NCBI RefSeq assembly: GCF_036320655.1
Contig: NZ_CP143258.1
Location: 2,332,001-2,396,000 of the forward strand
DNA length: 64,000 nt
Reading direction: 5' to 3'
Origin: Porphyromonas pogonae
GTDB lineage: Bacteria > Bacteroidota > Bacteroidia > Bacteroidales > Porphyromonadaceae
Under the pieces are notes generated by a model. It made no database searches. It had not been told where the DNA came from and saw only the letters and a list, made by a program, of their open reading frames with translations. The position numbers were made by a program, and so were the translations under genes. This document shows, piece after piece, positions 1 through 64,000 of the stretch (the first letter of the stretch is position 1; each line of letters opens with the position of its first letter).

Positions 1-1635
1 TCGTTGGAAGCTTTAGAAAAAGCATCTACACGTGTAGCCCGTTTCTTTTATCCGGAAGTAAATCGCTGTACCACCTTTCTTGGTTGGGAGCAAGAGTATT
101 TTCTCGTGGACGAAGCTCTTTTTGTGGCTCGTCCCGATCTTAGACTTACCGGAAGGACGCTTATGGGGCATGAAAGTGCTAAAAACCAACAGCTCGATGA
201 TCACTACTTCGGCTCCATTCCCGAACGTGTACAAGAGTTTATGAAAGATCTTGAGATAGAATGTTACCGCCTGGGTATTCCGCTCAAAACACGACACAAT
301 GAAGTTGCTCCGAATCAGTTTGAGCTTGCTCCAATATATGAAGAGTGCAACCTTGCCAATGACCACAATGTACTCCTTATGAGTACAATGAAAAGAGTGG
401 CAAGCCATCACCATTTCAGGATATTGCTGCATGAGAAGCCTTTTGACGGTGTCAATGGATCCGGCAAGCACTGTAACTGGTCTATAGGCACAGATACGGG
501 AGTAAACCTTTTCTCTCCCGGCAAAAACTCGACCGACAATTTGCGTTTCATTTGTTTCATGGCTGTGACCCTCATGGCTGTATACAAAAATGATGCTTTG
601 CTCAAAGCCAGTATTGCCTCTGCCACCAACGCTCATCGATTGGGAGGACATGAAGCTCCGCCTTCCATTATATCCACATTCTTGGGTACGGAAGTATCAG
701 CAATACTCAATAAGTTCATGAATAGTAAACCCAAAGATGCAATCCAATTCGATGCAAAGAAAGGCATTCATCTGGGTGTAGGTCAAATACCCGAATTATT
801 ATTGGACAATACGGACAGAAACCGTACCTCTCCATTTGCATTCACAGGGAATAGATTTGAATTCCGTGCTGTAGGCTCGTCAGCCAACTGTGCCAGTGCT
901 ATGCTTGCACTATGTACGGCTTTGGCTTACCAAATGAATGACTTTGCAGATCATATCGACGGCCGTGTAAAAAAAGGAGAAAGTGATGAGGAAGCTCTCT
1001 ATCATGTGATAAGAGAGTATTTGCAAGACTCTGAACCTATCCATTTCGATGGTAATGGGTATAGTGATGAATGGAGAATAGAGGCGGAGCGCCGTGGCCT
1101 AAATATAGACACCAACGTACCTTTGTTATATGACTCTTACACAACAGAGCAGTCCATCAAAATCTTCGAAGCTACGGGAGTACTCACCCAAGCAGAACTT
1201 GAGGCTCGCAATGAAGTGAAATGGGAGATATATACCAAGAAAGTGCAGATAGAAAGTCGCGTATTAGGAGACTTGTCACTCAATCATATTGTACCGGTAG
1301 CCACAAAATATCAGACTATGCTGCTCGACAATGTGGCAAAACTCAAAGACGTATTCCCCGAAGATGAATATGAAAAACTATCCGAAGGGCCAAAAAACTT
1401 GATTTCTAAGATGAGTTATCATCTTTCGAATGTACATCGTATGGTTTATGAAATGACGGAAGCCAGAAAAATAGCTAACCAGATTGAAGATCTACGAGGC
1501 AGAGCTTTGGCTTATCAGGAGACAGTGTCACCTTACTTGGATCAGATTAGATATCACATCGATCACCTGGAACTTATTGTAGATGACAACATGTGGCCTT
1601 TGCCCAAGTATAGGGAACTACTATTTGTACAATAA
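1..1635 (+). CDS. glnN: Type III glutamine synthetase, C-terminal part (5' end outside window)
   Basis: Glutamine synthetase makes glutamine from glutamate, ammonia and ATP; the type III enzyme is the usual one in Bacteroidales. The frame is open from base 1, so the gene starts before the window; about 543 residues are present of the roughly 730 usual for the family. Visible GS landmarks are NEVAPNQFELAP, the GSGKHCNWS segment of the catalytic core and the AVGSSANCASAM segment. The helical C-terminal extension typical of type III is complete and ends in LLFVQ. A MATE gene follows 23 bp downstream on the same strand. The internal TTG at base 4 should not be taken as a start. Confidence 0.95.
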   Translation, partial: SLEALEKASTRVARFFYPEVNRCTTFLGWEQEYFLVDEALFVARPDLRLTGRTLMGHESAKNQQLDDHYFGSIPERVQEFMKDLEIECYRLGIPLKTRHNEVAPNQFELAPIYEECNLANDHNVLLMSTMKRVASHHHFRILLHEKPFDGVNGSGKHCNWSIGTDTGVNLFSPGKNSTDNLRFICFMAVTLMAVYKNDALLKASIASATNAHRLGGHEAPPSIISTFLGTEVSAILNKFMNSKPKDAIQFDAKKGIHLGVGQIPELLLDNTDRNRTSPFAFTGNRFEFRAVGSSANCASAMLALCTALAYQMNDFADHIDGRVKKGESDEEALYHVIREYLQDSEPIHFDGNGYSDEWRIEAERRGLNIDTNVPLLYDSYTTEQSIKIFEATGVLTQAELEARNEVKWEIYTKKVQIESRVLGDLSLNHIVPVATKYQTMLLDNVAKLKDVFPEDEYEKLSEGPKNLISKMSYHLSNVHRMVYEMTEARKIANQIEDLRGRALAYQETVSPYLDQIRYHIDHLELIVDDNMWPLPKYRELLFVQ

Positions 1636-1658
1636 ATAATAACTGAAAAACACTTATA

Positions 1659-2999
1659 GTGAGAAAACCCAAAGACCTCACCCATGGTAATATCAGAGGG
1701 CTTCTTATGAAGCTCTCTTTGCCTATTATGGGAACCTCTTTTATACAAATGGCTTATAGCTTCACCGACATGGCTTGGCTGGGACGTATAGGTTCTAAGT
1801 CTGTAGCAGCCGTGGGGGTGGTATCGGTACTGGTATGGCTTGCAAATTCTATATCTTCGATCAATAAGACGGGCAGCGAGGTTACTGTGGGGCATGCTCT
1901 CGGACGAGATGATATATCAGAAGCATCGCAGTATGCTTCACATAACATCACCATGTCGCTCATCATATCCCTGTTATTGGCTGCGATATATTATTTTTTC
2001 GGGAGAAATATCCTTCAGATTTATGAGCTTGCTCTGGATGTAGAAAGCGTAGCTATAAATTACTTACGCATTATCATCTTTGGCTTGCCCTTCGTATTTA
2101 TGTCCAATACTTTCTCAGGGATATATAATGCTTCAGGGATCAGTTCTGTACCTTTCAAAATTATGAGTACGGGGCTTGTCATGAATATCATATTGGATCC
2201 TTTGCTAATTTTCGGATTCAAGATGGGTGCAGTAGGGGCTGCCTGGGCTACTCTGATCTGTCAATTGGTCGTTTTCTTCTATTTCCTATTTCACTACAAA
2301 CGAAAAGATAGATTATATGCAGGGCTAAAGCTATTTGTTCCGCTACAAAAAAGTTTTTCTGAAAAGATTTTGAAGATTGGACTTCCCGTGGCAATACTCA
2401 ATTCTCTTTTTGTATTTGTAAATATGTATATGGGGCGATTGGTCTCTAAAATCGGGGGCCACGTAGGGGTAGCCACACTTACTACCGGGGGGCAGTTGGA
2501 AGCTATTACATGGAATACCTCTCAAGGTGTCACTACGGCGCTAGGGGCTATAGTAGCACAAAACTACACCGCAAAGAAAGCTCATAGAATTTTCAAGGCC
2601 TATAAAGAGGCTCTTAATTTTACTTTTATATTCGGTATTATCGGCACAATACTATTTGTTTTTTTCGGGCAAGAAGTATTCAGCATAATAGTTCCTGACC
2701 CTGAAACTTACCGTGTAGGTGGGGAATATCTGAAAATAGATGGTTATTCACAGCTCCTGATGATGCTAGAAATCACAACACAAGGAGTTCTTTACGGTAC
2801 AGGACGAACCATGCCTCCTGCTATCATCAGTGTTGTGGGAAATTATCTGCGTATTCCTTTGGCATGGTTATTACTTTCATGGGGCTGGGGGTTACCTTCT
2901 ATTTGGTGGGCTATTTCCATAACATCTATGCTCAAAGGCATTGTAGCATACGTATACTATCGCTCAGTGAAGCGGAAGATAGCTGCCCGTTGCGCATAG
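1659..2999 (+). CDS. MATE family efflux transporter
   Basis: Predicted 446-residue inner membrane protein with about 12 hydrophobic segments arranged as two MatE repeats; the family exports drugs or cationic metabolites using Na+ or H+ gradients. The N-terminus (DLTHGNIRGLLMKLSLP followed by MGTSFIQMAYSFTDM) is typical of the family in Bacteroidetes. The chosen start is GTG, 23 bp after glnN; no ATG lies in frame further upstream. The substrate cannot be read from the sequence. It ends 6 bp from the convergent DUF2891 gene. Co-transcription with glnN is possible from spacing alone. Confidence 0.9.
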   Translation: MRKPKDLTHGNIRGLLMKLSLPIMGTSFIQMAYSFTDMAWLGRIGSKSVAAVGVVSVLVWLANSISSINKTGSEVTVGHALGRDDISEASQYASHNITMSLIISLLLAAIYYFFGRNILQIYELALDVESVAINYLRIIIFGLPFVFMSNTFSGIYNASGISSVPFKIMSTGLVMNIILDPLLIFGFKMGAVGAAWATLICQLVVFFYFLFHYKRKDRLYAGLKLFVPLQKSFSEKILKIGLPVAILNSLFVFVNMYMGRLVSKIGGHVGVATLTTGGQLEAITWNTSQGVTTALGAIVAQNYTAKKAHRIFKAYKEALNFTFIFGIIGTILFVFFGQEVFSIIVPDPETYRVGGEYLKIDGYSQLLMMLEITTQGVLYGTGRTMPPAIISVVGNYLRIPLAWLLLSWGWGLPSIWWAISITSMLKGIVAYVYYRSVKRKIAARCA

Positions 3000-3005
3000 T
3001 TGGGC

Positions 3006-4112
3006 TCAAAAAACGGACTTTCTGTCCAAAATAGCTTTGCAATAAACAGCAAAAGAGCCCAACCAATGATCGCCACCATAATTGGATCGAAATATCATAC
3101 TCATCCCATGTTGGTACATTTCGTTTGCCTTAGAAAGAAACAAAGATTGCAACCTATGCTTCGCCGGCAGATGGTGGGCAATGGTGGCCATACACCAGGA
3201 ACGGGAAAAACAAAGCCCTACAAGATGGACTATTTGGTAATCATTCAAATCACTGACAATAGGAGCTTCACAAATACGCTTAATGCCTGCTGGAGTGTAA
3301 TAACGACTGATCCATAACGCATATGCTTTCGGTGTAAGCACTCTGGTCATCAGATCTGCAGTCATCAGTGAGGGGGAAAAGAAGTCCGAGGCATCAGGTT
3401 CCCATTGGGCAGGGATGTTACGATCTGATAGATACAGCTCCTGTGCCTTAGCTATCAAGGCATTCTCAAATTCTTTGTCATGAGTAGCCTGTGCATAATC
3501 AATTGCAAATGCCAAGCCAAAAGCAGAATTACCATGCGTACCTATGCGTATAGGATAGGTCTGTTTAGGCAGATAAGCTTTCCATTGGTCGACTATTTTC
3601 TGAGCAAGAATACGAACATTTTGCTCCCATATACAAGCTTTCTGTTTTATCTCGACATCATGGCTTTTCTCACTCAAATCCTTGAGTTCCTGAGTGAGTT
3701 TGAGTAGCCATGCCCATCCATAGGTCCGCTCGAAAAGTGAAGCCATAGGACGATTGAAATAATCAGCTTCAGCTTGCATATTACTTTGCGTGAAGCTGAT
3801 GTCAAATGTGCGAATTATACTATCACGAAGTGATATTTGGGGATGATCCCTCAAAATACGTGCTAACATCCAATGACCATGTACACAGCTATGCCAATCG
3901 AAACTTCCATAGAAAGCAGGATGGAGTTCACGAGGAGTAAGGCGTGCGTCTTTTTCCGCAGCTATGGTATGCCCTGTTTTATTAGGATATTCGATAAAAA
4001 TATTGGCGAGGGGCATTCTTGCCAACTTCACAACCGTAGTATCTGTCTGGGCATTGGCTATGTACATACCTGATATAATAAGCCAACAGGATATAAAAAG
4101 ATGCTTCAACAT
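3006..4112 (-). CDS. DUF2891 family secreted protein
   Basis: Product of 368 residues with an N-terminal signal peptide (MLKHLFISCW... ending IANA), so probably periplasmic. The segment PAFYGSFDWHSCVHGHWML is characteristic of DUF2891, an all-helical family of unknown function. The frame opens 60 bp further upstream, at 4172, but starting at 4112 places the signal peptide at the N-terminus and is preferred. It converges with the MATE gene. The conserved His/Trp cluster might suggest an (alpha/alpha)6-barrel-like fold, but that is inference; no enzymatic role is assigned. Confidence 0.85.
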   Translation of the reverse strand: MLKHLFISCWLIISGMYIANAQTDTTVVKLARMPLANIFIEYPNKTGHTIAAEKDARLTPRELHPAFYGSFDWHSCVHGHWMLARILRDHPQISLRDSIIRTFDISFTQSNMQAEADYFNRPMASLFERTYGWAWLLKLTQELKDLSEKSHDVEIKQKACIWEQNVRILAQKIVDQWKAYLPKQTYPIRIGTHGNSAFGLAFAIDYAQATHDKEFENALIAKAQELYLSDRNIPAQWEPDASDFFSPSLMTADLMTRVLTPKAYALWISRYYTPAGIKRICEAPIVSDLNDYQIVHLVGLCFSRSWCMATIAHHLPAKHRLQSLFLSKANEMYQHGMSMIFRSNYGGDHWLGSFAVYCKAILDRKSVF

Positions 4113-4336
4113 TGTTTTAGAATTATTTTGTCCTTGATGTACCCACCACTTTATCTTAGGCGTACTCCACAATCTTTACCAAAGTTAAGAATTTATATTC
4201 TTTGGTCAGCTCATCAATATCTTTATACATAAGCCTGCTCCTGTTTACAGCATAAGTAAGATATAATAAAGATTGGGAAGAGATATTCCAACGTATTTCA
4301 AATCTAATATATGCATCTCATAGATCTAAAGGGGAA

Positions 4337-4371
4337 CACCCCATAGAGTTTCCATGGAACTCTACGAGGTG
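4337..4371 (-). terminator. Probable terminator of the FadL-type gene
   Basis: An imperfect inverted repeat (CACCCCATAGAGTT paired with AACTCTACGAGGTG, two of the pairs G-T or mismatched) lies 34 bp beyond the stop of the minus-strand outer membrane protein gene and is followed on that strand by a short T/C-rich run. Confidence 0.5.
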
Positions 4372-4404
4372 CTGCATATATAGAATTAAAAGGATTGTAA
4401 GTAA

Positions 4405-5859
4405 TCAGAATCGATAATCAATGCCGATACCGAATACTTTGCTGGTACGGCTAAATACTTCTTTGCCGGGAATAGAAGCAAATGCCGCGAGATTTTGAGG
4501 TAAACCTAACCCCTCAAGACGAGTGGGTAGATTGTTATATATTTCAGATTCTTTTGTGAATTTTTTGTATTTGGATACAAAGTAAGCCACGTTGATGGTC
4601 ATCTTATCAGTAAGATTGAATCCCGCACCAAATCCCACAGAATTGGAGTTGAGATTAAAACTCATATCTTCCATAAAACGATCTGTTGCTCCATTACGAG
4701 TCAACTGAAGACCTGCGCTAAGATCGAGCCACCTATTGACACTCCATTCTACACCCGCCAAATACTCGGCTGTTCCATGCTTCAGAAATTTCTGTTTGTC
4801 GCCTTGCATCTTTGTTTGCTTCTCGAAGAAATAGTTATAACCCAAAGATGCCGTCACCGAAGGTAGGATATGGTAAGAAGCGCCTAATGCAAGCATAGCG
4901 GGGATATCATGCGGAGTATCTATACCGTTTTTGAACTTCTCATCACCGGTAGTATTTTCTTTAGTTTTATTTTCGACGTTGAGGTGAGTATTAAACTCAT
5001 ATTTAAGTCCAAAATTGAATTTTTCATAATTAAAGTTCAGACCAATAATAGGAGTTATCCCCCATCCGCGTTGGCTCACTTCCAATTTTTTGTCTCCTGT
5101 AGCTCCGGCCAGTAATTTCATTTGGGTAGCTGCAGCAGGATTAGTACTTGCCAGATTATTGGCTAAAGTCATAAAATAAGCAGTAGCAGGAACCATAGCT
5201 CCTTGAGGATCATTGACCTTAATACTACTTACAAAACCTGAGTAACGGTCGTTTACGTAATTTATTCTGATACCCGCAGCAGCACTCAAGTATTTATTGA
5301 TCTTATAGGCTGCCCCTAATTGAGTTCCGAAAACATATTGATGACCTTGCAGTTCGCTGGAAAGATCATATCTCTTGATTCCTAATTGAGGAGCTAATTT
5401 GGATGTAAAAGCAGGAATCAAAGACACGATTGATTCGTAAGATCCCAATCCTCCTGAAAAAGAGGCTTTACCTCCACCGCCGGTAAGACCAAACATAGCA
5501 GAAAAAGCCCAATCACCTTTCTTATACACAGCCATCACACTGGGAATCACCGGAGCTGATGCGGTACCTACAAACTCCTTGGTAGGAGATCCTCCGTTGT
5601 AAGCAAACGGAGCGAACGTAGTATTGATAATACGCTTTTGAAAAGCGCTCTGACTATTCACCGACAATTGGAAACCCTCTTTGGTAAATGCCAAACCCGC
5701 CGGATTGTAATACACAGCATCAATCTTTGTAGAAGCATTGCGAGCTACACTTCGCAAATACAGGATATGCAAACTGGTGTTTGTAAGCAATCCTCCTGCA
5801 TGTGCAGAAGTAAAGCCCAATCCTAAAGCCATAATGGCAGCAGTAAATAATTTACGCAT
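4405..5859 (-). CDS. OmpP1/FadL/TodX-type outer membrane transporter
   Basis: A 484-residue protein with a signal peptide (MRKLFTAAIMALGLGFTSAHA) followed by the hatch segment of the FadL family (ASTKIDAVYYNPAGLAF). The rest is alternating strands ending in the aromatic residue of IGIDYRF, as expected for an outer membrane beta-barrel. The family takes up hydrophobic compounds such as long-chain fatty acids; the actual ligand here is unknown. It is monocistronic, with its own promoter at 5904-5934 and a hairpin after its stop. Confidence 0.88.
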   Translation of the reverse strand: MRKLFTAAIMALGLGFTSAHAGGLLTNTSLHILYLRSVARNASTKIDAVYYNPAGLAFTKEGFQLSVNSQSAFQKRIINTTFAPFAYNGGSPTKEFVGTASAPVIPSVMAVYKKGDWAFSAMFGLTGGGGKASFSGGLGSYESIVSLIPAFTSKLAPQLGIKRYDLSSELQGHQYVFGTQLGAAYKINKYLSAAAGIRINYVNDRYSGFVSSIKVNDPQGAMVPATAYFMTLANNLASTNPAAATQMKLLAGATGDKKLEVSQRGWGITPIIGLNFNYEKFNFGLKYEFNTHLNVENKTKENTTGDEKFKNGIDTPHDIPAMLALGASYHILPSVTASLGYNYFFEKQTKMQGDKQKFLKHGTAEYLAGVEWSVNRWLDLSAGLQLTRNGATDRFMEDMSFNLNSNSVGFGAGFNLTDKMTINVAYFVSKYKKFTKESEIYNNLPTRLEGLGLPQNLAAFASIPGKEVFSRTSKVFGIGIDYRF

Positions 5860-5903
5860 ACTAATAGTTTAAAATAATAATTACGACTTTAATCAAGTCT
5901 AGC

Positions 5904-5934
5904 GCAAATATATTAAAATAATTTTACTGCACAA
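5904..5934 (-). promoter_or_regulatory. Promoter of the FadL-type gene
   Basis: On the minus strand a TATATTTGC box (5904-5912) lies about 17 bp downstream of TTGTG (5930-5934), matching the Bacteroidetes primary sigma factor pattern (TTG, 17-19 bp, TAnnTTTG). It sits 45 bp upstream of the ATG at 5859. Confidence 0.6.
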
Positions 5935-5958
5935 AAACATGCATAGTGTGCATGTTTT
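5934..5958. promoter_or_regulatory. Perfect palindrome at the -33 region of the FadL-type promoter
   Basis: AAAACATGCA, five bases, TGCATGTTTT: a perfect 10-bp inverted repeat that touches the -33 element. It could be an operator or a small hairpin; on the + strand it is followed by T5A, terminator-like, but no gene ends here. Confidence 0.4.
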
Positions 5959-6008
5959 TATTTCTATAAATTACAAATAACCATAAATCCTTCATCAATA
6001 ATAAAATT

Positions 6009-6195
6009 GAGACTGTTGCAAAAGTCAACAGTCTCGTGGATTTTCGAGGCAAAGCCGACAAAAGACTCTTTGACCGGGCAGAGAGGGTAAAGTGCAAGGC
6101 GCTAAGAGTGAGTGCACAGGGAGTTTACTTCAGGTAAATGACCAAGCGCGAATCTCGCAAGCAACGAAGCAATTGGCCTGCTATGCAACGGTCTC
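6009..6195 (+). mobile_element. 187-bp MITE, copy A
   Basis: Full-length copy of the window's repeat family: left end GAGACTGTTGCA, right end TGCAACGGTCTC, and a left-end hairpin (GAGACTGTTG, seven bases, CAACAGTCTC). Flanked by AAATT on both sides, consistent with a 5-bp target duplication. It lies in the gap upstream of the FadL-type gene. Confidence 0.85.
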
Positions 6196-6202
6196 AAATT
6201 GA

Positions 6203-6245
6203 CAAAAAAAACACCTGCAGAATATATTCAAATATTCAACAGGTG
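6203..6245 (-). terminator. Rho-independent terminator, now cut off from its gene by IS982
   Basis: CACCTG (6212-6217) and CAGGTG (6240-6245) form a stem, with an inner AT-rich pairing, followed on the minus strand by eight T (6203-6210). It would end the transcript of the YiiX-like lipoprotein gene; the IS982 copy at 6291-7376 now lies between them. Confidence 0.65.
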
Positions 6246-6290
6246 CCATGCGCCATAAAGAAGAGTTCTACAGAGAAGAAACGATATTTA

Positions 6291-7376
6291 ACGTGAGTTC
6301 GGTCTAAGCGTGGTGTACTAAGAGGGTTGATGGATTGTGTATGATTTCTAGGTTTAATTCCGGCTTTTTGGGTAGCAGATTGTAGGCAATTATGCCGGCA
6401 ATCAAATTAATGGCGAAATTATTGACGCTTCTATGTCGTGTATGCTCTATTTGACAAACGTTTTTGAGTAGGTCATTAACGGTTTCCACAAGGGCTCTTT
6501 TTCTGAGTAATATCCTATCATACAGGCTCATCAGTGTGTTTTTCATGTTTTTCTTTATCTTCGTAATCATGTGTATGTCGTCAATGAAGAGCTTATCGAA
6601 AAGACTTTGTGAGATGTATCCTCTGTCGCCAACAAGTTTGCCGAATAGTTTCTTCGTGAAGGTTCCGCCTTTAAGTGGAGCACGGTCATCCGTATTCCCC
6701 GGTGTGATTTGATATTGAATGATTTCACCCCGGTCGTTAATCACAATATGTAGTTTGAAACCATAGAACCATCCCATACTGCATTTGCCCTTTTGGGCCC
6801 ATCCTTTCATGGTCTTATGCCCGTGTGCCCGCTTGATATGGCAGGTGCGTAAAGGTGTGGAATCAATGAATGAGATACCGGTGCATTCGCCCAGACAACA
6901 CATATTGAGAAATGAAATTAGTTTGAATGCCACCTTGCTTTGTAATTCCACAAAACGATTGTAAGAGACCAACGAAGGAAAATCCGAATGACATTGTTGC
7001 GTAATATATTGAAGATAAAAGGACTTAAAATCGCGATACCTCGAATGATGGAAAAGAATCAGAATAGTCATGATTTCAGCATCGGACATCCTAAACTTGC
7101 GATTTCTTCGCTTTTTGTTTCCTTCGCAAAGGGTTCTTTGCTGAATCAAGGTATCGAAAAGTTTGGAAAAATCATCGGTAAGACAGAAAATTTCAACTAT
7201 ATTTGTTTTCATAAAGTGGTGTTTTGTTTGTTTATATCTTATTGATTATCAACCCCTAAGATACAAATAATTCACCACTTTTGCAATGAAATACACAAGA
7301 AATTACACTGATTTACAACACTTTGTAAACTCTATTATTCCTATTATTCCTATTATCCCTTATATCGAACTCACGT
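6291..7376 (-). mobile_element. IS982-family insertion sequence, copy 1 (intact)
   Basis: 1,086 bp with perfect 11-bp terminal inverted repeats ACGTGAGTTCG (6291-6301 and 7366-7376) and a 6-bp target duplication TATTTA (6285-6290 and 7377-7382). It carries one full-length transposase gene. The right duplication contains the stop codon of the neighbouring lipoprotein gene, so that gene survived. It is nearly identical to copy 2 at 62189-63265, from which it differs by one extra 9-bp ATTATTCCT-type unit near the right end and a few substitutions. Confidence 0.92.
6304..7212 (-). CDS. IS982-family transposase
   Basis: A 302-residue DDE transposase. The catalytic acidic residues appear in FIDSTPLRTC, LVGDRGYIS and RALVETVNDLLK, in the order and context of the IS982 group. 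It fills the element almost from end to end and shows no frameshift, so this copy is probably active. The second copy at 62202-63110 differs at only a few residues (for example Asp to Asn in LYDRILL, and STLLVHHA versus SIRLVHHA at the end). Confidence 0.93.
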   Translation of the reverse strand: MKTNIVEIFCLTDDFSKLFDTLIQQRTLCEGNKKRRNRKFRMSDAEIMTILILFHHSRYRDFKSFYLQYITQQCHSDFPSLVSYNRFVELQSKVAFKLISFLNMCCLGECTGISFIDSTPLRTCHIKRAHGHKTMKGWAQKGKCSMGWFYGFKLHIVINDRGEIIQYQITPGNTDDRAPLKGGTFTKKLFGKLVGDRGYISQSLFDKLFIDDIHMITKIKKNMKNTLMSLYDRILLRKRALVETVNDLLKNVCQIEHTRHRSVNNFAINLIAGIIAYNLLPKKPELNLEIIHNPSTLLVHHA

Positions 7377-7379
7377 TAT

Positions 7380-8006
7380 TTAATATTTGGGAGATATCAT
7401 CAGGCATGAGGCATGGGTCTGATATATAATATCATCCAGAGAATATAAAGTACGCCCCGGAAGTTTAAGTGTGGGGTAAATACGATCTATATTAAGAGAA
7501 TTAAAAATAAATGCCACATATTCTGTACAATAAAGAGATTGCTCTGAATTATCGCTAAATGAGGAATCAAATGACAGTCGCCGAAGAAGAAGCTCATTTG
7601 ACATCTCGACCACTTTGTGACGAAGTTCTTCATTCATCATTACTCGATAAATACCAAACTGACTGGAATGGCTAAGAAAATCGGCAAGACTCTCTTTGAC
7701 CATCCCATGATGATGCAATGACTCGTCTTCTTCCATATGATAGACATGTAATTCCCCATCTATAGAGTCACGTGTCAATATACCAATGTGGCTAAAAAGC
7801 TTTTGTTTTGATATCACCTTTCTGAAATAAGATGAATACCAAGTATTGCCACACCTGCAAATAAGATCGGCATCCTGAAGAGCCAGACTATCCGGAACCA
7901 GGGACAAAGGATTAGGACCGAAGGATGTCTTCTGCTCTGATTTACAACCAAATAAAAAGAGCATTGCAATTAAACACCACAATGCTCTGACAAGTCGGGG
8001 TTGCAT
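7380..8006 (-). CDS. YiiX-like (permuted NlpC/P60 papain-fold) lipoprotein
   Basis: A 208-residue lipoprotein: the lipobox LFLFGC gives a lipidated Cys near residue 21. Motifs match the YiiX/YebB permuted NlpC/P60 family: DADLICRCG, then KLFSHIGIL with the catalytic His, and a C-terminal SLYCTEYVAF with the catalytic Cys. These enzymes act on peptide or amide bonds in the envelope, but the substrate is not established. Its stop codon lies within the target duplication of the adjacent IS982, whose end is three bases away; the original terminator remains at 6203-6245. Confidence 0.8.
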   Translation of the reverse strand: MQPRLVRALWCLIAMLFLFGCKSEQKTSFGPNPLSLVPDSLALQDADLICRCGNTWYSSYFRKVISKQKLFSHIGILTRDSIDGELHVYHMEEDESLHHHGMVKESLADFLSHSSQFGIYRVMMNEELRHKVVEMSNELLLRRLSFDSSFSDNSEQSLYCTEYVAFIFNSLNIDRIYPTLKLPGRTLYSLDDIIYQTHASCLMISPKY

Positions 8007-8034
8007 AAATATTCAAGAATAAATATTCTTATAT

Positions 8035-8394
8035 TTACTTACGCACACTCTCATCAACAAGCCATTTACCATCTATTTTCACCACATGTGTGGTCACGGT
8101 ATCTGTCTGGTTCTTTCCCTTGGCATCAGTGTAGATAACCCATGCCTCATTTCCATTAATACTGTCTTTGATTTTTTTGAACTGAAAATTGGGATTTAAA
8201 TCCTTTACTCCCAAGCTGGCAGCCAAGTCAATACCCGTAGCCGTCCTATCAGTACAGTATTTCTTAGCTTCCTCATATTTACCTTTGGCAATACTTTCTG
8301 AGAAATTTTTTACCACCTTCTCAGGGCCTTTAGTACATCCTGCCAAAGCAATGCTTATGAAAATAAGACTGATAAAAGTTTTCCATGTCTTCAT
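8035..8394 (-). CDS. DUF4878 small lipoprotein
   Basis: A 119-residue lipoprotein with lipobox IALAGC. The rest (GPEKVVKNFSESIAKGKYEEAKKYC at the start, WLVDESVRK at the end) is the NTF2-like cystatin fold of DUF4878/lumazine-binding-like proteins common in Bacteroidales; the C-terminal segment KIDGKWLVDE is typical. Function unknown, probably periplasmic or surface exposed. It lies 28 bp upstream of the YiiX-like lipoprotein on the same strand and may be co-transcribed with it. Confidence 0.75.
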   Translation of the reverse strand: MKTWKTFISLIFISIALAGCTKGPEKVVKNFSESIAKGKYEEAKKYCTDRTATGIDLAASLGVKDLNPNFQFKKIKDSINGNEAWVIYTDAKGKNQTDTVTTHVVKIDGKWLVDESVRK

Positions 8395-8442
8395 AAAAAT
8401 ATGTTTTAAATAATTTTATTTCTTAACTAGGCTTAAACCCAC

Positions 8443-9174
8443 TTATTTAATGAGATACTTTGATTTTACTGTGATGGAAGCCGTCTTGAGCCTGTTTGAG
8501 GTGTTGAATGCCCCACCCCAGCTATAATCTTCATTAGAATTATATCCTACAATCTGAAATACTCCCATTTGAGAATTTACCAATTTTCCCACATGGCTTT
8601 TACTTCCTTCAGCAATTACTTGTGCTCTATTGAGAGCATCTTCAGATGCTTCTTGAAGCATTTTTATCTTAAGATCATTAAGCTTTGTATAGTAAAATCG
8701 AGGTTCCTCCGAGGCTATTTCCACTCCATCATTGATAAGCTCTGTAATATCACGCGACACGGATTCGACAAGATTGAGATCATGACTCTCAATTGTTATA
8801 CTTTGAGATAGCTCAAACCCTCCAAAAGATGTCACATAGTTGTTGCCTTCATATCGACTATCAGTCTTTTTCTCCAAAGCAACACTACTCAAGGTCAATG
8901 TACTATCAGGGATTCCTTTTGTTTTAAGATAACTTAAAACTTTGGAACGCATTCCTTTCAATTTAGAAAATCCCTCTTGCATATTATATTCCAGTGTACT
9001 GAATTTGGCAGACCATACTACAAGATCAGATTCAAAATTACGTTCTGCGATACCGGTAACCTGAATAGACTTATCTCCTCTCTTAGCCTTTACAGCTGAA
9101 TTCCCTATGGCATATGCGGCTAAGATCATACATATACCTATTATTGCTGCGATAATAATGTTGTCTTTTCTCAT
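8443..9174 (-). CDS. SIMPL (DUF541) domain protein
   Basis: A 243-residue protein with an N-terminal hydrophobic anchor (IIAAIIGICMILAAYAIG) and the SIMPL domain signature IQVTGIAERNFESDLVVWSA. The family is named for signalling molecule that associates with mouse pelle-like kinase; bacterial members such as BP26 are envelope proteins that form oligomers. Role here unknown. It is separated from DUF4878 by 48 bp and may head the same transcript. Confidence 0.8.
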   Translation of the reverse strand: MRKDNIIIAAIIGICMILAAYAIGNSAVKAKRGDKSIQVTGIAERNFESDLVVWSAKFSTLEYNMQEGFSKLKGMRSKVLSYLKTKGIPDSTLTLSSVALEKKTDSRYEGNNYVTSFGGFELSQSITIESHDLNLVESVSRDITELINDGVEIASEEPRFYYTKLNDLKIKMLQEASEDALNRAQVIAEGSKSHVGKLVNSQMGVFQIVGYNSNEDYSWGGAFNTSNRLKTASITVKSKYLIK

Positions 9175-9203
9175 ATTTTAGCATTTAACTCTTGCCTAAG
9201 TTA

Positions 9204-9234
9204 CAAAAAAAGCTTCGATTACACATCGAAGCTT
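9204..9234 (-). terminator. Terminator of trxB
   Basis: Perfect stem AAGCTTCGAT / ATCGAAGCTT with a 5-base loop, followed on the minus strand by a run of seven T. It lies 28 bp past the trxB stop. Confidence 0.85.
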
Positions 9235-9261
9235 GAAAAATAAACAAAAAAATGTTTACAA

Positions 9262-10206
9262 TTACAAAGAATGCTCTCCAAGATAGCGCTCCGCTTCTAT
9301 TGCGGCTTTACATCCGGAACCTGCAGCCGTAATGGCTTGGCGATACAAAGGATCTGCAACATCACCTGCGGCAAATACTCCCGGAACATTGGTACATGGG
9401 GTATTATTTTTTGTAATAATATACCCTACAGGATCAAGCTCCAGATAATCGGCAAAGATATCGGAATTAGGTTTATGACCTATAGCCAGAAAGAACCCAT
9501 CAATAGAAATATCAACATTTTCTTCGTCTGCTTCACCTTTGCGTTTTACCAAATGAGCACCCTCAACTCCGTTTTCACCAAAAAGGCCTAAGGTATTATG
9601 CTCAAAAAGCACTGTAATATTCTCAGCCTTCATTACTCGCTCCTGCATAATTTCGGAAGCTCTCAAGTAATTCTTACGTACTATAAGATAGACATGTTTA
9701 GCAAGGGAAGCCAGATACAAAGCTTCTTCACAAGCAGTATCCCCGCCTCCTACAACAGCCACATTCTTTCCTCTGTAGAAGAATCCGTCACAGGTAGCAC
9801 AAGCTGAAACTCCCATCCCGGCATATTTCTCTTCATCCGGCAAACCTAAATATTTAGCGGTTGCACCTGTAGAAATGATTACCGTATCGGCTTCAACAAT
9901 ATGCCCATCATCAAAAGTTATCTTATATGGAGCTTGGGATAGATCCGAAGCAACAGCTATACCGTTACGAATATCAGAACCGAAGCGAGCAGCTTGCTTT
10001 CTGAGCTGATCCATCATCTCGGGACCGGTAATACCTTCAGGATATCCGGGAAAGTTTTCTACCTCAGTGGTTGTTGTAAGCTGTCCTCCCGGTTGAAGTC
10101 CTTCGTAAAGAACGGGAGAAAGATTTGCTCTGGATGCATATATAGCTGCAGTGTAACCTGCGGGACCTGAACCTATAATAAGGCAACGTACATGTTCTGT
10201 AGTCAT
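9262..10206 (-). CDS. trxB: Thioredoxin-disulfide reductase
   Basis: A 314-residue FAD enzyme that passes electrons from NADPH to thioredoxin in the cytoplasm. Visible features: N-terminal FAD-binding GSGPAGYTAAIYASRA, the redox-active CATC pair near residue 137, the NADPH-binding VVGGGDTACEEA, and the C-terminal FAD motif FAAGDVADP. Length is normal. It follows serS by 39 bp on the same strand, so the two may share a transcript, and it ends at a strong hairpin terminator. Confidence 0.96.
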   Translation of the reverse strand: MTTEHVRCLIIGSGPAGYTAAIYASRANLSPVLYEGLQPGGQLTTTTEVENFPGYPEGITGPEMMDQLRKQAARFGSDIRNGIAVASDLSQAPYKITFDDGHIVEADTVIISTGATAKYLGLPDEEKYAGMGVSACATCDGFFYRGKNVAVVGGGDTACEEALYLASLAKHVYLIVRKNYLRASEIMQERVMKAENITVLFEHNTLGLFGENGVEGAHLVKRKGEADEENVDISIDGFFLAIGHKPNSDIFADYLELDPVGYIITKNNTPCTNVPGVFAAGDVADPLYRQAITAAGSGCKAAIEAERYLGEHSL

Positions 10207-10245
10207 ATTATTTAATTTAATGTGTAATAAATTCCTTTATTAAAC

Positions 10246-11523
10246 TCAAGGAAGAGTTATAATGTTGAAACCTGTATAGGGCACCAAGGCTTTAGGTATT
10301 TTGATGCCTTCATTTGTTTGATTATTCTCAAGCAATGCTGCCACAATTCGGGGCAAAGCCAATGCACTCCCATTCAGAGTGTGTACAAGTTGCACTCCTT
10401 TCTCAGCATCACGGTAACGACATCTCAGCCTATTGGCTTGGAAGCTCTCAAAATTAGATACAGAGCTGACCTCCAGCCAACGTTCCTGAGCCGCAGAGAA
10501 TACTTCAAAGTCGTAAGTAAGAGCCGAAGTAAAACTAATGTCTCCACCACACAAACGTAAAATGCGCCAGGGCAATTCAAGTTTCTCAACTAATGTTTGC
10601 ACGTAATCAACCATTTCATTGAGTCTTTCATAAGACCTTTCGGGCTTGTCTATACAAACAATCTCTACCTTATCAAACTGATGTAAACGATTGAGTCCCC
10701 GTACATCTTTTCCATAAGAACCGGCCTCACGACGGAAGCAAGCAGAATATGCGGTATTCCTAACAGGCAACTCCGTCTCATTGAGGATTACATCTCGGTA
10801 AATATTCGTTACAGGCACTTCAGCAGTAGGAATCAGATACAGGTTATCAGCCGTAGCATGATACATCTGCCCTTCTTTATCGGGTAATTGTCCGGTACCA
10901 TAGCCTGATGCTTCATTGACTACGTAAGGAGGTTGTACTTCCAGAAAACCTGCTTCACGGGCATTATCCAGAAAGAAGTTTATCAATGCTCGCTGCAAAC
11001 GTGCTCCATAACCTTTATATACAGGAAATCCTGCACCGGATATCTTCACTCCCAGTTCGAAATCAATAAGATCATATTTCTTTGCCAAATCCCAGTGAGG
11101 CATAGCACTCGTGCCTAATGACGGTACCTCTCCCCCGCTTTTTACACATACATTATCTTCGGCACACGAGCCTTCAGGAACCAATTCAGAGGGCATATTG
11201 GGAATCAATAGGAGTTCATCTCTCAACGCCTTCTCTATTTCTTCTTTTTCAGAGTCCAGTGCTTTGCTCTCCGCTTTCAATACGGCTACCCGTACCTTTA
11301 TATCTTCAGCATCATCCTTCTTTCCTTCTCTCATCAGCATCCCTACTTGTTTTGACAGGGAGTTTTGTTCTGCCAAGAGATTATCTAGCTTTTGTTGATT
11401 CTCTTTTCTTTTATCATTGAGAGCTATAACCCTAACGACTGCTTCACGTGCGTCAAAGCGCTTCACAGCAAGTCTTCTGATCATCTCTTCTTTATTATCG
11501 ATTATTTGCTTGAGAGTGAGCAT
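10246..11523 (-). CDS. serS: Seryl-tRNA synthetase
   Basis: A 425-residue class II synthetase charging tRNA-Ser. It has the long N-terminal coiled-coil arm (residues about 25-110, rich in Lys/Glu), motif 2 (CFRREAGSYGKDVRGL) and motif 3 with NGSALALPR. Length and organisation are normal. It lies upstream of trxB on the minus strand. A MITE copy begins 156 bp upstream of its start. Confidence 0.96.
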   Translation of the reverse strand: MLTLKQIIDNKEEMIRRLAVKRFDAREAVVRVIALNDKRKENQQKLDNLLAEQNSLSKQVGMLMREGKKDDAEDIKVRVAVLKAESKALDSEKEEIEKALRDELLLIPNMPSELVPEGSCAEDNVCVKSGGEVPSLGTSAMPHWDLAKKYDLIDFELGVKISGAGFPVYKGYGARLQRALINFFLDNAREAGFLEVQPPYVVNEASGYGTGQLPDKEGQMYHATADNLYLIPTAEVPVTNIYRDVILNETELPVRNTAYSACFRREAGSYGKDVRGLNRLHQFDKVEIVCIDKPERSYERLNEMVDYVQTLVEKLELPWRILRLCGGDISFTSALTYDFEVFSAAQERWLEVSSVSNFESFQANRLRCRYRDAEKGVQLVHTLNGSALALPRIVAALLENNQTNEGIKIPKALVPYTGFNIITLP

Positions 11524-11679
11524 GATTTTAAATCTGTATTAATAGTTTTATTAGGTTGTAAAATTAAAGAAAAACGTTCTGATTGCCCAATTATTAAGGA
11601 GCTGTTTTGTGTTCTATGTCCTTTTTTGATGGATATGGATTATCCGAAAAATAGTTTGAAACGTTTCACTCTATCATTT

Positions 11680-11866
11680 GAGACTGTTGCAAAAGTCAAC
11701 AGTCTCGTGGGTTTTGGAGGCAAAACCGACAAAAGAAACTTTGACCGGGCAGAGAGGGTAAATTACAAGGCGCTAAGAGTGAGCGCACAAGGAGTTTACT
11801 TCCGGTAAATGACCAAGTGCGAATCTCGCAAGCAACGCAGCAATTTGCCTGCTATGCAACAGTCTC
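11680..11866 (+). mobile_element. 187-bp MITE, copy B
   Basis: Full-length copy with ends GAGACTGTTGCA and TGCAACAGTCTC; here the two outer 12-mers are perfect inverted repeats. ATTT flanks both sides. It lies in the 0.5-kb gap between serS and rpmA, which holds nothing else but the rpmA terminator. Confidence 0.85.
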
Positions 11867-11940
11867 ATTTGTGACTTTTATCGAGTGATCATAGGTTTTC
11901 ATCAAATGAAGCACAAAATACAAAACATATCATAACCTAC

Positions 11941-11987
11941 AAAATGGAAAAGGCGCAACTCGCGGCCTAAGCATGCGAATTGCGCCT
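11941..11987 (-). terminator. Terminator of the rplU-rpmA transcript
   Basis: A 13-bp stem with one mismatch (AGGCGCAACTCGC paired with GCGAATTGCGCCT) lies 38 bp past the rpmA stop and is followed by T-rich sequence on the minus strand. Confidence 0.75.
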
Positions 11988-12024
11988 CTCATGTAATTGA
12001 GCTAGCTAAAAAGCAATCGTTCCG

Positions 12025-12282
12025 TTAGGCTTCTGCTTTTACAGAAACATACGAGCGATCGTTCTTTTTGCGGGTGAATACCACTTTACCATCGATAAGT
12101 GCATATAGAGTATGATCTTTACCCATACCTACGTTTTCGCCCGGGTGATGTTGTGTACCACGCTGACGTACGATGATATTTCCGGCTTTTGCAATTTCAC
12201 CACCAAATACTTTAACGCCGAGGCGCTTGCTTTCTGATTCACGTCCGTTCTTAGAACTACCTACACCTTTTTTATGTGCCAT
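12025..12282 (-). CDS. rpmA: 50S ribosomal protein L27
   Basis: An 85-residue basic protein beginning [20 protein letters not shown], the diagnostic L27 N-terminus that reaches the peptidyl transferase centre. It follows rplU by 30 bp, the conserved bacterial L21-L27 gene pair. No N-terminal cleavable extension of the Firmicutes type is present. Confidence 0.97.
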
Positions 12283-12312
12283 GATTCTTTTACTTCGTTT
12301 TAGTGGTTAGGG

Positions 12313-12630
12313 TTATGCTAATATTTCTTTTACAGTTACTTCAGTAAACTGCTGACGGTGACCGTTCAACTTGCGATAACCTTTTCGTCTCTTTTTATGG
12401 AAGATAAGTACTTTTTCTCCCTTTACAAGAGGTGATATTACTTCGCATACTACCTTTGCACCTTCTACTGTAGGGAGCCCCACAGTAACAGTACCATCAT
12501 TGTCTACGAGCAATACTTTGTCAAATTCTACTTTTGCACCTGCTTCTACATCTTTGATGTGGTGCACAAACAAGCGACGGCCTTGCTCAAGCTTGAACTG
12601 CTGTCCTTGAATTTCTGCGATTGCGTACAT
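12313..12630 (-). CDS. rplU: 50S ribosomal protein L21
   Basis: A 105-residue protein starting [18 protein letters not shown], with the C-terminal basic segment [17 protein letters not shown] that contacts 23S rRNA. First gene of the rplU-rpmA operon; promoter at 12727-12758 and a short structured leader in between. An IS4 element inserted only 30 bp upstream of the -33 box without breaking the promoter. Confidence 0.97.
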
Positions 12631-12658
12631 TATTAATACTAATTATTTCATTAGCCCC

Positions 12659-12711
12659 GTAAGGTGAGCATCTTGGAAATACTCCTCATATACTGCTTAA
12701 CAAGACCTTAC
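12659..12711 (-). promoter_or_regulatory. Leader hairpin upstream of rplU
   Basis: GTAAGGT (12659-12665) pairs with ACCTTAC (12705-12711), with a possible inner TGAG/CTCA pair. It lies within the roughly 90-nt predicted 5' leader of the rplU-rpmA mRNA. Ribosomal protein operons often carry autogenous leaders; assignment to a named leader family is not possible by eye. Confidence 0.35.
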
Positions 12712-12726
12712 ATAGGAAAATCGTTT

Positions 12727-12758
12727 GCAAAAATACTCTTTTATTTCCTTTCCACCAA
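12727..12758 (-). promoter_or_regulatory. Promoter of rplU-rpmA
   Basis: Minus strand TTG (about 12756-12758), about 20 bp, then TATTTTTGC (12727-12735): a good match to the Bacteroidetes promoter pattern. Confidence 0.6.
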
Positions 12759-12823
12759 ATTATCTCAAGATTATTGCAGGTGAATAGCAATGTTGTCCTA
12801 AACGTTTTGTAGATTAAAGAAAA

Positions 12824-12887
12824 AGGAAGTAGAGCTAAGTCACAAAATAGTTACCTTAGCAAAGAGCCCTCAACTCGTCTACTTCCT
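12824..12887 (+). promoter_or_regulatory. Inverted repeat enclosing the transposase start
   Basis: AGGAAGTAGA (12824-12833) is perfectly complementary to TCTACTTCCT (12878-12887), which abuts the ATG; an inner GCTAAG/CTTAGC pair can extend the fold. A read-through transcript would bury the start region. The element's own promoter is probably near the TACCTTAG at 12852-12859, so self-initiated RNA would lack the left arm. Confidence 0.5.
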
Positions 12888-14069
12888 ATGGCAAATATAA
12901 CACTCTTTGCGCAAGCAATCGGCCAACTGCCGAAAGAAAAAATCAAAACAATCATTCGCAACGCCAAGACAGACAAGCACTGTAAGGGCTATGACACGTG
13001 GAGTCAGCTCATGAGCATGATGTTCTGTCAATTCTCTAATTGCGATTCGGTTAGAGATATTTCCAATGGTCTTCATTCTGCCAATGGCAATCTCAATCAC
13101 TTAGGAATAAGTCGTGCCCCCTCCAAGTCTACTGTTGCATACCAAAACGCTCATCGAGATAGTGAGGTATTCAGAGCTATTTATTATGCTGTCTTTCAAT
13201 ATTTAGGACAGCAGGCATCATGGAGAGGCACCAAATTTCGCTTCAAAGCCCCCATCAAGCTACTTGATTCCACTATGGTGACATTGACAATGGCACTTTA
13301 CGATTGGGCACATTACTCTACGACTAAAGGAGCCATAAAGATGCATACGTTACTTGATTATGACAGTCTTCTTCCTGAATTCGTGAACATTACTACCGGG
13401 AAATATTCGGACGATAAGGCATCTTTCGATATCCCCGTAGCCCCTCACTCAGTGGTAGTAGCTGATCGGGGATATTGCAATTTTGAATTGCTGAATTATT
13501 GGGACAGCAAGAAGGTATTTTTCGTCGTCAGACATAAGGATAACCTCCTCTACGAGCGTGTACGGGAGTTGGATTTACCTCAACACACAGCGCAAAACGT
13601 ACTGATAGACGAGATTATCGAGCTCAGGGGCGTTCAGACATCCAAAAAGTACCCGAAGCAAATCAGACGCATTACCGTCTGGAATGACGAACATGAGTTT
13701 ACCATCCAATTGCTCACAAACAACATGAGACTTGCTGCATCTACCATTGCCCAACTCTATAAGCAGCGGTGGCAAATTGAGATTTTCTTCCGAAACCTCA
13801 AGCAATTACTCCGAATAAAAAGTTTTATCGGCACTTCACGAAATGCCGTAGAAATTCAGATATGGACAGCCTTGACAACAATGCTGCTCCTTAGTTGGCT
13901 CAAACAAATAGCCCGCTACAAGTGGGCACTGGCAAATCTCGTAGTCTCTTTAAGACTGAATACATTTACCAAAATCGACCTTGAAAAGTGGCTCAACGAA
14001 CCTTTTACTCCGCCTCCAAATGACCAACTTTCTGAGTCAGCGGGATTCAAACTGATTATTTTTCGTTGA
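12888..14069 (+). CDS. IS4-family transposase
   Basis: A 393-residue DDE transposase. First Asp in LLDSTMVTL, second in VADRGYCN, and the IS4-type Y-x2-R-x3-E-x6-K signature in LYKQRWQIEIFFRNLK. N-terminal DUF4372-like region begins MANITLFAQAIGQLPKEK. Intact and full length, so potentially active. Confidence 0.93.
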   Translation: MANITLFAQAIGQLPKEKIKTIIRNAKTDKHCKGYDTWSQLMSMMFCQFSNCDSVRDISNGLHSANGNLNHLGISRAPSKSTVAYQNAHRDSEVFRAIYYAVFQYLGQQASWRGTKFRFKAPIKLLDSTMVTLTMALYDWAHYSTTKGAIKMHTLLDYDSLLPEFVNITTGKYSDDKASFDIPVAPHSVVVADRGYCNFELLNYWDSKKVFFVVRHKDNLLYERVRELDLPQHTAQNVLIDEIIELRGVQTSKKYPKQIRRITVWNDEHEFTIQLLTNNMRLAASTIAQLYKQRWQIEIFFRNLKQLLRIKSFIGTSRNAVEIQIWTALTTMLLLSWLKQIARYKWALANLVVSLRLNTFTKIDLEKWLNEPFTPPPNDQLSESAGFKLIIFR

Positions 14070-14190
14070 GTTTTATCAATCAAACACTTATCCTATGACC
14101 AAAAATTATTTAGGACAACATTGGGTGAATAGAGAAAGTTAGATTATATGAAACTAATCCTACTCTTATCCCCTTTCGAAATTATTAAAG

Positions 14191-16143
14191 TTACTTCTGC
14201 TTTTTGTCCAGCACTTCGTAAGGCGAGTTTTTACTCAAATATTCAGGAACCAGCTCTTTGATCGCTTTTACTGATTCCATGACTTCTATTCTTTTGGCTG
14301 CGTCAATCATAGCATCGACGCAACGTGTTACTTCTTGCGGGTCACACTCTCTCACTTGAGCAATACGTATCTTAGGATTGGGTGTAGGCATAGTAGTTTC
14401 CTCCTCATTAAGCACTTCTTCATACAGTTTTTCACCCGGTCTCAAGCCACTGTATACAATAGGAATATCCACATCAGGAACAAATCCCGCCAACTTGATC
14501 ATACGTCTGGCCAATGTGTCGATTTTCATTGGTTGCCCCATATCAAAAGCAAAAATCTCACCTCCCTTTCCCATAGTTCCGGCTTCCAAAACAAGGCTAC
14601 AAGCCTCCGGGATAGTCATAAAATAGCGGATGATATCGGGATGTGTTACTGTTACGGGGCCACCCTCTTCAATCTGTTTTCTAAATAAGGGTATTACAGA
14701 GCCATTAGAACCTAAGACATTCCCAAAGCGAGTAGTGATAAATTTAGTAGATTCTTTACCGGACTTCTTTATCTCCGCATCGAGTGTTTGTACCATCATC
14801 TCAGCTACACGCTTGGTTGCACCCATAACATTGGTTGGATTCACGGCCTTGTCTGTAGAAACCATTACAAACTTCTCCACACCGTATTCTATTGCGTACA
14901 AAGCCAGCTGACGTGTTCCTTTTACATTCACACCTATCGATTCGCATGGATTTTCTTCCATGAGAGGCACATGCTTATAGGCAGCTGCGTGGAAAATATA
15001 TTGCGGATGATATTTTTCAAAAATATATTTCAACCTTTTAGAAGCTCTTATATCTCCTATCACAGGATGAAATTTCACATTACTTCCTGAAGACTCCAAT
15101 TCCAATCTAATATTATGCAATGGACTTTCTGCATTATCAAAAAGAATCAATTCTTTGAGATTCATTTTGGATAGCTGACGAGCGATTTCACTACCTATAG
15201 ATCCGGCAGCACCGGTTACCATTACTACCTTACCTTCGAGTTGGTTTTTCACACTTTCCATCGGCAGAGTTATCACGTTTCTGCCCAATAAGTCTTCAAT
15301 GCGTATTTCACGGATACGTTTACGAGCATGGGCAGGATCAGTCATTTTTTCATAATCAGGAGCCACCATCATCTCTATGTTGTTCTTAAGGCAGTATTCC
15401 ACCAATTCATCACTTTCTCTTTTTACCGAAGCAAAATCCGGGAAAATAATCATGTTAGGCTTTCCCTGACTCATCATTGCATCAATGTCTTCCATAGAAT
15501 CAAAGCCTCTTACGGGCACATCATTGATACGCATACCATTACGTTTATGTTCGCCTCTGGCAATAACTCGTGTAGGAGCATAAGGAGCCAAAAAGCCATT
15601 ATTTAAAAAGGTTATGAGTGATATGCTTCGTCCCATGTCTCCATAAACCCAAGCACTTCTCTTGAACGTAATAGGATTGATTACCCGGTGATACACATTT
15701 ACCATCATAGACCTAAAGCTTATAAGCAAAAATGTAGATACCACCCAGTCTATAAGAAGAAACATAAACAAGAACCTGAGAGGGAAATCATAAATTATAT
15801 GAACGGCGGAATACAACAAAACTACCTTGACTAACATTGCCAAGGAAACCCGGTTAAATTCTTTTATTGTAGAATGCCTGATGATACCTTTATGTGTTGA
15901 AAAAGAAAAGATAACCACCACAGAAGCCACCACAGAAGCCAAAATATAAAATAAAAGGTGACTAATCACATTGGCATGAAAAGGACCGTAATAATCAGGA
16001 AATACAGTTAAAAATGTAGCTATAACAGAACCGGCTACATCTAGCAAGAAAATAATCCACCTGTTAAAGTATGGCATATTGCTTTTTTTTCTTAGATATT
16101 CTGCCACAGCAGTCTTCCAATTCGAGGTCTCAGATGCTTTCAT
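14191..16143 (-). CDS. Membrane-anchored UDP-sugar 4,6-dehydratase (CapD/PglF/FlaA1 family)
   Basis: A 650-residue inner membrane protein. Residues about 25-150 hold four hydrophobic segments, then a CoA-binding-like Rossmann region, then the extended SDR domain with VTGAAGSIGSEIARQL for NAD binding. As in FlaA1/PglF enzymes the usual Tyr of the YxxxK motif is replaced (NVMGATKR). The family converts UDP-GlcNAc to a 4-keto-6-deoxy sugar, the first step to bacillosamine- or FucNAc-type residues in surface glycans. With the DegT aminotransferase at 22280 and the sugar transferase at 23453 it could supply an initiating diamino sugar; that link is inference because they are not contiguous. Confidence 0.9.
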   Translation of the reverse strand: MKASETSNWKTAVAEYLRKKSNMPYFNRWIIFLLDVAGSVIATFLTVFPDYYGPFHANVISHLLFYILASVVASVVVIFSFSTHKGIIRHSTIKEFNRVSLAMLVKVVLLYSAVHIIYDFPLRFLFMFLLIDWVVSTFLLISFRSMMVNVYHRVINPITFKRSAWVYGDMGRSISLITFLNNGFLAPYAPTRVIARGEHKRNGMRINDVPVRGFDSMEDIDAMMSQGKPNMIIFPDFASVKRESDELVEYCLKNNIEMMVAPDYEKMTDPAHARKRIREIRIEDLLGRNVITLPMESVKNQLEGKVVMVTGAAGSIGSEIARQLSKMNLKELILFDNAESPLHNIRLELESSGSNVKFHPVIGDIRASKRLKYIFEKYHPQYIFHAAAYKHVPLMEENPCESIGVNVKGTRQLALYAIEYGVEKFVMVSTDKAVNPTNVMGATKRVAEMMVQTLDAEIKKSGKESTKFITTRFGNVLGSNGSVIPLFRKQIEEGGPVTVTHPDIIRYFMTIPEACSLVLEAGTMGKGGEIFAFDMGQPMKIDTLARRMIKLAGFVPDVDIPIVYSGLRPGEKLYEEVLNEEETTMPTPNPKIRIAQVRECDPQEVTRCVDAMIDAAKRIEVMESVKAIKELVPEYLSKNSPYEVLDKKQK

Positions 16144-16497
16144 TTATAATGATAGTTATTAATAATCGTCTCATTCCAAAAAGTGCAGAAAGTTACTATA
16201 AATATTGTAAATAAAAGAATTTTTACATCCTTGAGAGACTTTCATATATACATTTTTATACAAAACGTACTCTATCAATGTAAGTTCTACAAACAACGAA
16301 TTTCATGGGCACAATTCTTGATCATAGCTCATAAAAAAACAACAAACAATCTGTAATGAGATGATGAACGGTACAGCACGCTCTTACAATTTTCAAATAA
16401 ACAGAAAGATCGTGTTGATCACTCCGTTATATGATAAGAAAATGTATTATACTTTATCTTATAAAAGAGATTACATCAATCAGATTCATAGATTGTT
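16144..16497. other. Intergenic region between divergent CapD-like and fimbrillin genes
   Basis: AT-rich sequence with no convincing gene; a short open frame at 16431-16625 on the + strand has no recognisable features and overlaps the fimbrillin promoter. No repeat seen. Confidence 0.6.
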
Positions 16498-16527
16498 TTG
16501 TTTATTCCTCAAAAGGGATTATCTTTG
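16498..16527 (+). promoter_or_regulatory. Promoter of the fimbrillin/IdeS-like operon
   Basis: TTG at 16498-16500, exactly 19 bp, then TATCTTTG at 16520-16527: a textbook Bacteroidetes promoter, 140 bp upstream of the first ATG, giving a leader of about 130 nt. Confidence 0.7.
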
Positions 16528-16667
16528 TTTATAGAGACTTGCCATTCAAACAGATTTCCTGTTATTGCGCCTGTGAGCCCGATAATTTTCGAGCAAAGGC
16601 ACAAGAGATTTTCATGACACAATGAAGATGTAGTTATCTATGAATCAACATTTAAAATCAAATCCAT

Positions 16668-17543
16668 ATGAAGATTAATACACCCGGTATTTCATTACTA
16701 ATTCTGGCAACAGCCGTCTTTTTCTCAATTCAAGCGTGCTCCTCTGAGCACACGCCGGAAAAACCCAAAGTAAATCTTATAACATCTATTTCGGGCTCAT
16801 ACATGAAAGCACCGGTGTTACAAGAATCGGGAGCGGGAAATTTTACTAACGGGGATAAGATCAAGCTATTGGCTGCAACCGAAAAAACAACCGCTGCTCA
16901 TCTTTATACAATTGGCAACACATTATACTGGGACGAACTTGACCTGCCACCCATTACTGAGAGAGTAACTTTTGCTGCGATTTATCCCAATCAAAATCTC
17001 GATAATGAATATAAATGTCAAGTTGATGTTAGAACTGCCAGTGATAAAGATCCTCTCATCGCAGCACCTATCACTGTGCCCCTAAATAATACAGCGCCCC
17101 ACCAGCTCAAGTTTGCTCATGCCATGCACAAACTCGTTATCAATTATAAAACTGATGAAAATTACTCCTCTTTAGATATTAAAGAAATAAAAACAACTCT
17201 CCATAATATAGCTCCCGTAGCAATAATCAATGTACTCAAAGGTGGCACAGAAAAAACTACTGAAGAACGTGCTGATATCACTTTGTCAGGCCAAAATATT
17301 GTATTCATGCTCCCACCCCAAGAGGTAAGCGAAACAAAATTCACCCTTCAAATCCAAGGACGTACTTATACCTATCAGCTCCCTAAAACTCTACCTGACA
17401 ACAAAACAATTTTGAACAAAATAAAAGCCAACAGTATGCTGAAACTGGATCTTACCATCAAAAGAAATGGTGTCCATTTTGATTCTTTTATCATTTCAGG
17501 ATGGGATACACAGGGAGAAATATCTGATTCTATCACTATTTAA
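16668..17543 (+). CDS. Fimbrillin-like (Mfa/FimA-type) lipoprotein
   Basis: A 291-residue lipoprotein; the lipobox FSIQAC places the lipidated Cys at residue 24. The body resembles Mfa-like fimbrillins: a region of the type NFTNGDKIKLLA, then YWDELDLPP and VTFAAIYPNQ (compare the YW...vtFxAyyP pattern), and a second domain ending in GWDTQGEIS. In Porphyromonadaceae such proteins form or cap surface fimbriae after lipoprotein export. Because it directly precedes the protease-bearing gene (12-bp gap), it may serve as its partner or anchor. Which fimbrial role it has cannot be told. Confidence 0.78.
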   Translation: MKINTPGISLLILATAVFFSIQACSSEHTPEKPKVNLITSISGSYMKAPVLQESGAGNFTNGDKIKLLAATEKTTAAHLYTIGNTLYWDELDLPPITERVTFAAIYPNQNLDNEYKCQVDVRTASDKDPLIAAPITVPLNNTAPHQLKFAHAMHKLVINYKTDENYSSLDIKEIKTTLHNIAPVAIINVLKGGTEKTTEERADITLSGQNIVFMLPPQEVSETKFTLQIQGRTYTYQLPKTLPDNKTILNKIKANSMLKLDLTIKRNGVHFDSFIISGWDTQGEISDSITI

Positions 17544-17555
17544 TAACAAAAAGCT

Positions 17556-19274
17556 GTGTTTAGATACAAAAGAATATCTCTTGCATTTTTTTCCATCTTA
17601 GCTTTTATCAGTTGTTCTCAAGAAGACAAGAATGCTCCTCAAGTTTCAGATCCTTCTTCCGAAAGGATACAGATTTCTACATCCATTACTCAGGGAAAGA
17701 TGTCTCCATCAATGAGAGTAACCTCTCATCAGGATGGAACGGGCATGTTTGATGAAAATGATCAAATCACATGCTTTACGGACTCCAAATCACATCCATG
17801 GCAAAGTCATCTACTAACTTTAGAAAAAGGGCAATGGACTCCCAATCTTTATTGGAATGCTACGGCAACAACCGACGAGAAAGTAAATTTTCATGCCTAT
17901 TATCCCGCATTCAAGACTCCCGCAGGTAAGGAAACTTCGTTTTATGTCTCTGCTGACCAAACAAACCTTCAAGGCTTTACCGCTTCTGATCTATTAGGGG
18001 CTACTTGCTCGGCAGGGGTATCCCAAGAGGTTGTGCTAAGATTCAACCATCTCATGAGCCATGTAGAGGTATCCCTCCAAAGCAATGACAAAAGTTTTAC
18101 GGAAGCTCAGCTCAATGATGCCTCTGTCGAAATCAAATCTTACCTCGGAGGTAAACTTCTATTATCACAAAATCAAGTGGGAGAAACTGATGCATCTCGT
18201 TTGGAATGGGTAAAAAGCTATAAAAGAAACGGTGTATATTCAACAATACTGTTTCCGCAACCATTCTCACTACTCAAAGAAAAAGAAGACGATGATGATG
18301 GCTGGATACGGATAAAAATAGATAACCAAACCATATTGTATCAGGCTGCCGGCTCTCTCAACGGCAAAAGGTTCGATGCGTTGCAAAGCGGCCATAGCAT
18401 CAAAATTAAATTGAATCTGCAAAGAAAGCAGAAAGAAGCAGAACCCATCGAAGTATCGGAAGATGTGCGCAACAAAACCCTGTGGGTATATGGTCTCAAT
18501 ATGCCACAAAACCACGACTGGAAAGATGGGCTTGACTGGAAAGCGGAATATGGTTGGTTCGATTGTAACAAATCATATCCTCAAAAAGGAGGAGCCGATG
18601 CCAATCTCTGCTGGGCTGCTTCCGCTGCTGATATGATACACTGGTTTCTTAAGAATAACGAGTCAAACATCAAAAAATATGAAGAGATAAGTAAGAAAAA
18701 ATTCAGAGGCCCTACTCTCTATAAGGATCATACACATAGTGATGTTTTTGATTGGTTCAAGAAAATGCATCCTAACAATGGAGGAGATACAGATAATGGG
18801 ATCAATCACTTTATGCTTGGGGCATATATTAGTCCGGGAGCAATTTATAACGGAGAAGTAGATACTATTAAAGCGGGTTTTTTATATGATATTACAGGTG
18901 GCGTCAACTTAGTTACAGCAACAAAGCGAATCTCTATACGAAATGGAATGAATAGGCAAACTTTTAATCAAGAGATAAAAAAGGCATTACTCAATAAAAA
19001 AGCCATTGGCTTCTCTGTGCCAAGACATGCCATGGCAATATGGGGTGCAGACTTCGATGCAGACGAAAATGTGTCTGCTATTTACTATGTTGATAATAAT
19101 GATACCGGTAGCGGGGGAAAATTGTGGAGAAAAAGAATTTGCTTTAAAAACAACGAAACCTATATGGAAAGCGCTGTAGAAGGGTATTTCTCTTTCCCTA
19201 TAATAAGACTGGTATTCTTAGAATTAGGCGATAAACTGTGGAAAGACTATTTCGACAAACATCAGCCCTCTTAG
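17556..19274 (+). CDS. Fimbrillin-like lipoprotein with C-terminal IdeS/Mac-type cysteine protease domain
   Basis: A 572-residue lipoprotein starting at GTG; lipobox LAFISC lipidates Cys20. Residues about 30-300 look like a fimbrillin domain (GMFDENDQITCF, YWNATATTDEKVNFHAYYP). Residues about 305-570 resemble IdeS/Mac (MEROPS C66), the streptococcal IgG-cleaving protease: GWFDCNKSY, then ANLCWAASAADMIHWFLKNN with Cys352 where IdeS has its catalytic Cys94 (LLCGAATAGNMLHWW), then HAMAIWGADFDADENVSAIY with His491 for His262, and Asp513 for Asp284; the second acidic residue (Asp286) is Asn here with an Asp next to it. The fold match and fusion are read directly; IgG cleavage is inference. The second gene of the operon. 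Confidence 0.8.
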   Translation: MFRYKRISLAFFSILAFISCSQEDKNAPQVSDPSSERIQISTSITQGKMSPSMRVTSHQDGTGMFDENDQITCFTDSKSHPWQSHLLTLEKGQWTPNLYWNATATTDEKVNFHAYYPAFKTPAGKETSFYVSADQTNLQGFTASDLLGATCSAGVSQEVVLRFNHLMSHVEVSLQSNDKSFTEAQLNDASVEIKSYLGGKLLLSQNQVGETDASRLEWVKSYKRNGVYSTILFPQPFSLLKEKEDDDDGWIRIKIDNQTILYQAAGSLNGKRFDALQSGHSIKIKLNLQRKQKEAEPIEVSEDVRNKTLWVYGLNMPQNHDWKDGLDWKAEYGWFDCNKSYPQKGGADANLCWAASAADMIHWFLKNNESNIKKYEEISKKKFRGPTLYKDHTHSDVFDWFKKMHPNNGGDTDNGINHFMLGAYISPGAIYNGEVDTIKAGFLYDITGGVNLVTATKRISIRNGMNRQTFNQEIKKALLNKKAIGFSVPRHAMAIWGADFDADENVSAIYYVDNNDTGSGGKLWRKRICFKNNETYMESAVEGYFSFPIIRLVFLELGDKLWKDYFDKHQPS

Positions 19275-19318
19275 AGAAATTTACCTTATACTTGACTTAC
19301 TAGCTTTGTGCCTCACAC

Positions 19319-19360
19319 CTTTGGTTAACGGCTTTCGGTAAGAGGAGAACAAAGCCAAAC
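19319..19360 (-). repeat. Degenerate partial copy of the 82-bp repeat family
   Basis: Read on the minus strand it contains TTTGGCTTTGTTCTC and CTTACCGAAAGCCGTTA, matching the core of the repeats at 33992-34083 and 35251-35446. Confidence 0.6.
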
Positions 19361-19402
19361 ATCTCCGACCGAAATGATATCAATGCTGCAGTATCCCCCT
19401 TG

Positions 19403-19589
19403 GATACTGTTGCAAAAATCAACAGTCTCGTGGATTTTGGAGGCAAAACCGACAAAAGACACTTTGACCGGGCAGAGAGGATAAAGTGCAAGGCGCTAAG
19501 AGTGAGTGCACAGGGAGTTTACTTCAGGTAAATGACCAAGCGAGAATCTCGCAAGCAACGAAGCAATTTGCCTGCTATTCAACGGTCTC
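19403..19589 (+). mobile_element. 187-bp MITE, copy C
   Basis: Full length but with a damaged left end (GATACTGTTGCA instead of GAGACTGTTGCA) and one mismatch in the left hairpin; right end TGCTATTCAACGGTCTC. No clear target duplication remains, so this is probably an older copy. It fills most of the gap between the IdeS-like gene and the ATPase gene. Confidence 0.8.
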
Positions 19590-19613
19590 TTATTCAGTTT
19601 CCTCTATATCGCA

Positions 19614-20933
19614 TTACATATCTGTAATATCCCAACATGTACAGTCAATCTCATATTTGTTTAGCACTTTAGTTTTCAAAACGGCTATCTTCGCCTCAAG
19701 TAATTGAGGTTTGAAATTTTTCTTTTGACGTTTCACTTCGACGACAAATGCCTTTTTATCATCCAATCCAATAGCTACAATATCTACTTCATACTGTGAC
19801 CCTTTTGGCTCCCACCATGAACCGATTGCTCTATATTCAAAACCCTCTTGCATCTTTTGTTTAAAGTACAACTCAAGAGTCTTGCCCGAATAGGTAGGGT
19901 AATCGTTACTAATCAACCGAGCCAGCCCTTCGTAGTTCCCAAGCTCTATCAGCGTTCTATTTCTCTCTATGTATCTGAACCAAAAACGCAGGAAGTTATC
20001 CGATACCTCATATCGTACAGTTTGAGAGCCCTCCTTTGCAAAAATAGGTCTTTGCTTTTTGATTACCTCATACACCGTCTCTAACTTACTCAACTGACCG
20101 CCTATACTTTTCTCGCCCATAAATGCCTCTATTTGCGATTGGGTATTCATCCCCGAAGAGATAGCATCCAATATCGAGAAGTAGTTGCCGTATTTTTTTC
20201 CAAACTCTTGAATTAGAAGATTACGCCCTTCATCAATAAACGGAGAGTCGCTCTGGCAGATATATTTTATCATTTTAGGGATTGTCAAGGCTTTATTATC
20301 CACCAATAGCTCCACATACTTAGGTATTCCACCCGTATAGGTGTATAGGGCTAGTAATTCATCATTTGTACTATCGGGCTTATAATCGCTCATGATCTCC
20401 TTCAATACAGAAGTCGTAAAAGGTGAGAGCTTCATCATCGCATCGGCACGTCCAAATAAGGGCTCTTTGTTATCTTGAAATATTTTGGTCATCAAAGAAT
20501 ATATCGAACCACTGACGATGAAGTTCATTTTTGTTACTGTACGGTATTGATCCCAGTAGTTCTGAATTTCGCTATAAATAGACTCGTTGATATTGACAAA
20601 TTCCTGAAATTCATCAATCACCAACGTAAACGTTTTAATCTTGGCCTGTTCCAGTAGAAATCGAAATACCTCGATAAAAGAGTCCATCTTCGGAACAAAA
20701 ACAGCTAACTGCTTCTCTATTTCAGCACAAAAACTACCACATAAATCTGCCTCGCTTTTTCGGCTCACGAAAAGATATACTATCAGGTCATCTTTCAGAG
20801 CATTGAGTATAAGCGATGTTTTACCTATTCTACGCCGGCCTGTTATCACGGTTAGTTTAGAGTGGTCATTGTATACCATCTCTTTTATTCGCTGTAATTC
20901 AGCTATCTCTTTTGTGCGATTATAGAATTTCAT
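19614..20933 (-). CDS. AAA ATPase with C-terminal PD-(D/E)XK-like domain
   Basis: A 439-residue protein of the archaeal-type ATPase family. Walker A is in TGRRRIGKTSLIL (residues about 31-43), Walker B in TLVIDEFQEF, and VSGSIYSLM has the sensor-like position. The C-terminal DUF234-type region ends in YEVDIVAIG...AFVVEVKRQ, where the Asp and Glu-x-Lys resemble a PD-(D/E)XK nuclease core. Bacteroidales genomes carry several such proteins, some near mobile DNA. Role unknown. The start codon at 20933 is followed by the usual MKFYNRTKEIAELQ opening. Confidence 0.8.
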   Translation of the reverse strand: MKFYNRTKEIAELQRIKEMVYNDHSKLTVITGRRRIGKTSLILNALKDDLIVYLFVSRKSEADLCGSFCAEIEKQLAVFVPKMDSFIEVFRFLLEQAKIKTFTLVIDEFQEFVNINESIYSEIQNYWDQYRTVTKMNFIVSGSIYSLMTKIFQDNKEPLFGRADAMMKLSPFTTSVLKEIMSDYKPDSTNDELLALYTYTGGIPKYVELLVDNKALTIPKMIKYICQSDSPFIDEGRNLLIQEFGKKYGNYFSILDAISSGMNTQSQIEAFMGEKSIGGQLSKLETVYEVIKKQRPIFAKEGSQTVRYEVSDNFLRFWFRYIERNRTLIELGNYEGLARLISNDYPTYSGKTLELYFKQKMQEGFEYRAIGSWWEPKGSQYEVDIVAIGLDDKKAFVVEVKRQKKNFKPQLLEAKIAVLKTKVLNKYEIDCTCWDITDM

Positions 20934-21054
20934 AAGTCTTAAATTTTATAGCGGTAAATTTTACCATCGTTATAAAGTTAATAAATTATACCGAATTCTA
21001 CCCGTTGTAATCGGTAATTTCTTTTTCTTTGGTTTTCCCAATCCCCCTTCGCCA

Positions 21055-21131
21055 AGGTTTTGGTAAGCCGAGAGCAAAGCCAAATCTTATTTGAGCTATG
21101 CCAAGGCAAGAAAACCTGTAGCTTGCTAAAG
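21055..21131 (-). repeat. Dispersed copy of the 82-bp repeat family
   Basis: Reverse-oriented single unit containing (minus strand) AGCTACAGGTTTTCTTGCC, TTGGCATAGCTCAAATA and CTCGGCTTACC. It lies in the gap (20934-21256) between the ATPase gene and the small barrel gene, which otherwise shows only AT-rich sequence. Confidence 0.75.
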
Positions 21132-21256
21132 GGGGAAGGTAAAGACCATGACATCTACAAAGAAAAGAAGAAAAATTACGACCAAATAAAATTCTTCAAA
21201 AACATCTTTTGTTTGTATATGGTTATACAAAAAATACAACTCTAAAAAAGTACAAA

Positions 21257-21919
21257 ATGAAAAAGATTTTCTCACTCATCCTGATTGCAGGTCTTAGTAT
21301 CTGTGGCGTTCATGCACAAGAAAGTAATCCCATCGGCCTACGTGTCCAAGCCGGTCTGACTTTATCAATGATCAAAGGCTTTGGTGATGGCACTATGCAC
21401 CCCGGTTACACCGTAGGAGTATCATATGATATACCCGTCAATCAATATTTCTCAGTCCGTCCGGGATTGCGTTTTATCAATAAAGGTGAAAATACAAAAT
21501 ACGGAGATACTAAAATTAAAGTAAGTCCTTCTTATCTTGAGATGCCTATTTATGCCACATTCACTTTTGAGACAGGCTGTGAGAGTAATGTATATTTGGG
21601 AGCAGGCCCATATTTCGCCTATGGCATTACTGGTAAAGCCAAAGCCTCTTCAGGCAATATCGCATCGGGAGTTACCGAAATAGATCTCTTCTCAAAGCAC
21701 AATAATGGAGATCAAAAACCATTCAAAAACTTCGATGCAGGACTTTCAGGAGTTGTAGGATTCGAATACAGCCGATTCTTCATCGAAGGAGCATTACAGC
21801 TGGGACTTGCACAGGTTCACAACAAAGATTTCAGCATTGCGGGCTCACCTCTTTTCACCAAAAACGATACCAAGTCATGGATGGCTTCGGCTTTGATTAC
21901 CGCAGGATTTAAATTTTAA
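21257..21919 (+). CDS. PorT-family outer membrane beta-barrel protein
   Basis: A 220-residue protein with signal peptide (MKKIFSLILIAGLSICGVHA, then QE) and an eight-strand-type barrel: GLRVQAGLTLSMIKG near the start, VRPGLRFINKGE, EMPIYATF, and a C-terminal ITAGFKF ending in Phe. This is the outer membrane protein beta-barrel/PorT-like family common in Bacteroidetes. Start at 21257 is preferred over an upstream ATG at 21209 because it places the signal peptide first. A strong terminator follows. Confidence 0.82.
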   Translation: MKKIFSLILIAGLSICGVHAQESNPIGLRVQAGLTLSMIKGFGDGTMHPGYTVGVSYDIPVNQYFSVRPGLRFINKGENTKYGDTKIKVSPSYLEMPIYATFTFETGCESNVYLGAGPYFAYGITGKAKASSGNIASGVTEIDLFSKHNNGDQKPFKNFDAGLSGVVGFEYSRFFIEGALQLGLAQVHNKDFSIAGSPLFTKNDTKSWMASALITAGFKF

Positions 21920-21983
21920 TCAGCGTTTATCTCCTCCGTGATTTAAGCTATTACATTACCACTAATCTTCTGTAATAACATAG

Positions 21984-22017
21984 GCTCCACTTCAATTCAA
22001 GTGGAGCTTTCTTCTTT
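21984..22017 (+). terminator. Rho-independent terminator
   Basis: Perfect 9-bp stem GCTCCACTT / AAGTGGAGC with a 6-base loop followed by TTTCTTCTTT, 64 bp past the barrel gene. Confidence 0.9.
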
Positions 22018-22279
22018 CCTATATCCCAACAGTCAGCACAGAATATAATAGATCTATACATGATAAATATACAAATTGGAGGTAATGTCTTACAGTCTAT
22101 TACCAAAAAAATACAATAACAATAAAAAACCTATACTTAGATACTCAATTCTACAGCAAACCAACTACATTTGACAAAAATTAGCTATAGCCGATATTTT
22201 ACATGCTCATTAAGACACAAATATCATATATCGTCTTAACTTTGTAATAATGTTTAATACAATTTTAATTCAGAATATA

Positions 22280-23416
22280 ATGAAAGAGCGTATATGGCTT
22301 TCGCTTGCCGATATGGGCGGTCATGAGCAGAAGTTTATTCAAGAAGCATTCGACACAAATTGGGTTGTTCCACTAGGACCCAATGTCAATGGATTTGAAA
22401 AAGACTTAGTAGGTTTTTTAGATCAAAATAAAAATGTAGTTGCCTTGAGTGCCGGTACAGCAGCTCTTCATTTGGCTTTAGTAATGCTTGATGTCAAAGC
22501 AGGAGATGAAGTTATCTGTCAAAGCTTCACTTTTTCTGCGAGTGCCAACCCCATAGCTTATCAAGGTGCTACTCCGGTCTTCGTTGATAGCGAACCCTAC
22601 ACTTGGAACATGTGTCCAAAGGCTTTGAGAGAAGCTATTGAGGATAGGCTGCGACAAACCGGAAAAAAACCTAAAGCCATCATTCCGGTACATCTTTATG
22701 GCATGCCCGCAAAAATGGATGAGATTATGGCTATTGCCAAAGAATATGATATTCCTGTCGTAGAAGATGCTGCCGAAGCCATTGGATCGGAATACAAAGG
22801 AAGAAAATGTGGTACTTTTGGCCGTTTCGGAGTACTTTCTTTCAATGGTAACAAAATGATTACTACATCAGGTGGTGGAGCATTGGTCTGTTCGAGTGAA
22901 TCAGATGCCCAGCGCATTATGTTCTTTGCTACCCAAGCTCGAGAGAACGCTCCTCACTACCAGCATGAGCATATAGGATACAATTATAGGATGAGCAATA
23001 TCTGTGCCGGTATAGGACGTGGCCAGATGATTGTGCTCGATCAGCATATCCAGCGCAGAAGAGCTATTCACAAGCTTTATATCCATTTGCTCTCAGATGT
23101 CAAGGGGATTCAGGTTATGGACAATCCTTCTTCTGACTTTGATTCCAACTTTTGGCTCACCTGTATCACTATCAATCCTCAAGAAGCAGCTTTCACTCGT
23201 GAAGATTTAAGACTAAAGCTTGAAGAAGAGAATATAGAGAGCAGACCTTTATGGAAGCCTATGCACCTACAACCGGTCTTCCATAGTGCACCTTTCTATG
23301 GAGATGGCACCAGCGAAAAGCTATTCGATAATGGGCTATGTTTACCCAGCGGATCCAAACTAACAGATAATGATATCGAAAGAGTTGTCTCAGTAATAAG
23401 GAATCTATTGAAATAA
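22280..23416 (+). CDS. DegT/DnrJ/EryC1/StrS-family sugar aminotransferase
   Basis: A 378-residue PLP-dependent enzyme that transfers an amino group to a keto-sugar nucleotide. PLP-lysine is Lys192 in SFNGNKMITTSGGG; VEDAAEAIG and HEHIGYNYRMSNI are typical family segments, close in style to PglE-type UDP-4-amino enzymes. The ATG at 22280 is chosen over one at 22250 because homologues begin KERIWLSLADMGG. It runs convergent to the polysaccharide cluster and shares a bidirectional terminator with it. A TAACTTTG box near 22233 could be its -7 element. Confidence 0.9.
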   Translation: MKERIWLSLADMGGHEQKFIQEAFDTNWVVPLGPNVNGFEKDLVGFLDQNKNVVALSAGTAALHLALVMLDVKAGDEVICQSFTFSASANPIAYQGATPVFVDSEPYTWNMCPKALREAIEDRLRQTGKKPKAIIPVHLYGMPAKMDEIMAIAKEYDIPVVEDAAEAIGSEYKGRKCGTFGRFGVLSFNGNKMITTSGGGALVCSSESDAQRIMFFATQARENAPHYQHEHIGYNYRMSNICAGIGRGQMIVLDQHIQRRRAIHKLYIHLLSDVKGIQVMDNPSSDFDSNFWLTCITINPQEAAFTREDLRLKLEEENIESRPLWKPMHLQPVFHSAPFYGDGTSEKLFDNGLCLPSGSKLTDNDIERVVSVIRNLLK

Positions 23417-23420
23417 CAAA

Positions 23421-23452
23421 CAACAAAGGCGGTCATCTGACCGCCTTTGTTG
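23421..23452. terminator. Bidirectional terminator
   Basis: Near-perfect hairpin CAACAAAGGCGGTCA / TGACCGCCTTTGTTG with a 2-base loop and T-rich flank on each strand, between the convergent aminotransferase and sugar transferase genes. It abuts the stop codon of the latter. Confidence 0.88.
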
Positions 23453-24034
23453 TTATCCTAAAATAGTTTTTAAGATTATAAGAATGTCATTTTTGAATGA
23501 CCAATTGTGTAAGTAATCTAAGTTAATCTTTACTTTATCAGGATATATTACCTCATCGTTATATTTTATCGGATCAGGGACACATGCCAAAATCTCCTCT
23601 TCATTTCTGTACTTAAGACTTGCTGGCCCTGTAATTCCAGGTTTTAATTTCAGGACTTCTCTATCTTTTCCGACTAACCTATCAGCGTAACCAGGGACAT
23701 CAGGCCTGGGTCCCACAAAACTCATCTCTCCTTTCAAAACATTCCATAGCTCAGGTAGCTCATCCAATTTATATTTACGTAGTCGTGCTCCTAAAGGAGT
23801 TATTCGTTTTTCACCGGCAACAGATATTGAACTACCTTGATGTGAAACAGTCATTGAGCGAAATTTTACCATAGTAAATAACTTACCATATTGCCCAACT
23901 CTTTTCTGTTTAAAGATCACCGGACCTCCAGGCATTTTAATTGCAATCAACAATGCCACTATTAAGAGAACAGGACTCAAAATAATCAAGCCAAAGAGTG
24001 ACACCACACGATCGAATATATTTTTAAAGAACAT
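23453..24034 (-). CDS. Initiating bacterial sugar transferase (PglC/WcaJ C-terminal type)
   Basis: A 193-residue protein with one N-terminal membrane segment (LFGLIILSPVLLIVALLIAI) and the phosphoglycosyl transferase core: FKQKRVGQ, FRSM, KLDELPELWNVLKGEMSFVG with the catalytic Asp-Glu pair, and VGPRPDVPGY. It attaches the first sugar phosphate to undecaprenyl phosphate. The compact PglC-like size fits a monotopic enzyme. Start at 24034, one base from the stop of the upstream GT2 gene; an in-frame start at 24058 would overlap that gene. Last gene of the cluster. Confidence 0.9.
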   Translation of the reverse strand: MFFKNIFDRVVSLFGLIILSPVLLIVALLIAIKMPGGPVIFKQKRVGQYGKLFTMVKFRSMTVSHQGSSISVAGEKRITPLGARLRKYKLDELPELWNVLKGEMSFVGPRPDVPGYADRLVGKDREVLKLKPGITGPASLKYRNEEEILACVPDPIKYNDEVIYPDKVKINLDYLHNWSFKNDILIILKTILG

Positions 24035-24035
24035 C

Positions 24036-24812
24036 TTACAATCTTTTCTTAATTGCATTAAAAGTATAACCTAAAAAATTATAAGTAGAATAAAATATAT
24101 TCAATTTCTCAATTTTACGATAAACTCTCCACACATCTTGAGCTGCTTTCCATTTTTTCGATGTATTCGACGTACTAACTAATCTATATATAGCAATATT
24201 CTCTTTTATAGAATAAGCCTTGAATCCTCTTTTCATTATTAGTAACCATAATGCCATATCATGGCTACTTTTTATTAGAGGCATTTCAAAATAACCAACT
24301 TGTTTCTTATCAATCACCACTGTTAAACATCCTATAATTGTATTTCTTAAGTAATGTGAGTAATCTATTTCAATTGGCATCTCTATTACTTTGTTGAGTA
24401 AGGTGCCATCTTCCCTCATTAATTCGTAATTAGAAAAAGTAAAGGCCCAATTATTATTTCTCATTGTATTAATATGAATCATCAATTTGTCTGATTTCCA
24501 CACATCATCACTATCAAGAAAAGCAATGAACCGACCTTTAGCATTTCTTAAAGCAATATTGCGGGCCTCAGCTGCACTTACATTTGACTTTAAAGGTATA
24601 ACTTTAATACGGTCATCTTTTAAAATGTAATCATTAATTATTTTTAGTGAATTATCTTGTGAACAATCATCGACAATAATAAGCTCCCAAAATGAGTATG
24701 TTTGAGCAATGACAGACTCTATTGCCTCTGAAATAAATCTAGAAGCATTATAAGATGGCATTATAATTGATACTAGTTGATCTGTATCATTTATTTTTCG
24801 CATTTCCCCCAA
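24036..24812 (-). CDS. Glycosyltransferase family 2
   Basis: A 258-residue GT-A glycosyltransferase, cytoplasmic or membrane associated. SIIMPSYNASRFISEAIESV and IIVDDCSQDNS give the N-terminal nucleotide-sugar binding region; FLDSDDVW is the metal-binding DxD-like motif. The start overlaps the end of ugd by 26 bp; an internal Met (24803) is an alternative. Sugar specificity unknown. Part of the minus-strand polysaccharide operon. Confidence 0.9.
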   Translation of the reverse strand: MGEMRKINDTDQLVSIIMPSYNASRFISEAIESVIAQTYSFWELIIVDDCSQDNSLKIINDYILKDDRIKVIPLKSNVSAAEARNIALRNAKGRFIAFLDSDDVWKSDKLMIHINTMRNNNWAFTFSNYELMREDGTLLNKVIEMPIEIDYSHYLRNTIIGCLTVVIDKKQVGYFEMPLIKSSHDMALWLLIMKRGFKAYSIKENIAIYRLVSTSNTSKKWKAAQDVWRVYRKIEKLNIFYSTYNFLGYTFNAIKKRL

Positions 24813-26109
24813 TTTGTAAATATGTAAAACCGTCTAATTCGCTTGAATCAAAAACATTACGACCATCAATCATGAGTGGTGTACGCATAGAGCGTTTGAT
24901 TATTTCCCAATTTGGCATTCTAAACTCCTTCCATTCTGTAACATGAAAAATAGCATCTGCATCTAAAACAGTTCCATAAATATCATCTGCATAAGATATG
25001 CTATGCCCCAACCTTCTTTTAGCCTCATCCAAAGCTACAGGATCATAAGCAACAATATCACAGCCTGCATCTAACAGAGAACGAATTAGAACTAATGAAG
25101 GAGCTTCGCGCATGTCGTCCGTTCCAGGCTTAAAAGCTAATCCCCAAAGTGCTATTCGCTTTCCTTTAACATCCCCATCATAATAATCAATAAATTTTTC
25201 AAAAAGAATATTCTTTTGTGCTTCATTCACTTCTTCCACTGCTTCTAATACACGCATCCTGTAGCCTTTTTGTTTAGCTGTATTTATAATTGCCTTTACA
25301 TCTTTAGGAAAGCAAGAACCACCGTAACCGCACCCAGGATATAAAAACTTCGTACCTATTCTCGAATCCGATCCAATTCCTCTTCTAACCATAGAAACAT
25401 CGGCTCCCACAAGTTCACAAAGATTAGCAATATCATTCATGAAACTTATTCTAGTAGCAAGCATTGAATTTGCAGCATACTTCGTCATTTCAGCAGATGG
25501 AATATTCATAAAAATAACCCTAAAGTTATTCAATAACATAGGCTTGTAAAGTTTGGTCATGAGTTCTTTAGCTCTATTTGAATCTACACCTACTACAACT
25601 CTATCAGGTTTCATAAAATCTTCAATAGCATCGCCTTCTTTCAGAAATTCAGGATTTGATGCGACATCAAATTCTATATTAATATTTCGTTTTTGAAGTT
25701 CTCCATTTATAGCAGATCTGACTTTTTCAGCGGTACCTACTGGAACTGTACTTTTCGTAACAACTAGCTTGTAATCATTCATTTTAGAGCCAATAGTTTT
25801 CGCAACATCTAAAACATATCTTAGATCAGCTGATCCATCTTCATCAGGAGGAGTGCCCACCGCAGAAAAAATAATTTCTACTTTATCTAAGATTTCTGCC
25901 AAATTTGTTGAAAAGAACAATCTTCCAGAATTGACATTTTTTATTACTAAAGTATCCAAATTAGGCTCGTAAATTGGCATAATTCCATTTTTGAGACTAT
26001 TTATTTTCTCCTCATTTATATCAATACAGTAAACAGTTATCCCCATTTCTGCAAAACAGGCTCCACTTACCAAACCTACATATCCGGTACCTACAATTGC
26101 TATATTCAT
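24787..26109 (-). CDS. ugd: UDP-glucose 6-dehydrogenase
   Basis: A 440-residue enzyme oxidising UDP-glucose to UDP-glucuronate with two NAD+. N-terminal GTGYVGLVSGACFAEMG binds NAD; VTKSTVPVGTAEKVR and the catalytic Cys in YPGCGYGGSCFPKDVKAI are canonical. It would supply glucuronic acid (or its derivatives) to the polysaccharide. It overlaps the next gene slightly and follows the GNAT gene by 2 bp. Confidence 0.95.
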   Translation of the reverse strand: MNIAIVGTGYVGLVSGACFAEMGITVYCIDINEEKINSLKNGIMPIYEPNLDTLVIKNVNSGRLFFSTNLAEILDKVEIIFSAVGTPPDEDGSADLRYVLDVAKTIGSKMNDYKLVVTKSTVPVGTAEKVRSAINGELQKRNINIEFDVASNPEFLKEGDAIEDFMKPDRVVVGVDSNRAKELMTKLYKPMLLNNFRVIFMNIPSAEMTKYAANSMLATRISFMNDIANLCELVGADVSMVRRGIGSDSRIGTKFLYPGCGYGGSCFPKDVKAIINTAKQKGYRMRVLEAVEEVNEAQKNILFEKFIDYYDGDVKGKRIALWGLAFKPGTDDMREAPSLVLIRSLLDAGCDIVAYDPVALDEAKRRLGHSISYADDIYGTVLDADAIFHVTEWKEFRMPNWEIIKRSMRTPLMIDGRNVFDSSELDGFTYLQIGGNAKNK

Positions 26110-26111
26110 AA

Positions 26112-26603
26112 TTAAATTTCATTAATATGTTCAACGATGATGTATCGTTTTAAAAATCTTGTTCTCCGCCCAAATGCAAATGGCTTGAACCCTGTCTTCA
26201 GAACCCCCTTAATTGAAGATATATTATACTCATCAACAATCATATAAAAATTACTATTAGGCATGCTATGTATAATATAATTAAGCATCAATGGATAGTA
26301 CCCCTTTCCCCTATTATCTATAGACGTTTCACATGGTCCAATATGAATTCCATCATTTTCCATAAATGGGAATTGAAAAATTTTACCAATTGTATGAGCA
26401 AAACTTATTACCTCTCCTTTAGAATTAATCAGAGTCCATCTTCTAAACCGAGCAGACTTTTGTCCACAAATAAATCTAAAAAATGATAATATATGCCAAA
26501 TTACATCATGAAAACTTTTTAAAGGATAAGTTATTTTTATATCTGAATTTCTCATTAGCAAGGTCTCATCCCCCTCTTTATCATATTTAAAGAAAATATC
26601 CAT
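26112..26603 (-). CDS. GNAT-like acetyltransferase
   Basis: A 163-residue protein. The segment ETSIDNRGKGYYPLMLNYI matches the acetyl-CoA binding motif (R/Q-x-x-G-x-G) of GNAT enzymes, followed by DEYNISSIKGVLKTGFKPF, the typical N-x-x-S...GF end. It probably acetylates an amino sugar or lipid-linked glycan in this cluster. Assigned from motifs only. Confidence 0.65.
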   Translation of the reverse strand: MDIFFKYDKEGDETLLMRNSDIKITYPLKSFHDVIWHILSFFRFICGQKSARFRRWTLINSKGEVISFAHTIGKIFQFPFMENDGIHIGPCETSIDNRGKGYYPLMLNYIIHSMPNSNFYMIVDEYNISSIKGVLKTGFKPFAFGRRTRFLKRYIIVEHINEI

Positions 26604-26656
26604 TATGACAAAATTTTACGTAAATAATATTCTAATGATTTGCAATAGTTATAATT

Positions 26657-27175
26657 TCATTGCCTGATCTGCTTAATATGTTTAGCAGGTAATCCTCCAT
26701 AAATCGAATTAGATTCTTTATAGGGCTTATTTAACAAGCTATTAGCTCCCAGAACAGAGCCTTTGGGCAGTATTGATCCTCCTAATACAGTACAATTTCC
26801 AGCAACCCATGAACCATATTTTAATATTATAGGAGCACTACTTCCTTTAGCGAAACGATATGACTGATTATAAAAACCATGATTACCATCCACTAACACA
26901 CATTTTGGACCAATCATCACTTGATCTTCTAATGTAATATGGCTTCGTCCAGCTATAATAATACTCATATTGGCTATATAAACATCATCTCCAACTGAAA
27001 TATATTCTAAGCTTTTTAAAATTACATCATGTGCCACCTGAAAATTTCGTCCAGATTTATTCATCATAAGGCCATACAAAAAGCCCCTTAACCTCATCAA
27101 TACCGGAATATCAGGAAAAAAAAACATGATTGTATATATAAACCAAGAATATAGCAATAGAAATTTATGCATCAT
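26657..27175 (-). CDS. Hexapeptide-repeat (left-handed beta-helix) acyltransferase
   Basis: A 172-residue protein with imperfect hexapeptide repeats (VMIGPKCVLVDGNHG, WVAGNCTVLGGSILPKGSVLGANSL) and the C-terminal YGGLPAKHIKQI typical of WcaF/CysE-like transferases. It likely O- or N-acetylates a sugar of the surface polysaccharide. It overlaps the upstream gene by 4 bp, so the two are translationally coupled. Confidence 0.85.
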   Translation of the reverse strand: MMHKFLLLYSWFIYTIMFFFPDIPVLMRLRGFLYGLMMNKSGRNFQVAHDVILKSLEYISVGDDVYIANMSIIIAGRSHITLEDQVMIGPKCVLVDGNHGFYNQSYRFAKGSSAPIILKYGSWVAGNCTVLGGSILPKGSVLGANSLLNKPYKESNSIYGGLPAKHIKQIRQ

Positions 27176-28005
27176 TTTATATTTGAAATATTATCTAATA
27201 CTAACATAGAACTAATTGAAGAAGGGAAAAAGGGTTTTAATATTTTTTTTAATGGTTTTAAAAGAAATATAGCAATTTTTATTTTCATCTGATAATGGAG
27301 TTGAATTCTACAATAGGCTCTTCTAAATTCAAATTTATCAATTAAAAAATTCTGGACATTACTATGCTCTGTTAAACTCCTAGAACCTGCAATTATATAT
27401 TTAAGACCTCTTTCTTTTAGATAATAACGTGTTAATTCATAATTCAATCCATATGTAGGATTATTTTTAGTGTAGTATACACTCAATTTCTCCATTTCTT
27501 CAACAACACAATCTTTCTGAACTAAAACAGCTTCAAACATAGCTGGTAAATTATCTTCAACATGATAACCTATCCAATATTCAACACCTCTAGAAATTGC
27601 CTCGTCAAGATACTCATGGAACATATTTTCATCCATGTCTGGTTTATCTTTTCCATATCTTAAAAAAGCTTCACAATATATTTTATATCCTACATTATGC
27701 ATTTCTTTTGGTGTAACTAATTCATACCTGTATGTAGATAATGATTTCCTAATCTGTTTTTTCACATTTTTAGATTTAAACTTATCAATTTCAATAAATT
27801 TATCTTGAATGATATACCAAAAATTAGTCTCAGCTGTACAATCGAAGTCATAAACTTGTTTTATAAATAGAGCCCCGGATTTCTTCATTAAAAGATTTAA
27901 AGATTTTTTATCTTGAAATTTCCCTAGATATAAATCGTCGTAAAACTCAAGACATCCTTTGTATAATCGATATTGATTAATATCAATCATCACTTTCTCA
28001 TTCAT
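27172..28005 (-). CDS. GNAT/FemAB-like acyltransferase
   Basis: A 277-residue protein without a family name I can fix by eye. The C-terminal half (YYTKNNPTYGLNYELTRYYL, then AGSRSLTEHSNVQNFLIDKF) resembles the C-terminal fold of FemAB/GNAT-type acyltransferases found in polysaccharide clusters. The N-terminal half has no motif I recognise. Stop codon overlaps the start of the hexapeptide acyltransferase gene. Confidence 0.55.
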   Translation of the reverse strand: MNEKVMIDINQYRLYKGCLEFYDDLYLGKFQDKKSLNLLMKKSGALFIKQVYDFDCTAETNFWYIIQDKFIEIDKFKSKNVKKQIRKSLSTYRYELVTPKEMHNVGYKIYCEAFLRYGKDKPDMDENMFHEYLDEAISRGVEYWIGYHVEDNLPAMFEAVLVQKDCVVEEMEKLSVYYTKNNPTYGLNYELTRYYLKERGLKYIIAGSRSLTEHSNVQNFLIDKFEFRRAYCRIQLHYQMKIKIAIFLLKPLKKILKPFFPSSISSMLVLDNISNIK

Positions 28006-28058
28006 TATCTATAATAATTTTAATTAAAATAATCTAAAATATCATTCTCAAAAAGACT

Positions 28059-29363
28059 TCACTTATGAATTATAATTTTTTTTCTAATTTTTTTAAAGGC
28101 AAAGAGCCAAAAAAAGATAGATAAAACTCCAGCCAAAGTATAACTCCACAAATATGCCCAGGCACATTCTTCAACATTTGATGAAGAATATAATAGGGAA
28201 ATATATAAAGCAATACGTAAAAGCATGGTTAATAAATTATATGGGAAAGAAGATATGGCATCTAGTGGATTTCTAAGCAATAAGTATAATGATCTTGGGA
28301 TTAATGAGAAAGCAAGAATTGAAGCCATATTCTTAGCAAGCAGAAATTCGTCATTAAAGAATAGCCTTAATAATATATCACTAAATAATGATATAATAAA
28401 TGCACCAAAGAGAGCTATTATAACAAATATTCCCCCCATAATAAATATCATATTAGAAATCTTTTTGAATTCTTTTTTTGCGTTCCATAAACTAACTCGC
28501 TGTAATATTACATTACCCGTAAAAGCAAAAAGAGGAGCAATGAGCAACTGTATTGATATAGCCGCAGAAAAAAGACCTAAAGATATATTACCATATTTAA
28601 CTTGAATTATAAGTAAAGGAATAAAATCACCCAAGTTCATTAACATATCACTTATCATTCTTGGGAAACCGTAAAGAACAATCTTCTTTATCATTAAAAT
28701 TCTATACTTAAAAGATCTCAAAATCAAAAGATGATTTTGTCTTGTATAAAAGATTAACTTAAATAGAGAATAAATGAAAATAAGCATGCTCCATACAAAA
28801 AATAGCCATTTACAATCAAATGAAAAAAAAACAGCTCCAAATACATAAAAAAGCTGGGTTATAATCTGAATAACATTAAACTCTTTATACTTTCCATTTC
28901 CATTACAATAAGCTAAAACCATACTATTTAAAGCTAGACTTAAAGAATAAAAAAATAGTGTATAAAGCCATTCATGCCCAAAGTTTTTACCTAAAAACAA
29001 ATCTACAGATAAAGATGGATATAATAGCATAAATATAATTAAAACTAGGATATTAATACAAACTACTATATAAGAAGATGTTTGTAAAACACATAGTTTA
29101 TGATATTTAAGATGAGCTTTGTACATAGCAAAAAACCGAGGTAGTGCGATATTCATCCCTCCAACAATAAATACAGCAAGTAAATTTGCACTTCTTTTTA
29201 TAATATTATATGCACCAAATCCTCCAATTCCCAAATGGTTACTAATAATTTTATTTACGATAAAGGCCGTAATAAATATCACAATTTGAGCAAATAAAGA
29301 ATATAAAATATCTTTACCTAATTGGGAAATATAAAATCTCTTTAAAGCTATATGAATATTCAT
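28059..29363 (-). CDS. Wzx-type polysaccharide flippase
   Basis: A 434-residue integral membrane protein with about 12 hydrophobic segments and the N-terminal NKIISNHLGIGGFGAYNII pattern of the oligosaccharide flippase (MATE/MOP) superfamily. It would move the undecaprenyl-linked repeat unit across the inner membrane. Strongly AT-rich compared with flanking housekeeping genes, as usual for acquired wzx genes. Six bp from the polymerase gene. Confidence 0.85.
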   Translation of the reverse strand: MNIHIALKRFYISQLGKDILYSLFAQIVIFITAFIVNKIISNHLGIGGFGAYNIIKRSANLLAVFIVGGMNIALPRFFAMYKAHLKYHKLCVLQTSSYIVVCINILVLIIFMLLYPSLSVDLFLGKNFGHEWLYTLFFYSLSLALNSMVLAYCNGNGKYKEFNVIQIITQLFYVFGAVFFSFDCKWLFFVWSMLIFIYSLFKLIFYTRQNHLLILRSFKYRILMIKKIVLYGFPRMISDMLMNLGDFIPLLIIQVKYGNISLGLFSAAISIQLLIAPLFAFTGNVILQRVSLWNAKKEFKKISNMIFIMGGIFVIIALFGAFIISLFSDILLRLFFNDEFLLAKNMASILAFSLIPRSLYLLLRNPLDAISSFPYNLLTMLLRIALYISLLYSSSNVEECAWAYLWSYTLAGVLSIFFWLFAFKKIRKKIIIHK

Positions 29364-29369
29364 TTTATA

Positions 29370-30413
29370 TTAATCGAATAACCATTTAGAATTTTCTAAC
29401 ATACTTAAAGTCGCAGGAAAAACAAATGTTGGAATTGACAATAAAAATATTAAAAAAAATCTCAATGATATTTTAGAGGATATAGATTTATTATATTCTA
29501 TTATCAAACAAAGGACAGGGATTAGTAACTGCAAAGAGTATATAGAAATACGCTCAACATAAAGAGATGTTCCCATTATTGCTGAACTGGAGATTGATAC
29601 TAACATAATATATAATGTATATTGAATAATTATTCGGTTCAAGCCTTTATTATTTTTAAAAAACTTCAATTTAAAAATAATTAATAATCCTAAGCATAAA
29701 ATCAATAAAGAGTAGAGTAGATTTAAATTCAAACCCGTATTAAAATCATAATCTGTTTTAGCAACAAAAGGTAGAATAATAATCACTGCCAATATCATAA
29801 AGATATACTTTGACATGTTTAAACCAGATTTTGTTTTAATTATAGGCAGAATTCCCAAAAACAATAGTGCTGAATTATGAATAAGGGTAGCTATAAAAAA
29901 AAGAAATATGGTGTATCTATATCTCCCTCCTGTTAAAGACTGAGATAATGCATATAGAAATATGCAAGTCGCGATAAATTGCCTATAAACATTCTGAAAT
30001 GTAAAAACCCCACTAAAGGCTATAAAATAAAGCGGTAAAAAATAATATGGAAGGTTTAATCTATTTCTGATTGATATTAATATAATGAAGCAAATAGCAT
30101 CCCAACAGTAAAAAACAGGCTCAACATGTCCTCCAAAAATATTTTGGCATAAAAATGCAGAAGTAAGCCAAAACAGGCCTTCTTTCACATAGTATAATCC
30201 ATTATCTAGTAGCTCAAACAAATGAATATATTTAATTGTATCAGCATATACAATCATATCACTATGTAAATTTTGCCGAACTATGATTGAAAGCCCCATC
30301 AGAATTATAAAAGAAAAATAATCTATTCTTCTTTTACTTGTATAATAGCCCATAAGAGCAAAAAAAAGAGTAATTATTAAAAGAAAAATATAATATATAT
30401 ATTCCATTTCCAA
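29370..30413 (-). CDS. EpsG-like polysaccharide polymerase (Wzy)
   Basis: A 347-residue polytopic membrane protein with roughly 10 hydrophobic segments. FQNVYRQFIATCIFLYAL and the downstream FIATLIHNSALLFLG match the EpsG/Wzy pattern, where the Arg and His are conserved. It would polymerise the repeat units exported by Wzx. First gene of the minus-strand cluster; very AT-rich. The 258 bp upstream of it (30414-30671) are AT-rich and hold no clear promoter or gene before an IS remnant begins. Confidence 0.75.
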   Translation of the reverse strand: MEMEYIYYIFLLIITLFFALMGYYTSKRRIDYFSFIILMGLSIIVRQNLHSDMIVYADTIKYIHLFELLDNGLYYVKEGLFWLTSAFLCQNIFGGHVEPVFYCWDAICFIILISIRNRLNLPYYFLPLYFIAFSGVFTFQNVYRQFIATCIFLYALSQSLTGGRYRYTIFLFFIATLIHNSALLFLGILPIIKTKSGLNMSKYIFMILAVIIILPFVAKTDYDFNTGLNLNLLYSLLILCLGLLIIFKLKFFKNNKGLNRIIIQYTLYIMLVSISSSAIMGTSLYVERISIYSLQLLIPVLCLIIEYNKSISSKISLRFFLIFLLSIPTFVFPATLSMLENSKWLFD

Positions 30414-30671
30414 TCGATTAAAACAAGATTTAAACTTTAAGTTTTTAATTAAAAAATACAGAGCTAAATTTATTTTTCATATAATCATCTATATTTTTGT
30501 AATTGGATCCTATATTTTTATACCTAAAAGAAGTTTTAAAACCTATCTTTTTTTATCCGCACAAAGGTAGCACAAAATAGGGTTATTATTGATTATTTTT
30601 TAAATTTTGTTGAGATATTAGTAGAATAGGAAAAATTAGGCATACAAACTAAAAATTTTAACCCGTAGATC

Positions 30672-31088
30672 CAATGTTGTCCTAAACGTTTTGTAGATTA
30701 AAGAAAAAGGAAGTAGAGCTAAGTCACAAAATAGTTACCTTAGCAAAGAGCCCTCAACTCCTCTACTTCCTATGTCAAATATAACACTCTTTGCGCAAGC
30801 AATCGGCCAACTGCCGAAAGAAAAAATCAAAACAATCATTCGCAACGCCAAGACAGACAAGCACTGTAAGGGCTATGACACGTGGAGTCAGCTCATGAGC
30901 ATGATGTTCTGTCAATTCTCTAATTGCGATTCGGTTAGAGATATTTCCAATGGTCTTCATTCTGCCAATGGCAATCTCAATCACTTAGGAATAAGTCGTG
31001 CCCCCTCCAAGTCTACTGTTGCATACCAAAACGCTCATCGAGATAGTCAGGTATTCAGAGCTATTTATTATGCCGTCTTTCAATATTT
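30672..31088 (+). mobile_element. IS4-family element, truncated copy
   Basis: Starts with the same end CAATGTTGTCCTAAA and is almost identical to 12788 onwards, but stops inside the transposase gene where an IS5-family element begins. The missing 3' part is not found downstream, so insertion was followed by deletion. Confidence 0.92.
30772..31088 (+). pseudogene. IS4-family transposase, 3' truncated
   Basis: The first 105 or so residues match the intact transposase at 12888-14069 (MSNITLFAQ in place of MANITLFAQ). After FQYL the frame runs into the IS5-family element and adds foreign residues. All three catalytic acidic residues are lost. Confidence 0.92.
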
Positions 31089-32271
31089 GAGACCTTTGCA
31101 CGGTAAGTTGGCAAAAAACAGTCTTAATAGATTGTATATTAGCTATATATTTAGTATATTGTAGTATAAAACTCAGTAGTTTATTATGACAAACAAGCAA
31201 AAAAACACACAAGAAGGGGATGTAACCTTTGGAGACATTCTTTATCAGAGACGATATCGTAAGGTTCAAAATGAATTTTTGAATCAAATTGACCAATTGA
31301 TTGATTGGCGCCCCATCCGTACGTTGATCAATAAGAAATACACGAAGAGACAGAATGCAGTTGGGGCACCTGCCTATGATGTGATACTTCTTTTTAAGAT
31401 GTTGCTTTTGGAAACGTGGTACAATCTCAGCGACGTTGCCTTGGAGGAGCGTGTAAATGATTCCATTTCTTTTTCTCGCTTTTTAGGATTGAAGCTGGAA
31501 GAGGTTTCACCGGATCACAGCACGGTGAGTCGGTTTCGTACCTCCTTGACAGAGCTTAATCTAATGGATCCACTCTTAAAGATGTTTAACAAGCAATTAT
31601 CCAAGCATCATATTTCAGTAAGAGAAGGCGTATTAGTGGATGCAAGTATTGTAGATACCCCCCACAAGCCTAATGGCTGTATCACGATTGAGGTGGCCGA
31701 GGATCGTGAAGATACACGTAGCGAGGAAGCTAAGAAGGCGGAGGCGGATTATCAGAAAACCGTGGTTCGTCAGCGCAAAGGAACCGATGAAGAAGGCAGA
31801 TGGGTGTACAAGCATGGATACCGGTATGGATACAAGAAACATGTGATGACGAATGTTCAAGGGATAGTTCAAAAGGTGATTACCACTCCTGCCAATCGTA
31901 GTGATACGAAGGAGTTCATCCCACTATTGGAAGGAGAGGAAATTCCCAAAGAGACACCTGTTCTTGCGGACAAAGGTTACGCCTCTCAGGAGAATAGAGC
32001 ATACTTACAAAGTCATGGATTACGAGATGGGATAATGCACAAGTCTCATCGCAATACACCGTTAACGGATATGCAGAAAGCCTTTAATAAATCTATAAGC
32101 CCTATACGAAGCACCATCGAGCGTACCTTTGGAAGCATCTGTAGGTGGTTCCATGGAGGGCGATGTCGCTACCGAGGGTTAGCAAAAGCACACACTCAGA
32201 ACGTTATCGAAAGCATCGCCTTTAACCTTTATCGAACTCCGGGGATAATTGTGTCCCATTGTGTCGGATAA
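31089..32271 (+). mobile_element. IS5-family (IS1126-like) element, right end missing
   Basis: Left end GAGACCTTTGCACGG at 31089, followed by a complete transposase gene. The expected right inverted repeat TGCAAAGGTCTC is not found after the gene: sequence changes by 32331 into part of another, oppositely oriented IS. The element therefore cannot move on its own ends. Confidence 0.8.
31186..32271 (+). CDS. IS5-family transposase, IS1126-like
   Basis: A 361-residue DDE transposase, full length. Asp in VLVDASIVDTP, Asp in VLADKGYASQ, Glu in RSTIERTFGSICRWF. The opening (FGDILYQRRYRKVQNEFLNQ) and the DWRPIRTLINKKYTKRQNA segment are, from memory, very close to the IS1126 (ISPg1) transposase of P. 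gingivalis. The gene is intact although its element has lost the right end, so it could still act in trans. Confidence 0.9.
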   Translation: MTNKQKNTQEGDVTFGDILYQRRYRKVQNEFLNQIDQLIDWRPIRTLINKKYTKRQNAVGAPAYDVILLFKMLLLETWYNLSDVALEERVNDSISFSRFLGLKLEEVSPDHSTVSRFRTSLTELNLMDPLLKMFNKQLSKHHISVREGVLVDASIVDTPHKPNGCITIEVAEDREDTRSEEAKKAEADYQKTVVRQRKGTDEEGRWVYKHGYRYGYKKHVMTNVQGIVQKVITTPANRSDTKEFIPLLEGEEIPKETPVLADKGYASQENRAYLQSHGLRDGIMHKSHRNTPLTDMQKAFNKSISPIRSTIERTFGSICRWFHGGRCRYRGLAKAHTQNVIESIAFNLYRTPGIIVSHCVG

Positions 32272-32330
32272 TGTGAGAAAGCCCTCTTCGGAGCCCCTCT
32301 TTGGAGCTCCGAAGGGGTAAGGGGGGCATG

Positions 32331-32645
32331 TTCCGAGGCATTGCAGGGAAAGGAGGGTGTAAACTCCTGCATGCCACAAAAATATTGAAAATAAGCGTTC
32401 TCACTCCATTGTTCTACAACAGATTCATCTGAAATATTGCGCAAATGCTTGAGAATTAAAAGACCACACATTAAACGAATAGGCTTGCCGGGACGACCAT
32501 TGTCTGGGCAATACAAGGAAGAAAAAGCCTCTTCGAACCTTTTCCAATCGATTTTATGGGAAAGTTTATACAGAGGATGTTGCTGGTTGAGCAAATCGTC
32601 CAGCGAAGAGAACAGTGATCGAACTGTTTGAGTAGGGCGTATCAT
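32331..32645 (-). pseudogene. IS5/IS1182-type transposase, N-terminal fragment
   Basis: About 105 residues: KPIRLMCGLLILKHLRNISD, ESVVEQWSENAYFQYFCGMQ, EFTPSFPCNASE, which is the N-terminal domain of an IS5-type transposase. Similarity stops at 32331, where sequence joins the end of the IS1126-like element; no catalytic residue remains. The 32272-32330 junction has a CTTCGGAGC/GCTCCGAAG inverted repeat. Confidence 0.8.
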
Positions 32646-32649
32646 AAAA

Positions 32650-32695
32650 AAATCTGCAAGTTTCTACATCCAAAGATACAAAAACTTGCAGATTT
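32650..32695 (-). promoter_or_regulatory. Promoter and inverted repeat upstream of the IS fragment
   Basis: A perfect 14-bp inverted repeat, AAATCTGCAAGTTT (32650-32663) and AAACTTGCAGATTT (32682-32695). On the minus strand a TTG, 19 bp and TATCTTTG promoter overlaps the upstream arm and the other arm abuts the transposase ATG, so only read-through RNA could form the hairpin. Confidence 0.55.
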
Positions 32696-32896
32696 ATCAA
32701 AGAACAAAAGAGTGTAATTTACTGTATATCAGAAAATAAATACGATTTTAAGGGACGACTAACTATTCATGAAACAATATATTATATTTATGCATTATTA
32801 ACATGATTTCCAAATTATTAAGTCTCAAATTAAGGTTCCAAAGTTTTGTCAAATGGCATTTCTCTGTCGGAACGTTTTTTTTACTATCACTTTTTT

Positions 32897-32993
32897 CTTA
32901 GTTAGGCTTTATTATTTTCTTAGTTAGGTTGTAATATTTTCCTAACTACGTGTACCCGGTAGCGTAACTAAGAAAATAATAGTTCTTAGTTAG
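32897..32993. repeat. Cluster of CTTAGTTAG motifs, cluster 1
   Basis: CTTAGTTAG at 32897, 32919 and 32985, plus inverted or partial forms CTAACTA at 32942 and TAACTAAG at 32965, all within 97 bp. A similar cluster is at 57840-57935. It lies 180 bp downstream of the HU-like gene. The surrounding 32696-33080 holds no gene; a GC-rich hairpin CCCGACC/GGTCGGG is at 33030-33063. Confidence 0.6.
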
Positions 32994-33080
32994 AAAAAAA
33001 GTGAAACGTAACTTGAAAAAACAAGAGATCCCGACCCATCGCTCTGAAGAACGACAGGTCGGGAATGATGTAAATAAGCT

Positions 33081-33126
33081 AAAAAAATTCCGCCGACCGG
33101 ACTTTATTGTCCTGATCAGCGGAATT
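33081..33126 (-). terminator. Terminator of the HU-like gene
   Basis: AATTCCGC / GCGGAATT outer stem with an inner GGAC/GTCC pair, followed on the minus strand by seven T; 50 bp past the stop codon. Confidence 0.85.
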
Positions 33127-33175
33127 GCTTAGGGTGATTATGGTGCTTTGTGATGTACCCGGTGTTTACTTTTCG

Positions 33176-33649
33176 TTAGAGTCCTGTACCGGGCGTAACG
33201 CCGGGATTAGGATTGACGGGCGTATTATTGTCAGGTTTATTGCCTTTGGATGATGGCTTGAGCTTGTCGGTATCCATTACATTGATGGAGATGCCTGTGA
33301 GAGCTTGGCGCATGGCTTTTGATTTGGCAACGACCAAACGGGGCTTTTTCACTGAAGAGCTATCCACTTTCTCGGGATCGGTATGTTGCTTGGACCCGAA
33401 AGAAAAACGATAGGTACCGAGATCGTTGAGACAAACAGAATTTCCCCTGAGAAGCTCTCGACGCAAAATATAGGACAAACGCTCAATAGCACTGCGCACA
33501 TCACCAACAGTGAGCGAGCCTGCATCGGAAATATCGGTTACGACTTCATCAAATGAAATGGTTCTTACTTTTTCAGGCTTTGCAAAATAAACTACCTTGC
33601 CTTTGTTTTGACCTACTTTGGCTACGCTTTTGGATAGATTGAAGTTCAT
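33176..33649 (-). CDS. HU-like (HUHR) DNA-binding protein
   Basis: A 157-residue protein with the HU-type fold: an N-terminal extension (MNFNLSKSVAKVGQNKGK), a region near LTVGDVRSAIERLSYILRR and the DNA-contacting arm region LGTYRFSFGSKQHTD. The C-terminus is a low-complexity Pro/Asn tail (NTPVNPNPGVTPGTGL). This is the Bacteroidetes-specific HU-HIG/HUHR group rather than classical HupA/B. It has a strong promoter and terminator of its own. It lies at the border of the polysaccharide region, where P. gingivalis also has an HU gene, so a role in local regulation is possible but unproven. Confidence 0.85.
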   Translation of the reverse strand: MNFNLSKSVAKVGQNKGKVVYFAKPEKVRTISFDEVVTDISDAGSLTVGDVRSAIERLSYILRRELLRGNSVCLNDLGTYRFSFGSKQHTDPEKVDSSSVKKPRLVVAKSKAMRQALTGISINVMDTDKLKPSSKGNKPDNNTPVNPNPGVTPGTGL

Positions 33650-33721
33650 GATAAAATAAAATTAAAAGTAAATAAATTGTAAAATAAATGGTTGTAACCC
33701 CGACGTCTTTGGGTTACTCTG

Positions 33722-33752
33722 CAAATATACAACATCGGATACCCCTTGTCAA
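33722..33752 (-). promoter_or_regulatory. Strong promoter of the HU-like gene
   Basis: Minus strand CTTGACAAGGGG, then GATGTTG immediately before TATATTTGC; spacing between TTGACA and TATATTTG is 17 bp. The same extended pattern occurs at 43592-43624 (+) and 58252-58283 (-). Predicted 5' leader about 65-70 nt. Confidence 0.7.
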
Positions 33753-33929
33753 GCTTTTGGGCAATTATTTTTAAAATAAAATCACAACACGTTTATATAT
33801 AATAAAATACAAATCAATTGGGTGAAAGATTTTGGATATTGGGGGTGCTTGTGAAAATGAGGGGGAAGTAAGTTGGCATAGCTTATCTTATCGTGAAAAA
33901 GGTTACTTCGTTGTTGCCTCTCACTTTAG

Positions 33930-34083
33930 TAAACTACAGGTTTTCTTGCTTTGGCATAGTGATGGTTTAATGACGGTACTTGGGTATTTCCCCCTTTAGA
34001 AAGCTACAAGTTTTCTCGCCTTGGCATAGCTAAAATAGGAATTTGGCTCTGCCCTCGGCTTACCGAAAACCGTTAGCTAAAGA
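33930..34083 (+). repeat. One partial and one full copy of the 82-bp repeat family
   Basis: Partial copy at 33930-33961 (AAACTACAGGTTTTCTTGC) and a full one at 33992-34083 containing TTGGCATAGC, TTTGGCTCTGCCCTCGGC and TTACCGAAAACCGTTAGC. They fill the gap between the HU-like promoter and the end of rmlA. Confidence 0.75.
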
Positions 34084-34145
34084 GAGTGTAGATTGGCCTC
34101 ATAAAAGAAGACATGAAGGAAAGCCTTATAGGATTAAGGTGTGGT

Positions 34146-35015
34146 TTAAATCAGCGAAAGAAGATATTGCCCATATTGATTTTTCTTCATGGGTTCAGCT
34201 AGGCGACTTATATCACTACGAGTAATCCAGCCTTGATGATAAGCAATCTCCTCCAAGCAAGCAATTTTTAGCCCTTGACGTTTTTCGATGACTTCAACAA
34301 ATCTAGATGCTTCGGACAAAGACTCGTGCGTACCTGTATCGAGCCATGCAAAGCCACGGCCGAGTTGCTGTAAGCGAAGCTGATCCCGTTGCATATAGAT
34401 TTGGTTTACACTTGTGATCTCCAGTTCGCCACGTGCTGAGGGTTTTATCTCTTGGGCAATCTTGACAACATCATTGGTATAAAAATAAAGACCTACTACG
34501 GCATAATTACTTCGAGGCTGAATAGGCTTTTCCTCAAGGCTGATAACCTTGCCGCCTTCGTCAAACTCTGCCACGCCATAACGCTGCGGATCATTGACAT
34601 AATAGCCGAAAATGGTACTCGCCCTTTGTTTACTCACAGCTTCCACAGCATCAGTAAGCATACGACCAAAGCTCTGTCCATAAAATATGTTATCGCCCAA
34701 AACCAAAGCAACATCATCATTACCTATAAATTGCTCACCAATAAGGAACGCCTGTGCAAGTCCGTCTGGAGAAGGTTGCTCGGCATAAGTAAGTTTAAGG
34801 CCATAATCAGCCCCATCGCCCAACAATCTTTTGAAAGAAGGTAGATCATCAGGAGTAGAAATCAGCAAGATATCGCGAATGCCCGCAAGCATCAGTGTGG
34901 ACAAAGGGTAATATACCATAGGCTTGTCATAGATAGGCAATAACTGCTTGCTTACCCCTTTGGTTACGGGGTAAAGGCGTGTACCGGAACCTCCGGCCAA
35001 TACAATTCCTTTCAT
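34146..35015 (-). CDS. rmlA: Glucose-1-phosphate thymidylyltransferase
   Basis: A 289-residue nucleotidyltransferase making dTDP-glucose, the first step of dTDP-rhamnose synthesis. [20 protein letters not shown] is the nucleotide-binding loop; [16 protein letters not shown] and LGDNIFYG are canonical. The next pathway gene rmlB lies 1.5 kb away in divergent orientation, separated by repeats; rmlC and rmlD are not in the window. Confidence 0.96.
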
Positions 35016-35250
35016 AAATAGTGAGTTTTGCAGTAAAGTTAAGAAACAGTTTTGAACTTCAGATAATATGTAATACTTAAACGGTTCAACTTTCGGGTCA
35101 CTTCAAGGGAGAAGGCGGATTGATCTCTTTACCACGCTCTATATATCAATTACAATCCTGAATAATTTAACAATGGCAATGTGATCAATCCCACTGCCCT
35201 CTTCTCCAAGGGGAAAGCGACCTGCATTGATATTATTCTGGTAGGAGGTA

Positions 35251-35446
35251 TTTGGTTCTGCCCTCGGCTTACCGAAAACCGTTAGTTAGCAAGACTACAG
35301 GTCTTCTCGCCTTGGCATAGCTCAAATAGGTATTTGGCTCTGCCCTCGGCTTACCGAAAACCGTTAGTTAGCAAGACTACAGGTCTTCTCGCCTTGGCAT
35401 AGCTCAAATAGGTATTTGGCTCTGCCCTCGGCTTACCGAAAACCGT
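35251..35446 (+). repeat. 82-bp tandem repeat, about 2.4 units
   Basis: The phrase TCTGCCCTCGGCTTACCG recurs at 35257, 35339 and 35421, an exact 82-bp period; the intervening sequence is identical in the complete units. Single diverged copies are at 19319, 21055, 33930 and 33992. Upstream (35016-35250) is AT-rich DNA with an interrupted inverted repeat GGAGAAG...GGATTGATC / GATCAATCC...CTTCTCC around 35108-35207. Confidence 0.85.
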
Positions 35447-35592
35447 GAAGAAATGGGTGGGGATTGAGGGGTCTGTAGTAGATTTTGATACGACAATGAT
35501 TTGGATAAAAGAATGAAGAAAGAAGATCGATGTAGGGCTACCGCATCAAATTTAGGCCGATAAGGCAATTTATTGATAATCAAACCCTATTC

Positions 35593-36165
35593 TTCGGGCG
35601 AAAGCCCTCGCAATGACGGAAAGCGATAAACACACTATAGCCAAAGTAACCACGCCACCGCCAGTCATTGCAAGCCAAAGGCGAAGCAACCCAGCAAACA
35701 AACCAAAATAAGACTTTCTGGATTACTTCGGGCGAAAGCCCTCGCAATGACGGAAAGCGATAAACACACTATAGCCAAAGTAACCACGCTACCGCCAGTC
35801 ATTGCGAGCCAAAGGCGAAGCAACCCAGCAAACAAACCAAAATAAGACTTTCTGGATTGCTTCGGGCGAAAGCCCTCGCAATGACGGAAAGCGATAAACA
35901 TGCTACAGACAAAGTAACCACGCCACCGCCAGTCATTGCGAGCCAAAGGCGAAGCAACCCAGCAAACAAACCAAAATAAGACTTTCTGGATTACTTCGGG
36001 CGAAAGCCCTCGCAATGACGGAAAGCGATAAACACACTATAGCCAAAGTAACCACGCTACCGCCAGTCATTGCGAGCCAAAGGCGAAGCAACCCAGCAAA
36101 CAAACCAAAATAAGACTTTCTGGATTGCTTCGGGCGGGAGCCCTCGCAATGACGGTGAACGATAA
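35593..36165 (+). repeat. 134-bp tandem repeat, about 4.3 units
   Basis: TTCGGGCGAAAGCCCTCGC begins at 35593, 35727, 35861 and 35995, and a variant (TTCGGGCGGGAGCC) at 36129: exact 134-bp spacing each time. Each unit carries inverted arms GTCATTGCGAG and CTCGCAATGAC, a REP-like pattern. Units differ by a few bases. An apparent open frame on the minus strand (35665-36015) is only the repeat read in frame. Downstream to 36364 nothing else was seen. Confidence 0.9.
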
Positions 36166-36364
36166 AAACGGAATCTGAATATCAATACCTTATGTTTTGA
36201 TGCGGTTGCCCTGAAGATCGATGTATCAAGGCTATCATTTCGTCCAAAAAGAGTATTAGATTGTTAGTATCTCTTTCCATCGCTGAAATATTGACAAACT
36301 TGTCTCTTCACTCAGATAAGTAAATAAGAGGTTTGGGATACAGGCAAATCATAAGGTAGAGACA

Positions 36365-36394
36365 TTGGGTAGCTTTTTATTTTCTGTATATTTG
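36365..36394 (+). promoter_or_regulatory. Promoter of rmlB
   Basis: TTG at 36365-36367, exactly 19 bp, then TATATTTG at 36387-36394. Predicted leader about 155 nt before the ATG at 36555. Confidence 0.7.
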
Positions 36395-36432
36395 CAAAGC
36401 ATGTTCATGATAAAAATTGTACAGAGTAATCT

Positions 36433-36498
36433 CACGAGTTGAGTAATGCACAATAAACTCTTCTACATATCATGCACAATGCAATACTCACACTCGTG
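36433..36498 (+). promoter_or_regulatory. Long hairpin in the rmlB leader
   Basis: CACGAGT (36433-36439) pairs with ACTCGTG (36492-36498), and GAGTAATGCA with TGCAATACTC (one mismatch) inside it, giving about 16 pairs around a 24-base loop. It lies in the predicted 5' UTR. No T-run follows, so it looks regulatory rather than a terminator. Confidence 0.5.
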
Positions 36499-36554
36499 AA
36501 TAAAGATAGATAGACAGGAAGAAATATAATAAAGAAACAATCAAGGATTTACAA

Positions 36555-37664
36555 ATGATATCTCACAATAAGCCGGAAGAGGCAAGCTATTCGGCTCATA
36601 CATCCCACACTACTACTCATAATATTCTTATCACAGGAGGGGCCGGATTTATCGGCTCTCATGTAGTGCGTTTGCTCGTAAACAAATACCCCGATTATCA
36701 TATCATCAATCTGGATAAACTCACCTATGCGGGCAACCTGAACAATTTGAGGGACATTGAAAATAGGCCCAACTATACCTTTGTGAAAGAGGATATCTGT
36801 AACTACGAAGGCATCGTAAAGCTAATGGAACAACATCGGATCAATGGTGTGATACATCTTGCAGCCGAGAGTCATGTAGACAGAAGTATCAAAGATCCGT
36901 TTACTTTTGCTCGTACCAATGTGATGGGTACCCTCACCCTCCTGCAAGCAGCAAAGGAGTTTTGGGCAAAAGACTTTAAGGGTAAACGATTCTATCACAT
37001 TTCTACCGATGAAGTTTATGGTGCATTGGCTATGGGAGAGACATTCTTTACGGAAGAGACCAAGTATGATCCGCACTCTCCGTATTCTGCAAGCAAAGCG
37101 AGCAGTGATCATTTTGTACGGGCTTATCATGATACTTATGGTCTGCCTACGGTTATCTCCAACTGCTCCAACAATTATGGAGCATATCAATTTCCCGAGA
37201 AACTGATCCCTCTTTTTATTAATAATATCAGGCACAATAAGCCCTTACCGGTATATGGTCGTGGAGAAAACGTGCGAGACTGGCTTTGGGTAGAAGATCA
37301 TGCCCATGCTATCGATCTTATTTTTCACGAAGGGAAGGATGGCGATACCTATAACATAGGAGGATTCAATGAATGGAAAAATATTGATTTGATCAAGGTA
37401 TTAATTCGTGTTACAGATCGTTTGTTGGGAAATGCAGCAGGAACATCCGATCATCTTATCACCTATGTCACCGATCGTGCCGGGCATGATTTGCGGTATG
37501 CCATAGACTCTACCAAATTGAAAGAAGAATTGGGCTGGGAACCATCGCTCCAATTTGAAGAAGGTATTGAGAAAACGGTACGCTGGTATCTGGACAATCA
37601 AGAATGGCTGGACAATGTAACCTCGGGTGATTATCTGAAGTATTACGAGCAAATGTACAAGTGA
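36555..37664 (+). CDS. rmlB: dTDP-glucose 4,6-dehydratase
   Basis: A 369-residue extended SDR enzyme, second step of dTDP-rhamnose synthesis. GGAGFIGSHVVRLLV binds NAD, STDEVYGAL carries the Thr-Asp-Glu catalytic set, and YSASKASSDH the Tyr-x-x-x-Lys. The first 24 or so residues (HNKPEEASYSAHTSHTTTHN) extend beyond the usual N-terminus; no other Met is available before ILITGGAGF. Convergent with mnmA; the 131 bp between them hold no clear signal. Confidence 0.95.
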   Translation: MISHNKPEEASYSAHTSHTTTHNILITGGAGFIGSHVVRLLVNKYPDYHIINLDKLTYAGNLNNLRDIENRPNYTFVKEDICNYEGIVKLMEQHRINGVIHLAAESHVDRSIKDPFTFARTNVMGTLTLLQAAKEFWAKDFKGKRFYHISTDEVYGALAMGETFFTEETKYDPHSPYSASKASSDHFVRAYHDTYGLPTVISNCSNNYGAYQFPEKLIPLFINNIRHNKPLPVYGRGENVRDWLWVEDHAHAIDLIFHEGKDGDTYNIGGFNEWKNIDLIKVLIRVTDRLLGNAAGTSDHLITYVTDRAGHDLRYAIDSTKLKEELGWEPSLQFEEGIEKTVRWYLDNQEWLDNVTSGDYLKYYEQMYK

Positions 37665-37795
37665 ATATTGCTTTCCGTAAAAATTTTACAGGAATGGGGA
37701 GGAAAAGATGCCGACATCTATACCTTAGGTGATGTTTTTGGGGGTAGTTATGATTTTGTAATACCCTACTTTTAGCCAAGAGTAAAAAGAATCAG

Positions 37796-38995
37796 CTAGT
37801 ACCCTTTTGTAATCATGCCGCTACCAAAACAAAGTTGATGATCACGGTCATAGACTACACCGTATTGCCCCGGAGCAATGCCCTGGATTTTGTCTTCACT
37901 TTCAATACGGTATCCTATTACCGGATCATAATGTAAAAGCCCCTTGGTAAATTCTGGAGTATGCCTGATCTTGAAAGTAATAGCTAAAGGCTCCGTGAGT
38001 ATATCGGGATGCTCTACCGGCGATGCTTTTCCTTGCAAACGCCATGGATCAGACGAAATGAAATCGAAAGTGTGCATCTCAATATTGCGCCCATACTGAT
38101 CCTCAGGATCATACCCCCGGCTCACCAAAATGATATTGCGCTTGACGTCTTTCTTGACCACAAACCAAGGACCGCCGCTCAAGCCAAGCCCCTTTCTCTG
38201 CCCTATCGTATGAAACCAATACCCATTGTGTTTGCCTAAAACCTTGCCGGTATCACGGTCTATGATACGTCCTGGCTGAGTACCCAAAGCACGCTCAATA
38301 AATTCGTTATAATTGACTTTGCCCAGAAAGCATATTCCTTGACTGTCTTTGCGATGGGCACTGGGCAACTTCTCCCGCTCAGCAATGGCACGTACTTCGC
38401 TTTTGAGCAGATGACCTATAGGGAACATCAATTTGGAAACCTGCTTGAAATTGATCTGAGCCAAAAAATCTGTCTGATCTTTCACAGCATCTTTCGCCGT
38501 GGAGAGAAAAGTGACACCATCCACTAGTGTGGTGGTAGCATAATGGCCGGTAGCTATGTAATCAAACTCATGTCCCCATTTTTGCTCAAAACAGCCGAAC
38601 TTAATCAACTTATTACACATCACATCAGGATTGGGCGTAAGGCCTTTCTTTACAGTGTCTATCGTGTATTGGACCACATTGTCCCAGTATTCGTCGTGAA
38701 GCGATACAATCTCAAAAGGACAATCATACCTGCGAGCCATGAGTTTTACAATCTCTATATCGTCTTCCCACGAACAATCCTCAAAACCATCCTGATCCAT
38801 TCCGATCTGAATATAGAATAGAGAAGGTTTGAAGCCCGCAGCACACAACTGATGCACCACCACAGAGCTATCTACACCGCCACTAACCAAAGCTGCTACC
38901 TTGACATGGGCAAGATCTTGAGTAAGTTGCAATGAACTGAGCCATGGAGTAAGCTCCGCAGCTAATTGACTATCGCTATCAGGGGAAAATCTCAT
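37796..38995 (-). CDS. mnmA: tRNA-specific 2-thiouridylase
   Basis: A 399-residue enzyme that thiolates U34 of tRNA-Lys, -Glu and -Gln. The PP-loop is [16 protein letters not shown]; the first catalytic Cys is in [13 protein letters not shown] and the second in DSQGICFLG. Start at 38995 (MRFSPDSD) is preferred over 39031, which would add an unusual hydrophobic stretch. It follows argS by 42 bp on the same strand. A long insert around [14 protein letters not shown] is normal for the Bacteroidetes version. Confidence 0.92.
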
Positions 38996-39037
38996 ATATA
39001 TAAAATAACAGGCAAATAATGCCCTCTTCAAAAATAA

Positions 39038-40831
39038 TTACATACGCTCAGGCATCTCAATCCCCAGCAAACTCATGGCTCTACGGATTACAGAAGCCAC
39101 AGTCTGAGAGAGTGCCAAGCGGAACGACCTTAGCTGATCATTCTCTTCTCTGAGAATAGAAAAGTCGTGATAAAACTGATTGTACTCCTTGACCAAGTCG
39201 TACACATAATTGGCTATCAATGCAGGACTATAGGTATAGCCCGCTTCCTTCACAACATCGGCATATTCCGAGATCTTTTGGATTAGCCCCTCTTCTTTTT
39301 CGGAAAGTTTGAGATCTGTAGTGATGGTTGCAGGGATGTCCATACCCGATTCTCCGGCACGGCGTATCACGGAGCAGATACGAGCATAAGTATATTGTAT
39401 AAATGAACCTGTATTGCCATTGAAGTCTATAGATTCTCTGGGATTGAAGGTCATATTCTTGCGAGGGTCTACTTTGAGGATAAAATACTTCAGCGATCCT
39501 AATCCCACCTTACGAGCTATTTCGTAAGCTTCTTCCGCGGGCATTTCTTTGGCTTTGCCCATTTCTTGGGCAATATCGGCAGCAGTTTTTATCATTTCAT
39601 CCATCAGGTCGTCGGCATCCACTACAGTACCTTCACGGCTTTTCATCTTGCCCTCGGGCAACTCAACCATACCGTAACTGAAGTGAGCTAGCCCCTTACC
39701 AAACTCAAATCCTAAGCGATCAAGCAGGATAGAAAGAACCTGAAAATGATAGTTCTGTTCATTACCCACAACATAGACCATCTTATCTATAGGATAATCG
39801 AGGAATCGCATCTTTGCCGTTCCTATATCCTGAGTCATATACACCGATGTACCATCGGCACGGAGAAGTATCTTACGGTCGAGCCCCTCATCGGTAAGAT
39901 CAGCCCATACAGAACCATCATCATCTTTGACAAATAGTCCCGCATCGAGTCCTCTCAGCACCTCTTCTTTTCCTACCAGATAGGTTTCGGATTCGTAATA
40001 TATCTTATCAAAATCCACACCCATCTTTTTGTAGGTTTCGTCGAAGCCTTTGTATACCCAGTCATTCATAGTACGCCACAGAGCAACTGTCTCATCATCA
40101 CCTTGCTCCCATTTTCTGAGCATTTCACGGGCTTCCATCATCAATAATGAAGCAGCCTCTGCCTCTTCTTTAGATTTACCTTGTTGCATGAGCTCAGCTA
40201 TTTCAGCCTTGTAATGCTTATCAAAAAGGACATAGAAATCACCTATGAGATGATCATCTTTCTTACCTGCTTTCTCAGGAGTAATGCCTTCACCCCACTT
40301 CTGCCATGCAAGCATCGATTTGCAGATATGAATGCCACGGTCATTTACAATATTGGTTTTCACCACCTTGTTACCGTTGGCTTTGAGTATTTCAGCCAAG
40401 CTATATCCAAGCAGGTTATTGCGCACATGACCCAAATGGAGAGGTTTATTGGTGTTAGGTGAGGAATATTCTATCATCACCAGCGGGCTGGAATCCGTAG
40501 CAGAACGGTGTCCGAAATTCTCGTCCGTGCGAATTTCATTGAGCAGTTCTATCCACGACGCAGCAGCAATAGTAAGGTTCAGAAAACCCTTGACCACTTC
40601 AGTACTGCACACAGCAGAGTCATGCTCTTTGAGGTATTCTCCTATCTCCGTAGCTGTTTGCTCGGGGCTTTTTCGAGATATTTTGAGCAAGGGAAAAGTC
40701 ACAAGTGTCAAGTGACCATTAAACTCCTTTTTCGTTTTCTGCAGTTGTATCTGCTCAGCAGCAGGCTCCACACCGTACAGAGCTTTTACAGCTTGATTTA
40801 CTGAATGCTCCAATGATGATATTATTGACAT
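39038..40831 (-). CDS. argS: Arginyl-tRNA synthetase
   Basis: A 597-residue class I synthetase. EYSSPNTNKPLHLGHVRNN holds the HIGH-type motif (HLGH); the N-terminal additional domain (residues 1-110) and the C-terminal anticodon-binding DALR domain (ending RRAMSLLGIEMPERM) are complete. Start MSIISSLE at 40831 is preferred to the ATG four codons upstream. A TATCTTTG promoter box (minus strand, 40862-40869) lies 30 bp upstream. Confidence 0.95.
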   Translation of the reverse strand: MSIISSLEHSVNQAVKALYGVEPAAEQIQLQKTKKEFNGHLTLVTFPLLKISRKSPEQTATEIGEYLKEHDSAVCSTEVVKGFLNLTIAAASWIELLNEIRTDENFGHRSATDSSPLVMIEYSSPNTNKPLHLGHVRNNLLGYSLAEILKANGNKVVKTNIVNDRGIHICKSMLAWQKWGEGITPEKAGKKDDHLIGDFYVLFDKHYKAEIAELMQQGKSKEEAEAASLLMMEAREMLRKWEQGDDETVALWRTMNDWVYKGFDETYKKMGVDFDKIYYESETYLVGKEEVLRGLDAGLFVKDDDGSVWADLTDEGLDRKILLRADGTSVYMTQDIGTAKMRFLDYPIDKMVYVVGNEQNYHFQVLSILLDRLGFEFGKGLAHFSYGMVELPEGKMKSREGTVVDADDLMDEMIKTAADIAQEMGKAKEMPAEEAYEIARKVGLGSLKYFILKVDPRKNMTFNPRESIDFNGNTGSFIQYTYARICSVIRRAGESGMDIPATITTDLKLSEKEEGLIQKISEYADVVKEAGYTYSPALIANYVYDLVKEYNQFYHDFSILREENDQLRSFRLALSQTVASVIRRAMSLLGIEMPERM

Positions 40832-41056
40832 ATTCTGTACCAATTGTATTTATTTCTACGGCAAAGATAACGTAATTACGGCTAACAGCCATTGCTCAAA
40901 GACAAAAACCCTCCAATAAGAAGTGTGGGTATAAAGTGAAAATAACCCACAGTAAAGTCGCTAATAAGGCTTCCGAAAAGGAGTAGCTAAAGCTCGAGCT
41001 GTTCTGATGACTCAACACTAAGGGATTGAAGATTATAAGCCTAACGAATATTATTG

Positions 41057-41183
41057 GAGACTGTTGCATAGCAGGTAAAGTGCAAGGCGCTAAGAGTGAG
41101 CGCACAGGGAGTTTACTTCAGGTAAATGACCAAGTGCGAATCTCGCAAGCAACGAAGCAATTGGCCTGCTATGCAACGGTCTC
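41057..41183 (+). mobile_element. MITE copy D, 127 bp, internally deleted
   Basis: Same right half as the 187-bp copies, but the left part is replaced: GAGACTGTTGCATAGCAG runs straight into GTAAAGTGCAAGG. As a result the left end matches the right end (CTGCTATGCAACGGTCTC) over 18 bp with one mismatch, longer inverted repeats than any full copy. No target duplication seen. The gap 40832-41663 otherwise holds only copy E. Confidence 0.85.
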
Positions 41184-41313
41184 ATAGGATGAATACCTAA
41201 TACAATGCTGATTACCCGGAGACAAATCATTTCATCACAACGTAGGGTCAGAGACTCTCTGGAATTGGAAAAACATAGAATCATTAAAATAACAGAGAAG
41301 AATCTCCCCTATA

Positions 41314-41500
41314 GAGACTGTTGCAAAAGTCAACAGTCTCGTGGATTTTGGAGGCAAAGCCGACAAAAGACACTTTGACCGGGCAGAGAAGGTAAAGTGC
41401 AAGGCGCTAAGAGTGAGCGCACAGGGAGTTTACTTCAGGTAAATGACCAAGTGCGGATCTCGCAAGCAACGAAGCAATTTGCCTGCTATGCAACGGTCTC
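41314..41500 (+). mobile_element. 187-bp MITE, copy E
   Basis: Full length; ends GAGACTGTTGCA and TGCAACGGTCTC; flanked by CTATA on both sides, a 5-bp target duplication. Only 130 bp from copy D. Confidence 0.88.
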
Positions 41501-41663
41501 CTATAAGCACAAAAATATCTCCCATGGCTGAAAAGTAAGCCAATAAAGTATTTATCTTATGGCTAAACAATTATACTTCAGAATCTATTTCTATCTTTAG
41601 AAGCATATTGCTATAGTTGATGTCACGTGATGGGATGCTATTACTTCCCTTGCAAAAAACCAT

Positions 41664-42311
41664 GTGGCAACAATAGCTGAGGTAATGAATTATATGACAC
41701 ACCAAGAAGTACATCCTTTGGGATTCTTCATCCCGCCCAATGCCCAGCTACTGATGCTGGGAAGTTTTCCTCCACCACGTGCCAAGTGGTCTATGGATTT
41801 TTATTATCCCAATTTCATCAACGATATGTGGCGCATACTGGGTACCATATTTTTTGATGATAAGGATCACTTCATCGTAGCAGGAGAAAAACGTTTTTCC
41901 AAAGAGCTCTGTGCAGCCTTCTGCGATAACATGGGCATTGCTATAGGTGATACTGCTGTAGAAATAACAAGGCTACAGGGAAATGCGGCAGACAAACACC
42001 TTCAGATCGATCGAGGTGCTGATATTAAAGCAATCATATCTTCTATCCCGGAATGCCGGGCTATCGTGGTCACAGGACAAAAGGCTCTCGATACACTGTT
42101 ACTTTCTCTGGGAGAAACGACCCAACCCCAATTGGGTGGGTGGGTATCACTCACAGTTGATTCTCGAGAGATAAGACTTTACAGGATGCCGTCATCATCA
42201 CGTGCGTATCCATTGCCTTTGCTCACCAAATGCATGCATTACAAATCCATGTTTGAGGAACTCGGCATGTTGCTTGGTACACCTACAACTACGGGCATTA
42301 TAAAAAGCTAA
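41664..42311 (+). CDS. Uracil-DNA glycosylase superfamily protein
   Basis: A 215-residue protein, GTG start. LLMLGSFPPPRAKWSMDFYYP corresponds to the water-activating motif region of UDG family proteins, and YRMPSSSRAYPL to the C-terminal PSS motif that contacts the DNA minor groove. Such MUG-like members remove uracil or related bases or act in a nucleotide pathway; the specificity is not clear. Followed by the FAD oxidoreductase after 14 bp, so probably co-transcribed. Confidence 0.8.
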   Translation: MATIAEVMNYMTHQEVHPLGFFIPPNAQLLMLGSFPPPRAKWSMDFYYPNFINDMWRILGTIFFDDKDHFIVAGEKRFSKELCAAFCDNMGIAIGDTAVEITRLQGNAADKHLQIDRGADIKAIISSIPECRAIVVTGQKALDTLLLSLGETTQPQLGGWVSLTVDSREIRLYRMPSSSRAYPLPLLTKCMHYKSMFEELGMLLGTPTTTGIIKS

Positions 42312-42325
42312 AAAACACCACTGCT

Positions 42326-43528
42326 ATGGATCTAAGATCACCTGAAACTTACTGGGTACTCAAAAACGGTTTGTTATATACCTACCCTTCGCTCCAAAAA
42401 GATATTGTGTGTGACGTAACCGTAGTGGGCGGCGGTGTCACAGGAGCTCTTGTAAGTCATGCTTTGCTAAAAGCAGGATATGATACAGTCCTTATAGACA
42501 AAAGGGACATTGCCATGGGTAGCACATCCGCCACTACGGCTATGCTGCAATATGAAATAGACGTACCCATGATACATTTGGCAGAGAAAATAGGGAGTAA
42601 AGCTGCTATAGAATGTTATCAGGCAGGTATAGAGTCTATAAAGACTCTACAGAAACTTGTGAAAGAAGAAGACATTGACTGTGGCTTTGAACTCAAGCGT
42701 TCGTTACAAGTAGCACATGATGAGGAGTCGGAAAAATGGCTCAAAGAGGAATTTGTCCAAAGGCGAGACAATGGCATGCCCGTCAAGTGGTATAGCAGGG
42801 AAGATATCTATCATGATTTTGCTATGCACAGCAGACCCGGAATACTATCCGAAATAGGAGGATCTGTAGATGCTTTCAGGCTGGCTCATGAATTAATACA
42901 AAAAAACAGTAAAAGGGGGCTCAAAGTATATGACCGTACAACGATGGAGGAAGTCAAGAAGACTTCCGGTGGCTGGGATATTCGTACCGATAATTTTGCC
43001 CATATCGAATGCAAACACATTGTTTACTGCTCGGGATACGAAACACTATCTATGTTTGATCAAAAGTATGCTGCCCTCCATAGTACCTATGCAGCGGTAA
43101 CGGAAGAGATTAACGAATATGTACCAACCCTCGACAATATATTGATATGGGATACCGATGATCCCTATATTTATATGAGGGCAACCGACGACGGCAGATT
43201 TCTTGTGGGGGGAGAGGATGCCAAGTACAGTTACGGACGTCTGAGTGAAAAAATCAAAGGCACTAAGATAAAGGAGCTGGCCCACAAGCTGGATCAATAT
43301 TTCCCTGAAAAGAATTTTGAGCCGGACTACATCTGGGCAGGCTCTTTCGCAGTAACAAAGGACGGATTGCCCTATATAGGGAGACATAGCGACTTTGGTG
43401 ATAGCATTTTTGTCTTGGGTCTGGGTGGCAACGGGATAACATATTCAGTGCAAGCGATGGACTTGGTGGTAAAAATGTTGAAAGGAGAAGATGATAAGTT
43501 ACTACACTACTATCGCTTCGATAGATAA
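42326..43528 (+). CDS. FAD-dependent oxidoreductase (DAO family)
   Basis: A 400-residue flavoprotein. The N-terminal VTVVGGGVTGALVSHALLKAGY is the FAD-binding Rossmann motif, followed by SATTAMLQYEIDVPM; near the C-terminus GLPYIGRH and VLGLGGNGITYS contact the flavin. It resembles D-amino acid/glycine oxidase-type proteins without a Rieske domain. Substrate unknown. Confidence 0.88.
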   Translation: MDLRSPETYWVLKNGLLYTYPSLQKDIVCDVTVVGGGVTGALVSHALLKAGYDTVLIDKRDIAMGSTSATTAMLQYEIDVPMIHLAEKIGSKAAIECYQAGIESIKTLQKLVKEEDIDCGFELKRSLQVAHDEESEKWLKEEFVQRRDNGMPVKWYSREDIYHDFAMHSRPGILSEIGGSVDAFRLAHELIQKNSKRGLKVYDRTTMEEVKKTSGGWDIRTDNFAHIECKHIVYCSGYETLSMFDQKYAALHSTYAAVTEEINEYVPTLDNILIWDTDDPYIYMRATDDGRFLVGGEDAKYSYGRLSEKIKGTKIKELAHKLDQYFPEKNFEPDYIWAGSFAVTKDGLPYIGRHSDFGDSIFVLGLGGNGITYSVQAMDLVVKMLKGEDDKLLHYYRFDR

Positions 43529-43591
43529 AACGTTGAGCATAAGGCAGAGCGTTTTTTGTCCGTCATGACAAAATAAATCTGTCGTCACCTC

Positions 43592-43860
43592 TTGACATGG
43601 GGTGGATAAGATGTTGTATCTTTGTAGAAATGCCGAATACAGTGATATCATCCAATGAAAGTCCTGACAAACAACATACTTCAAAATAAGAGATGTAATG
43701 ACTTATTTAACAAGATTTGTTGTACGGATATGCACTATTTTGAAGTTGTATTTTGTCAAAATTCTATAAAATATAAAAATATCAAATTATCAGAATGTAG
43801 GGAAACACATCAGATATTAATAAAGGCGTAAAGAGGTGTGGGCATCCTCTTTACGGCTTT
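43592..43860 (+). ncRNA. Candidate small transcript X (promoter, about 200 nt, terminator)
   Basis: Promoter: TTGACA at 43592, GATGTTG just before TATCTTTG at 43617-43624, 19-bp spacing. End: hairpin AAAGGCGTAAAGAGG / CCTCTTTACGGCTTT (43822-43860). A 58-codon open frame lies between (43655-43831, starting MKVLTNNILQ), its stop inside the hairpin. The segment 43747-43800 shares three blocks (ATTTTGTCA, AAAAATATCA, TCAGAATGTA) in the same order with candidate Y at 57961-58283. Coding or non-coding cannot be decided here. Confidence 0.45.
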
Positions 43861-44151
43861 ACTATTGTAGGGAATTGAAAAAGCTTTTTTCCTAGCTAAG
43901 CTACATTTCTATTAATATCATGAGATCTGAAAGTAATGAGAAATGATCTCGAAACCACATTTAACCAAAATCACTACCTATTTGATCATTTTGAAAAGAA
44001 AAACACATCTATTTACTCAAATTGCAAGCTTTTATTTTGTAAAGCTATGGACGCCCGCCCTAAGGCATAGAAAGCTGAGACCTTAATCAATAAATCTGCC
44101 ACGAGCATGCGTTGTGCCTATGTCGTCAGATCCGCACTCCAAAAACTTAAG

Positions 44152-44338
44152 GAGACTGTTGCAAAAGTCAACAGTCTCATGGATTTTGGAGGCAAAGCCG
44201 ACAAAAGACACTTTGACCGGGCAGAGAGGGTAAAGTGCAAGGCGCTAAGAGTGAGTGCACAGGGAGTTTACTTCAGGTAAATGACCAAGCGCGAATCTCG
44301 CAAGCAACGAAGCAATTGGCCTGCTATGCAACGGTCTC
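44152..44338 (+). mobile_element. 187-bp MITE, copy F
   Basis: Full length, flanked by TTAAG on both sides (5-bp duplication). It lies between candidate transcript X and pepD; the DNA from 43861 to 44151 shows no gene. Confidence 0.88.
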
Positions 44339-44391
44339 TTAAGAGAGAGAGCTGTATTTTTATCATATTAATACAGCAGAGATTGAAAGAT

Positions 44392-44422
44392 AAGGGCAAT
44401 TCCCTCCGAGAGAATTGCCCTT
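44392..44422 (-). terminator. Probable terminator of pepD
   Basis: Perfect 10-bp stem AAGGGCAATT / AATTGCCCTT 26 bp past the pepD stop; the following minus-strand sequence (ATCTTTC) is only moderately T-rich. Confidence 0.6.
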
Positions 44423-44447
44423 ATAAATATTATAAAATCTATTGAAT

Positions 44448-45911
44448 TTACTTCTTTTCAGGGATATGCTTCAGTAAATCCAGCAGGTGATCCCACCACA
44501 TCTGTACGGTTTTGATCTCTATCTTCTCTACAGGTGAATGCACGTCACGAAGTGTAGGACCGAAAGAAACCATATCCAAACCTGGATAAACACTGGAAAT
44601 AAGCCCACACTCCAATCCGGCATGAATAGCTTTGACAGCAGGTTCGCGGTTGAATACCCTACGATATGACTCGGCCGCTACTCTGAGAATAGGAGAGTCA
44701 GAATTGGGTTTCCAGCCGGGATAAGGATCTCTTACACTTACTTCAGCACCTGCCAATTTGAATACCGACATGACCATATTGGCGACATCATTACGAAGTG
44801 ATTCGGTAGAACTGCGCTGGCTGGTTTCTACATAAATGATACCGGGTTCTTTCATTTTGATTGAAGCCAAGTTGTTTGAAGACTCTACCAAACCCTCTAT
44901 CTCATGACTCATACCCAAAACACCATGCGGGCAGGCATAGAGAGCTAAGATCAGGTTGTGTTTGGTATTATTGTCCATACACTTTTCAGGTCTTTCACAA
45001 CTCTCGAGCGAAAGTTTTACGGAAGAATCTACTCTCTTGAGCTCATCTTCCACGGCAGCTGCCAGTTCATTGAGTATCACACGAGCCTTTTCTTTGTCTT
45101 TACCTTCTACACCAAACACAGCCTCGGCTTCACGAGGGATAGCATTGTGGAGGTTACCGCCTTGTATGGTGCATAGCTTGAATGCAGGCACTTCCTCTTC
45201 CAAAGCGTATAGGTAGCGGGTAAGAATCTTATTGGCATTGCCCAGCCCCATATGGATGTCGCCTCCTGAGTGTCCGCCTTTGAGACCGCTTACTTTAACC
45301 TTGAAATAATTATAATCGTCACGGGTATCTTCAATATCGTATTTAAATTCTGCCATAAGTCCCATGCCACCGGCACAACCGATAAAGAGCTCACCTTCGT
45401 CTTCACTATCGAGGTTGAGCAGGATATTCGACTCAAAGAATCCGGGCTCGAGGTTCATAGCTCCGGTCATACCTGTTTCTTCATCTACAGTAAACAAGCA
45501 CTCTATAGGACCATGCTGTATATCATCTGAAGCCAAGATAGCCAATTCGGCAGCTACACCTATACCATTATCAGCACCCAATGTAGTACCCTCAGCATGT
45601 AACCAATCACCATCGATAACTGTACGGATAGGATCATTATCAAAGTCATGTATTACATCTGAGTTTTTCTCACACACCATGTCTACGTGGCTCTGGAGTA
45701 CTACTGATTGTAAATGTTCAAATCCCGGAGTAGCAGCTTTTTTGATCACAAGGTTACCTACCTTGTCCTCTTTATACTCCAAATTATGATCCTTGGCAAA
45801 CTGCACGAGATAAGCCAAGATACGCTCTTCTTTCTTGGACGGGCGGGGTATTTGTGTGATTTCGTGGAAATATTTCCACACTATTGACGGTTTTAAATCT
45901 GTTATTACCAT
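44448..45911 (-). CDS. pepD: Aminoacyl-histidine dipeptidase (peptidase D, M20C)
   Basis: A 487-residue zinc peptidase cleaving Xaa-His and related dipeptides in the cytoplasm. Metal and catalytic positions: LQSHVDMVCEKN (H-x-D), LGADNGIGVA, and TVDEETGMTGA with the Glu-Glu pair; the C-terminal His is in IHAGLECGL. A lid domain sits between, with the segment LKGGHSGGDIHMGLGN. Divergent from the small membrane protein gene. Confidence 0.95.
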   Translation of the reverse strand: MVITDLKPSIVWKYFHEITQIPRPSKKEERILAYLVQFAKDHNLEYKEDKVGNLVIKKAATPGFEHLQSVVLQSHVDMVCEKNSDVIHDFDNDPIRTVIDGDWLHAEGTTLGADNGIGVAAELAILASDDIQHGPIECLFTVDEETGMTGAMNLEPGFFESNILLNLDSEDEGELFIGCAGGMGLMAEFKYDIEDTRDDYNYFKVKVSGLKGGHSGGDIHMGLGNANKILTRYLYALEEEVPAFKLCTIQGGNLHNAIPREAEAVFGVEGKDKEKARVILNELAAAVEDELKRVDSSVKLSLESCERPEKCMDNNTKHNLILALYACPHGVLGMSHEIEGLVESSNNLASIKMKEPGIIYVETSQRSSTESLRNDVANMVMSVFKLAGAEVSVRDPYPGWKPNSDSPILRVAAESYRRVFNREPAVKAIHAGLECGLISSVYPGLDMVSFGPTLRDVHSPVEKIEIKTVQMWWDHLLDLLKHIPEKK

Positions 45912-45953
45912 TGCTCAATTGATTATTTATATGTTTATCAGGTAGAATTGTTT

Positions 45954-45976
45954 TACCTTTGTCTCACACAAATATA
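45954..45976. promoter_or_regulatory. Divergent promoter boxes for pepD and the small membrane gene
   Basis: TACCTTTG on the + strand (45954-45961) and TATATTTG on the minus strand (45969-45976) face away from each other in the 76-bp gap. Neither has a perfect TTG at 19 bp. Confidence 0.4.
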
Positions 45977-45987
45977 ACAAAAAAAGA

Positions 45988-46209
45988 ATGCTTAGTATAT
46001 TATTAATAACCTTAATTCTGGTAGCAATAGCAGTATCATTGCTCTGCATCAGAATTATCCTACAAAAGGGAGGCAAATTCCCCAACACCCATGTAAGCGG
46101 TAATAAAGCGCTCACGGACAAGGGGCTAAGCTGCCACACTTCCCAGCACTATGATGCTCAGCATCACAAGAATCTTGCCGATAGAGTGCGCGAACGAGAA
46201 GACGGGTAA
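45988..46209 (+). CDS. Small conserved membrane protein
   Basis: A 73-residue protein: one N-terminal membrane helix (MLSILLITLILVAIAVSLLC), then the conserved segment GGKFPNTHVSGNKALTDKGL and a Cys-containing polar tail. From memory the GGKFPNTHVxGNKAL segment is shared by short proteins of many Bacteroidales; function unknown. It precedes the OmpH-like gene by 90 bp on the same strand. Confidence 0.75.
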   Translation: MLSILLITLILVAIAVSLLCIRIILQKGGKFPNTHVSGNKALTDKGLSCHTSQHYDAQHHKNLADRVREREDG

Positions 46210-46299
46210 TAGCTCTTTCTCAAGAGTTGTCAATGGACAGATAAAAAATCAAATCGCAGAAAATAAAACAAAATATAACTCTTTCATTCATTTTAACTA

Positions 46300-46932
46300 A
46301 TGGACAAAAAACATTACATTATCGAAGCCGTACTGGCAGTAGCCGTAATTGTGCTATTCATCTTGACTTTCACCGGTACTTGCAAGAGCCGATCAGCGGT
46401 AGTTACAGATCCTAAAACAGGAAAGACAGAAATGCCCATTGCTTATGTGAGGATGGACTCATTGCTTTCGCAGTATCAATACTACAAAGATCTCAATGAG
46501 AACCTATCAAAAGAAGCAGAACAACACCGCACACAACTTGCCGGTAAGGCTAATGCTCTGCAAAAAGCAGCACAAGACTTCGAAAGAAGGATGAGGATAA
46601 ACGCCTTTACAAGTGCTGAAGCTCAGCAAATGGAGCAACAAAAGCTGATGAAAATGCAGCAAGAAGGTCAAGCTCTCGAAGCTAAGCTGACTCAAAACTT
46701 CGCTGTAAAGCAGCAATTGCTTAATGAAGAGATGCAAAATGAAATCAAGAAAAATATAGAAGAGATGAACAAGGACGGCAGATACCGCTTAATCCTTACC
46801 AATGTAGGTATGGACAATATCCTATATGGCGATAAAGCTCTTGATATCACCGAAGAAGTAGTGAAATATCTCAACGACCACTACAAAAAAGGTGATCTTA
46901 CACAACAGCCTGCAGAGACAGCTAAAAAATAA
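46300..46932 (+). CDS. OmpH/Skp-family membrane-anchored chaperone-like protein
   Basis: A 210-residue protein with one N-terminal membrane helix (IIEAVLAVAVIVLFILTFTG) in place of a cleavable signal, then IAYVRMDSLLSQYQYYKDL, the OmpH family opening, and a long Gln/Glu/Lys-rich coiled coil (residues about 60-160) that forms the tentacles of Skp trimers. Skp binds unfolded outer membrane proteins in the periplasm; this anchored variant probably does likewise. Confidence 0.85.
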   Translation: MDKKHYIIEAVLAVAVIVLFILTFTGTCKSRSAVVTDPKTGKTEMPIAYVRMDSLLSQYQYYKDLNENLSKEAEQHRTQLAGKANALQKAAQDFERRMRINAFTSAEAQQMEQQKLMKMQQEGQALEAKLTQNFAVKQQLLNEEMQNEIKKNIEEMNKDGRYRLILTNVGMDNILYGDKALDITEEVVKYLNDHYKKGDLTQQPAETAKK

Positions 46933-47055
46933 GTTTTTGCCGGCGCTCGATAAAGCATAGATTGAGGGGAGATATTCACAAAGTTCCGATCAGACCGAAA
47001 AAAAATCTCCCACAGGTGATGAGGTAAAACATTACTCCTATTCTCCCATCAATTA

Positions 47056-47242
47056 GAGACCGTTGCATAGCAGACAAATTGCTTCGTTGCTTGCGAGATT
47101 CGCGCTTGGTCATTTACCAGAAGTAAACTCCCTGTGCACTCACTCTTAGCGCCTTGCACTTTACCTTCTCTACCCGGTCAAAGTGTCTTTTGTCGGCTTT
47201 GCCTCCAAAATCCATGAGACTGTTGACTTTTGCAACAGTCTC
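47056..47242 (-). mobile_element. 187-bp MITE, copy G
   Basis: Reverse-oriented full-length copy; ends GAGACCGTTGCA and TGCAACAGTCTC; flanked by AATTA on both sides (5-bp duplication). It lies in the convergent gap between the OmpH-like and SDR genes. Confidence 0.88.
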
Positions 47243-47274
47243 AATTAAGCAATCATTACATAGATGCGAAAAAA

Positions 47275-47311
47275 TGCAGGGTATGTCCCATATAAGCGGA
47301 CACACCCTGCA
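47275..47311. terminator. Bidirectional terminator
   Basis: TGCAGGGTATGTCC / GGACACACCCTGCA stem (one mismatch), 9-base loop, T4 on the + side and T6 on the minus side. Probably ends the SDR gene on the minus strand. Confidence 0.8.
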
Positions 47312-47331
47312 TTTTCGTTTAGAATTTTTTC

Positions 47332-48363
47332 TTAAAAAAACTTCTTCATCTTTATAGCGTCACCTTGCTTGAAAGCCACATAAGGTTCGGATTTTTGCAA
47401 GAGAACCTTCTTAATCAAATCTGAAAAGGTGAGTGCTCCAAGCTTTTTGAACCAGGATGCATTCTTTTCCACTTTGTGATAATAATCGCCCAAAGTATCT
47501 TTGCGAAAATGAAGAATATCTTCGAGGTTATCGCCATCGGCATAATACCCGCAATGATAATTACGTATCGCAAAGGCTCCAAGAGGGAAGTCAAGCTTAC
47601 CTAATCCAAAAATATGGAAGTTACGCTGAAGAAGCCTACGATAAGATGTACGACACAACTCCCCACCTCCAAGATTGAAAACAGTTTTGTTCAACTCCTC
47701 ACGATGCATACAAGCTCTCACAAAAGCTCTGGCAGTATCTTCCGGTGTAGTAATCTCTACGGGAGTATCCAGGGGCATGTAAAACATCAAAGGCGTGATC
47801 TTATGATTATCGGCACCCATAATAGCCGAAAGCCTGAAGATCGTCCAATCGAGTTTGCTTTGTTGCACCAAATTTTCCATTTGGACTTTGGTTTCGCCGT
47901 AATTGTCACCATAAGAGGGTTGGATTTTATCAGTTACTCTGATATAGGGGTTGGACATACGATCGCCATACACCGCCACAGAGGAACTTAAAGCAAAAAA
48001 GCATTTGGGAGAGTTGGTCTCCAAGGCCTCCAAAAGATTTTTAGTCCCCTCAACATTTACTTTAGTCGTAAGCTCAGGCTTATTATAAGCCAAAGGAGGG
48101 ATAATAGCAGCCAAATGAATTACATACTCTACATTTTGAGTAGGTTCATCGAGATCTTCCGGCTTGGTGATGTCACCGTAATATACCTTTATCTTGCCTC
48201 GGTAACGGTCGAAGAGTCTCATACTCTTCGCATTCTTAACGTCAAAAACTCTGACGTCATATAATTTATTAAGCTTTACTAATTGATCTATCACTTCTCG
48301 TCCTACAGTACCTGATGCTCCTGTAACGAGTACTGTAGATTTAATCTTTTTGCTCTCTGTCAT
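47332..48363 (-). CDS. NAD-dependent epimerase/dehydratase family protein (extended SDR)
   Basis: A 343-residue protein. VLVTGASGTVGREVIDQL binds NAD(P); ALSSSVAVYG and YGETKVQMENL give the catalytic Ser and Tyr-x-x-x-Lys. A C-terminal region (residues about 280-343) is less conserved and ends with Lys/Phe-rich sequence. Substrate unknown; not in an obvious sugar cluster. The Met at 48363 is favoured over 48408, which adds an atypical N-terminus. Confidence 0.82.
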   Translation of the reverse strand: MTESKKIKSTVLVTGASGTVGREVIDQLVKLNKLYDVRVFDVKNAKSMRLFDRYRGKIKVYYGDITKPEDLDEPTQNVEYVIHLAAIIPPLAYNKPELTTKVNVEGTKNLLEALETNSPKCFFALSSSVAVYGDRMSNPYIRVTDKIQPSYGDNYGETKVQMENLVQQSKLDWTIFRLSAIMGADNHKITPLMFYMPLDTPVEITTPEDTARAFVRACMHREELNKTVFNLGGGELCRTSYRRLLQRNFHIFGLGKLDFPLGAFAIRNYHCGYYADGDNLEDILHFRKDTLGDYYHKVEKNASWFKKLGALTFSDLIKKVLLQKSEPYVAFKQGDAIKMKKFF

Positions 48364-48898
48364 AAATTGTGTTTGATTATCAATTTCCTGAAATAACCGT
48401 TTTGGCACACAGCCATAAAATAATACTAAATACTAAAGTTCAAATCGTATCTTTTTCAAATTTATAACAGGTATATCCGACAGAATGTTTAAATTTGTTT
48501 AAATATGATTTTATTACAAAAACAGTCAAAAAACATCCACCAATATAAGCCTTATGATGTATATTAAAATCAAGGAAACTTTATCAGATAGGCTATATGA
48601 AAGCGTGATCAATCACGTTGTATAAAAAGATTGCAGGATTTGCCCGGGAGGAATAGCCCCAAAGTTTATTGAAGATATTACCGTTATTGCCATACAGATA
48701 AGAAGGCAATAAAAAGGGAGTCTGGTCAAGGTCCTGCAATTTGAGATTAAGGAATAAAAAATCAACACTTAAAAAAGGAATAGTCAGATATTGCACCTAC
48801 CCAAATTTGTCCTTACAGGCATTCATCAATGACAAGTATATTATAGTGTATAAATTAGAGGGATTATTATATCTTTGTTAAAAATAAGAAAGGCTTCA
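48364..48898. other. Intergenic region upstream of murC
   Basis: No convincing gene. A 67-codon minus-strand frame (48593-48796) encodes FLLPSYLYGNNGNIFNKLWG and might be a remnant of a longer coding sequence, but I recognise no family. A TATCTTTG box at about 48865-48872 may be part of the murC promoter. Confidence 0.4.
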
Positions 48899-50281
48899 AT
48901 GAATCAAGTATATTTTATAGGTATAGGCGGCATAGGCATGAGCGCCATAGCTCGTTATTTTCATGCAAAAAATTATCTGGTAGCAGGGTATGACCTTACT
49001 CCCAGTCCCATTACCGGAGCATTACAAGAAGAAGGAATACCTGTCCATTTTGCGGACAGTGTAGAGGATATACCGCAAGAGTTTAAGGATAATGAGTCTT
49101 TGGTAGTTTACACTCCTGCAGTACCGGCAGATCATACAGAATTGAATTTCTTCCGCAACAATGGTTATCGTGTACTCAAACGCTCAGAAATCTTGGGCGA
49201 AATAACTCGTATGGAAAAGGCTCTGTGCGTAGCAGGGACTCACGGTAAAACCACTACAAGTACCTTACTGGCTCATATTCTCAAACAAAGTCATGTGGAT
49301 TGTAATGCTTTTCTGGGAGGAATAGCCAATAATTATAACACAAACCTATTACTTTCGGAACATAGTGATTTGGTCGTGGTAGAAGCCGATGAGTTCGATA
49401 GATCTTTTCACAGGCTTAGTCCTGCTATGGCAATAGTAACATCGGCCGATCCTGACCATTTGGATATCTATGGTACCCCTGAGGCTTATAGAGAAAGCTT
49501 CGAGCATTTCACCTCATTGATACAGCCGGGCGGATATCTTTTGATAAAGAAAGGTATACCCATGACTCCGAAATGTAATGCGGGAGTAACTTGCCTTTCA
49601 TACGCGATCAACGAAGAAGCGGATTTCTACGCCGATAATATAGAGATCAAGGACGGGAAATTGTTCTTTGATTGGCATTACCCTTCATTTGAAAATGAAG
49701 ACAAAAAAGGCACCATGCGTACAGAGTTGGGTGTTCCTCTCCTAATCAATGTAGAGAATGCCGTTGCAGCTATGGGGTTAGCCTATCTGAACGGAGCTTA
49801 CACAGATGAGATAGGAAAAGCAGTAAGCAATTTCAGAGGCTCGCATCGCAGGTTCGATAGACTCCTCAATGGGCCTAAACATATCCTCATCGATGACTAT
49901 GCCCACCACCCCAAAGAACTCGAAGCTTCTATCAAATCAGTGAGGACCCTATATCCGCACAAAGAAATTCTGGGTATATTCCAACCTCATCTCTATAGCC
50001 GTACAAGTGATTTTTACAAGGAATTTGCGACAAGCCTTTCCTTGCTAGATCAGATTATCCTTATTGATATATATCCCGCCAGAGAAAAACCCATTCCCGG
50101 CATTACTTCACAGCTTATAGCGGATCATATTGAGGGAAAAGAAATCCCGGTGATTCCCAAAAGTGAGCTTATAGATCTTCTTAGGCACAAAGAAGATATC
50201 CCTGAAGTAGTACTTATGTTGGGAGCAGGAGATATTGACAGGCTGGTACACCCCGTAAAGAATTATCTCGAAAGCTTATGA
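48899..50281 (+). CDS. murC: UDP-N-acetylmuramate--L-alanine ligase
   Basis: A 460-residue Mur ligase that adds L-Ala to UDP-MurNAc in peptidoglycan synthesis. YFIGIGGIGMSAIARYFH is the N-terminal Rossmann, AGTHGKTTTSTLLAHIL the ATP P-loop, and DDYAHHPKELEASIKS the C-terminal segment. ATG at 48899 chosen over an upstream TTG (48875). Its stop overlaps the ftsQ start, so the two are coupled. Confidence 0.96.
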   Translation: MNQVYFIGIGGIGMSAIARYFHAKNYLVAGYDLTPSPITGALQEEGIPVHFADSVEDIPQEFKDNESLVVYTPAVPADHTELNFFRNNGYRVLKRSEILGEITRMEKALCVAGTHGKTTTSTLLAHILKQSHVDCNAFLGGIANNYNTNLLLSEHSDLVVVEADEFDRSFHRLSPAMAIVTSADPDHLDIYGTPEAYRESFEHFTSLIQPGGYLLIKKGIPMTPKCNAGVTCLSYAINEEADFYADNIEIKDGKLFFDWHYPSFENEDKKGTMRTELGVPLLINVENAVAAMGLAYLNGAYTDEIGKAVSNFRGSHRRFDRLLNGPKHILIDDYAHHPKELEASIKSVRTLYPHKEILGIFQPHLYSRTSDFYKEFATSLSLLDQIILIDIYPAREKPIPGITSQLIADHIEGKEIPVIPKSELIDLLRHKEDIPEVVLMLGAGDIDRLVHPVKNYLESL

Positions 50282-51045
50282 TCGGAAAAATAGTCAGAAT
50301 GATCGGATTCCTACTTATACTGGGATATTGGATCTGGGCATGTATTTACTTTTATAACTACAAACACACCGGCACTTGCAAAGGTATAGAAGTGACGATG
50401 AAGTCCGGGCAAAAAAGTAATATGATGTTCATGAACCAAAGAGACGTACTGGCTGAGCTGAAACAGATAAATTTTAAGGCGGTAGGAGAACCACGTGATT
50501 CCATAAACATTTACAGAATAGAGCAAATATTGAGATCCAATCCTCTTTTCGATGATGCAGAAGTGTACCTGAGTCCGAAAACAAGCAAACTCAATATCAC
50601 GATAGAGCAAAAGGAACCAATGTTCATCGTACAAACAGGCGACAGTCTATACTATGTATCATCAGGCAGAGGCATCATTCCATGTAATCCCAAATATGCT
50701 GTAAAGGTACCGCTGGTAAGCGGATACTTGACAGAGGACTATGCGAAAAAGCAGGTATATGATCTGATCAAAACGATTCAGGATAATGAGCACTGGAAAT
50801 ACTATTTTGCACAGATATATGTGGATAGAGACAATAACATTATGCTCACTCCCCGACTTAGTACTACTCAAATAATTATGGGTAGGACACCCAATTGGCA
50901 AGAAAAGTTGGATAACCTCCAATTATTTGAAGAAAAAGTAATTCCCATAAAGGGCTGGAATAGCTATAAATCATTAAATTTGGAATTTGAGGGACAGGTC
51001 GTGGCGCAGCTTGCCAACCCTGTTGATACACTTTCTTTGAGGTAA
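50278..51045 (+). CDS. ftsQ: Cell division protein FtsQ/DivIB
   Basis: A 255-residue bitopic protein: short cytoplasmic tail, one membrane helix (MIGFLLILGYWIWACIYFYN), then a periplasmic POTRA/beta domain. Sequence similarity to proteobacterial FtsQ is low, as usual in Bacteroidetes; position between murC and ftsA supports the call. It links early and late divisome proteins. Confidence 0.85.
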   Translation: MIGKIVRMIGFLLILGYWIWACIYFYNYKHTGTCKGIEVTMKSGQKSNMMFMNQRDVLAELKQINFKAVGEPRDSINIYRIEQILRSNPLFDDAEVYLSPKTSKLNITIEQKEPMFIVQTGDSLYYVSSGRGIIPCNPKYAVKVPLVSGYLTEDYAKKQVYDLIKTIQDNEHWKYYFAQIYVDRDNNIMLTPRLSTTQIIMGRTPNWQEKLDNLQLFEEKVIPIKGWNSYKSLNLEFEGQVVAQLANPVDTLSLR

Positions 51046-51098
51046 ATAGATAGAAATAGCCTTAGACAGGCGGTAATAAACATAATAAATACAGTCAG

Positions 51099-52553
51099 GT
51101 GAAAGAGGATTTGTACGCTGTCGTGGATTTGGGCAGCACATATACAGTGGGTATGATAGGAAAAAAGCTTTCCAACGGACGCATTTCGCCTATTGCCGTT
51201 CATACCGAGCCTTCCAATGGATGCATACGCCACGGTTGCATTTATAATATAGATAATACTGCCACTATGCTAAAGCGTATGGTAGATGTGCTAAACAACC
51301 AACTGCAAGACGGTGGTAAAATAACATCTATATACGCCGGTGTTGGGTGCCAGTCTATGATGGCTAAGCAATATGCCGCTTCCTTAGATTTGGGAGATGA
51401 TGGACAAGTAATCACCCAAGAGCACTTGCAAACACTACGTGATCAAGTATCCGATGCAAGATTCGAAGGTTTGGAAATCCTCTATGTGGCTGATCCCTTA
51501 TACTACATCGACGGCAGGCAAGAGATCCATCCGCAAGGTATCAGATGCTCGCATCTCGAGGCTCGCTATCAATTGATCACCGCTAAACGTACTGTAGCAC
51601 ACAATATCCGTTACACGATAGAAGAAAAAGTAGGAATCAGATTATCAGGAATAGTTATCTCACCTATAGCGGAAGCTGCCGTGACGTTGACATCCGAAGA
51701 AAAAACGTTGGGATGCGCCTTTGTAAATCTGGGAGGAGGTTGTACTACTATTTCTATCTATCAAAACAGGTTGCTATCCGCCCTTTATGTATTACCCCTT
51801 GGCGGACACAACGTAACACGAGACCTAACAAGCCTTCGATTAGTTGAAGCCGACGCCGAGGCTCTAAAGATTTCTAAAGGGTCCATGATCATGGAGGGTA
51901 TCAGGGATCGTATAGTAAGGATATCCTCACCTGACAAGATCAGCGAAAGGGAAATCAAGCAACTTGATATCAATAGACTGGTTGCAGCGAGAATGAATGA
52001 AATTACATTCAATTACCTTAATCTTATCAACCAATCCGGCATGGCGGATAGCCTTGGAGCCGGTTTGGTAATCACCGGCGGAGGAGCCAAAGTCAATGCT
52101 TATATACCTCAATTGGATGATCAACTCGACGAGCTCAGGGTAGGAACCATAAGGCGTGACCTCATAGACGAATCTAAGGAAGCCGTAAATAATGACAGAA
52201 ATCTTACGGCTATAGGGCTGTTGCTACTTGCCAATGAAAATTGTGTGGCTTATGCAGCACAATCATTGGACGAACTCATCAATTCTATTCCCACAAAAGG
52301 TGTTGAAGGGGAGAAACTCGTCACAGAACCTTCCTTTGCAGGGAATTTCCCCGAAGAAAATATTATTTCCGACAAAGTTATTACAGACGATATTGATGAT
52401 CTCGATTTGAATATCAACGATGACGAGGAAGATAATTATGAGTACGAAGACGAAAAGCAACCGAAAAAGTCTCAAACCAAACGTAAAAATTGGGCTCGCA
52501 ACATGATGACCAAGATGATGGACATCTTCAATGCAGATGAAAACAACGACTAA
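51099..52553 (+). CDS. ftsA: Cell division protein FtsA
   Basis: A 484-residue actin-like ATPase tethering FtsZ to the membrane. AVVDLGSTYTVGMIG and FVNLGGGCTTISIYQ are the phosphate-binding loops; VITGGGAKVNAY is the adenosine motif. GTG start. The C-terminus has an acidic linker (DDLDLNINDDEEDNYEYEDE) before a basic amphipathic segment (NWARNMMTKMMDIF) that fits the membrane-targeting helix. Confidence 0.93.
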   Translation: MKEDLYAVVDLGSTYTVGMIGKKLSNGRISPIAVHTEPSNGCIRHGCIYNIDNTATMLKRMVDVLNNQLQDGGKITSIYAGVGCQSMMAKQYAASLDLGDDGQVITQEHLQTLRDQVSDARFEGLEILYVADPLYYIDGRQEIHPQGIRCSHLEARYQLITAKRTVAHNIRYTIEEKVGIRLSGIVISPIAEAAVTLTSEEKTLGCAFVNLGGGCTTISIYQNRLLSALYVLPLGGHNVTRDLTSLRLVEADAEALKISKGSMIMEGIRDRIVRISSPDKISEREIKQLDINRLVAARMNEITFNYLNLINQSGMADSLGAGLVITGGGAKVNAYIPQLDDQLDELRVGTIRRDLIDESKEAVNNDRNLTAIGLLLLANENCVAYAAQSLDELINSIPTKGVEGEKLVTEPSFAGNFPEENIISDKVITDDIDDLDLNINDDEEDNYEYEDEKQPKKSQTKRKNWARNMMTKMMDIFNADENND

Positions 52554-52564
52554 CCGCTTATTAT

Positions 52565-53935
52565 ATGGATGCTATGGATGAAAATAAATTATTAGACTTC
52601 GACTATAAACAAGCCCATAATTCCCCTATAATTAAAGTTATAGGTGTTGGTGGCGGTGGTGGCAATGCTGTAGAGAATATGTTTTTGCGCGATACAGTAC
52701 ATGACGTTTCATTTCTTCTTTGTAATACGGACGAACAAGCCTTGAAGAAAAGTAATGTGCCCTCGCAGATAATTCTGGGACCTGAAATTACACGAGGTCT
52801 AGGAGCCGGTAACAGGCCAGAAAAAGCCCGTGTAGCAGCAGAGCAAAGTAGAGAAGAGATAGAGCAAATATTGAGCTCGGACGGCACCAAAATGGTATTC
52901 ATCACAGCAGGAATGGGTGGTGGTACGGGCACCGGAGCAGGCCCCGTAATAGGAAGAGTAGCCTTGGATATGGGACTTCTTACGGTAGGCATTGTTACCA
53001 TACCTTTTCTTTTCGAAGGACGAAACAAAATCCTGCAAGCTCTCAAAGGCGTACAGGAGATGAGAAAAAACGTTGATGCCTTATTAGTTGTCAACAATGA
53101 ACGCCTCAGAGTCATTTACAAAGATCTTACCTTGGACAACGCTTTCGACAAGGCCGATGATACACTGAGCAGTGCAGCCAGGGGTATTTCGGATATGATC
53201 ACTCGTCCCGGACGTATCAACCTGGACTTTGCCGACGTGCAAACAACGCTCAAAGATGGTGGTGTAGCTATCATCAGTACAGGATACGGCTCAGGAGAAA
53301 ACAGAATGCAGAAGGCTATTGATGAAGCCCTTAATTCCCCCCTACTCAACAATAATGATATTTTCAAGGCTCGTAAGGTGCTTATCAATATCTACCAATC
53401 ATCCGACCACCCACTGGATGTAAACGAGCTTGATCCTATCCATGAGTTTACAGCTAAAATAGAAACAGGGTTTGACAATATCTGGGGCTTTATCACGGAC
53501 GATTCATTGGGTGAGCAAGTGGCTATCACGATACTGGCCTCAGGGTTTGACTTATCTATTACTACGGAGAGTATTGGAGATGGTCTTACTCCCGGTAAAA
53601 GAAAACTGCCCGATGCAGTATCTCAACAAGAGGAAATGCGCCGTACCGAGCAGGAAAACGAGCTCATCGGAAACTATTATGGTCAAGACCAGCTTGAGAA
53701 AAAGATATTCAAACCTCTTTTGCTCAATATAGACGAGCTGGACGACAATGATATCATTGCAATCATGGAAGAAACACCTTCGCTGATGCGTGACCCCCGC
53801 CCTATAGAAGAGATACGTATGCGCAAGCAAAATACAATCTCACACAATCATCCCACTACAATAACGGGAGGAGATTTCGACAAAAATAGCAACGACTCTC
53901 CTTCTTCTACCAATAAACAACCTATCAGATTCTGA
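52565..53935 (+). CDS. ftsZ: Cell division protein FtsZ
   Basis: A 456-residue tubulin-like GTPase forming the division ring. GVGGGGGNAVENM and the signature AGMGGGTGTGAGP bind GTP; NNERLR and the T7-loop region NLDFADVQTTLKDGG follow. The C-terminal tail after residue 330 is long, acidic/Asn-rich, and ends in NNKQPIRF, with KIFKPLLLNIDELDDND midway. Next to ftsA (11-bp gap). Confidence 0.97.
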   Translation: MDAMDENKLLDFDYKQAHNSPIIKVIGVGGGGGNAVENMFLRDTVHDVSFLLCNTDEQALKKSNVPSQIILGPEITRGLGAGNRPEKARVAAEQSREEIEQILSSDGTKMVFITAGMGGGTGTGAGPVIGRVALDMGLLTVGIVTIPFLFEGRNKILQALKGVQEMRKNVDALLVVNNERLRVIYKDLTLDNAFDKADDTLSSAARGISDMITRPGRINLDFADVQTTLKDGGVAIISTGYGSGENRMQKAIDEALNSPLLNNNDIFKARKVLINIYQSSDHPLDVNELDPIHEFTAKIETGFDNIWGFITDDSLGEQVAITILASGFDLSITTESIGDGLTPGKRKLPDAVSQQEEMRRTEQENELIGNYYGQDQLEKKIFKPLLLNIDELDDNDIIAIMEETPSLMRDPRPIEEIRMRKQNTISHNHPTTITGGDFDKNSNDSPSSTNKQPIRF

Positions 53936-53953
53936 TAAAAAATATTTTATATT

Positions 53954-54406
53954 ATGCCACTCTTTGAAAAAATAAGTAACGACATTAAAGAGGCCATGCT
54001 GGCAAGGGACAAAGTACGCCTCGAAGCTCTCAGAGGAGCTAAAAAAGAATTTCTGGAAGCCAAAACAGCCAAAGGATCAAACGGTGAGCTTGAAGATGAG
54101 CAAGCCATGAAGATCATACAAAAAATGATCAAACAAAGAAAAGACTCTGCAGAGATATATAAGACTAACGGACGCCCTGAAATGGCAGAGACGGAGCTGG
54201 CTGAAGCTTCTGTATTGGAAGGATACCTGCCCAAGCAATTGTCCAAAGAAGAACTTGTGCCTAAGATCAAAGAACTCATAGAGCGTTTAGGCGTTACTGA
54301 TCCCAAAATGATGGGTAAGGTAATGGGAGCTGCCTCGAAAGAATTACAGGGTCAGGCAGAAGGTAAACTTATAGCTGACGTAGTTAAAGAATTACTTAAC
54401 AGCTGA
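53954..54406 (+). CDS. GatB/YqeY domain protein
   Basis: A 150-residue protein of the YqeY family, related to the tRNA-binding tail of the GatB amidotransferase subunit. EKISNDIKEAMLARDKVRLEALR and MGKVMGAASKELQGQAEG are typical. It follows ftsZ by 18 bp, an arrangement seen in Bacteroidetes, and ends at a strong terminator. Cellular role is poorly known. Confidence 0.9.
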   Translation: MPLFEKISNDIKEAMLARDKVRLEALRGAKKEFLEAKTAKGSNGELEDEQAMKIIQKMIKQRKDSAEIYKTNGRPEMAETELAEASVLEGYLPKQLSKEELVPKIKELIERLGVTDPKMMGKVMGAASKELQGQAEGKLIADVVKELLNS

Positions 54407-54436
54407 TTTGGAAATATCACCAATAATAACCTATTA

Positions 54437-54471
54437 CAGCCGATCTTTTTCTCAAAGTTCGGCTGTTTTTT
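54437..54471 (+). terminator. Terminator of the murC-ftsZ-yqeY cluster
   Basis: CAGCCGA / TCGGCTG stem followed by six T, 31 bp past the yqeY stop; on the other strand it would serve the convergent helicase gene only weakly. Confidence 0.85.
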
Positions 54472-54480
54472 ATGGCACAT

Positions 54481-56553
54481 TCAGGATTTACGTTTTGTCT
54501 TTGATGCAGTAAGCTTCTTTATAACATCACGATGTTGCTCGGCTCTTTCTTCATCGCCCAAAAAGTCATACATGGTTACAAGGGTACGATGCACTTTGAT
54601 TGATTTGGGATTTTGTGCCATAGCCTTCAAGAGATATTGCTCCGCATCATCATAATATCCAAACTTCACCAAAGTTTCTCCCAACACAAATAATGCTTCG
54701 GGGTGCAGGGGCGATAGCTTTACAGCTTCGTTGAGTGTTTTTAGGCTCTCCTTTATCTCATTCAGCACGGCATATGCCTTACCTTTCTGCACGGCTGCAT
54801 CAATATTGTTGGGGTTGATCCTCAAGGCTTTGTTATAGTTTCTGATGGCTGCATCAGGCTCATTGAGTTGCATACAATCATTTCCCATGGCCGTATATTC
54901 TTTAGCCAGTTCATTGATGAGCTCTTGTTGCTTTTCCAGTTTACAAGATAGTTGAGCAATTTTCACCTTTTGCTTCTCTGCATCCATGAGTTTATAGGAA
55001 AGCATGCGACGAAATACCGGGTTGTCAAATTCATTACTCTTTTCCATGGCAAAGCGGAGTCTTTCTACAGATTTAATGTATTCGCCTTTTTTCCAATACA
55101 TCGCAGCCTGTACATATCCCCGCTGGGCATCTGCTTTGTCTATACTACCACGAATAATTTCCCTATTATTGGCCTTCTTATAAAACTTGATGATAGGAGA
55201 ACGCACAATGATATCGCGTATACCCAATGGCTTTTTCAGGATCAAACCACCCAGTGATCTGCATCGGCTCAGCGCCACATATGCCTGACCTCCGGCAAAA
55301 ACCCCGTCAGAAAAATCTACAACTACTTTATCAAAAGTGAGTCCCTGACTCTTGTGCACAGTAATAGCCCACGCGGGTTTGAGAGGAATCTGCATAAACT
55401 GCCCAATCACTTCTTCTTTGATCTTATGTTCTTTTTCTGAGTAAGTATAGCGTTTGTTTTCCCAAATATAAGGATCAACACGATAGACTGCACCAGACTC
55501 AGTACGAACCGAGACATAGTGTTCCTCACCACATATTTCTTCTATAATACCCAGCGTACCATTGGCCCAGCGTTTGTCTCTGTCATTGGCAAGAAACATG
55601 ACCTGAGCATTTTGCTTCAACGTAAGTGTCAGGTCGGTAGGTAAGTTGTTGTCAGGGAACTCTCCATCTATATGTCCTGCAATACGTATAGGCTTGTCAG
55701 GCAATTCATTCATATGCATCTCATTGATACTGCTCACCTGATTACGTCTTGTTCCCAGAGTAATGATAAATTCATCCCGATCTACCTTGTAATCGGGTAA
55801 TACAGACTTATTTATCATGTTGAGATGTTGAGGGGAAGCATTTCCCTCTCGTATATGATCCAAGATATCTACAAATACAGGATCGTCTTGTCTGTACACC
55901 TTGAGTAACTCTATGGTAACTAAACTATTGCGACCAAACACCCGTGCTGAAAAGAAATAGTTATCAGGATAAAAACGCTGGAGTATTTCGGCCTCGTCAC
56001 TCTTGACCACGGGTTCGAGCTGAAACAAGTCTCCTACAAAAATCATCTGAATACCACCAAAAGGCAATGCTATATGTCCCGTAAAAGTACGCAACAAGGA
56101 ATCCATAGCATCGATTACATCAGCACGCACCATAGAAATCTCATCTATGATAATGAGTTCCAATTTCCGAATCAACTCCCGATGTTGTTTGGGGTATTTA
56201 AAGACTTCGTAAACTCTGTTTTTCTTTCTGCTGAGGTCAGGATCATCCGGTGTAATGGGACGAAATGGCAATTTAAAAAAGGAGTGTATCGTTTGTCCTC
56301 CCACGTTCAATGCAGCTATACCTGTAGAAGCAAGCACTACATGTTCCTTATGGGTATTGGCTTTGATATATCGCAACAAAGTAGACTTTCCCGTTCCTGC
56401 TTTGCCTGTAAGGAAGAAGCTTTGATTGGTATTACGTATAAGTTCCAATACCAATGCCATCTCCTCATTGGCAGGATCGGGCTCGAATTCTATTATATTA
56501 GCCGTACTAAAAGATATCGGCTCTGTACTGATCTGTTTGGGGGAAGATTTCAC
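54481..56553 (-). CDS. Pif1/RecD-like helicase with C-terminal TPR repeats
   Basis: A 690-residue SF1 helicase. Walker A is FFLTGKAGTGKSTLLRYI, motif Ia ASTGIAALNVGGQTIHSFF, Walker B ELIIIDEISMVRADVIDAMD, motif III FVGDLFQLEPV, and near residue 400 AITVHKSQGLTFDKVVVD, which gives motif V. Residues about 560-680 form three to four tetratricopeptide repeats (DAAIRNYNKALRINPNNIDA, LSPLHPEALFVLGETLVKFG). The helicase part is complete; the TPR tail probably binds partners. Unusual fusion but seen in other Bacteroidetes from memory. Confidence 0.88.
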   Translation of the reverse strand: MKSSPKQISTEPISFSTANIIEFEPDPANEEMALVLELIRNTNQSFFLTGKAGTGKSTLLRYIKANTHKEHVVLASTGIAALNVGGQTIHSFFKLPFRPITPDDPDLSRKKNRVYEVFKYPKQHRELIRKLELIIIDEISMVRADVIDAMDSLLRTFTGHIALPFGGIQMIFVGDLFQLEPVVKSDEAEILQRFYPDNYFFSARVFGRNSLVTIELLKVYRQDDPVFVDILDHIREGNASPQHLNMINKSVLPDYKVDRDEFIITLGTRRNQVSSINEMHMNELPDKPIRIAGHIDGEFPDNNLPTDLTLTLKQNAQVMFLANDRDKRWANGTLGIIEEICGEEHYVSVRTESGAVYRVDPYIWENKRYTYSEKEHKIKEEVIGQFMQIPLKPAWAITVHKSQGLTFDKVVVDFSDGVFAGGQAYVALSRCRSLGGLILKKPLGIRDIIVRSPIIKFYKKANNREIIRGSIDKADAQRGYVQAAMYWKKGEYIKSVERLRFAMEKSNEFDNPVFRRMLSYKLMDAEKQKVKIAQLSCKLEKQQELINELAKEYTAMGNDCMQLNEPDAAIRNYNKALRINPNNIDAAVQKGKAYAVLNEIKESLKTLNEAVKLSPLHPEALFVLGETLVKFGYYDDAEQYLLKAMAQNPKSIKVHRTLVTMYDFLGDEERAEQHRDVIKKLTASKTKRKS

Positions 56554-56649
56554 TGTATTTATATTCTATATGCTCGATTACAAAGGTATAAAAAGCAACC
56601 TTATTCGATCAGCCGTGCACCGGTAAATAACATAATTAGGCTACCAAAT

Positions 56650-56836
56650 GAGACCGTTGCATAGCAGGCCAATTGCTTCGTTGCTTGCGAGATTCGTGCT
56701 TGGTCATTTACCGGAAGTAAACTCCCTGTGCACTCAATCTTAGCACCTTGCACTTTACCTTCTCTGCCCGGTCAAAGTTTCTTTTGTCGGCTTCGCCTCC
56801 AAAATCCACGAGACTGTTGACTTTTGCAACAGTCTC
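56650..56836 (-). mobile_element. 187-bp MITE, copy H
   Basis: Reverse-oriented full-length copy with ends GAGACCGTTGCA and TGCAACAGTCTC, flanked by CAAAT on both sides (5-bp duplication). It lies between the helicase start and the Cys-rich gene. Confidence 0.88.
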
Positions 56837-56880
56837 CAAATATAGATTCATCATTATACAAGGAGGATGAAGTCAGACGA

Positions 56881-56920
56881 GAAAAAACGACAATACCCTA
56901 AACATTCAGGATATTGTCGC
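56881..56920 (-). terminator. Terminator of the Cys-rich gene
   Basis: CGACAATA / TATTGTCG stem with further pairing inside, followed on the minus strand by six T; 33 bp past the stop codon. Confidence 0.75.
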
Positions 56921-56953
56921 CAAATTTTTCAAAAAAAATAGAGAACCTAATAA

Positions 56954-57334
56954 TTATTTCTTTACAGGCTCTACTTTTTGCTTATCACAATGCTTCACTG
57001 AGTCACATTTAGTCTTTGCACTCTCACCCTTCTTAGAGCAAGTCCCTTTGTCGCATTTTTTCTTTGCTCCGTCTTTGCCCTTGCAGCAATCTTTTTTCAT
57101 TTTGCCGTCTTTAGCAGAGTCTTTGCAACAATCTTTCTTTTCTGCAACATCTTTTTGAGATGCTTTACAAGTTTCCATTTTACAATTTTTCTTGCACACA
57201 TCCTTCTTGTCGCAGCAAGTCTTAGGGCATACTTTTACAGGAGGAGGGGGAGGTGTCACAGGATTTTGAGCTACAGCCAGTGTTCCTATCCCAAACCCCA
57301 TAGCCATAATGGCTGTCATGAGAAATTTTTTCAT
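56954..57334 (-). CDS. Secreted Cys/Lys-rich low-complexity protein
   Basis: A 126-residue protein with a signal peptide (MKKFLMTAIMAMGFGIGTLA, then VAQ), a proline run (TPPPPPVKVCP) and a mature part of nearly only Lys, Cys, Asp and Gly with 14 cysteines, several as CC pairs (TCCDKK, DCCKD, DCCKG). No family recognised. The composition suggests metal binding or disulfide-rich structure in the periplasm or outside; this is inference. Own terminator follows; no neighbouring gene hints at function. Confidence 0.75.
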   Translation of the reverse strand: MKKFLMTAIMAMGFGIGTLAVAQNPVTPPPPPVKVCPKTCCDKKDVCKKNCKMETCKASQKDVAEKKDCCKDSAKDGKMKKDCCKGKDGAKKKCDKGTCSKKGESAKTKCDSVKHCDKQKVEPVKK

Positions 57335-57839
57335 TCTTATTCTTAATTTTAGTTAATGGTATGTTTATGCTTTTTTATTTATCCTTACAAAGATGCAATT
57401 TTATTATGAATTAACTCTCAACATTGACAATTTTAACAGGATGCATATCTTAAAAAATCGTAAAATACTATTTGATAATTCCATCTCTAAATCCCGAATA
57501 TCTTTGAAAGCCAATAATCAGAATTGGCAAATTACAAATCTCATATTATAAATGGTAATCCGAAGTATATTATTGTGCACGAGATGTAACACTGAGCTCC
57601 AAAATCAACATACATAGCTGATTATTAAGCTAAAATCGAAGTCAAACACAAAACACGCAAATATATCAAAAAGACACCATATACAAATATATCAAGACAA
57701 AAAATCATAAAATAGACGTAAAACAAAACACATGGAGTGGCGAAAAATAGGTATAAATGGGTAAAAATAACCACTCAATAACGGTAAAATACATTTAAAA
57801 TCAGTTGCAGGGAATAAATCATGCTTCTTTTATATTTTT

Positions 57840-57935
57840 CTAACTAAGCTTTTCTATTTACTTAGTTAGGAAGTTGAAAATTCTTAGTTAGAAAGATAGT
57901 AACACGTAGTTAGAAAAATATCAAAAGCTAGTTAG
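57840..57935. repeat. Cluster of CTTAGTTAG motifs, cluster 2
   Basis: CTAACTAAG at 57840, CTTAGTTAG at 57861 and 57883, and shortened forms GTAGTTAG at 57906 and CTAGTTAG at 57928, each usually followed by AAA. It lies just beyond the terminator of candidate transcript Y. The rest of the AT-rich gap 57335-57839 shows no gene. Confidence 0.6.
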
Positions 57936-57960
57936 AAAAATATGAATCATAAACTTTTCC

Positions 57961-58283
57961 ATCAAAAAATCCGCAAAAAGGATTGAATCCCCTTTGCGGA
58001 TTTTTTGATGATGTCACACAATGATTATTTACATTCTGACAAAATGATATTTTTTATTCTATGATCTAACCATGACAAAATGTAAGATAAAAAAATTGCA
58101 TACCTAATACAAGAGCACAATGTAAAGGTGTACTTATTCATATTTGATGGTAATAGTTTGGGAATTCGTATTGTAATAAAATTTTTCATAACCCTTAAAT
58201 ACAATAATTCGTGGTAATTGAAGCAAGTTTTAATGGGTATTATTAGTATAACAAATATACAACATCCTACCCCCCTTTGTCAA
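57961..58283 (-). ncRNA. Candidate small transcript Y (promoter, about 240 nt, terminator)
   Basis: Minus strand: TTGACA (58278-58283), GATGTTG next to TATATTTG (58252-58259), 18-bp spacing. End: terminator with a perfect 17-bp stem ATCAAAAAATCCGCAAA at 57961-58010. Between them is a 54-codon frame (58025-58189, MKNFITIRIPKLLPSN...) with a hydrophobic centre (YAIFLSYILSW) and an AAGGG three bases before its ATG. The segment 58030-58084 resembles 43747-43800 of candidate X. It may be an RNA, a tiny membrane protein gene, or both. Confidence 0.45.
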
Positions 58284-58613
58284 GAGGCTGAAGCGTTTTT
58301 CTCGAATATGCTCCTCAATAAAGCATGTATCAATAGCTTGTTAAATATGAAACAATATATTTGTAGCCCGGAGACACCCATGGTTGCATGCTACGCAATA
58401 ACCCTAATACTTCACCTCAAGATTTCCTTGTCGGATCACAGCATTATTAATAATCAGGACATCCCTACAATAGAAACTCAAATGATCGAATTTATAAATC
58501 CTATTCACAAATCTTTTAAAGCGACAGGGATAGAAACGTACCGTAAGTACATAAATAAAAATGGCGACCTGACCGTGAGTCATATCGCCATCGATAAGGA
58601 AACAATAACTTAA
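58218..58613 (+). CDS. Hypothetical protein, uncertain
   Basis: An open frame of up to 131 residues with no recognised domain; it contains a Cys-poor helical-looking C-terminal half (THKSFKATGIE-like) and ends HIAIDKETIT. Its first part overlaps the divergent promoter of candidate Y, so a later start (Met at 58308 or 58347, giving 88 residues) is more likely. No clear promoter upstream. Could be spurious. Confidence 0.35.
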   Translation: MKQVLMGIISITNIQHPTPLCQEAEAFFSNMLLNKACINSLLNMKQYICSPETPMVACYAITLILHLKISLSDHSIINNQDIPTIETQMIEFINPIHKSFKATGIETYRKYINKNGDLTVSHIAIDKETIT

Positions 58614-58694
58614 AAATCTATATTTTGAAATTATTGGAAATGTCTTTCATCACATGGTTAGTAGCAATAAGCTACTCAAAACGGATGTACTGGC

Positions 58695-58976
58695 TTAGTA
58701 GCGTGGTGCACGGGGAGCTCTCTGAGGGCGCTCCTGACGTTCCATGGCTTCTTTGATAATGAGCTTACGACCCATGAACTCCTGATCAAGAAGTTGTTCA
58801 ATAGCTCTCTGAGCATCATCATCATTCTCCATTTCAACGAATCCAAAACCTCTTGAGCGGCCGGATTCACGATCAGTAACTACACGAGCACTAAGTACTG
58901 TACCAAATTGCTCCATCAGACCTTTGAGGTCGTCCTCACGAACCCGATAATTCAGATTCCCTACGTAAATGTTCAT
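58695..58976 (-). CDS. RRM-domain RNA-binding protein
   Basis: A 93-residue single RNA recognition motif. RNP2 is IYVGNLNY at the start and RNP1 is RSRGFGFVEM; the C-terminus is short, Arg/Pro-rich (RPQRAPRAPRY). Such proteins bind single-stranded RNA and in Bacteroides affect many transcripts. A roughly 240-bp stretch to the divergent-side pabB terminus is AT-rich and probably includes its promoter and a long 5' leader. Confidence 0.92.
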   Translation of the reverse strand: MNIYVGNLNYRVREDDLKGLMEQFGTVLSARVVTDRESGRSRGFGFVEMENDDDAQRAIEQLLDQEFMGRKLIIKEAMERQERPQRAPRAPRY

Positions 58977-59220
58977 AACTTAAAAAAAAATAATTTGAAA
59001 AAAAGGGATCATGGTAAGAACTGAATACGAGTTAACCGACAATCGGAGATTATAACAAGTACAAAATGCTTCAGCCTGATAAAACAATTCGAGATTCAAG
59101 CCACGCTCACTGGAAACAAAGAAACGCTTTTTATTTGGCTTGCACAAATGTTTTTTGAAAATAATAAACAAAAAAACAACTCACACCTATAAAATACCTA
59201 TTATTTAGTAATTTATACAC
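58977..59220 (-). other. Presumed promoter/leader region of the RRM gene
   Basis: No gene of its own seen; the minus-strand frame here has no features. The T/A-rich runs and a CATTTGTGC box near 59150 suggest a promoter about 170 bp before the RRM ATG, which would give a long leader. Confidence 0.35.
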
Positions 59221-60219
59221 TTATTTTTTAAGCGAAAGATACACCTTCTGTTGGGTTTCCCGATATTCATCTTCTACTTTGCTGTTGATTGTAATGCCTC
59301 CCCCACTTCGAAAAAGCAAAGAGCCATCAGACTCTTGCTCTATAAATCTGATCATAACGGCTGAGTAAAGACGTGAGCCATCATAATAACCAAACACTCC
59401 TGAGTAAAAACCTCGTTTACGGTCTTCTGCTTCTTGGATGGCTCGCACAGTAGCTTCTTTGGGTGCCCCGGATATAGAACCGGCAGGAAGCAATCGACTT
59501 ATCAAAGAGCCTAACTTACCTTGAAACCCTGGCATTACTTTTCCACTTATACAAGAACTCATCTGTAATATAGGGCCATTGATAGTCTCCAATCTGTCGA
59601 GATACCGGAACTTTACCAATCTCACTTCATCTGCAACCTGATTGAGATCATTGCGCATCAAATCTACAATGGTACTGTGCTCGGCAGTCTCTTTATAATT
59701 ATTGAGGATAAGATCCGAAGCATCGGGTAAGGTGGCATCGATAGTTCCTTTCATGGGATAAGTGGAGATGACGCCTTGCTCATCAATAGTAACAAATTTC
59801 TCAGGAGAGAAACAAACAAATCTGCCCGGGACATATAATCGGTAAGGGGCACAACTTCGGTAAAAGACGTCGTGAAGAGAGAGATTGAGACTGATAGGTG
59901 TGGCTATTGTTAGATTTGCCAAAAAGCTATCACCCCTCAGCAAAGCATCGTGTATACGACGAAATCGCCTTGAATATACGGAAAAAGGCTCAGGCTTTGT
60001 ACTCCATACAGGCTCAATATCCGAGATATGGACATCGGGCTGCATATTATTATACCCCTCTACTGCAAAAAGAATTTCTTTTTGTTCCTCAGGGTGTGGT
60101 ATCACAAAACTCTCTTGACTTTCATAGTCAATAGCAAAGAGATAGGGGGTACTGTCACCGCTGTAGGCATCCATCAGACGGTAGGTTTGGGAAGTGTTAT
60201 TTGACCATTGATATTCCAT
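59221..60219 (-). CDS. pabB: Aminodeoxychorismate/anthranilate synthase component I
   Basis: A 332-residue chorismate-using enzyme of folate (p-aminobenzoate) synthesis. YPMKGTIDATLPDAS, DLMRNDLNQVADEVR, LPAGSISGAPKEATVRAIQE and RSGGGITINSKVEDEY are the conserved active-site blocks of the family. The protein is short compared with TrpE (about 470) and fits PabB of Bacteroidetes. Divergent from pabA with 33 bp between starts. Confidence 0.88.
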   Translation of the reverse strand: MEYQWSNNTSQTYRLMDAYSGDSTPYLFAIDYESQESFVIPHPEEQKEILFAVEGYNNMQPDVHISDIEPVWSTKPEPFSVYSRRFRRIHDALLRGDSFLANLTIATPISLNLSLHDVFYRSCAPYRLYVPGRFVCFSPEKFVTIDEQGVISTYPMKGTIDATLPDASDLILNNYKETAEHSTIVDLMRNDLNQVADEVRLVKFRYLDRLETINGPILQMSSCISGKVMPGFQGKLGSLISRLLPAGSISGAPKEATVRAIQEAEDRKRGFYSGVFGYYDGSRLYSAVMIRFIEQESDGSLLFRSGGGITINSKVEDEYRETQQKVYLSLKK

Positions 60220-60226
60220 AGCAAGT

Positions 60227-60245
60227 GCAAAAGTAATACCTTTGC
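60227..60245. promoter_or_regulatory. Back-to-back -7 boxes for pabB and pabA
   Basis: GCAAAAGTA, A, TACCTTTGC: a near-perfect palindrome in which TACTTTTG faces pabB (minus) and TACCTTTG faces pabA (plus). Each would start RNA only a few bases before its ATG. No clear TTG is found at the proper distance. Confidence 0.35.
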
Positions 60246-60252
60246 GATACGT

Positions 60253-60876
60253 ATGCTAAATATTTTGGTCATAAATCACCATGATTCTTTCGTGTTCAAT
60301 CTCATACAACTACTGCGTGAGACGGGGCGTTGTTGCATTACAGTAGTAATCCCCGAAGAAATACAAGATATAGACTTATCAGAATATCAGGGGATATTAC
60401 TATCCCCGGGACCGGGACTTCCGCAAGAGACACCCCAGCTCGATGAGGTAATAAGACGAACCAAAAACACGCATAGCATTCTGGGTATTTGTTTAGGCTT
60501 TCAGGCACTGGCTCTTCATTTCGGAGGAAAAATGCAGAGGCTTGAGTTTCCCAGACATGGGCATGCTACCAACATACACATACCTAACCCCAACCATCCC
60601 CTTCTCTATCATATCCCGGAAGGCTCCATCGTGGGAAGGTATCACAGTTGGATCATAGACAAAGATAGTCTGCCCCCATGTCTGCAACCCATAGCATGGG
60701 GGACAGAAGATAGATTACTAATGGCTTTTGCTCATCGGACATTACCGATATTCGGATTGCAATATCACCCTGAAAGCATTATCACAGAGCATGGGGCACA
60801 GTATATCAATAATTGGCTTGATATCGTAGCCGTCACAAAAGCTTGTGTGAGCAACCGATACCCCGCATGCCCATGA
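60253..60876 (+). CDS. pabA: Aminodeoxychorismate/anthranilate synthase component II (glutamine amidotransferase)
   Basis: A 207-residue class I glutamine amidotransferase supplying ammonia to PabB. LSPGPGLPQ, the nucleophile Cys in ILGICLGFQALALHFGG, and FGLQYHPESI with the catalytic His and Glu are all present. Start at 60253 gives the usual MLNILVINHHDSF N-terminus; an upstream in-frame start at 60208 would overlap pabB. The pabC lyase is not nearby. Confidence 0.9.
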   Translation: MLNILVINHHDSFVFNLIQLLRETGRCCITVVIPEEIQDIDLSEYQGILLSPGPGLPQETPQLDEVIRRTKNTHSILGICLGFQALALHFGGKMQRLEFPRHGHATNIHIPNPNHPLLYHIPEGSIVGRYHSWIIDKDSLPPCLQPIAWGTEDRLLMAFAHRTLPIFGLQYHPESIITEHGAQYINNWLDIVAVTKACVSNRYPACP

Positions 60877-60914
60877 AATAGCTATATTTGTAAAAAGGAA
60901 TAATTGATACCCCG

Positions 60915-62075
60915 ATGTACTTTAAAGATATCATAGGACTTGATGAGATCAAGAAACATCTCATAGCTTGCGCTCGTCGCCAAGATATACCCCACGCTCA
61001 GCTTTTTACAAGTGGAGACGGTACAGGAGCCGTAGCCCTCGCGCTTGCATATGCCAGATATATCAACTGCCTGAATCCTTCCGAAGAAGATGCATGCGGT
61101 TGTTGCTCATCATGTCTCAAATATGATCAGTTGGCTCATCAGGATCTTATTTTTCTCTATCCTATTGTAAACGGGAGTAAAAATATTTGTGACGATCTGC
61201 TTCCCGACTGGCGCAAAATGCTTTTGGGAAAGAATAACGCAGAAAGGAACGTTTACTTCACGCACAAAGACTGGCTGGAGCAGATAGGTGCAGGTAACAG
61301 CCAACCCATTATATACAGCAGGGAAAGTGATGTGCTGGATGAAAAGTTGGCTTATAAAATAGCAGAAGCCAAGTACAGAGTCGTATTCATATGGCAACCT
61401 GAAAGAATGCACGAAGCCCTGGCCAACAAATTACTCAAGCTGATAGAAGAGCCCCCGACAAATACCATTATACTTATGGTGAGCCATGAACCGGGGAAGA
61501 TTTTAGGGACAATCAAAAGCCGTGCACAGCAGACAAATATAAGACCACTTACCGAACAAGAAATTGCTCAAGGGCTCAAACGCTATGGCTTACTTACCGA
61601 TGATAACAACCTGAGGCAGGTGGCACATTTGGCACAAGGTAACTTCAGAGAAGCACTGGATATACAAGAAGGAAATTATCAAAAGGAGCAAGAACTGGAA
61701 TATCTACGAGATATTCTCCATTGTTCTATCTCTGCAAGCCCGTTGGAAATGAAAAAAACGACAGAGAAAATCAGTTCGTTAGGCCGGGAGGCTCAAGTGG
61801 CTTTACTGGAGTATCTGATCGGTTTTTTCAGAGAATGCTATATCTATAATCTACAAATGCCTCAGCTCAACTATCTGCACAACCAGGAAATAAATGATGC
61901 AGAGAAGCTAAGGGGTTGCATCAATAGTGGCAATATAAGACAGCTTTTGTCGGAAACAGATTTGGCTATACGGCATATCAAACAGAATACAAATAGTAAA
62001 ATGGTATTTTTCGACTTTCTGCTCAACATCACTGCAGCTACTGCTCAGGCATACAAAAGCAAAGGTCTTCGTTAG
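60915..62075 (+). CDS. holB: DNA polymerase III subunit delta'
   Basis: A 386-residue clamp-loader AAA+ protein. FKDIIGLDEIKKHLIACARR, a zinc-binding-like CGCCSSC (residues about 60-66, typical of DnaX/HolB), IAEAKYRVVFIWQPERMHEA and LLKLIEEPPTNTIILM (region of sensor motifs) identify it. The P-loop is degenerate (TSGDGTGAVAL), as usual for delta'. It begins 38 bp after pabA. Confidence 0.92.
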   Translation: MYFKDIIGLDEIKKHLIACARRQDIPHAQLFTSGDGTGAVALALAYARYINCLNPSEEDACGCCSSCLKYDQLAHQDLIFLYPIVNGSKNICDDLLPDWRKMLLGKNNAERNVYFTHKDWLEQIGAGNSQPIIYSRESDVLDEKLAYKIAEAKYRVVFIWQPERMHEALANKLLKLIEEPPTNTIILMVSHEPGKILGTIKSRAQQTNIRPLTEQEIAQGLKRYGLLTDDNNLRQVAHLAQGNFREALDIQEGNYQKEQELEYLRDILHCSISASPLEMKKTTEKISSLGREAQVALLEYLIGFFRECYIYNLQMPQLNYLHNQEINDAEKLRGCINSGNIRQLLSETDLAIRHIKQNTNSKMVFFDFLLNITAATAQAYKSKGLR

Positions 62076-62188
62076 CAACACATTCCTGAGACTGTTGCAA
62101 AAGTCAACAGTCTCATGGATTTTGGAGGCAAAGCCGACAAAAGACACTTTGACCGGGCAGAGAAGGTAAAGTGCAAGGCGCTAAGAGT

Positions 62189-63265
62189 ACGTGAGTTCGG
62201 TCTAAGCGTGGTGTACTAAGCGGATTGATGGATTGTGTATGATTTCTAGGTTTAATTCCGGCTTTTTGGGTAGCAGATTGTAGGCAATTATGCCGGCAAT
62301 CAAATTAATGGCGAAATTATTGACGCTTCTGTGTCGTGTATGCTCTATTTGACAAACGTTTTTGAGTAGGTCATTAACGGTTTCCACAAGGGCTCTTTTC
62401 CTAAGTAATATCCTATTATACAGGCTCATCAGAGTGTTTTTCATGTTTTTCTTTATCTTCGTAATCATGTGTATGTCGTCAATGAAGAGCTTATCGAAAA
62501 GACTTTGTGAGATGTATCCTCTGTCGCCAACAAGTTTGCCGAAAAGTTTCTTCGTGAAGGTTCCGCCTTTAAGTGGAGCACGGTCATCCGTATTCCCCGG
62601 TGTGATTTGATATTGAATGATTTCACCCCGGTCGTTAATCACAATATGTAGTTTGAAACCATAGAACCATCCCATACTGCATTTGCCCTTTTGGGCCCAT
62701 CCTTTCATGGTCTTATGCCCGTGTGCCCGCTTGATATGGCAGGTGCGTAAAGGTGTGGAATCAATGAATGAGATACCGGTGCATTCGCCCAGACAACACA
62801 TATTGAGAAATGAAATTAGTTTGAATGCCACCTTGCTTTGTAATTCCACAAAACGATTGTAAGAGACCAACGAAGGAAAATCCGAATGACATTGTTGCGT
62901 AATATATTGAAGATAAAAGGACTTAAAATCGCGATACCTCGAATGATGGAAAAGAATCAGAATAGTCATGATTTCAGCATCGGACATCCTAAACTTGCGA
63001 TTTCTTCGCTTTTTGTTTCCTTCGCAAAGGGTTCTTTGCTGAATCAAGGTATCGAAAAGTTTGGAAAAATCATCGGTAAGACAGAAAATTTCAACTATAT
63101 TTGTTTTCATAAAGTGGTGTTTTGTTTGTTTATATCTTATTGATTATCAACTACTAAGATGCAAATAATTCACCACTTTTGCAATGAAATACATAAGAAA
63201 TTACACTGATTTACAACACCTTGTAAACTCTATTATTCCTATTATCCCTTATATCGAACTCACGT
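62189..63265 (-). mobile_element. IS982-family insertion sequence, copy 2, nested in a MITE
   Basis: 1,077 bp with the same 11-bp inverted ends ACGTGAGTTCG as copy 1 and a 7-bp duplication TAAGAGT (62182-62188, 63266-63272). Intact transposase gene. Confidence 0.92.
62202..63110 (-). CDS. IS982-family transposase
   Basis: A 302-residue protein almost identical to that at 6304-7212, with the same acidic residues (FIDSTPL, VGDRGYIS, ALVETVNDLL). No frameshift, so probably functional. The element lies inside a repeat, between holB and fhs, and does no harm to either gene. Confidence 0.93.
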   Translation of the reverse strand: MKTNIVEIFCLTDDFSKLFDTLIQQRTLCEGNKKRRNRKFRMSDAEIMTILILFHHSRYRDFKSFYLQYITQQCHSDFPSLVSYNRFVELQSKVAFKLISFLNMCCLGECTGISFIDSTPLRTCHIKRAHGHKTMKGWAQKGKCSMGWFYGFKLHIVINDRGEIIQYQITPGNTDDRAPLKGGTFTKKLFGKLVGDRGYISQSLFDKLFIDDIHMITKIKKNMKNTLMSLYNRILLRKRALVETVNDLLKNVCQIEHTRHRSVNNFAINLIAGIIAYNLLPKKPELNLEIIHNPSIRLVHHA

Positions 63266-63410
63266 TAAGAGTGAGTGCACAGGGAGTTTACTTCAGGTAA
63301 ATGACCAAGCGCGAATCTCGCAAGCAACGAAGCAATTGGCCTGCTATGCAACGGTCTCATTCCTGTCTATTTTCCCAGCAGAGACTTCTACCCGCACACA
63401 TAAAGGAGCA

Positions 63411-63449
63411 TAAAAGAATGGGACTACGCCTCATGAGAGAAGTAGTCCC
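63411..63449 (-). terminator. Terminator of fhs
   Basis: GGGACTAC / GTAGTCCC stem (63420-63427 and 63442-63449) followed on the minus strand by ATTCTTTTAT; 47 bp past the stop. Confidence 0.65.
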
Positions 63450-63495
63450 TTACTAAGATATAAACTATATCAGGATAGAGAGATAAACTATACTA

Positions 63496-64000
63496 TTAGC
63501 TCAGTCCCTCAATAAATCCATTGACAATATCTATACGAAGCGCTTGAGGACTTTTGGGTAAGCCCGGCATACGCATGATAGATCCCATGATGAGGACTAT
63601 CATTTCAGCACCGCGATTGATCACCACATCGGCAACCTCCAACTCAAAATTGCGCACATCACCATAGGCCTTGGCATCCTGAGAGAATGAGTATTGAGTC
63701 TTAGCAATACAAATGGGTAAATTGCCCAAACCCATGTCTTCAATCTTCTTGATCATCTTTTTGGCCTTAGGTGAAAAAATGACTTTGGAAGCCCCATAAA
63801 TATTCAAAGCTACCTTTTCGGCTTTTTGCTGTATTGTATCCGACAATTCATAAGTGTATTTGAGTGGAGCAGATGGTGTTTTCTCTATCGTATCGACAAC
63901 CAAATGAGCAAGCTCTTCGGCTCCCGAGCCTCCCTCTGCAAAGGCATTGTTAATAGCAAAACCGACACCGCATTCCTTACAATGATCGGCTACCAGGGAG
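63496..64000 (-). CDS. fhs: Formate--tetrahydrofolate ligase, C-terminal part (5' end outside window)
   Basis: The minus-strand frame is open to the window end; about 167 C-terminal residues of the roughly 555 in the family are present. [39 protein letters not shown] and the glycine-rich [20 protein letters not shown] are typical of FTHFS. The enzyme makes 10-formyl-THF from formate, ATP and THF, linking formate to one-carbon metabolism. Confidence 0.95.

What the first reader, a model, noticed from the sequence alone, without database searches (positions are those of the whole stretch)
17556..19274. IdeS/Mac-like cysteine protease domain fused to a fimbrillin-like lipoprotein
Seen: residues 305-570 align by eye with streptococcal IdeS in the catalytic Cys block (NLCWAASAADMIHWFLKNN), the His block (HAMAIWGADFDADENVSAIY) and the Asp that follows it 22 residues later; order and spacing of Cys352, His491 and Asp513 are right. 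Known: IdeS is a secreted IgG-specific protease. Inference: here the enzyme would be held on the cell surface or on fimbriae by a lipidated fimbrillin-like half, an antibody-degrading appendage. The IdeS Asp286 position is Asn with an adjacent Asp, so activity or specificity may differ.
Basis: partly seen in the sequence, partly recalled or inferred. Interest (0 to 1): 0.8.

Follow-up and report, generated by a model that had tools for sequence, protein, structure and literature searches.

The report
Protease fused to fimbrillin, plus partner
A bacterium of the Porphyromonas family carries a two-gene kit, found in many gut relatives and apparently passed between them, that would hold a relative of antibody- and complement-cutting enzymes on the cell surface by a pilus-type domain; what it cuts is unknown.

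Summary
ORF 17556-19274 is a predicted lipoprotein with a fimbrillin-like half (PF13149) and a papain-like Mac-1/IdeS half (PF09028, MEROPS C66), by profiles, PDB sequence search and predicted structure. Lys339, Cys352, His491 and Asn515 are invariant in the 33 fimbrillin-Mac (fim-Mac) rows aligned. The "odd" Asn is thus the family norm, as in Treponema denticola T-Mac. The "IgG-degrading" inference is weak: T-Mac did not cut human IgG or IgA but cut C3, C3b, C4 and factor H.

New here: the gene is half of a conserved two-gene cassette. A dedicated ~290-residue fimbrillin-like lipoprotein lies next to the fusion in 35 of 39 loci with a visible fusion, and in 0 of 12 Mac loci without one. In 393 Bacteroidales genomes its strong matches occur only beside fim-Mac genes. 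In the window it lies upstream (16668-17543), elsewhere downstream. Near-identical copies in different Bacteroidales families point to horizontal transfer. Best model: an active surface cysteine protease in a two-subunit fimbrillin assembly, aimed at an unidentified host immune protein. A protease-tipped mini-fimbria is possible but unproven.

The parts
17556..19274 (+). fimbrillin-Mac fusion (fim-Mac), 572 aa predicted lipoprotein, GTG start
16668..17543 (+). dedicated partner: 291 aa fimbrillin-like predicted lipoprotein, ends 12 bp before the fusion gene
   Evidence: PF13149 E 2e-19; 208 bits against a partner HMM built without it, while the 32 fim halves reach at most 66.5; AF2 model pLDDT 80, pTM 0.75
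17613..17615 (+). codon of predicted lipidated Cys20 (AFIS|C-SQEDK)
   Evidence: loose pattern scan (the stricter one missed it); surface export signals as in PMC5080379 (abstract and passages)
17715..17717 (+). codon of Arg54, conserved basic residue in a disordered loop between first strand and core
   Evidence: R/K exactly 7 before the motif in 31 of 34 fim-Mac proteins where the motif pattern was found, of 39 tried; loop mostly pLDDT under 50
17739..18437 (+). Mfa_like_1 (fimbrillin-like) domain, residues 62-294
   Evidence: Foldseek to 4k4k/4dgu
18540..19106 (+). Mac-1 profile match, residues 329-517 (the aligned domain runs on to the C terminus)
18570..18572 (+). Lys339 codon (IdeS Lys84, oxyanion hole)
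   Evidence: Lys in all 50 of 51 rows that have a letter there
18609..18611 (+). Cys352 codon (nucleophile)
   Evidence: Cys in 51 of 51 rows
19026..19028 (+). His491 codon
   Evidence: His in 51 of 51 rows
19092..19094 (+). Asp513 codon (IdeS Asp284)
   Evidence: Asp in 48 of 51 rows, Glu 2, Asn 1
19098..19100 (+). Asn515 codon (IdeS Asp286, T-Mac Asn585)
   Evidence: Asn in 33 of 33 fim-Mac rows, 45 of 51 in all, Asp in 6
16737..16739 (+). codon of predicted lipidated Cys24 of the partner
16809..16811 (+). codon of Lys48 of the partner, the conserved basic residue in a disordered loop
   Evidence: R/K exactly 8 before the GxG motif in 30 of 30 partners tested, of 36 partner genes seen beside visible fusions, window included

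Best explanation
A two-gene cassette for a surface-held cysteine protease. Both proteins are exported as lipoproteins (predicted). The fusion protein presents a papain-type protease (Cys352-His491-Asp513/Asn515, Lys339 in the oxyanion hole) on a fimbrillin-like base (supported by profile, predicted fold and invariance). The second gene makes a fimbrillin-like protein dedicated to this base (supported by linkage). The two are inferred to join through their fimbrillin domains, most likely by strand donation as in type V pilins: each has a first strand, then a flexible loop with a conserved basic residue where a trypsin-like protease could cut; the partner has a free, low-confidence C-terminal tail that could donate a strand; the fusion, whose C terminus is occupied by the enzyme, could accept it but not donate one. 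The protease is inferred to cut a host immune protein (immunoglobulin or complement) near the cell surface. Which one is not known.
For: Protease. Partner linkage: 35 of 39 loci with a visible fusion against 0 of 12 without one (Fisher p 1e-8, overstated because several loci are near copies of each other). In 393 Bacteroidales genomes the 6 partner matches of 269 bits or more are all next to fim-Mac genes and the only other match at E<=1e-20 scores 87 bits; 4 of these 6 are, or closely resemble, members of the search alignment, so the weight lies in the lack of strong matches elsewhere. The window pair belongs to the same two families. Lipoprotein signals: 33 of 39 fim-Mac proteins and 30 of 30 partners by a loose pattern. 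Basic residue in the loop; strand, loop and tail. Transfer: 98.5-99.8% DNA identity over 2.9-3.5 kb between some loci. Precedent for a probable lipoprotein with a beta-sandwich N part and a Mac C part acting on complement: T-Mac (PMC11833123).
Against: No experiment shows that the two proteins touch. 4 of 39 fusions lack the partner within the stretch held (L052, L074, L078, L089). The own genome has no C25 gingipain match (17 of 26 genomes of the genus do) and no C11 protease match, so the processing enzyme is unidentified. Whether the basic residue is commoner here than in other fimbrillins was not tested. pTM of the fusion model is only 0.54. The partner is less conserved than the Mac domain (mean identity 0.36 against 0.41 over 210 pairs). 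Gene order in the window is the reverse of that in all relatives that have the partner. An immune substrate rests on analogy alone.
Confidence: 0.55

Rival explanations
1. IgG-specific protease like IdeS.
For: Sequence and fold match to IdeS.
Against: 20-23% identity to the streptococcal enzymes in the structural alignments. Asp286 is Asn and the Tyr255 loop aligns to a gap, both as described for T-Mac, which does not cut human IgG. IdeS needs an extended Fc exosite (PMC9759587 passages); I did not test whether it is conserved here. Most relatives are gut species, where IgG is not the main antibody (recalled).
Confidence: 0.15
2. T-Mac-like complement protease: cuts C3/C3b/C4 or factor H.
For: T-Mac shares Asn at +24 after His and the lack of Tyr255, and is likely also a surface lipoprotein with a beta-sandwich N part.
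Against: Identity to T-Mac is low (16-18% in the structural alignments); the N-terminal modules differ; complement is scarce in the gut lumen (recalled).
Confidence: 0.3
3. The partner is a chaperone, inhibitor or substrate-catching protein for the protease and not a structural subunit (compare the mycoplasma MIB-MIP pair, recalled).
For: Strict linkage fits any dedicated helper.
Against: The partner has the same fold as the base of the fusion and pilin-like strand, loop and tail; it does not evolve faster than the base (mean identity 0.36 against 0.34 over 210 pairs), unlike a typical arms-race binding protein.
Confidence: 0.2
4. The protease serves nutrition or competition (mucus or bacterial proteins), not immune evasion.
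For: Commensal distribution by record titles; many surface lipoproteins of this phylum serve nutrition (abstract of PMC5080379).
Against: The Mac/Ide family members whose substrates I know of (T-Mac, IdeC, others recalled) act on immune proteins.
Confidence: 0.15
5. The neighbour is just one of many tandem fimbrillin genes and has no link with the protease.
For: Fimbrillin-like genes are common in the order (recalled).
Against: The partner family forms its own profile group and strong matches are found only beside fim-Mac genes.
Confidence: 0.03

Closest known systems
T-Mac / TDE0362 of Treponema denticola (PDB 9arc, 9mdo; PMC11833123)
   Same: Mac-1 domain at C terminus, Cys-His-Asn with an acidic residue at +22, no Tyr255; likely a lipoprotein with beta-sandwich N-terminal part
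   Different: N part is bacterial Ig-like domains, not fimbrillin; no partner gene is described in the passages I read; 16-18% identity
IdeS / Mac-1 of Streptococcus pyogenes (PDB 2au1, 1y08, 2avw)
   Same: Papain-like fold, Cys, His, Asp284 and Lys84 equivalents
   Different: Secreted, without a fimbrillin half, Asp286 and Tyr255, IgG specific; here a predicted lipoprotein fusion, Asn515, no Tyr255 in the alignment
IdeC of Streptococcus canis (PDB 9hb1, 9hb2; PMC12418751)
   Same: Fold and catalytic network
   Different: Cuts IgG; streptococcal; no fimbrillin half
Type V pilins FimA/Mfa1-4 of Porphyromonas gingivalis and fimbrillin-like 4k4k/4dgu of Bacteroides
   Same: Fold of both fimbrillin domains; lipoprotein route; first strand and conserved basic residue in a flexible loop
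   Different: Weaker match to true pilins (FimA 6kmf E 1.4e-4) than to 4k4k (E 1.6e-12); the C terminus of the fusion leads into an enzyme; no pilus gene set seen beside it
Mycoplasma MIB-MIP (antibody binding protein plus protease; recalled, and one search listing)
   Same: Two-gene logic of a protease with a dedicated companion
   Different: MIP is a serine protease and neither protein is related (recalled)

Membership tests
MEROPS C66 / Pfam PF09028 (Mac-1) | Profile match over the curated cut-off | tested here: met
   46.1 bits against 20.3; that C66 is PF09028 is stated in PMC10318531 (passage)
MEROPS C66 / Pfam PF09028 (Mac-1) | Cys-His-Asp/Asn with Lys of the oxyanion hole, right order and spacing | tested here: met
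MEROPS C66 / Pfam PF09028 (Mac-1) | Papain-like two-lobe fold | tested here: met
   Predicted model; the 12 best Foldseek hits are Mac-1/IdeS/IdeC/T-Mac; not an experimental structure
IdeS-type IgG protease | Asp286 and Tyr255 that secure Lys84 | tested here: not met
   Asn515; the Tyr255 loop aligns to a gap (residue roles)
IdeS-type IgG protease | Cleaves IgG in the lower hinge | not testable with these tools
   Needs an assay
T-Mac-like | Asn at +24 after His, acidic residue at +22, no Tyr255 | tested here: met
   T-Mac residues
T-Mac-like | Bacterial Ig-like N-terminal domains | tested here: not met
   Only Mfa_like_1 and Mac-1 found
T-Mac-like | Cuts C3, C3b, C4, factor H | not testable with these tools
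   Needs an assay
Type V pilin (FimA/Mfa1) | Fimbrillin fold and lipoprotein signal | tested here: met
   for both genes; by prediction only, and the fusion passes only the looser lipobox pattern
Type V pilin (FimA/Mfa1) | First strand removed by a trypsin-like protease at a basic residue | tested here: inconclusive
   Conserved basic residue in a disordered loop; no C25 or C11 protease match in the genome; control with other fimbrillins not run
Type V pilin (FimA/Mfa1) | C-terminal donor strand | tested here: inconclusive
   Partner: low-confidence tail 280-291 next to conserved Trp279/Gln282. Fusion: C terminus continues into the protease, so not met there
Type V pilin (FimA/Mfa1) | Gene cluster with shaft, anchor and tip genes | tested here: inconclusive
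   Of 4 window proteins scanned with Pfam only the two cassette proteins are fimbrillin-like; the 4 P_gingi_FimA matches lie elsewhere in the genome. The Mfa2 anchor family was not searched

The most novel reading that the evidence does not exclude
The cassette encodes a complete portable mini-fimbria: the partner polymerises by strand exchange into a short shaft and the fusion, which can accept but not donate a strand, caps it as an enzyme tip, giving a protease-tipped pilus that gut Bacteroidales pass among themselves to cut antibodies or complement away from the cell surface.
Probability: 0.2. Interest if true: 0.85.

Novelty: new variant of a known kind. Interest (0 to 1): 0.6.

Why it matters
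Mac/Ide proteases are characterised mainly from streptococci and one oral spirochaete (papers seen here and recall). Here the family forms a predicted lipid-anchored cassette with its own companion, spread and apparently exchanged among gut Bacteroidales; 9 of the 52 record titles carry poultry or bird epithets (my count) and several are human gut species (recalled). If active on immunoglobulin or complement it would be a commensal way of handling mucosal immunity, a source of new antibody-cutting tools, and the first case known to me of a pilin-type domain carrying a protease. It makes a question testable: can type V pilin assembly display enzymes? The own genome hints at a wider theme, since three of the four Mfa_like_1 genes found there are enzyme fusions (one Mac, two nucleases) and the fourth is the Mac partner.

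Tried and rejected
One search used a wrong Pfam accession (PF09416) and says nothing. A first genome-contig scan with the window domain alone found no relative; an alignment query then found 52 loci. I considered whether the repeat that flanks the region (11677-11866 and 19400-19589) marks a mobile element with the cassette: it has at least 40 copies in the genome (list ends at 40), so it says nothing special. I considered single descent of the fimbrillin fusion: the Mac tree needs 6 label changes and one clade of all 33 fim rows is rejected (p 0.0004), but two split-frame rows (L063, L078) count as non-fim there, and a clade of 40 rows that also holds these and five short forms is not rejected (p 0.17). 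The tree puts the window with the fim and other rows (support 85/97), but grouping it with stalk-type Porphyromonadaceae rows is not rejected (p 0.37), so its place is unresolved. Gingipain or C11 processing was sought and not found in the own genome. A first strict lipoprotein pattern found 19 of 39 fim-Mac proteins (missing the window's) and 17 of 30 partners; the looser one gives 33 of 39 and 30 of 30, so these counts depend on the pattern.

Sets and dropped rows. Two sets of 39 differ: the 39 loci of the linkage count are genome-contig loci, four of them split-frame copies that the first labelling missed (L063, L078, L099, L100) and all without the window; the 39 fim-Mac proteins are 35 genome contigs ORFs, 3 genome search ORFs and the window. 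L095 has the partner but its fusion end lies off the contig, so it is in neither group of 39 and 12. Both sets hold near copies (L070/L071/L072/L073/L102; L090/L091/L097). Tree and residue counts used 51 of 64 extracted proteins (13 fragments or duplicates dropped): 42 genome contigs, 8 genome search and the window. In one search the motif was found in 34 of 39; in L053 and L054 the hit is probably not the real motif and L042_G has the basic residue 8 before, which leaves 31 of 34 at exactly 7. The partner set is the window and 29 of the 35 partners; L053, L056, L060, L063, L099 and L100 were not in it. The rate comparison used 21 loci. The identity blocks come from 20 of 52 loci picked by me, pieces over 600 bp at E 1e-50 only. 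In one search the best 6 candidates per genome were scored. One search covered 34 of 35 fim loci; one search repeated the test on all 52.

Literature: the listings of ten searches showed no title or abstract start about a fimbrillin-Mac fusion or its partner; two searches returned nothing. The library lacks most subscription papers. PMC11833123 reports relatives from the Cytophaga-Fusobacterium-Bacteroides group (passage), so Bacteroidota relatives are already in print; the passages I saw do not describe this architecture or partner. PMC11316588 was looked into (passages) and not used.

Full report
What is there. The ORF 17556-19274 (+) encodes 572 residues from a GTG start. It has a predicted lipoprotein signal (AFIS|C20-SQEDK; loose pattern), a Mfa_like_1 domain at 62-294 (E 2.9e-21) and a Mac-1 domain at 329-517 (E 4.5e-12), both over the curated cut-offs. 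Twelve bases upstream ends another fimbrillin-like gene with a lipoprotein signal, 16668-17543, 291 aa (E 2e-19). The window lies in a 2.92 Mb single-contig genome. Two genomes which the tool calls same genus (G019, G018) match in contig length two records titled Porphyromonadaceae bacterium (L077, L051), so the bacterium belongs to that family; the genus is probably Porphyromonas (inference).

The protease half. phmmer against the PDB lists 9 sequences, all Mac/Ide-type: 2au1 E 9.7e-14, T-Mac C0362 E 4.1e-12. The AlphaFold2 model, built from an alignment of 36 members, has pLDDT 82.7 and pTM 0.54, so the domains are good but their mutual placement is not. Foldseek puts Mac-1/IdeS first (E 2.4e-17) and Bacteroides fimbrillin-like structures 4k4k and 4dgu next (E about 2e-12); true type V pilins come lower (Mfa4 2e-5, FimA 1.4e-4). 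In 51 aligned Mac domains Cys352 and His491 are invariant, Lys339 is Lys in all 50 rows with a letter, Asp513 is Asp in 48, and Asn515 is Asn in 45 and in all 33 fim-Mac rows. In IdeC, Asp284 completes the triad, Lys84 helps form the oxyanion hole and Asp286 holds Lys84 (PMC12418751, passages). T-Mac has Glu583 and Asn585 at these two places and no equivalent of Tyr255 (PMC11833123, passages). The window protein has Asp513 and Asn515, and the Tyr255 loop aligns to a gap. So it should be an active enzyme, and in these respects it resembles T-Mac more than IdeS. T-Mac did not cut human IgG or IgA, but cut C3, C3b, C4 and factor H (section read). This is why IgG should not be assumed.

Relatives. 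A Mac-1 gene is found in 7 of 38 genomes of the family, 10 of 393 of the order and 3 of 395 of a phylum draw, all three in the order; each count includes the own genome. The other Porphyromonadaceae Mac genes that I read have Pro/Asp-rich stalks (L012, L013, L015), Ig-like stretches (L016, L017; the Pfam Big_1 match in L017 is below its cut-off) or no N-terminal half (L014). A scan of named genomes gave 52 loci, mostly Bacteroidales whose titles point to the gut: Alistipes, Barnesiella, Rikenella, Phocaeicola, Bacteroides, Mediterranea, Millionella. Pfam finds Mfa_like_1 in 30 of 36 members of A2 (window included) and 5 of 11 of A3. The scan patterns came from an alignment in which 6 of 11 rows were fim-Mac, so these fractions are not unbiased.

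The partner. Among the 52 loci, 39 show a fimbrillin-Mac fusion, counting four split-frame copies that the first labelling missed; 35 of the 39 have a partner gene directly downstream, 0 of the 12 loci without a fusion have one, and L095 (partner present) is cut before the fusion end. Fisher's p is 1e-8, overstated since several loci are near copies. The window partner scores 208 bits against a partner profile built without it, where 32 fim halves reach at most 66.5; the window fim half scores 166.5 against the fim-half profile, where 29 partners reach at most 98. So both window genes belong to the two cassette families and only their order is swapped. Searching 393 Bacteroidales genomes (apparently the draw) with the partner alignment gave 7 matches at E<=1e-20: six of 269-371 bits in five genomes, all beside fim-Mac genes, and one of 87 bits in a genome without a Mac match. 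Four of the six are, or closely resemble, members of the alignment; only the best 6 candidates per genome were scored. The partner therefore appears dedicated.

Transfer. Copies in records titled Alistipes sp. An66, Barnesiella sp. An55 and Muribaculum sp. An289 are 98.5-99.7% identical over 3.1-3.4 kb, and Barnesiella sp. An22 and Alistipes sp. Marseille-P5061 98.9% over 2.9 kb. Where flanks of several kilobases were at hand (L073/L102, L091/L097) the listed identity stops within about 0.35 kb of the cassette (20 chosen loci, pieces over 600 bp). This fits horizontal transfer of the cassette as a unit; mis-binned records could mimic part of it.

How it may be built. In the fusion a strand at 40-44 is followed by a loop (48-62, mostly pLDDT under 50) with Arg54; in the partner a strand at 37-41 is followed by such a loop (44-51) with Lys48, and residues 280-291 at the C terminus are of low confidence. 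A basic residue stands exactly 7 before the GxG motif in 31 of 34 fim-Mac proteins where the motif was found (39 tried) and exactly 8 before in 30 of 30 partners tested. In P. gingivalis, FimA and Mfa1 are lipoproteins cut by Arg-gingipains; in FimA this frees a groove for a C-terminal strand of the next subunit, while for Mfa1 the donor strand is not settled (PMC5954841, passages). By analogy the fusion could accept the tail of the partner. Its own C terminus runs into the protease, which would make it a terminal subunit. Against this: the genome has no C25 gingipain match, though 17 of 26 in the genus do, and no C11 match; four FimA-type matches lie elsewhere in the genome; and no polymerisation is shown. 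I did not test whether the basic residue is special to this group.

Wider theme. Four Mfa_like_1 genes were found in the own genome: the window pair and two more, each fused to a DNA/RNA non-specific endonuclease (E 1.3e-41 and 2.5e-40). Fimbrillin-like domains thus carry enzymes more than once here.

Verdict. Observation confirmed and extended; IgG specificity unsupported; a conserved, apparently mobile two-gene surface protease cassette is the best reading.

Noticed in passing
own genome G000:C1 about 731224-731928 (L033, L037) and 1274254-1274922 (L035, L038), outside the window: Two further Mfa_like_1 proteins, each fused C-terminally to a DNA/RNA non-specific endonuclease (PF01223).
   Followed up: partly
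window 11677-11866 and 19400-19589: Two copies (92% alike) of a dispersed repeat; a core of about 160 nt has at least 39 further copies at 95-97% identity across the genome (list ends at 40).
   Followed up: partly
window 12888-14069: IS4 family transposase gene near the cassette, next to what looks by eye like a polysaccharide gene (14191-16143).
   Followed up: no
L014 (G032) 8772-9518: A Mac domain ORF that opens in mid-domain with no N-terminal half in any forward frame just upstream, about 1.1 kb after a long gene that looks phage-tail-like by eye; looks like a remnant.
   Followed up: partly
L057, L063, L072, L078, L096, L099, L100: Cassette copies whose reading frames are split; decay, phase-type change or assembly error not told apart.
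   Followed up: no
L093 (Mycoplasma bradburyae), L098 (Peptostreptococcaceae MAG, S-layer domains), L088 (Spirochaetales MAG): Mac-1 domains outside Bacteroidota with other or no visible anchors.
   Followed up: no
own genome: No C25 gingipain match, though 17 of 26 genomes of the genus have one.
   Followed up: partly
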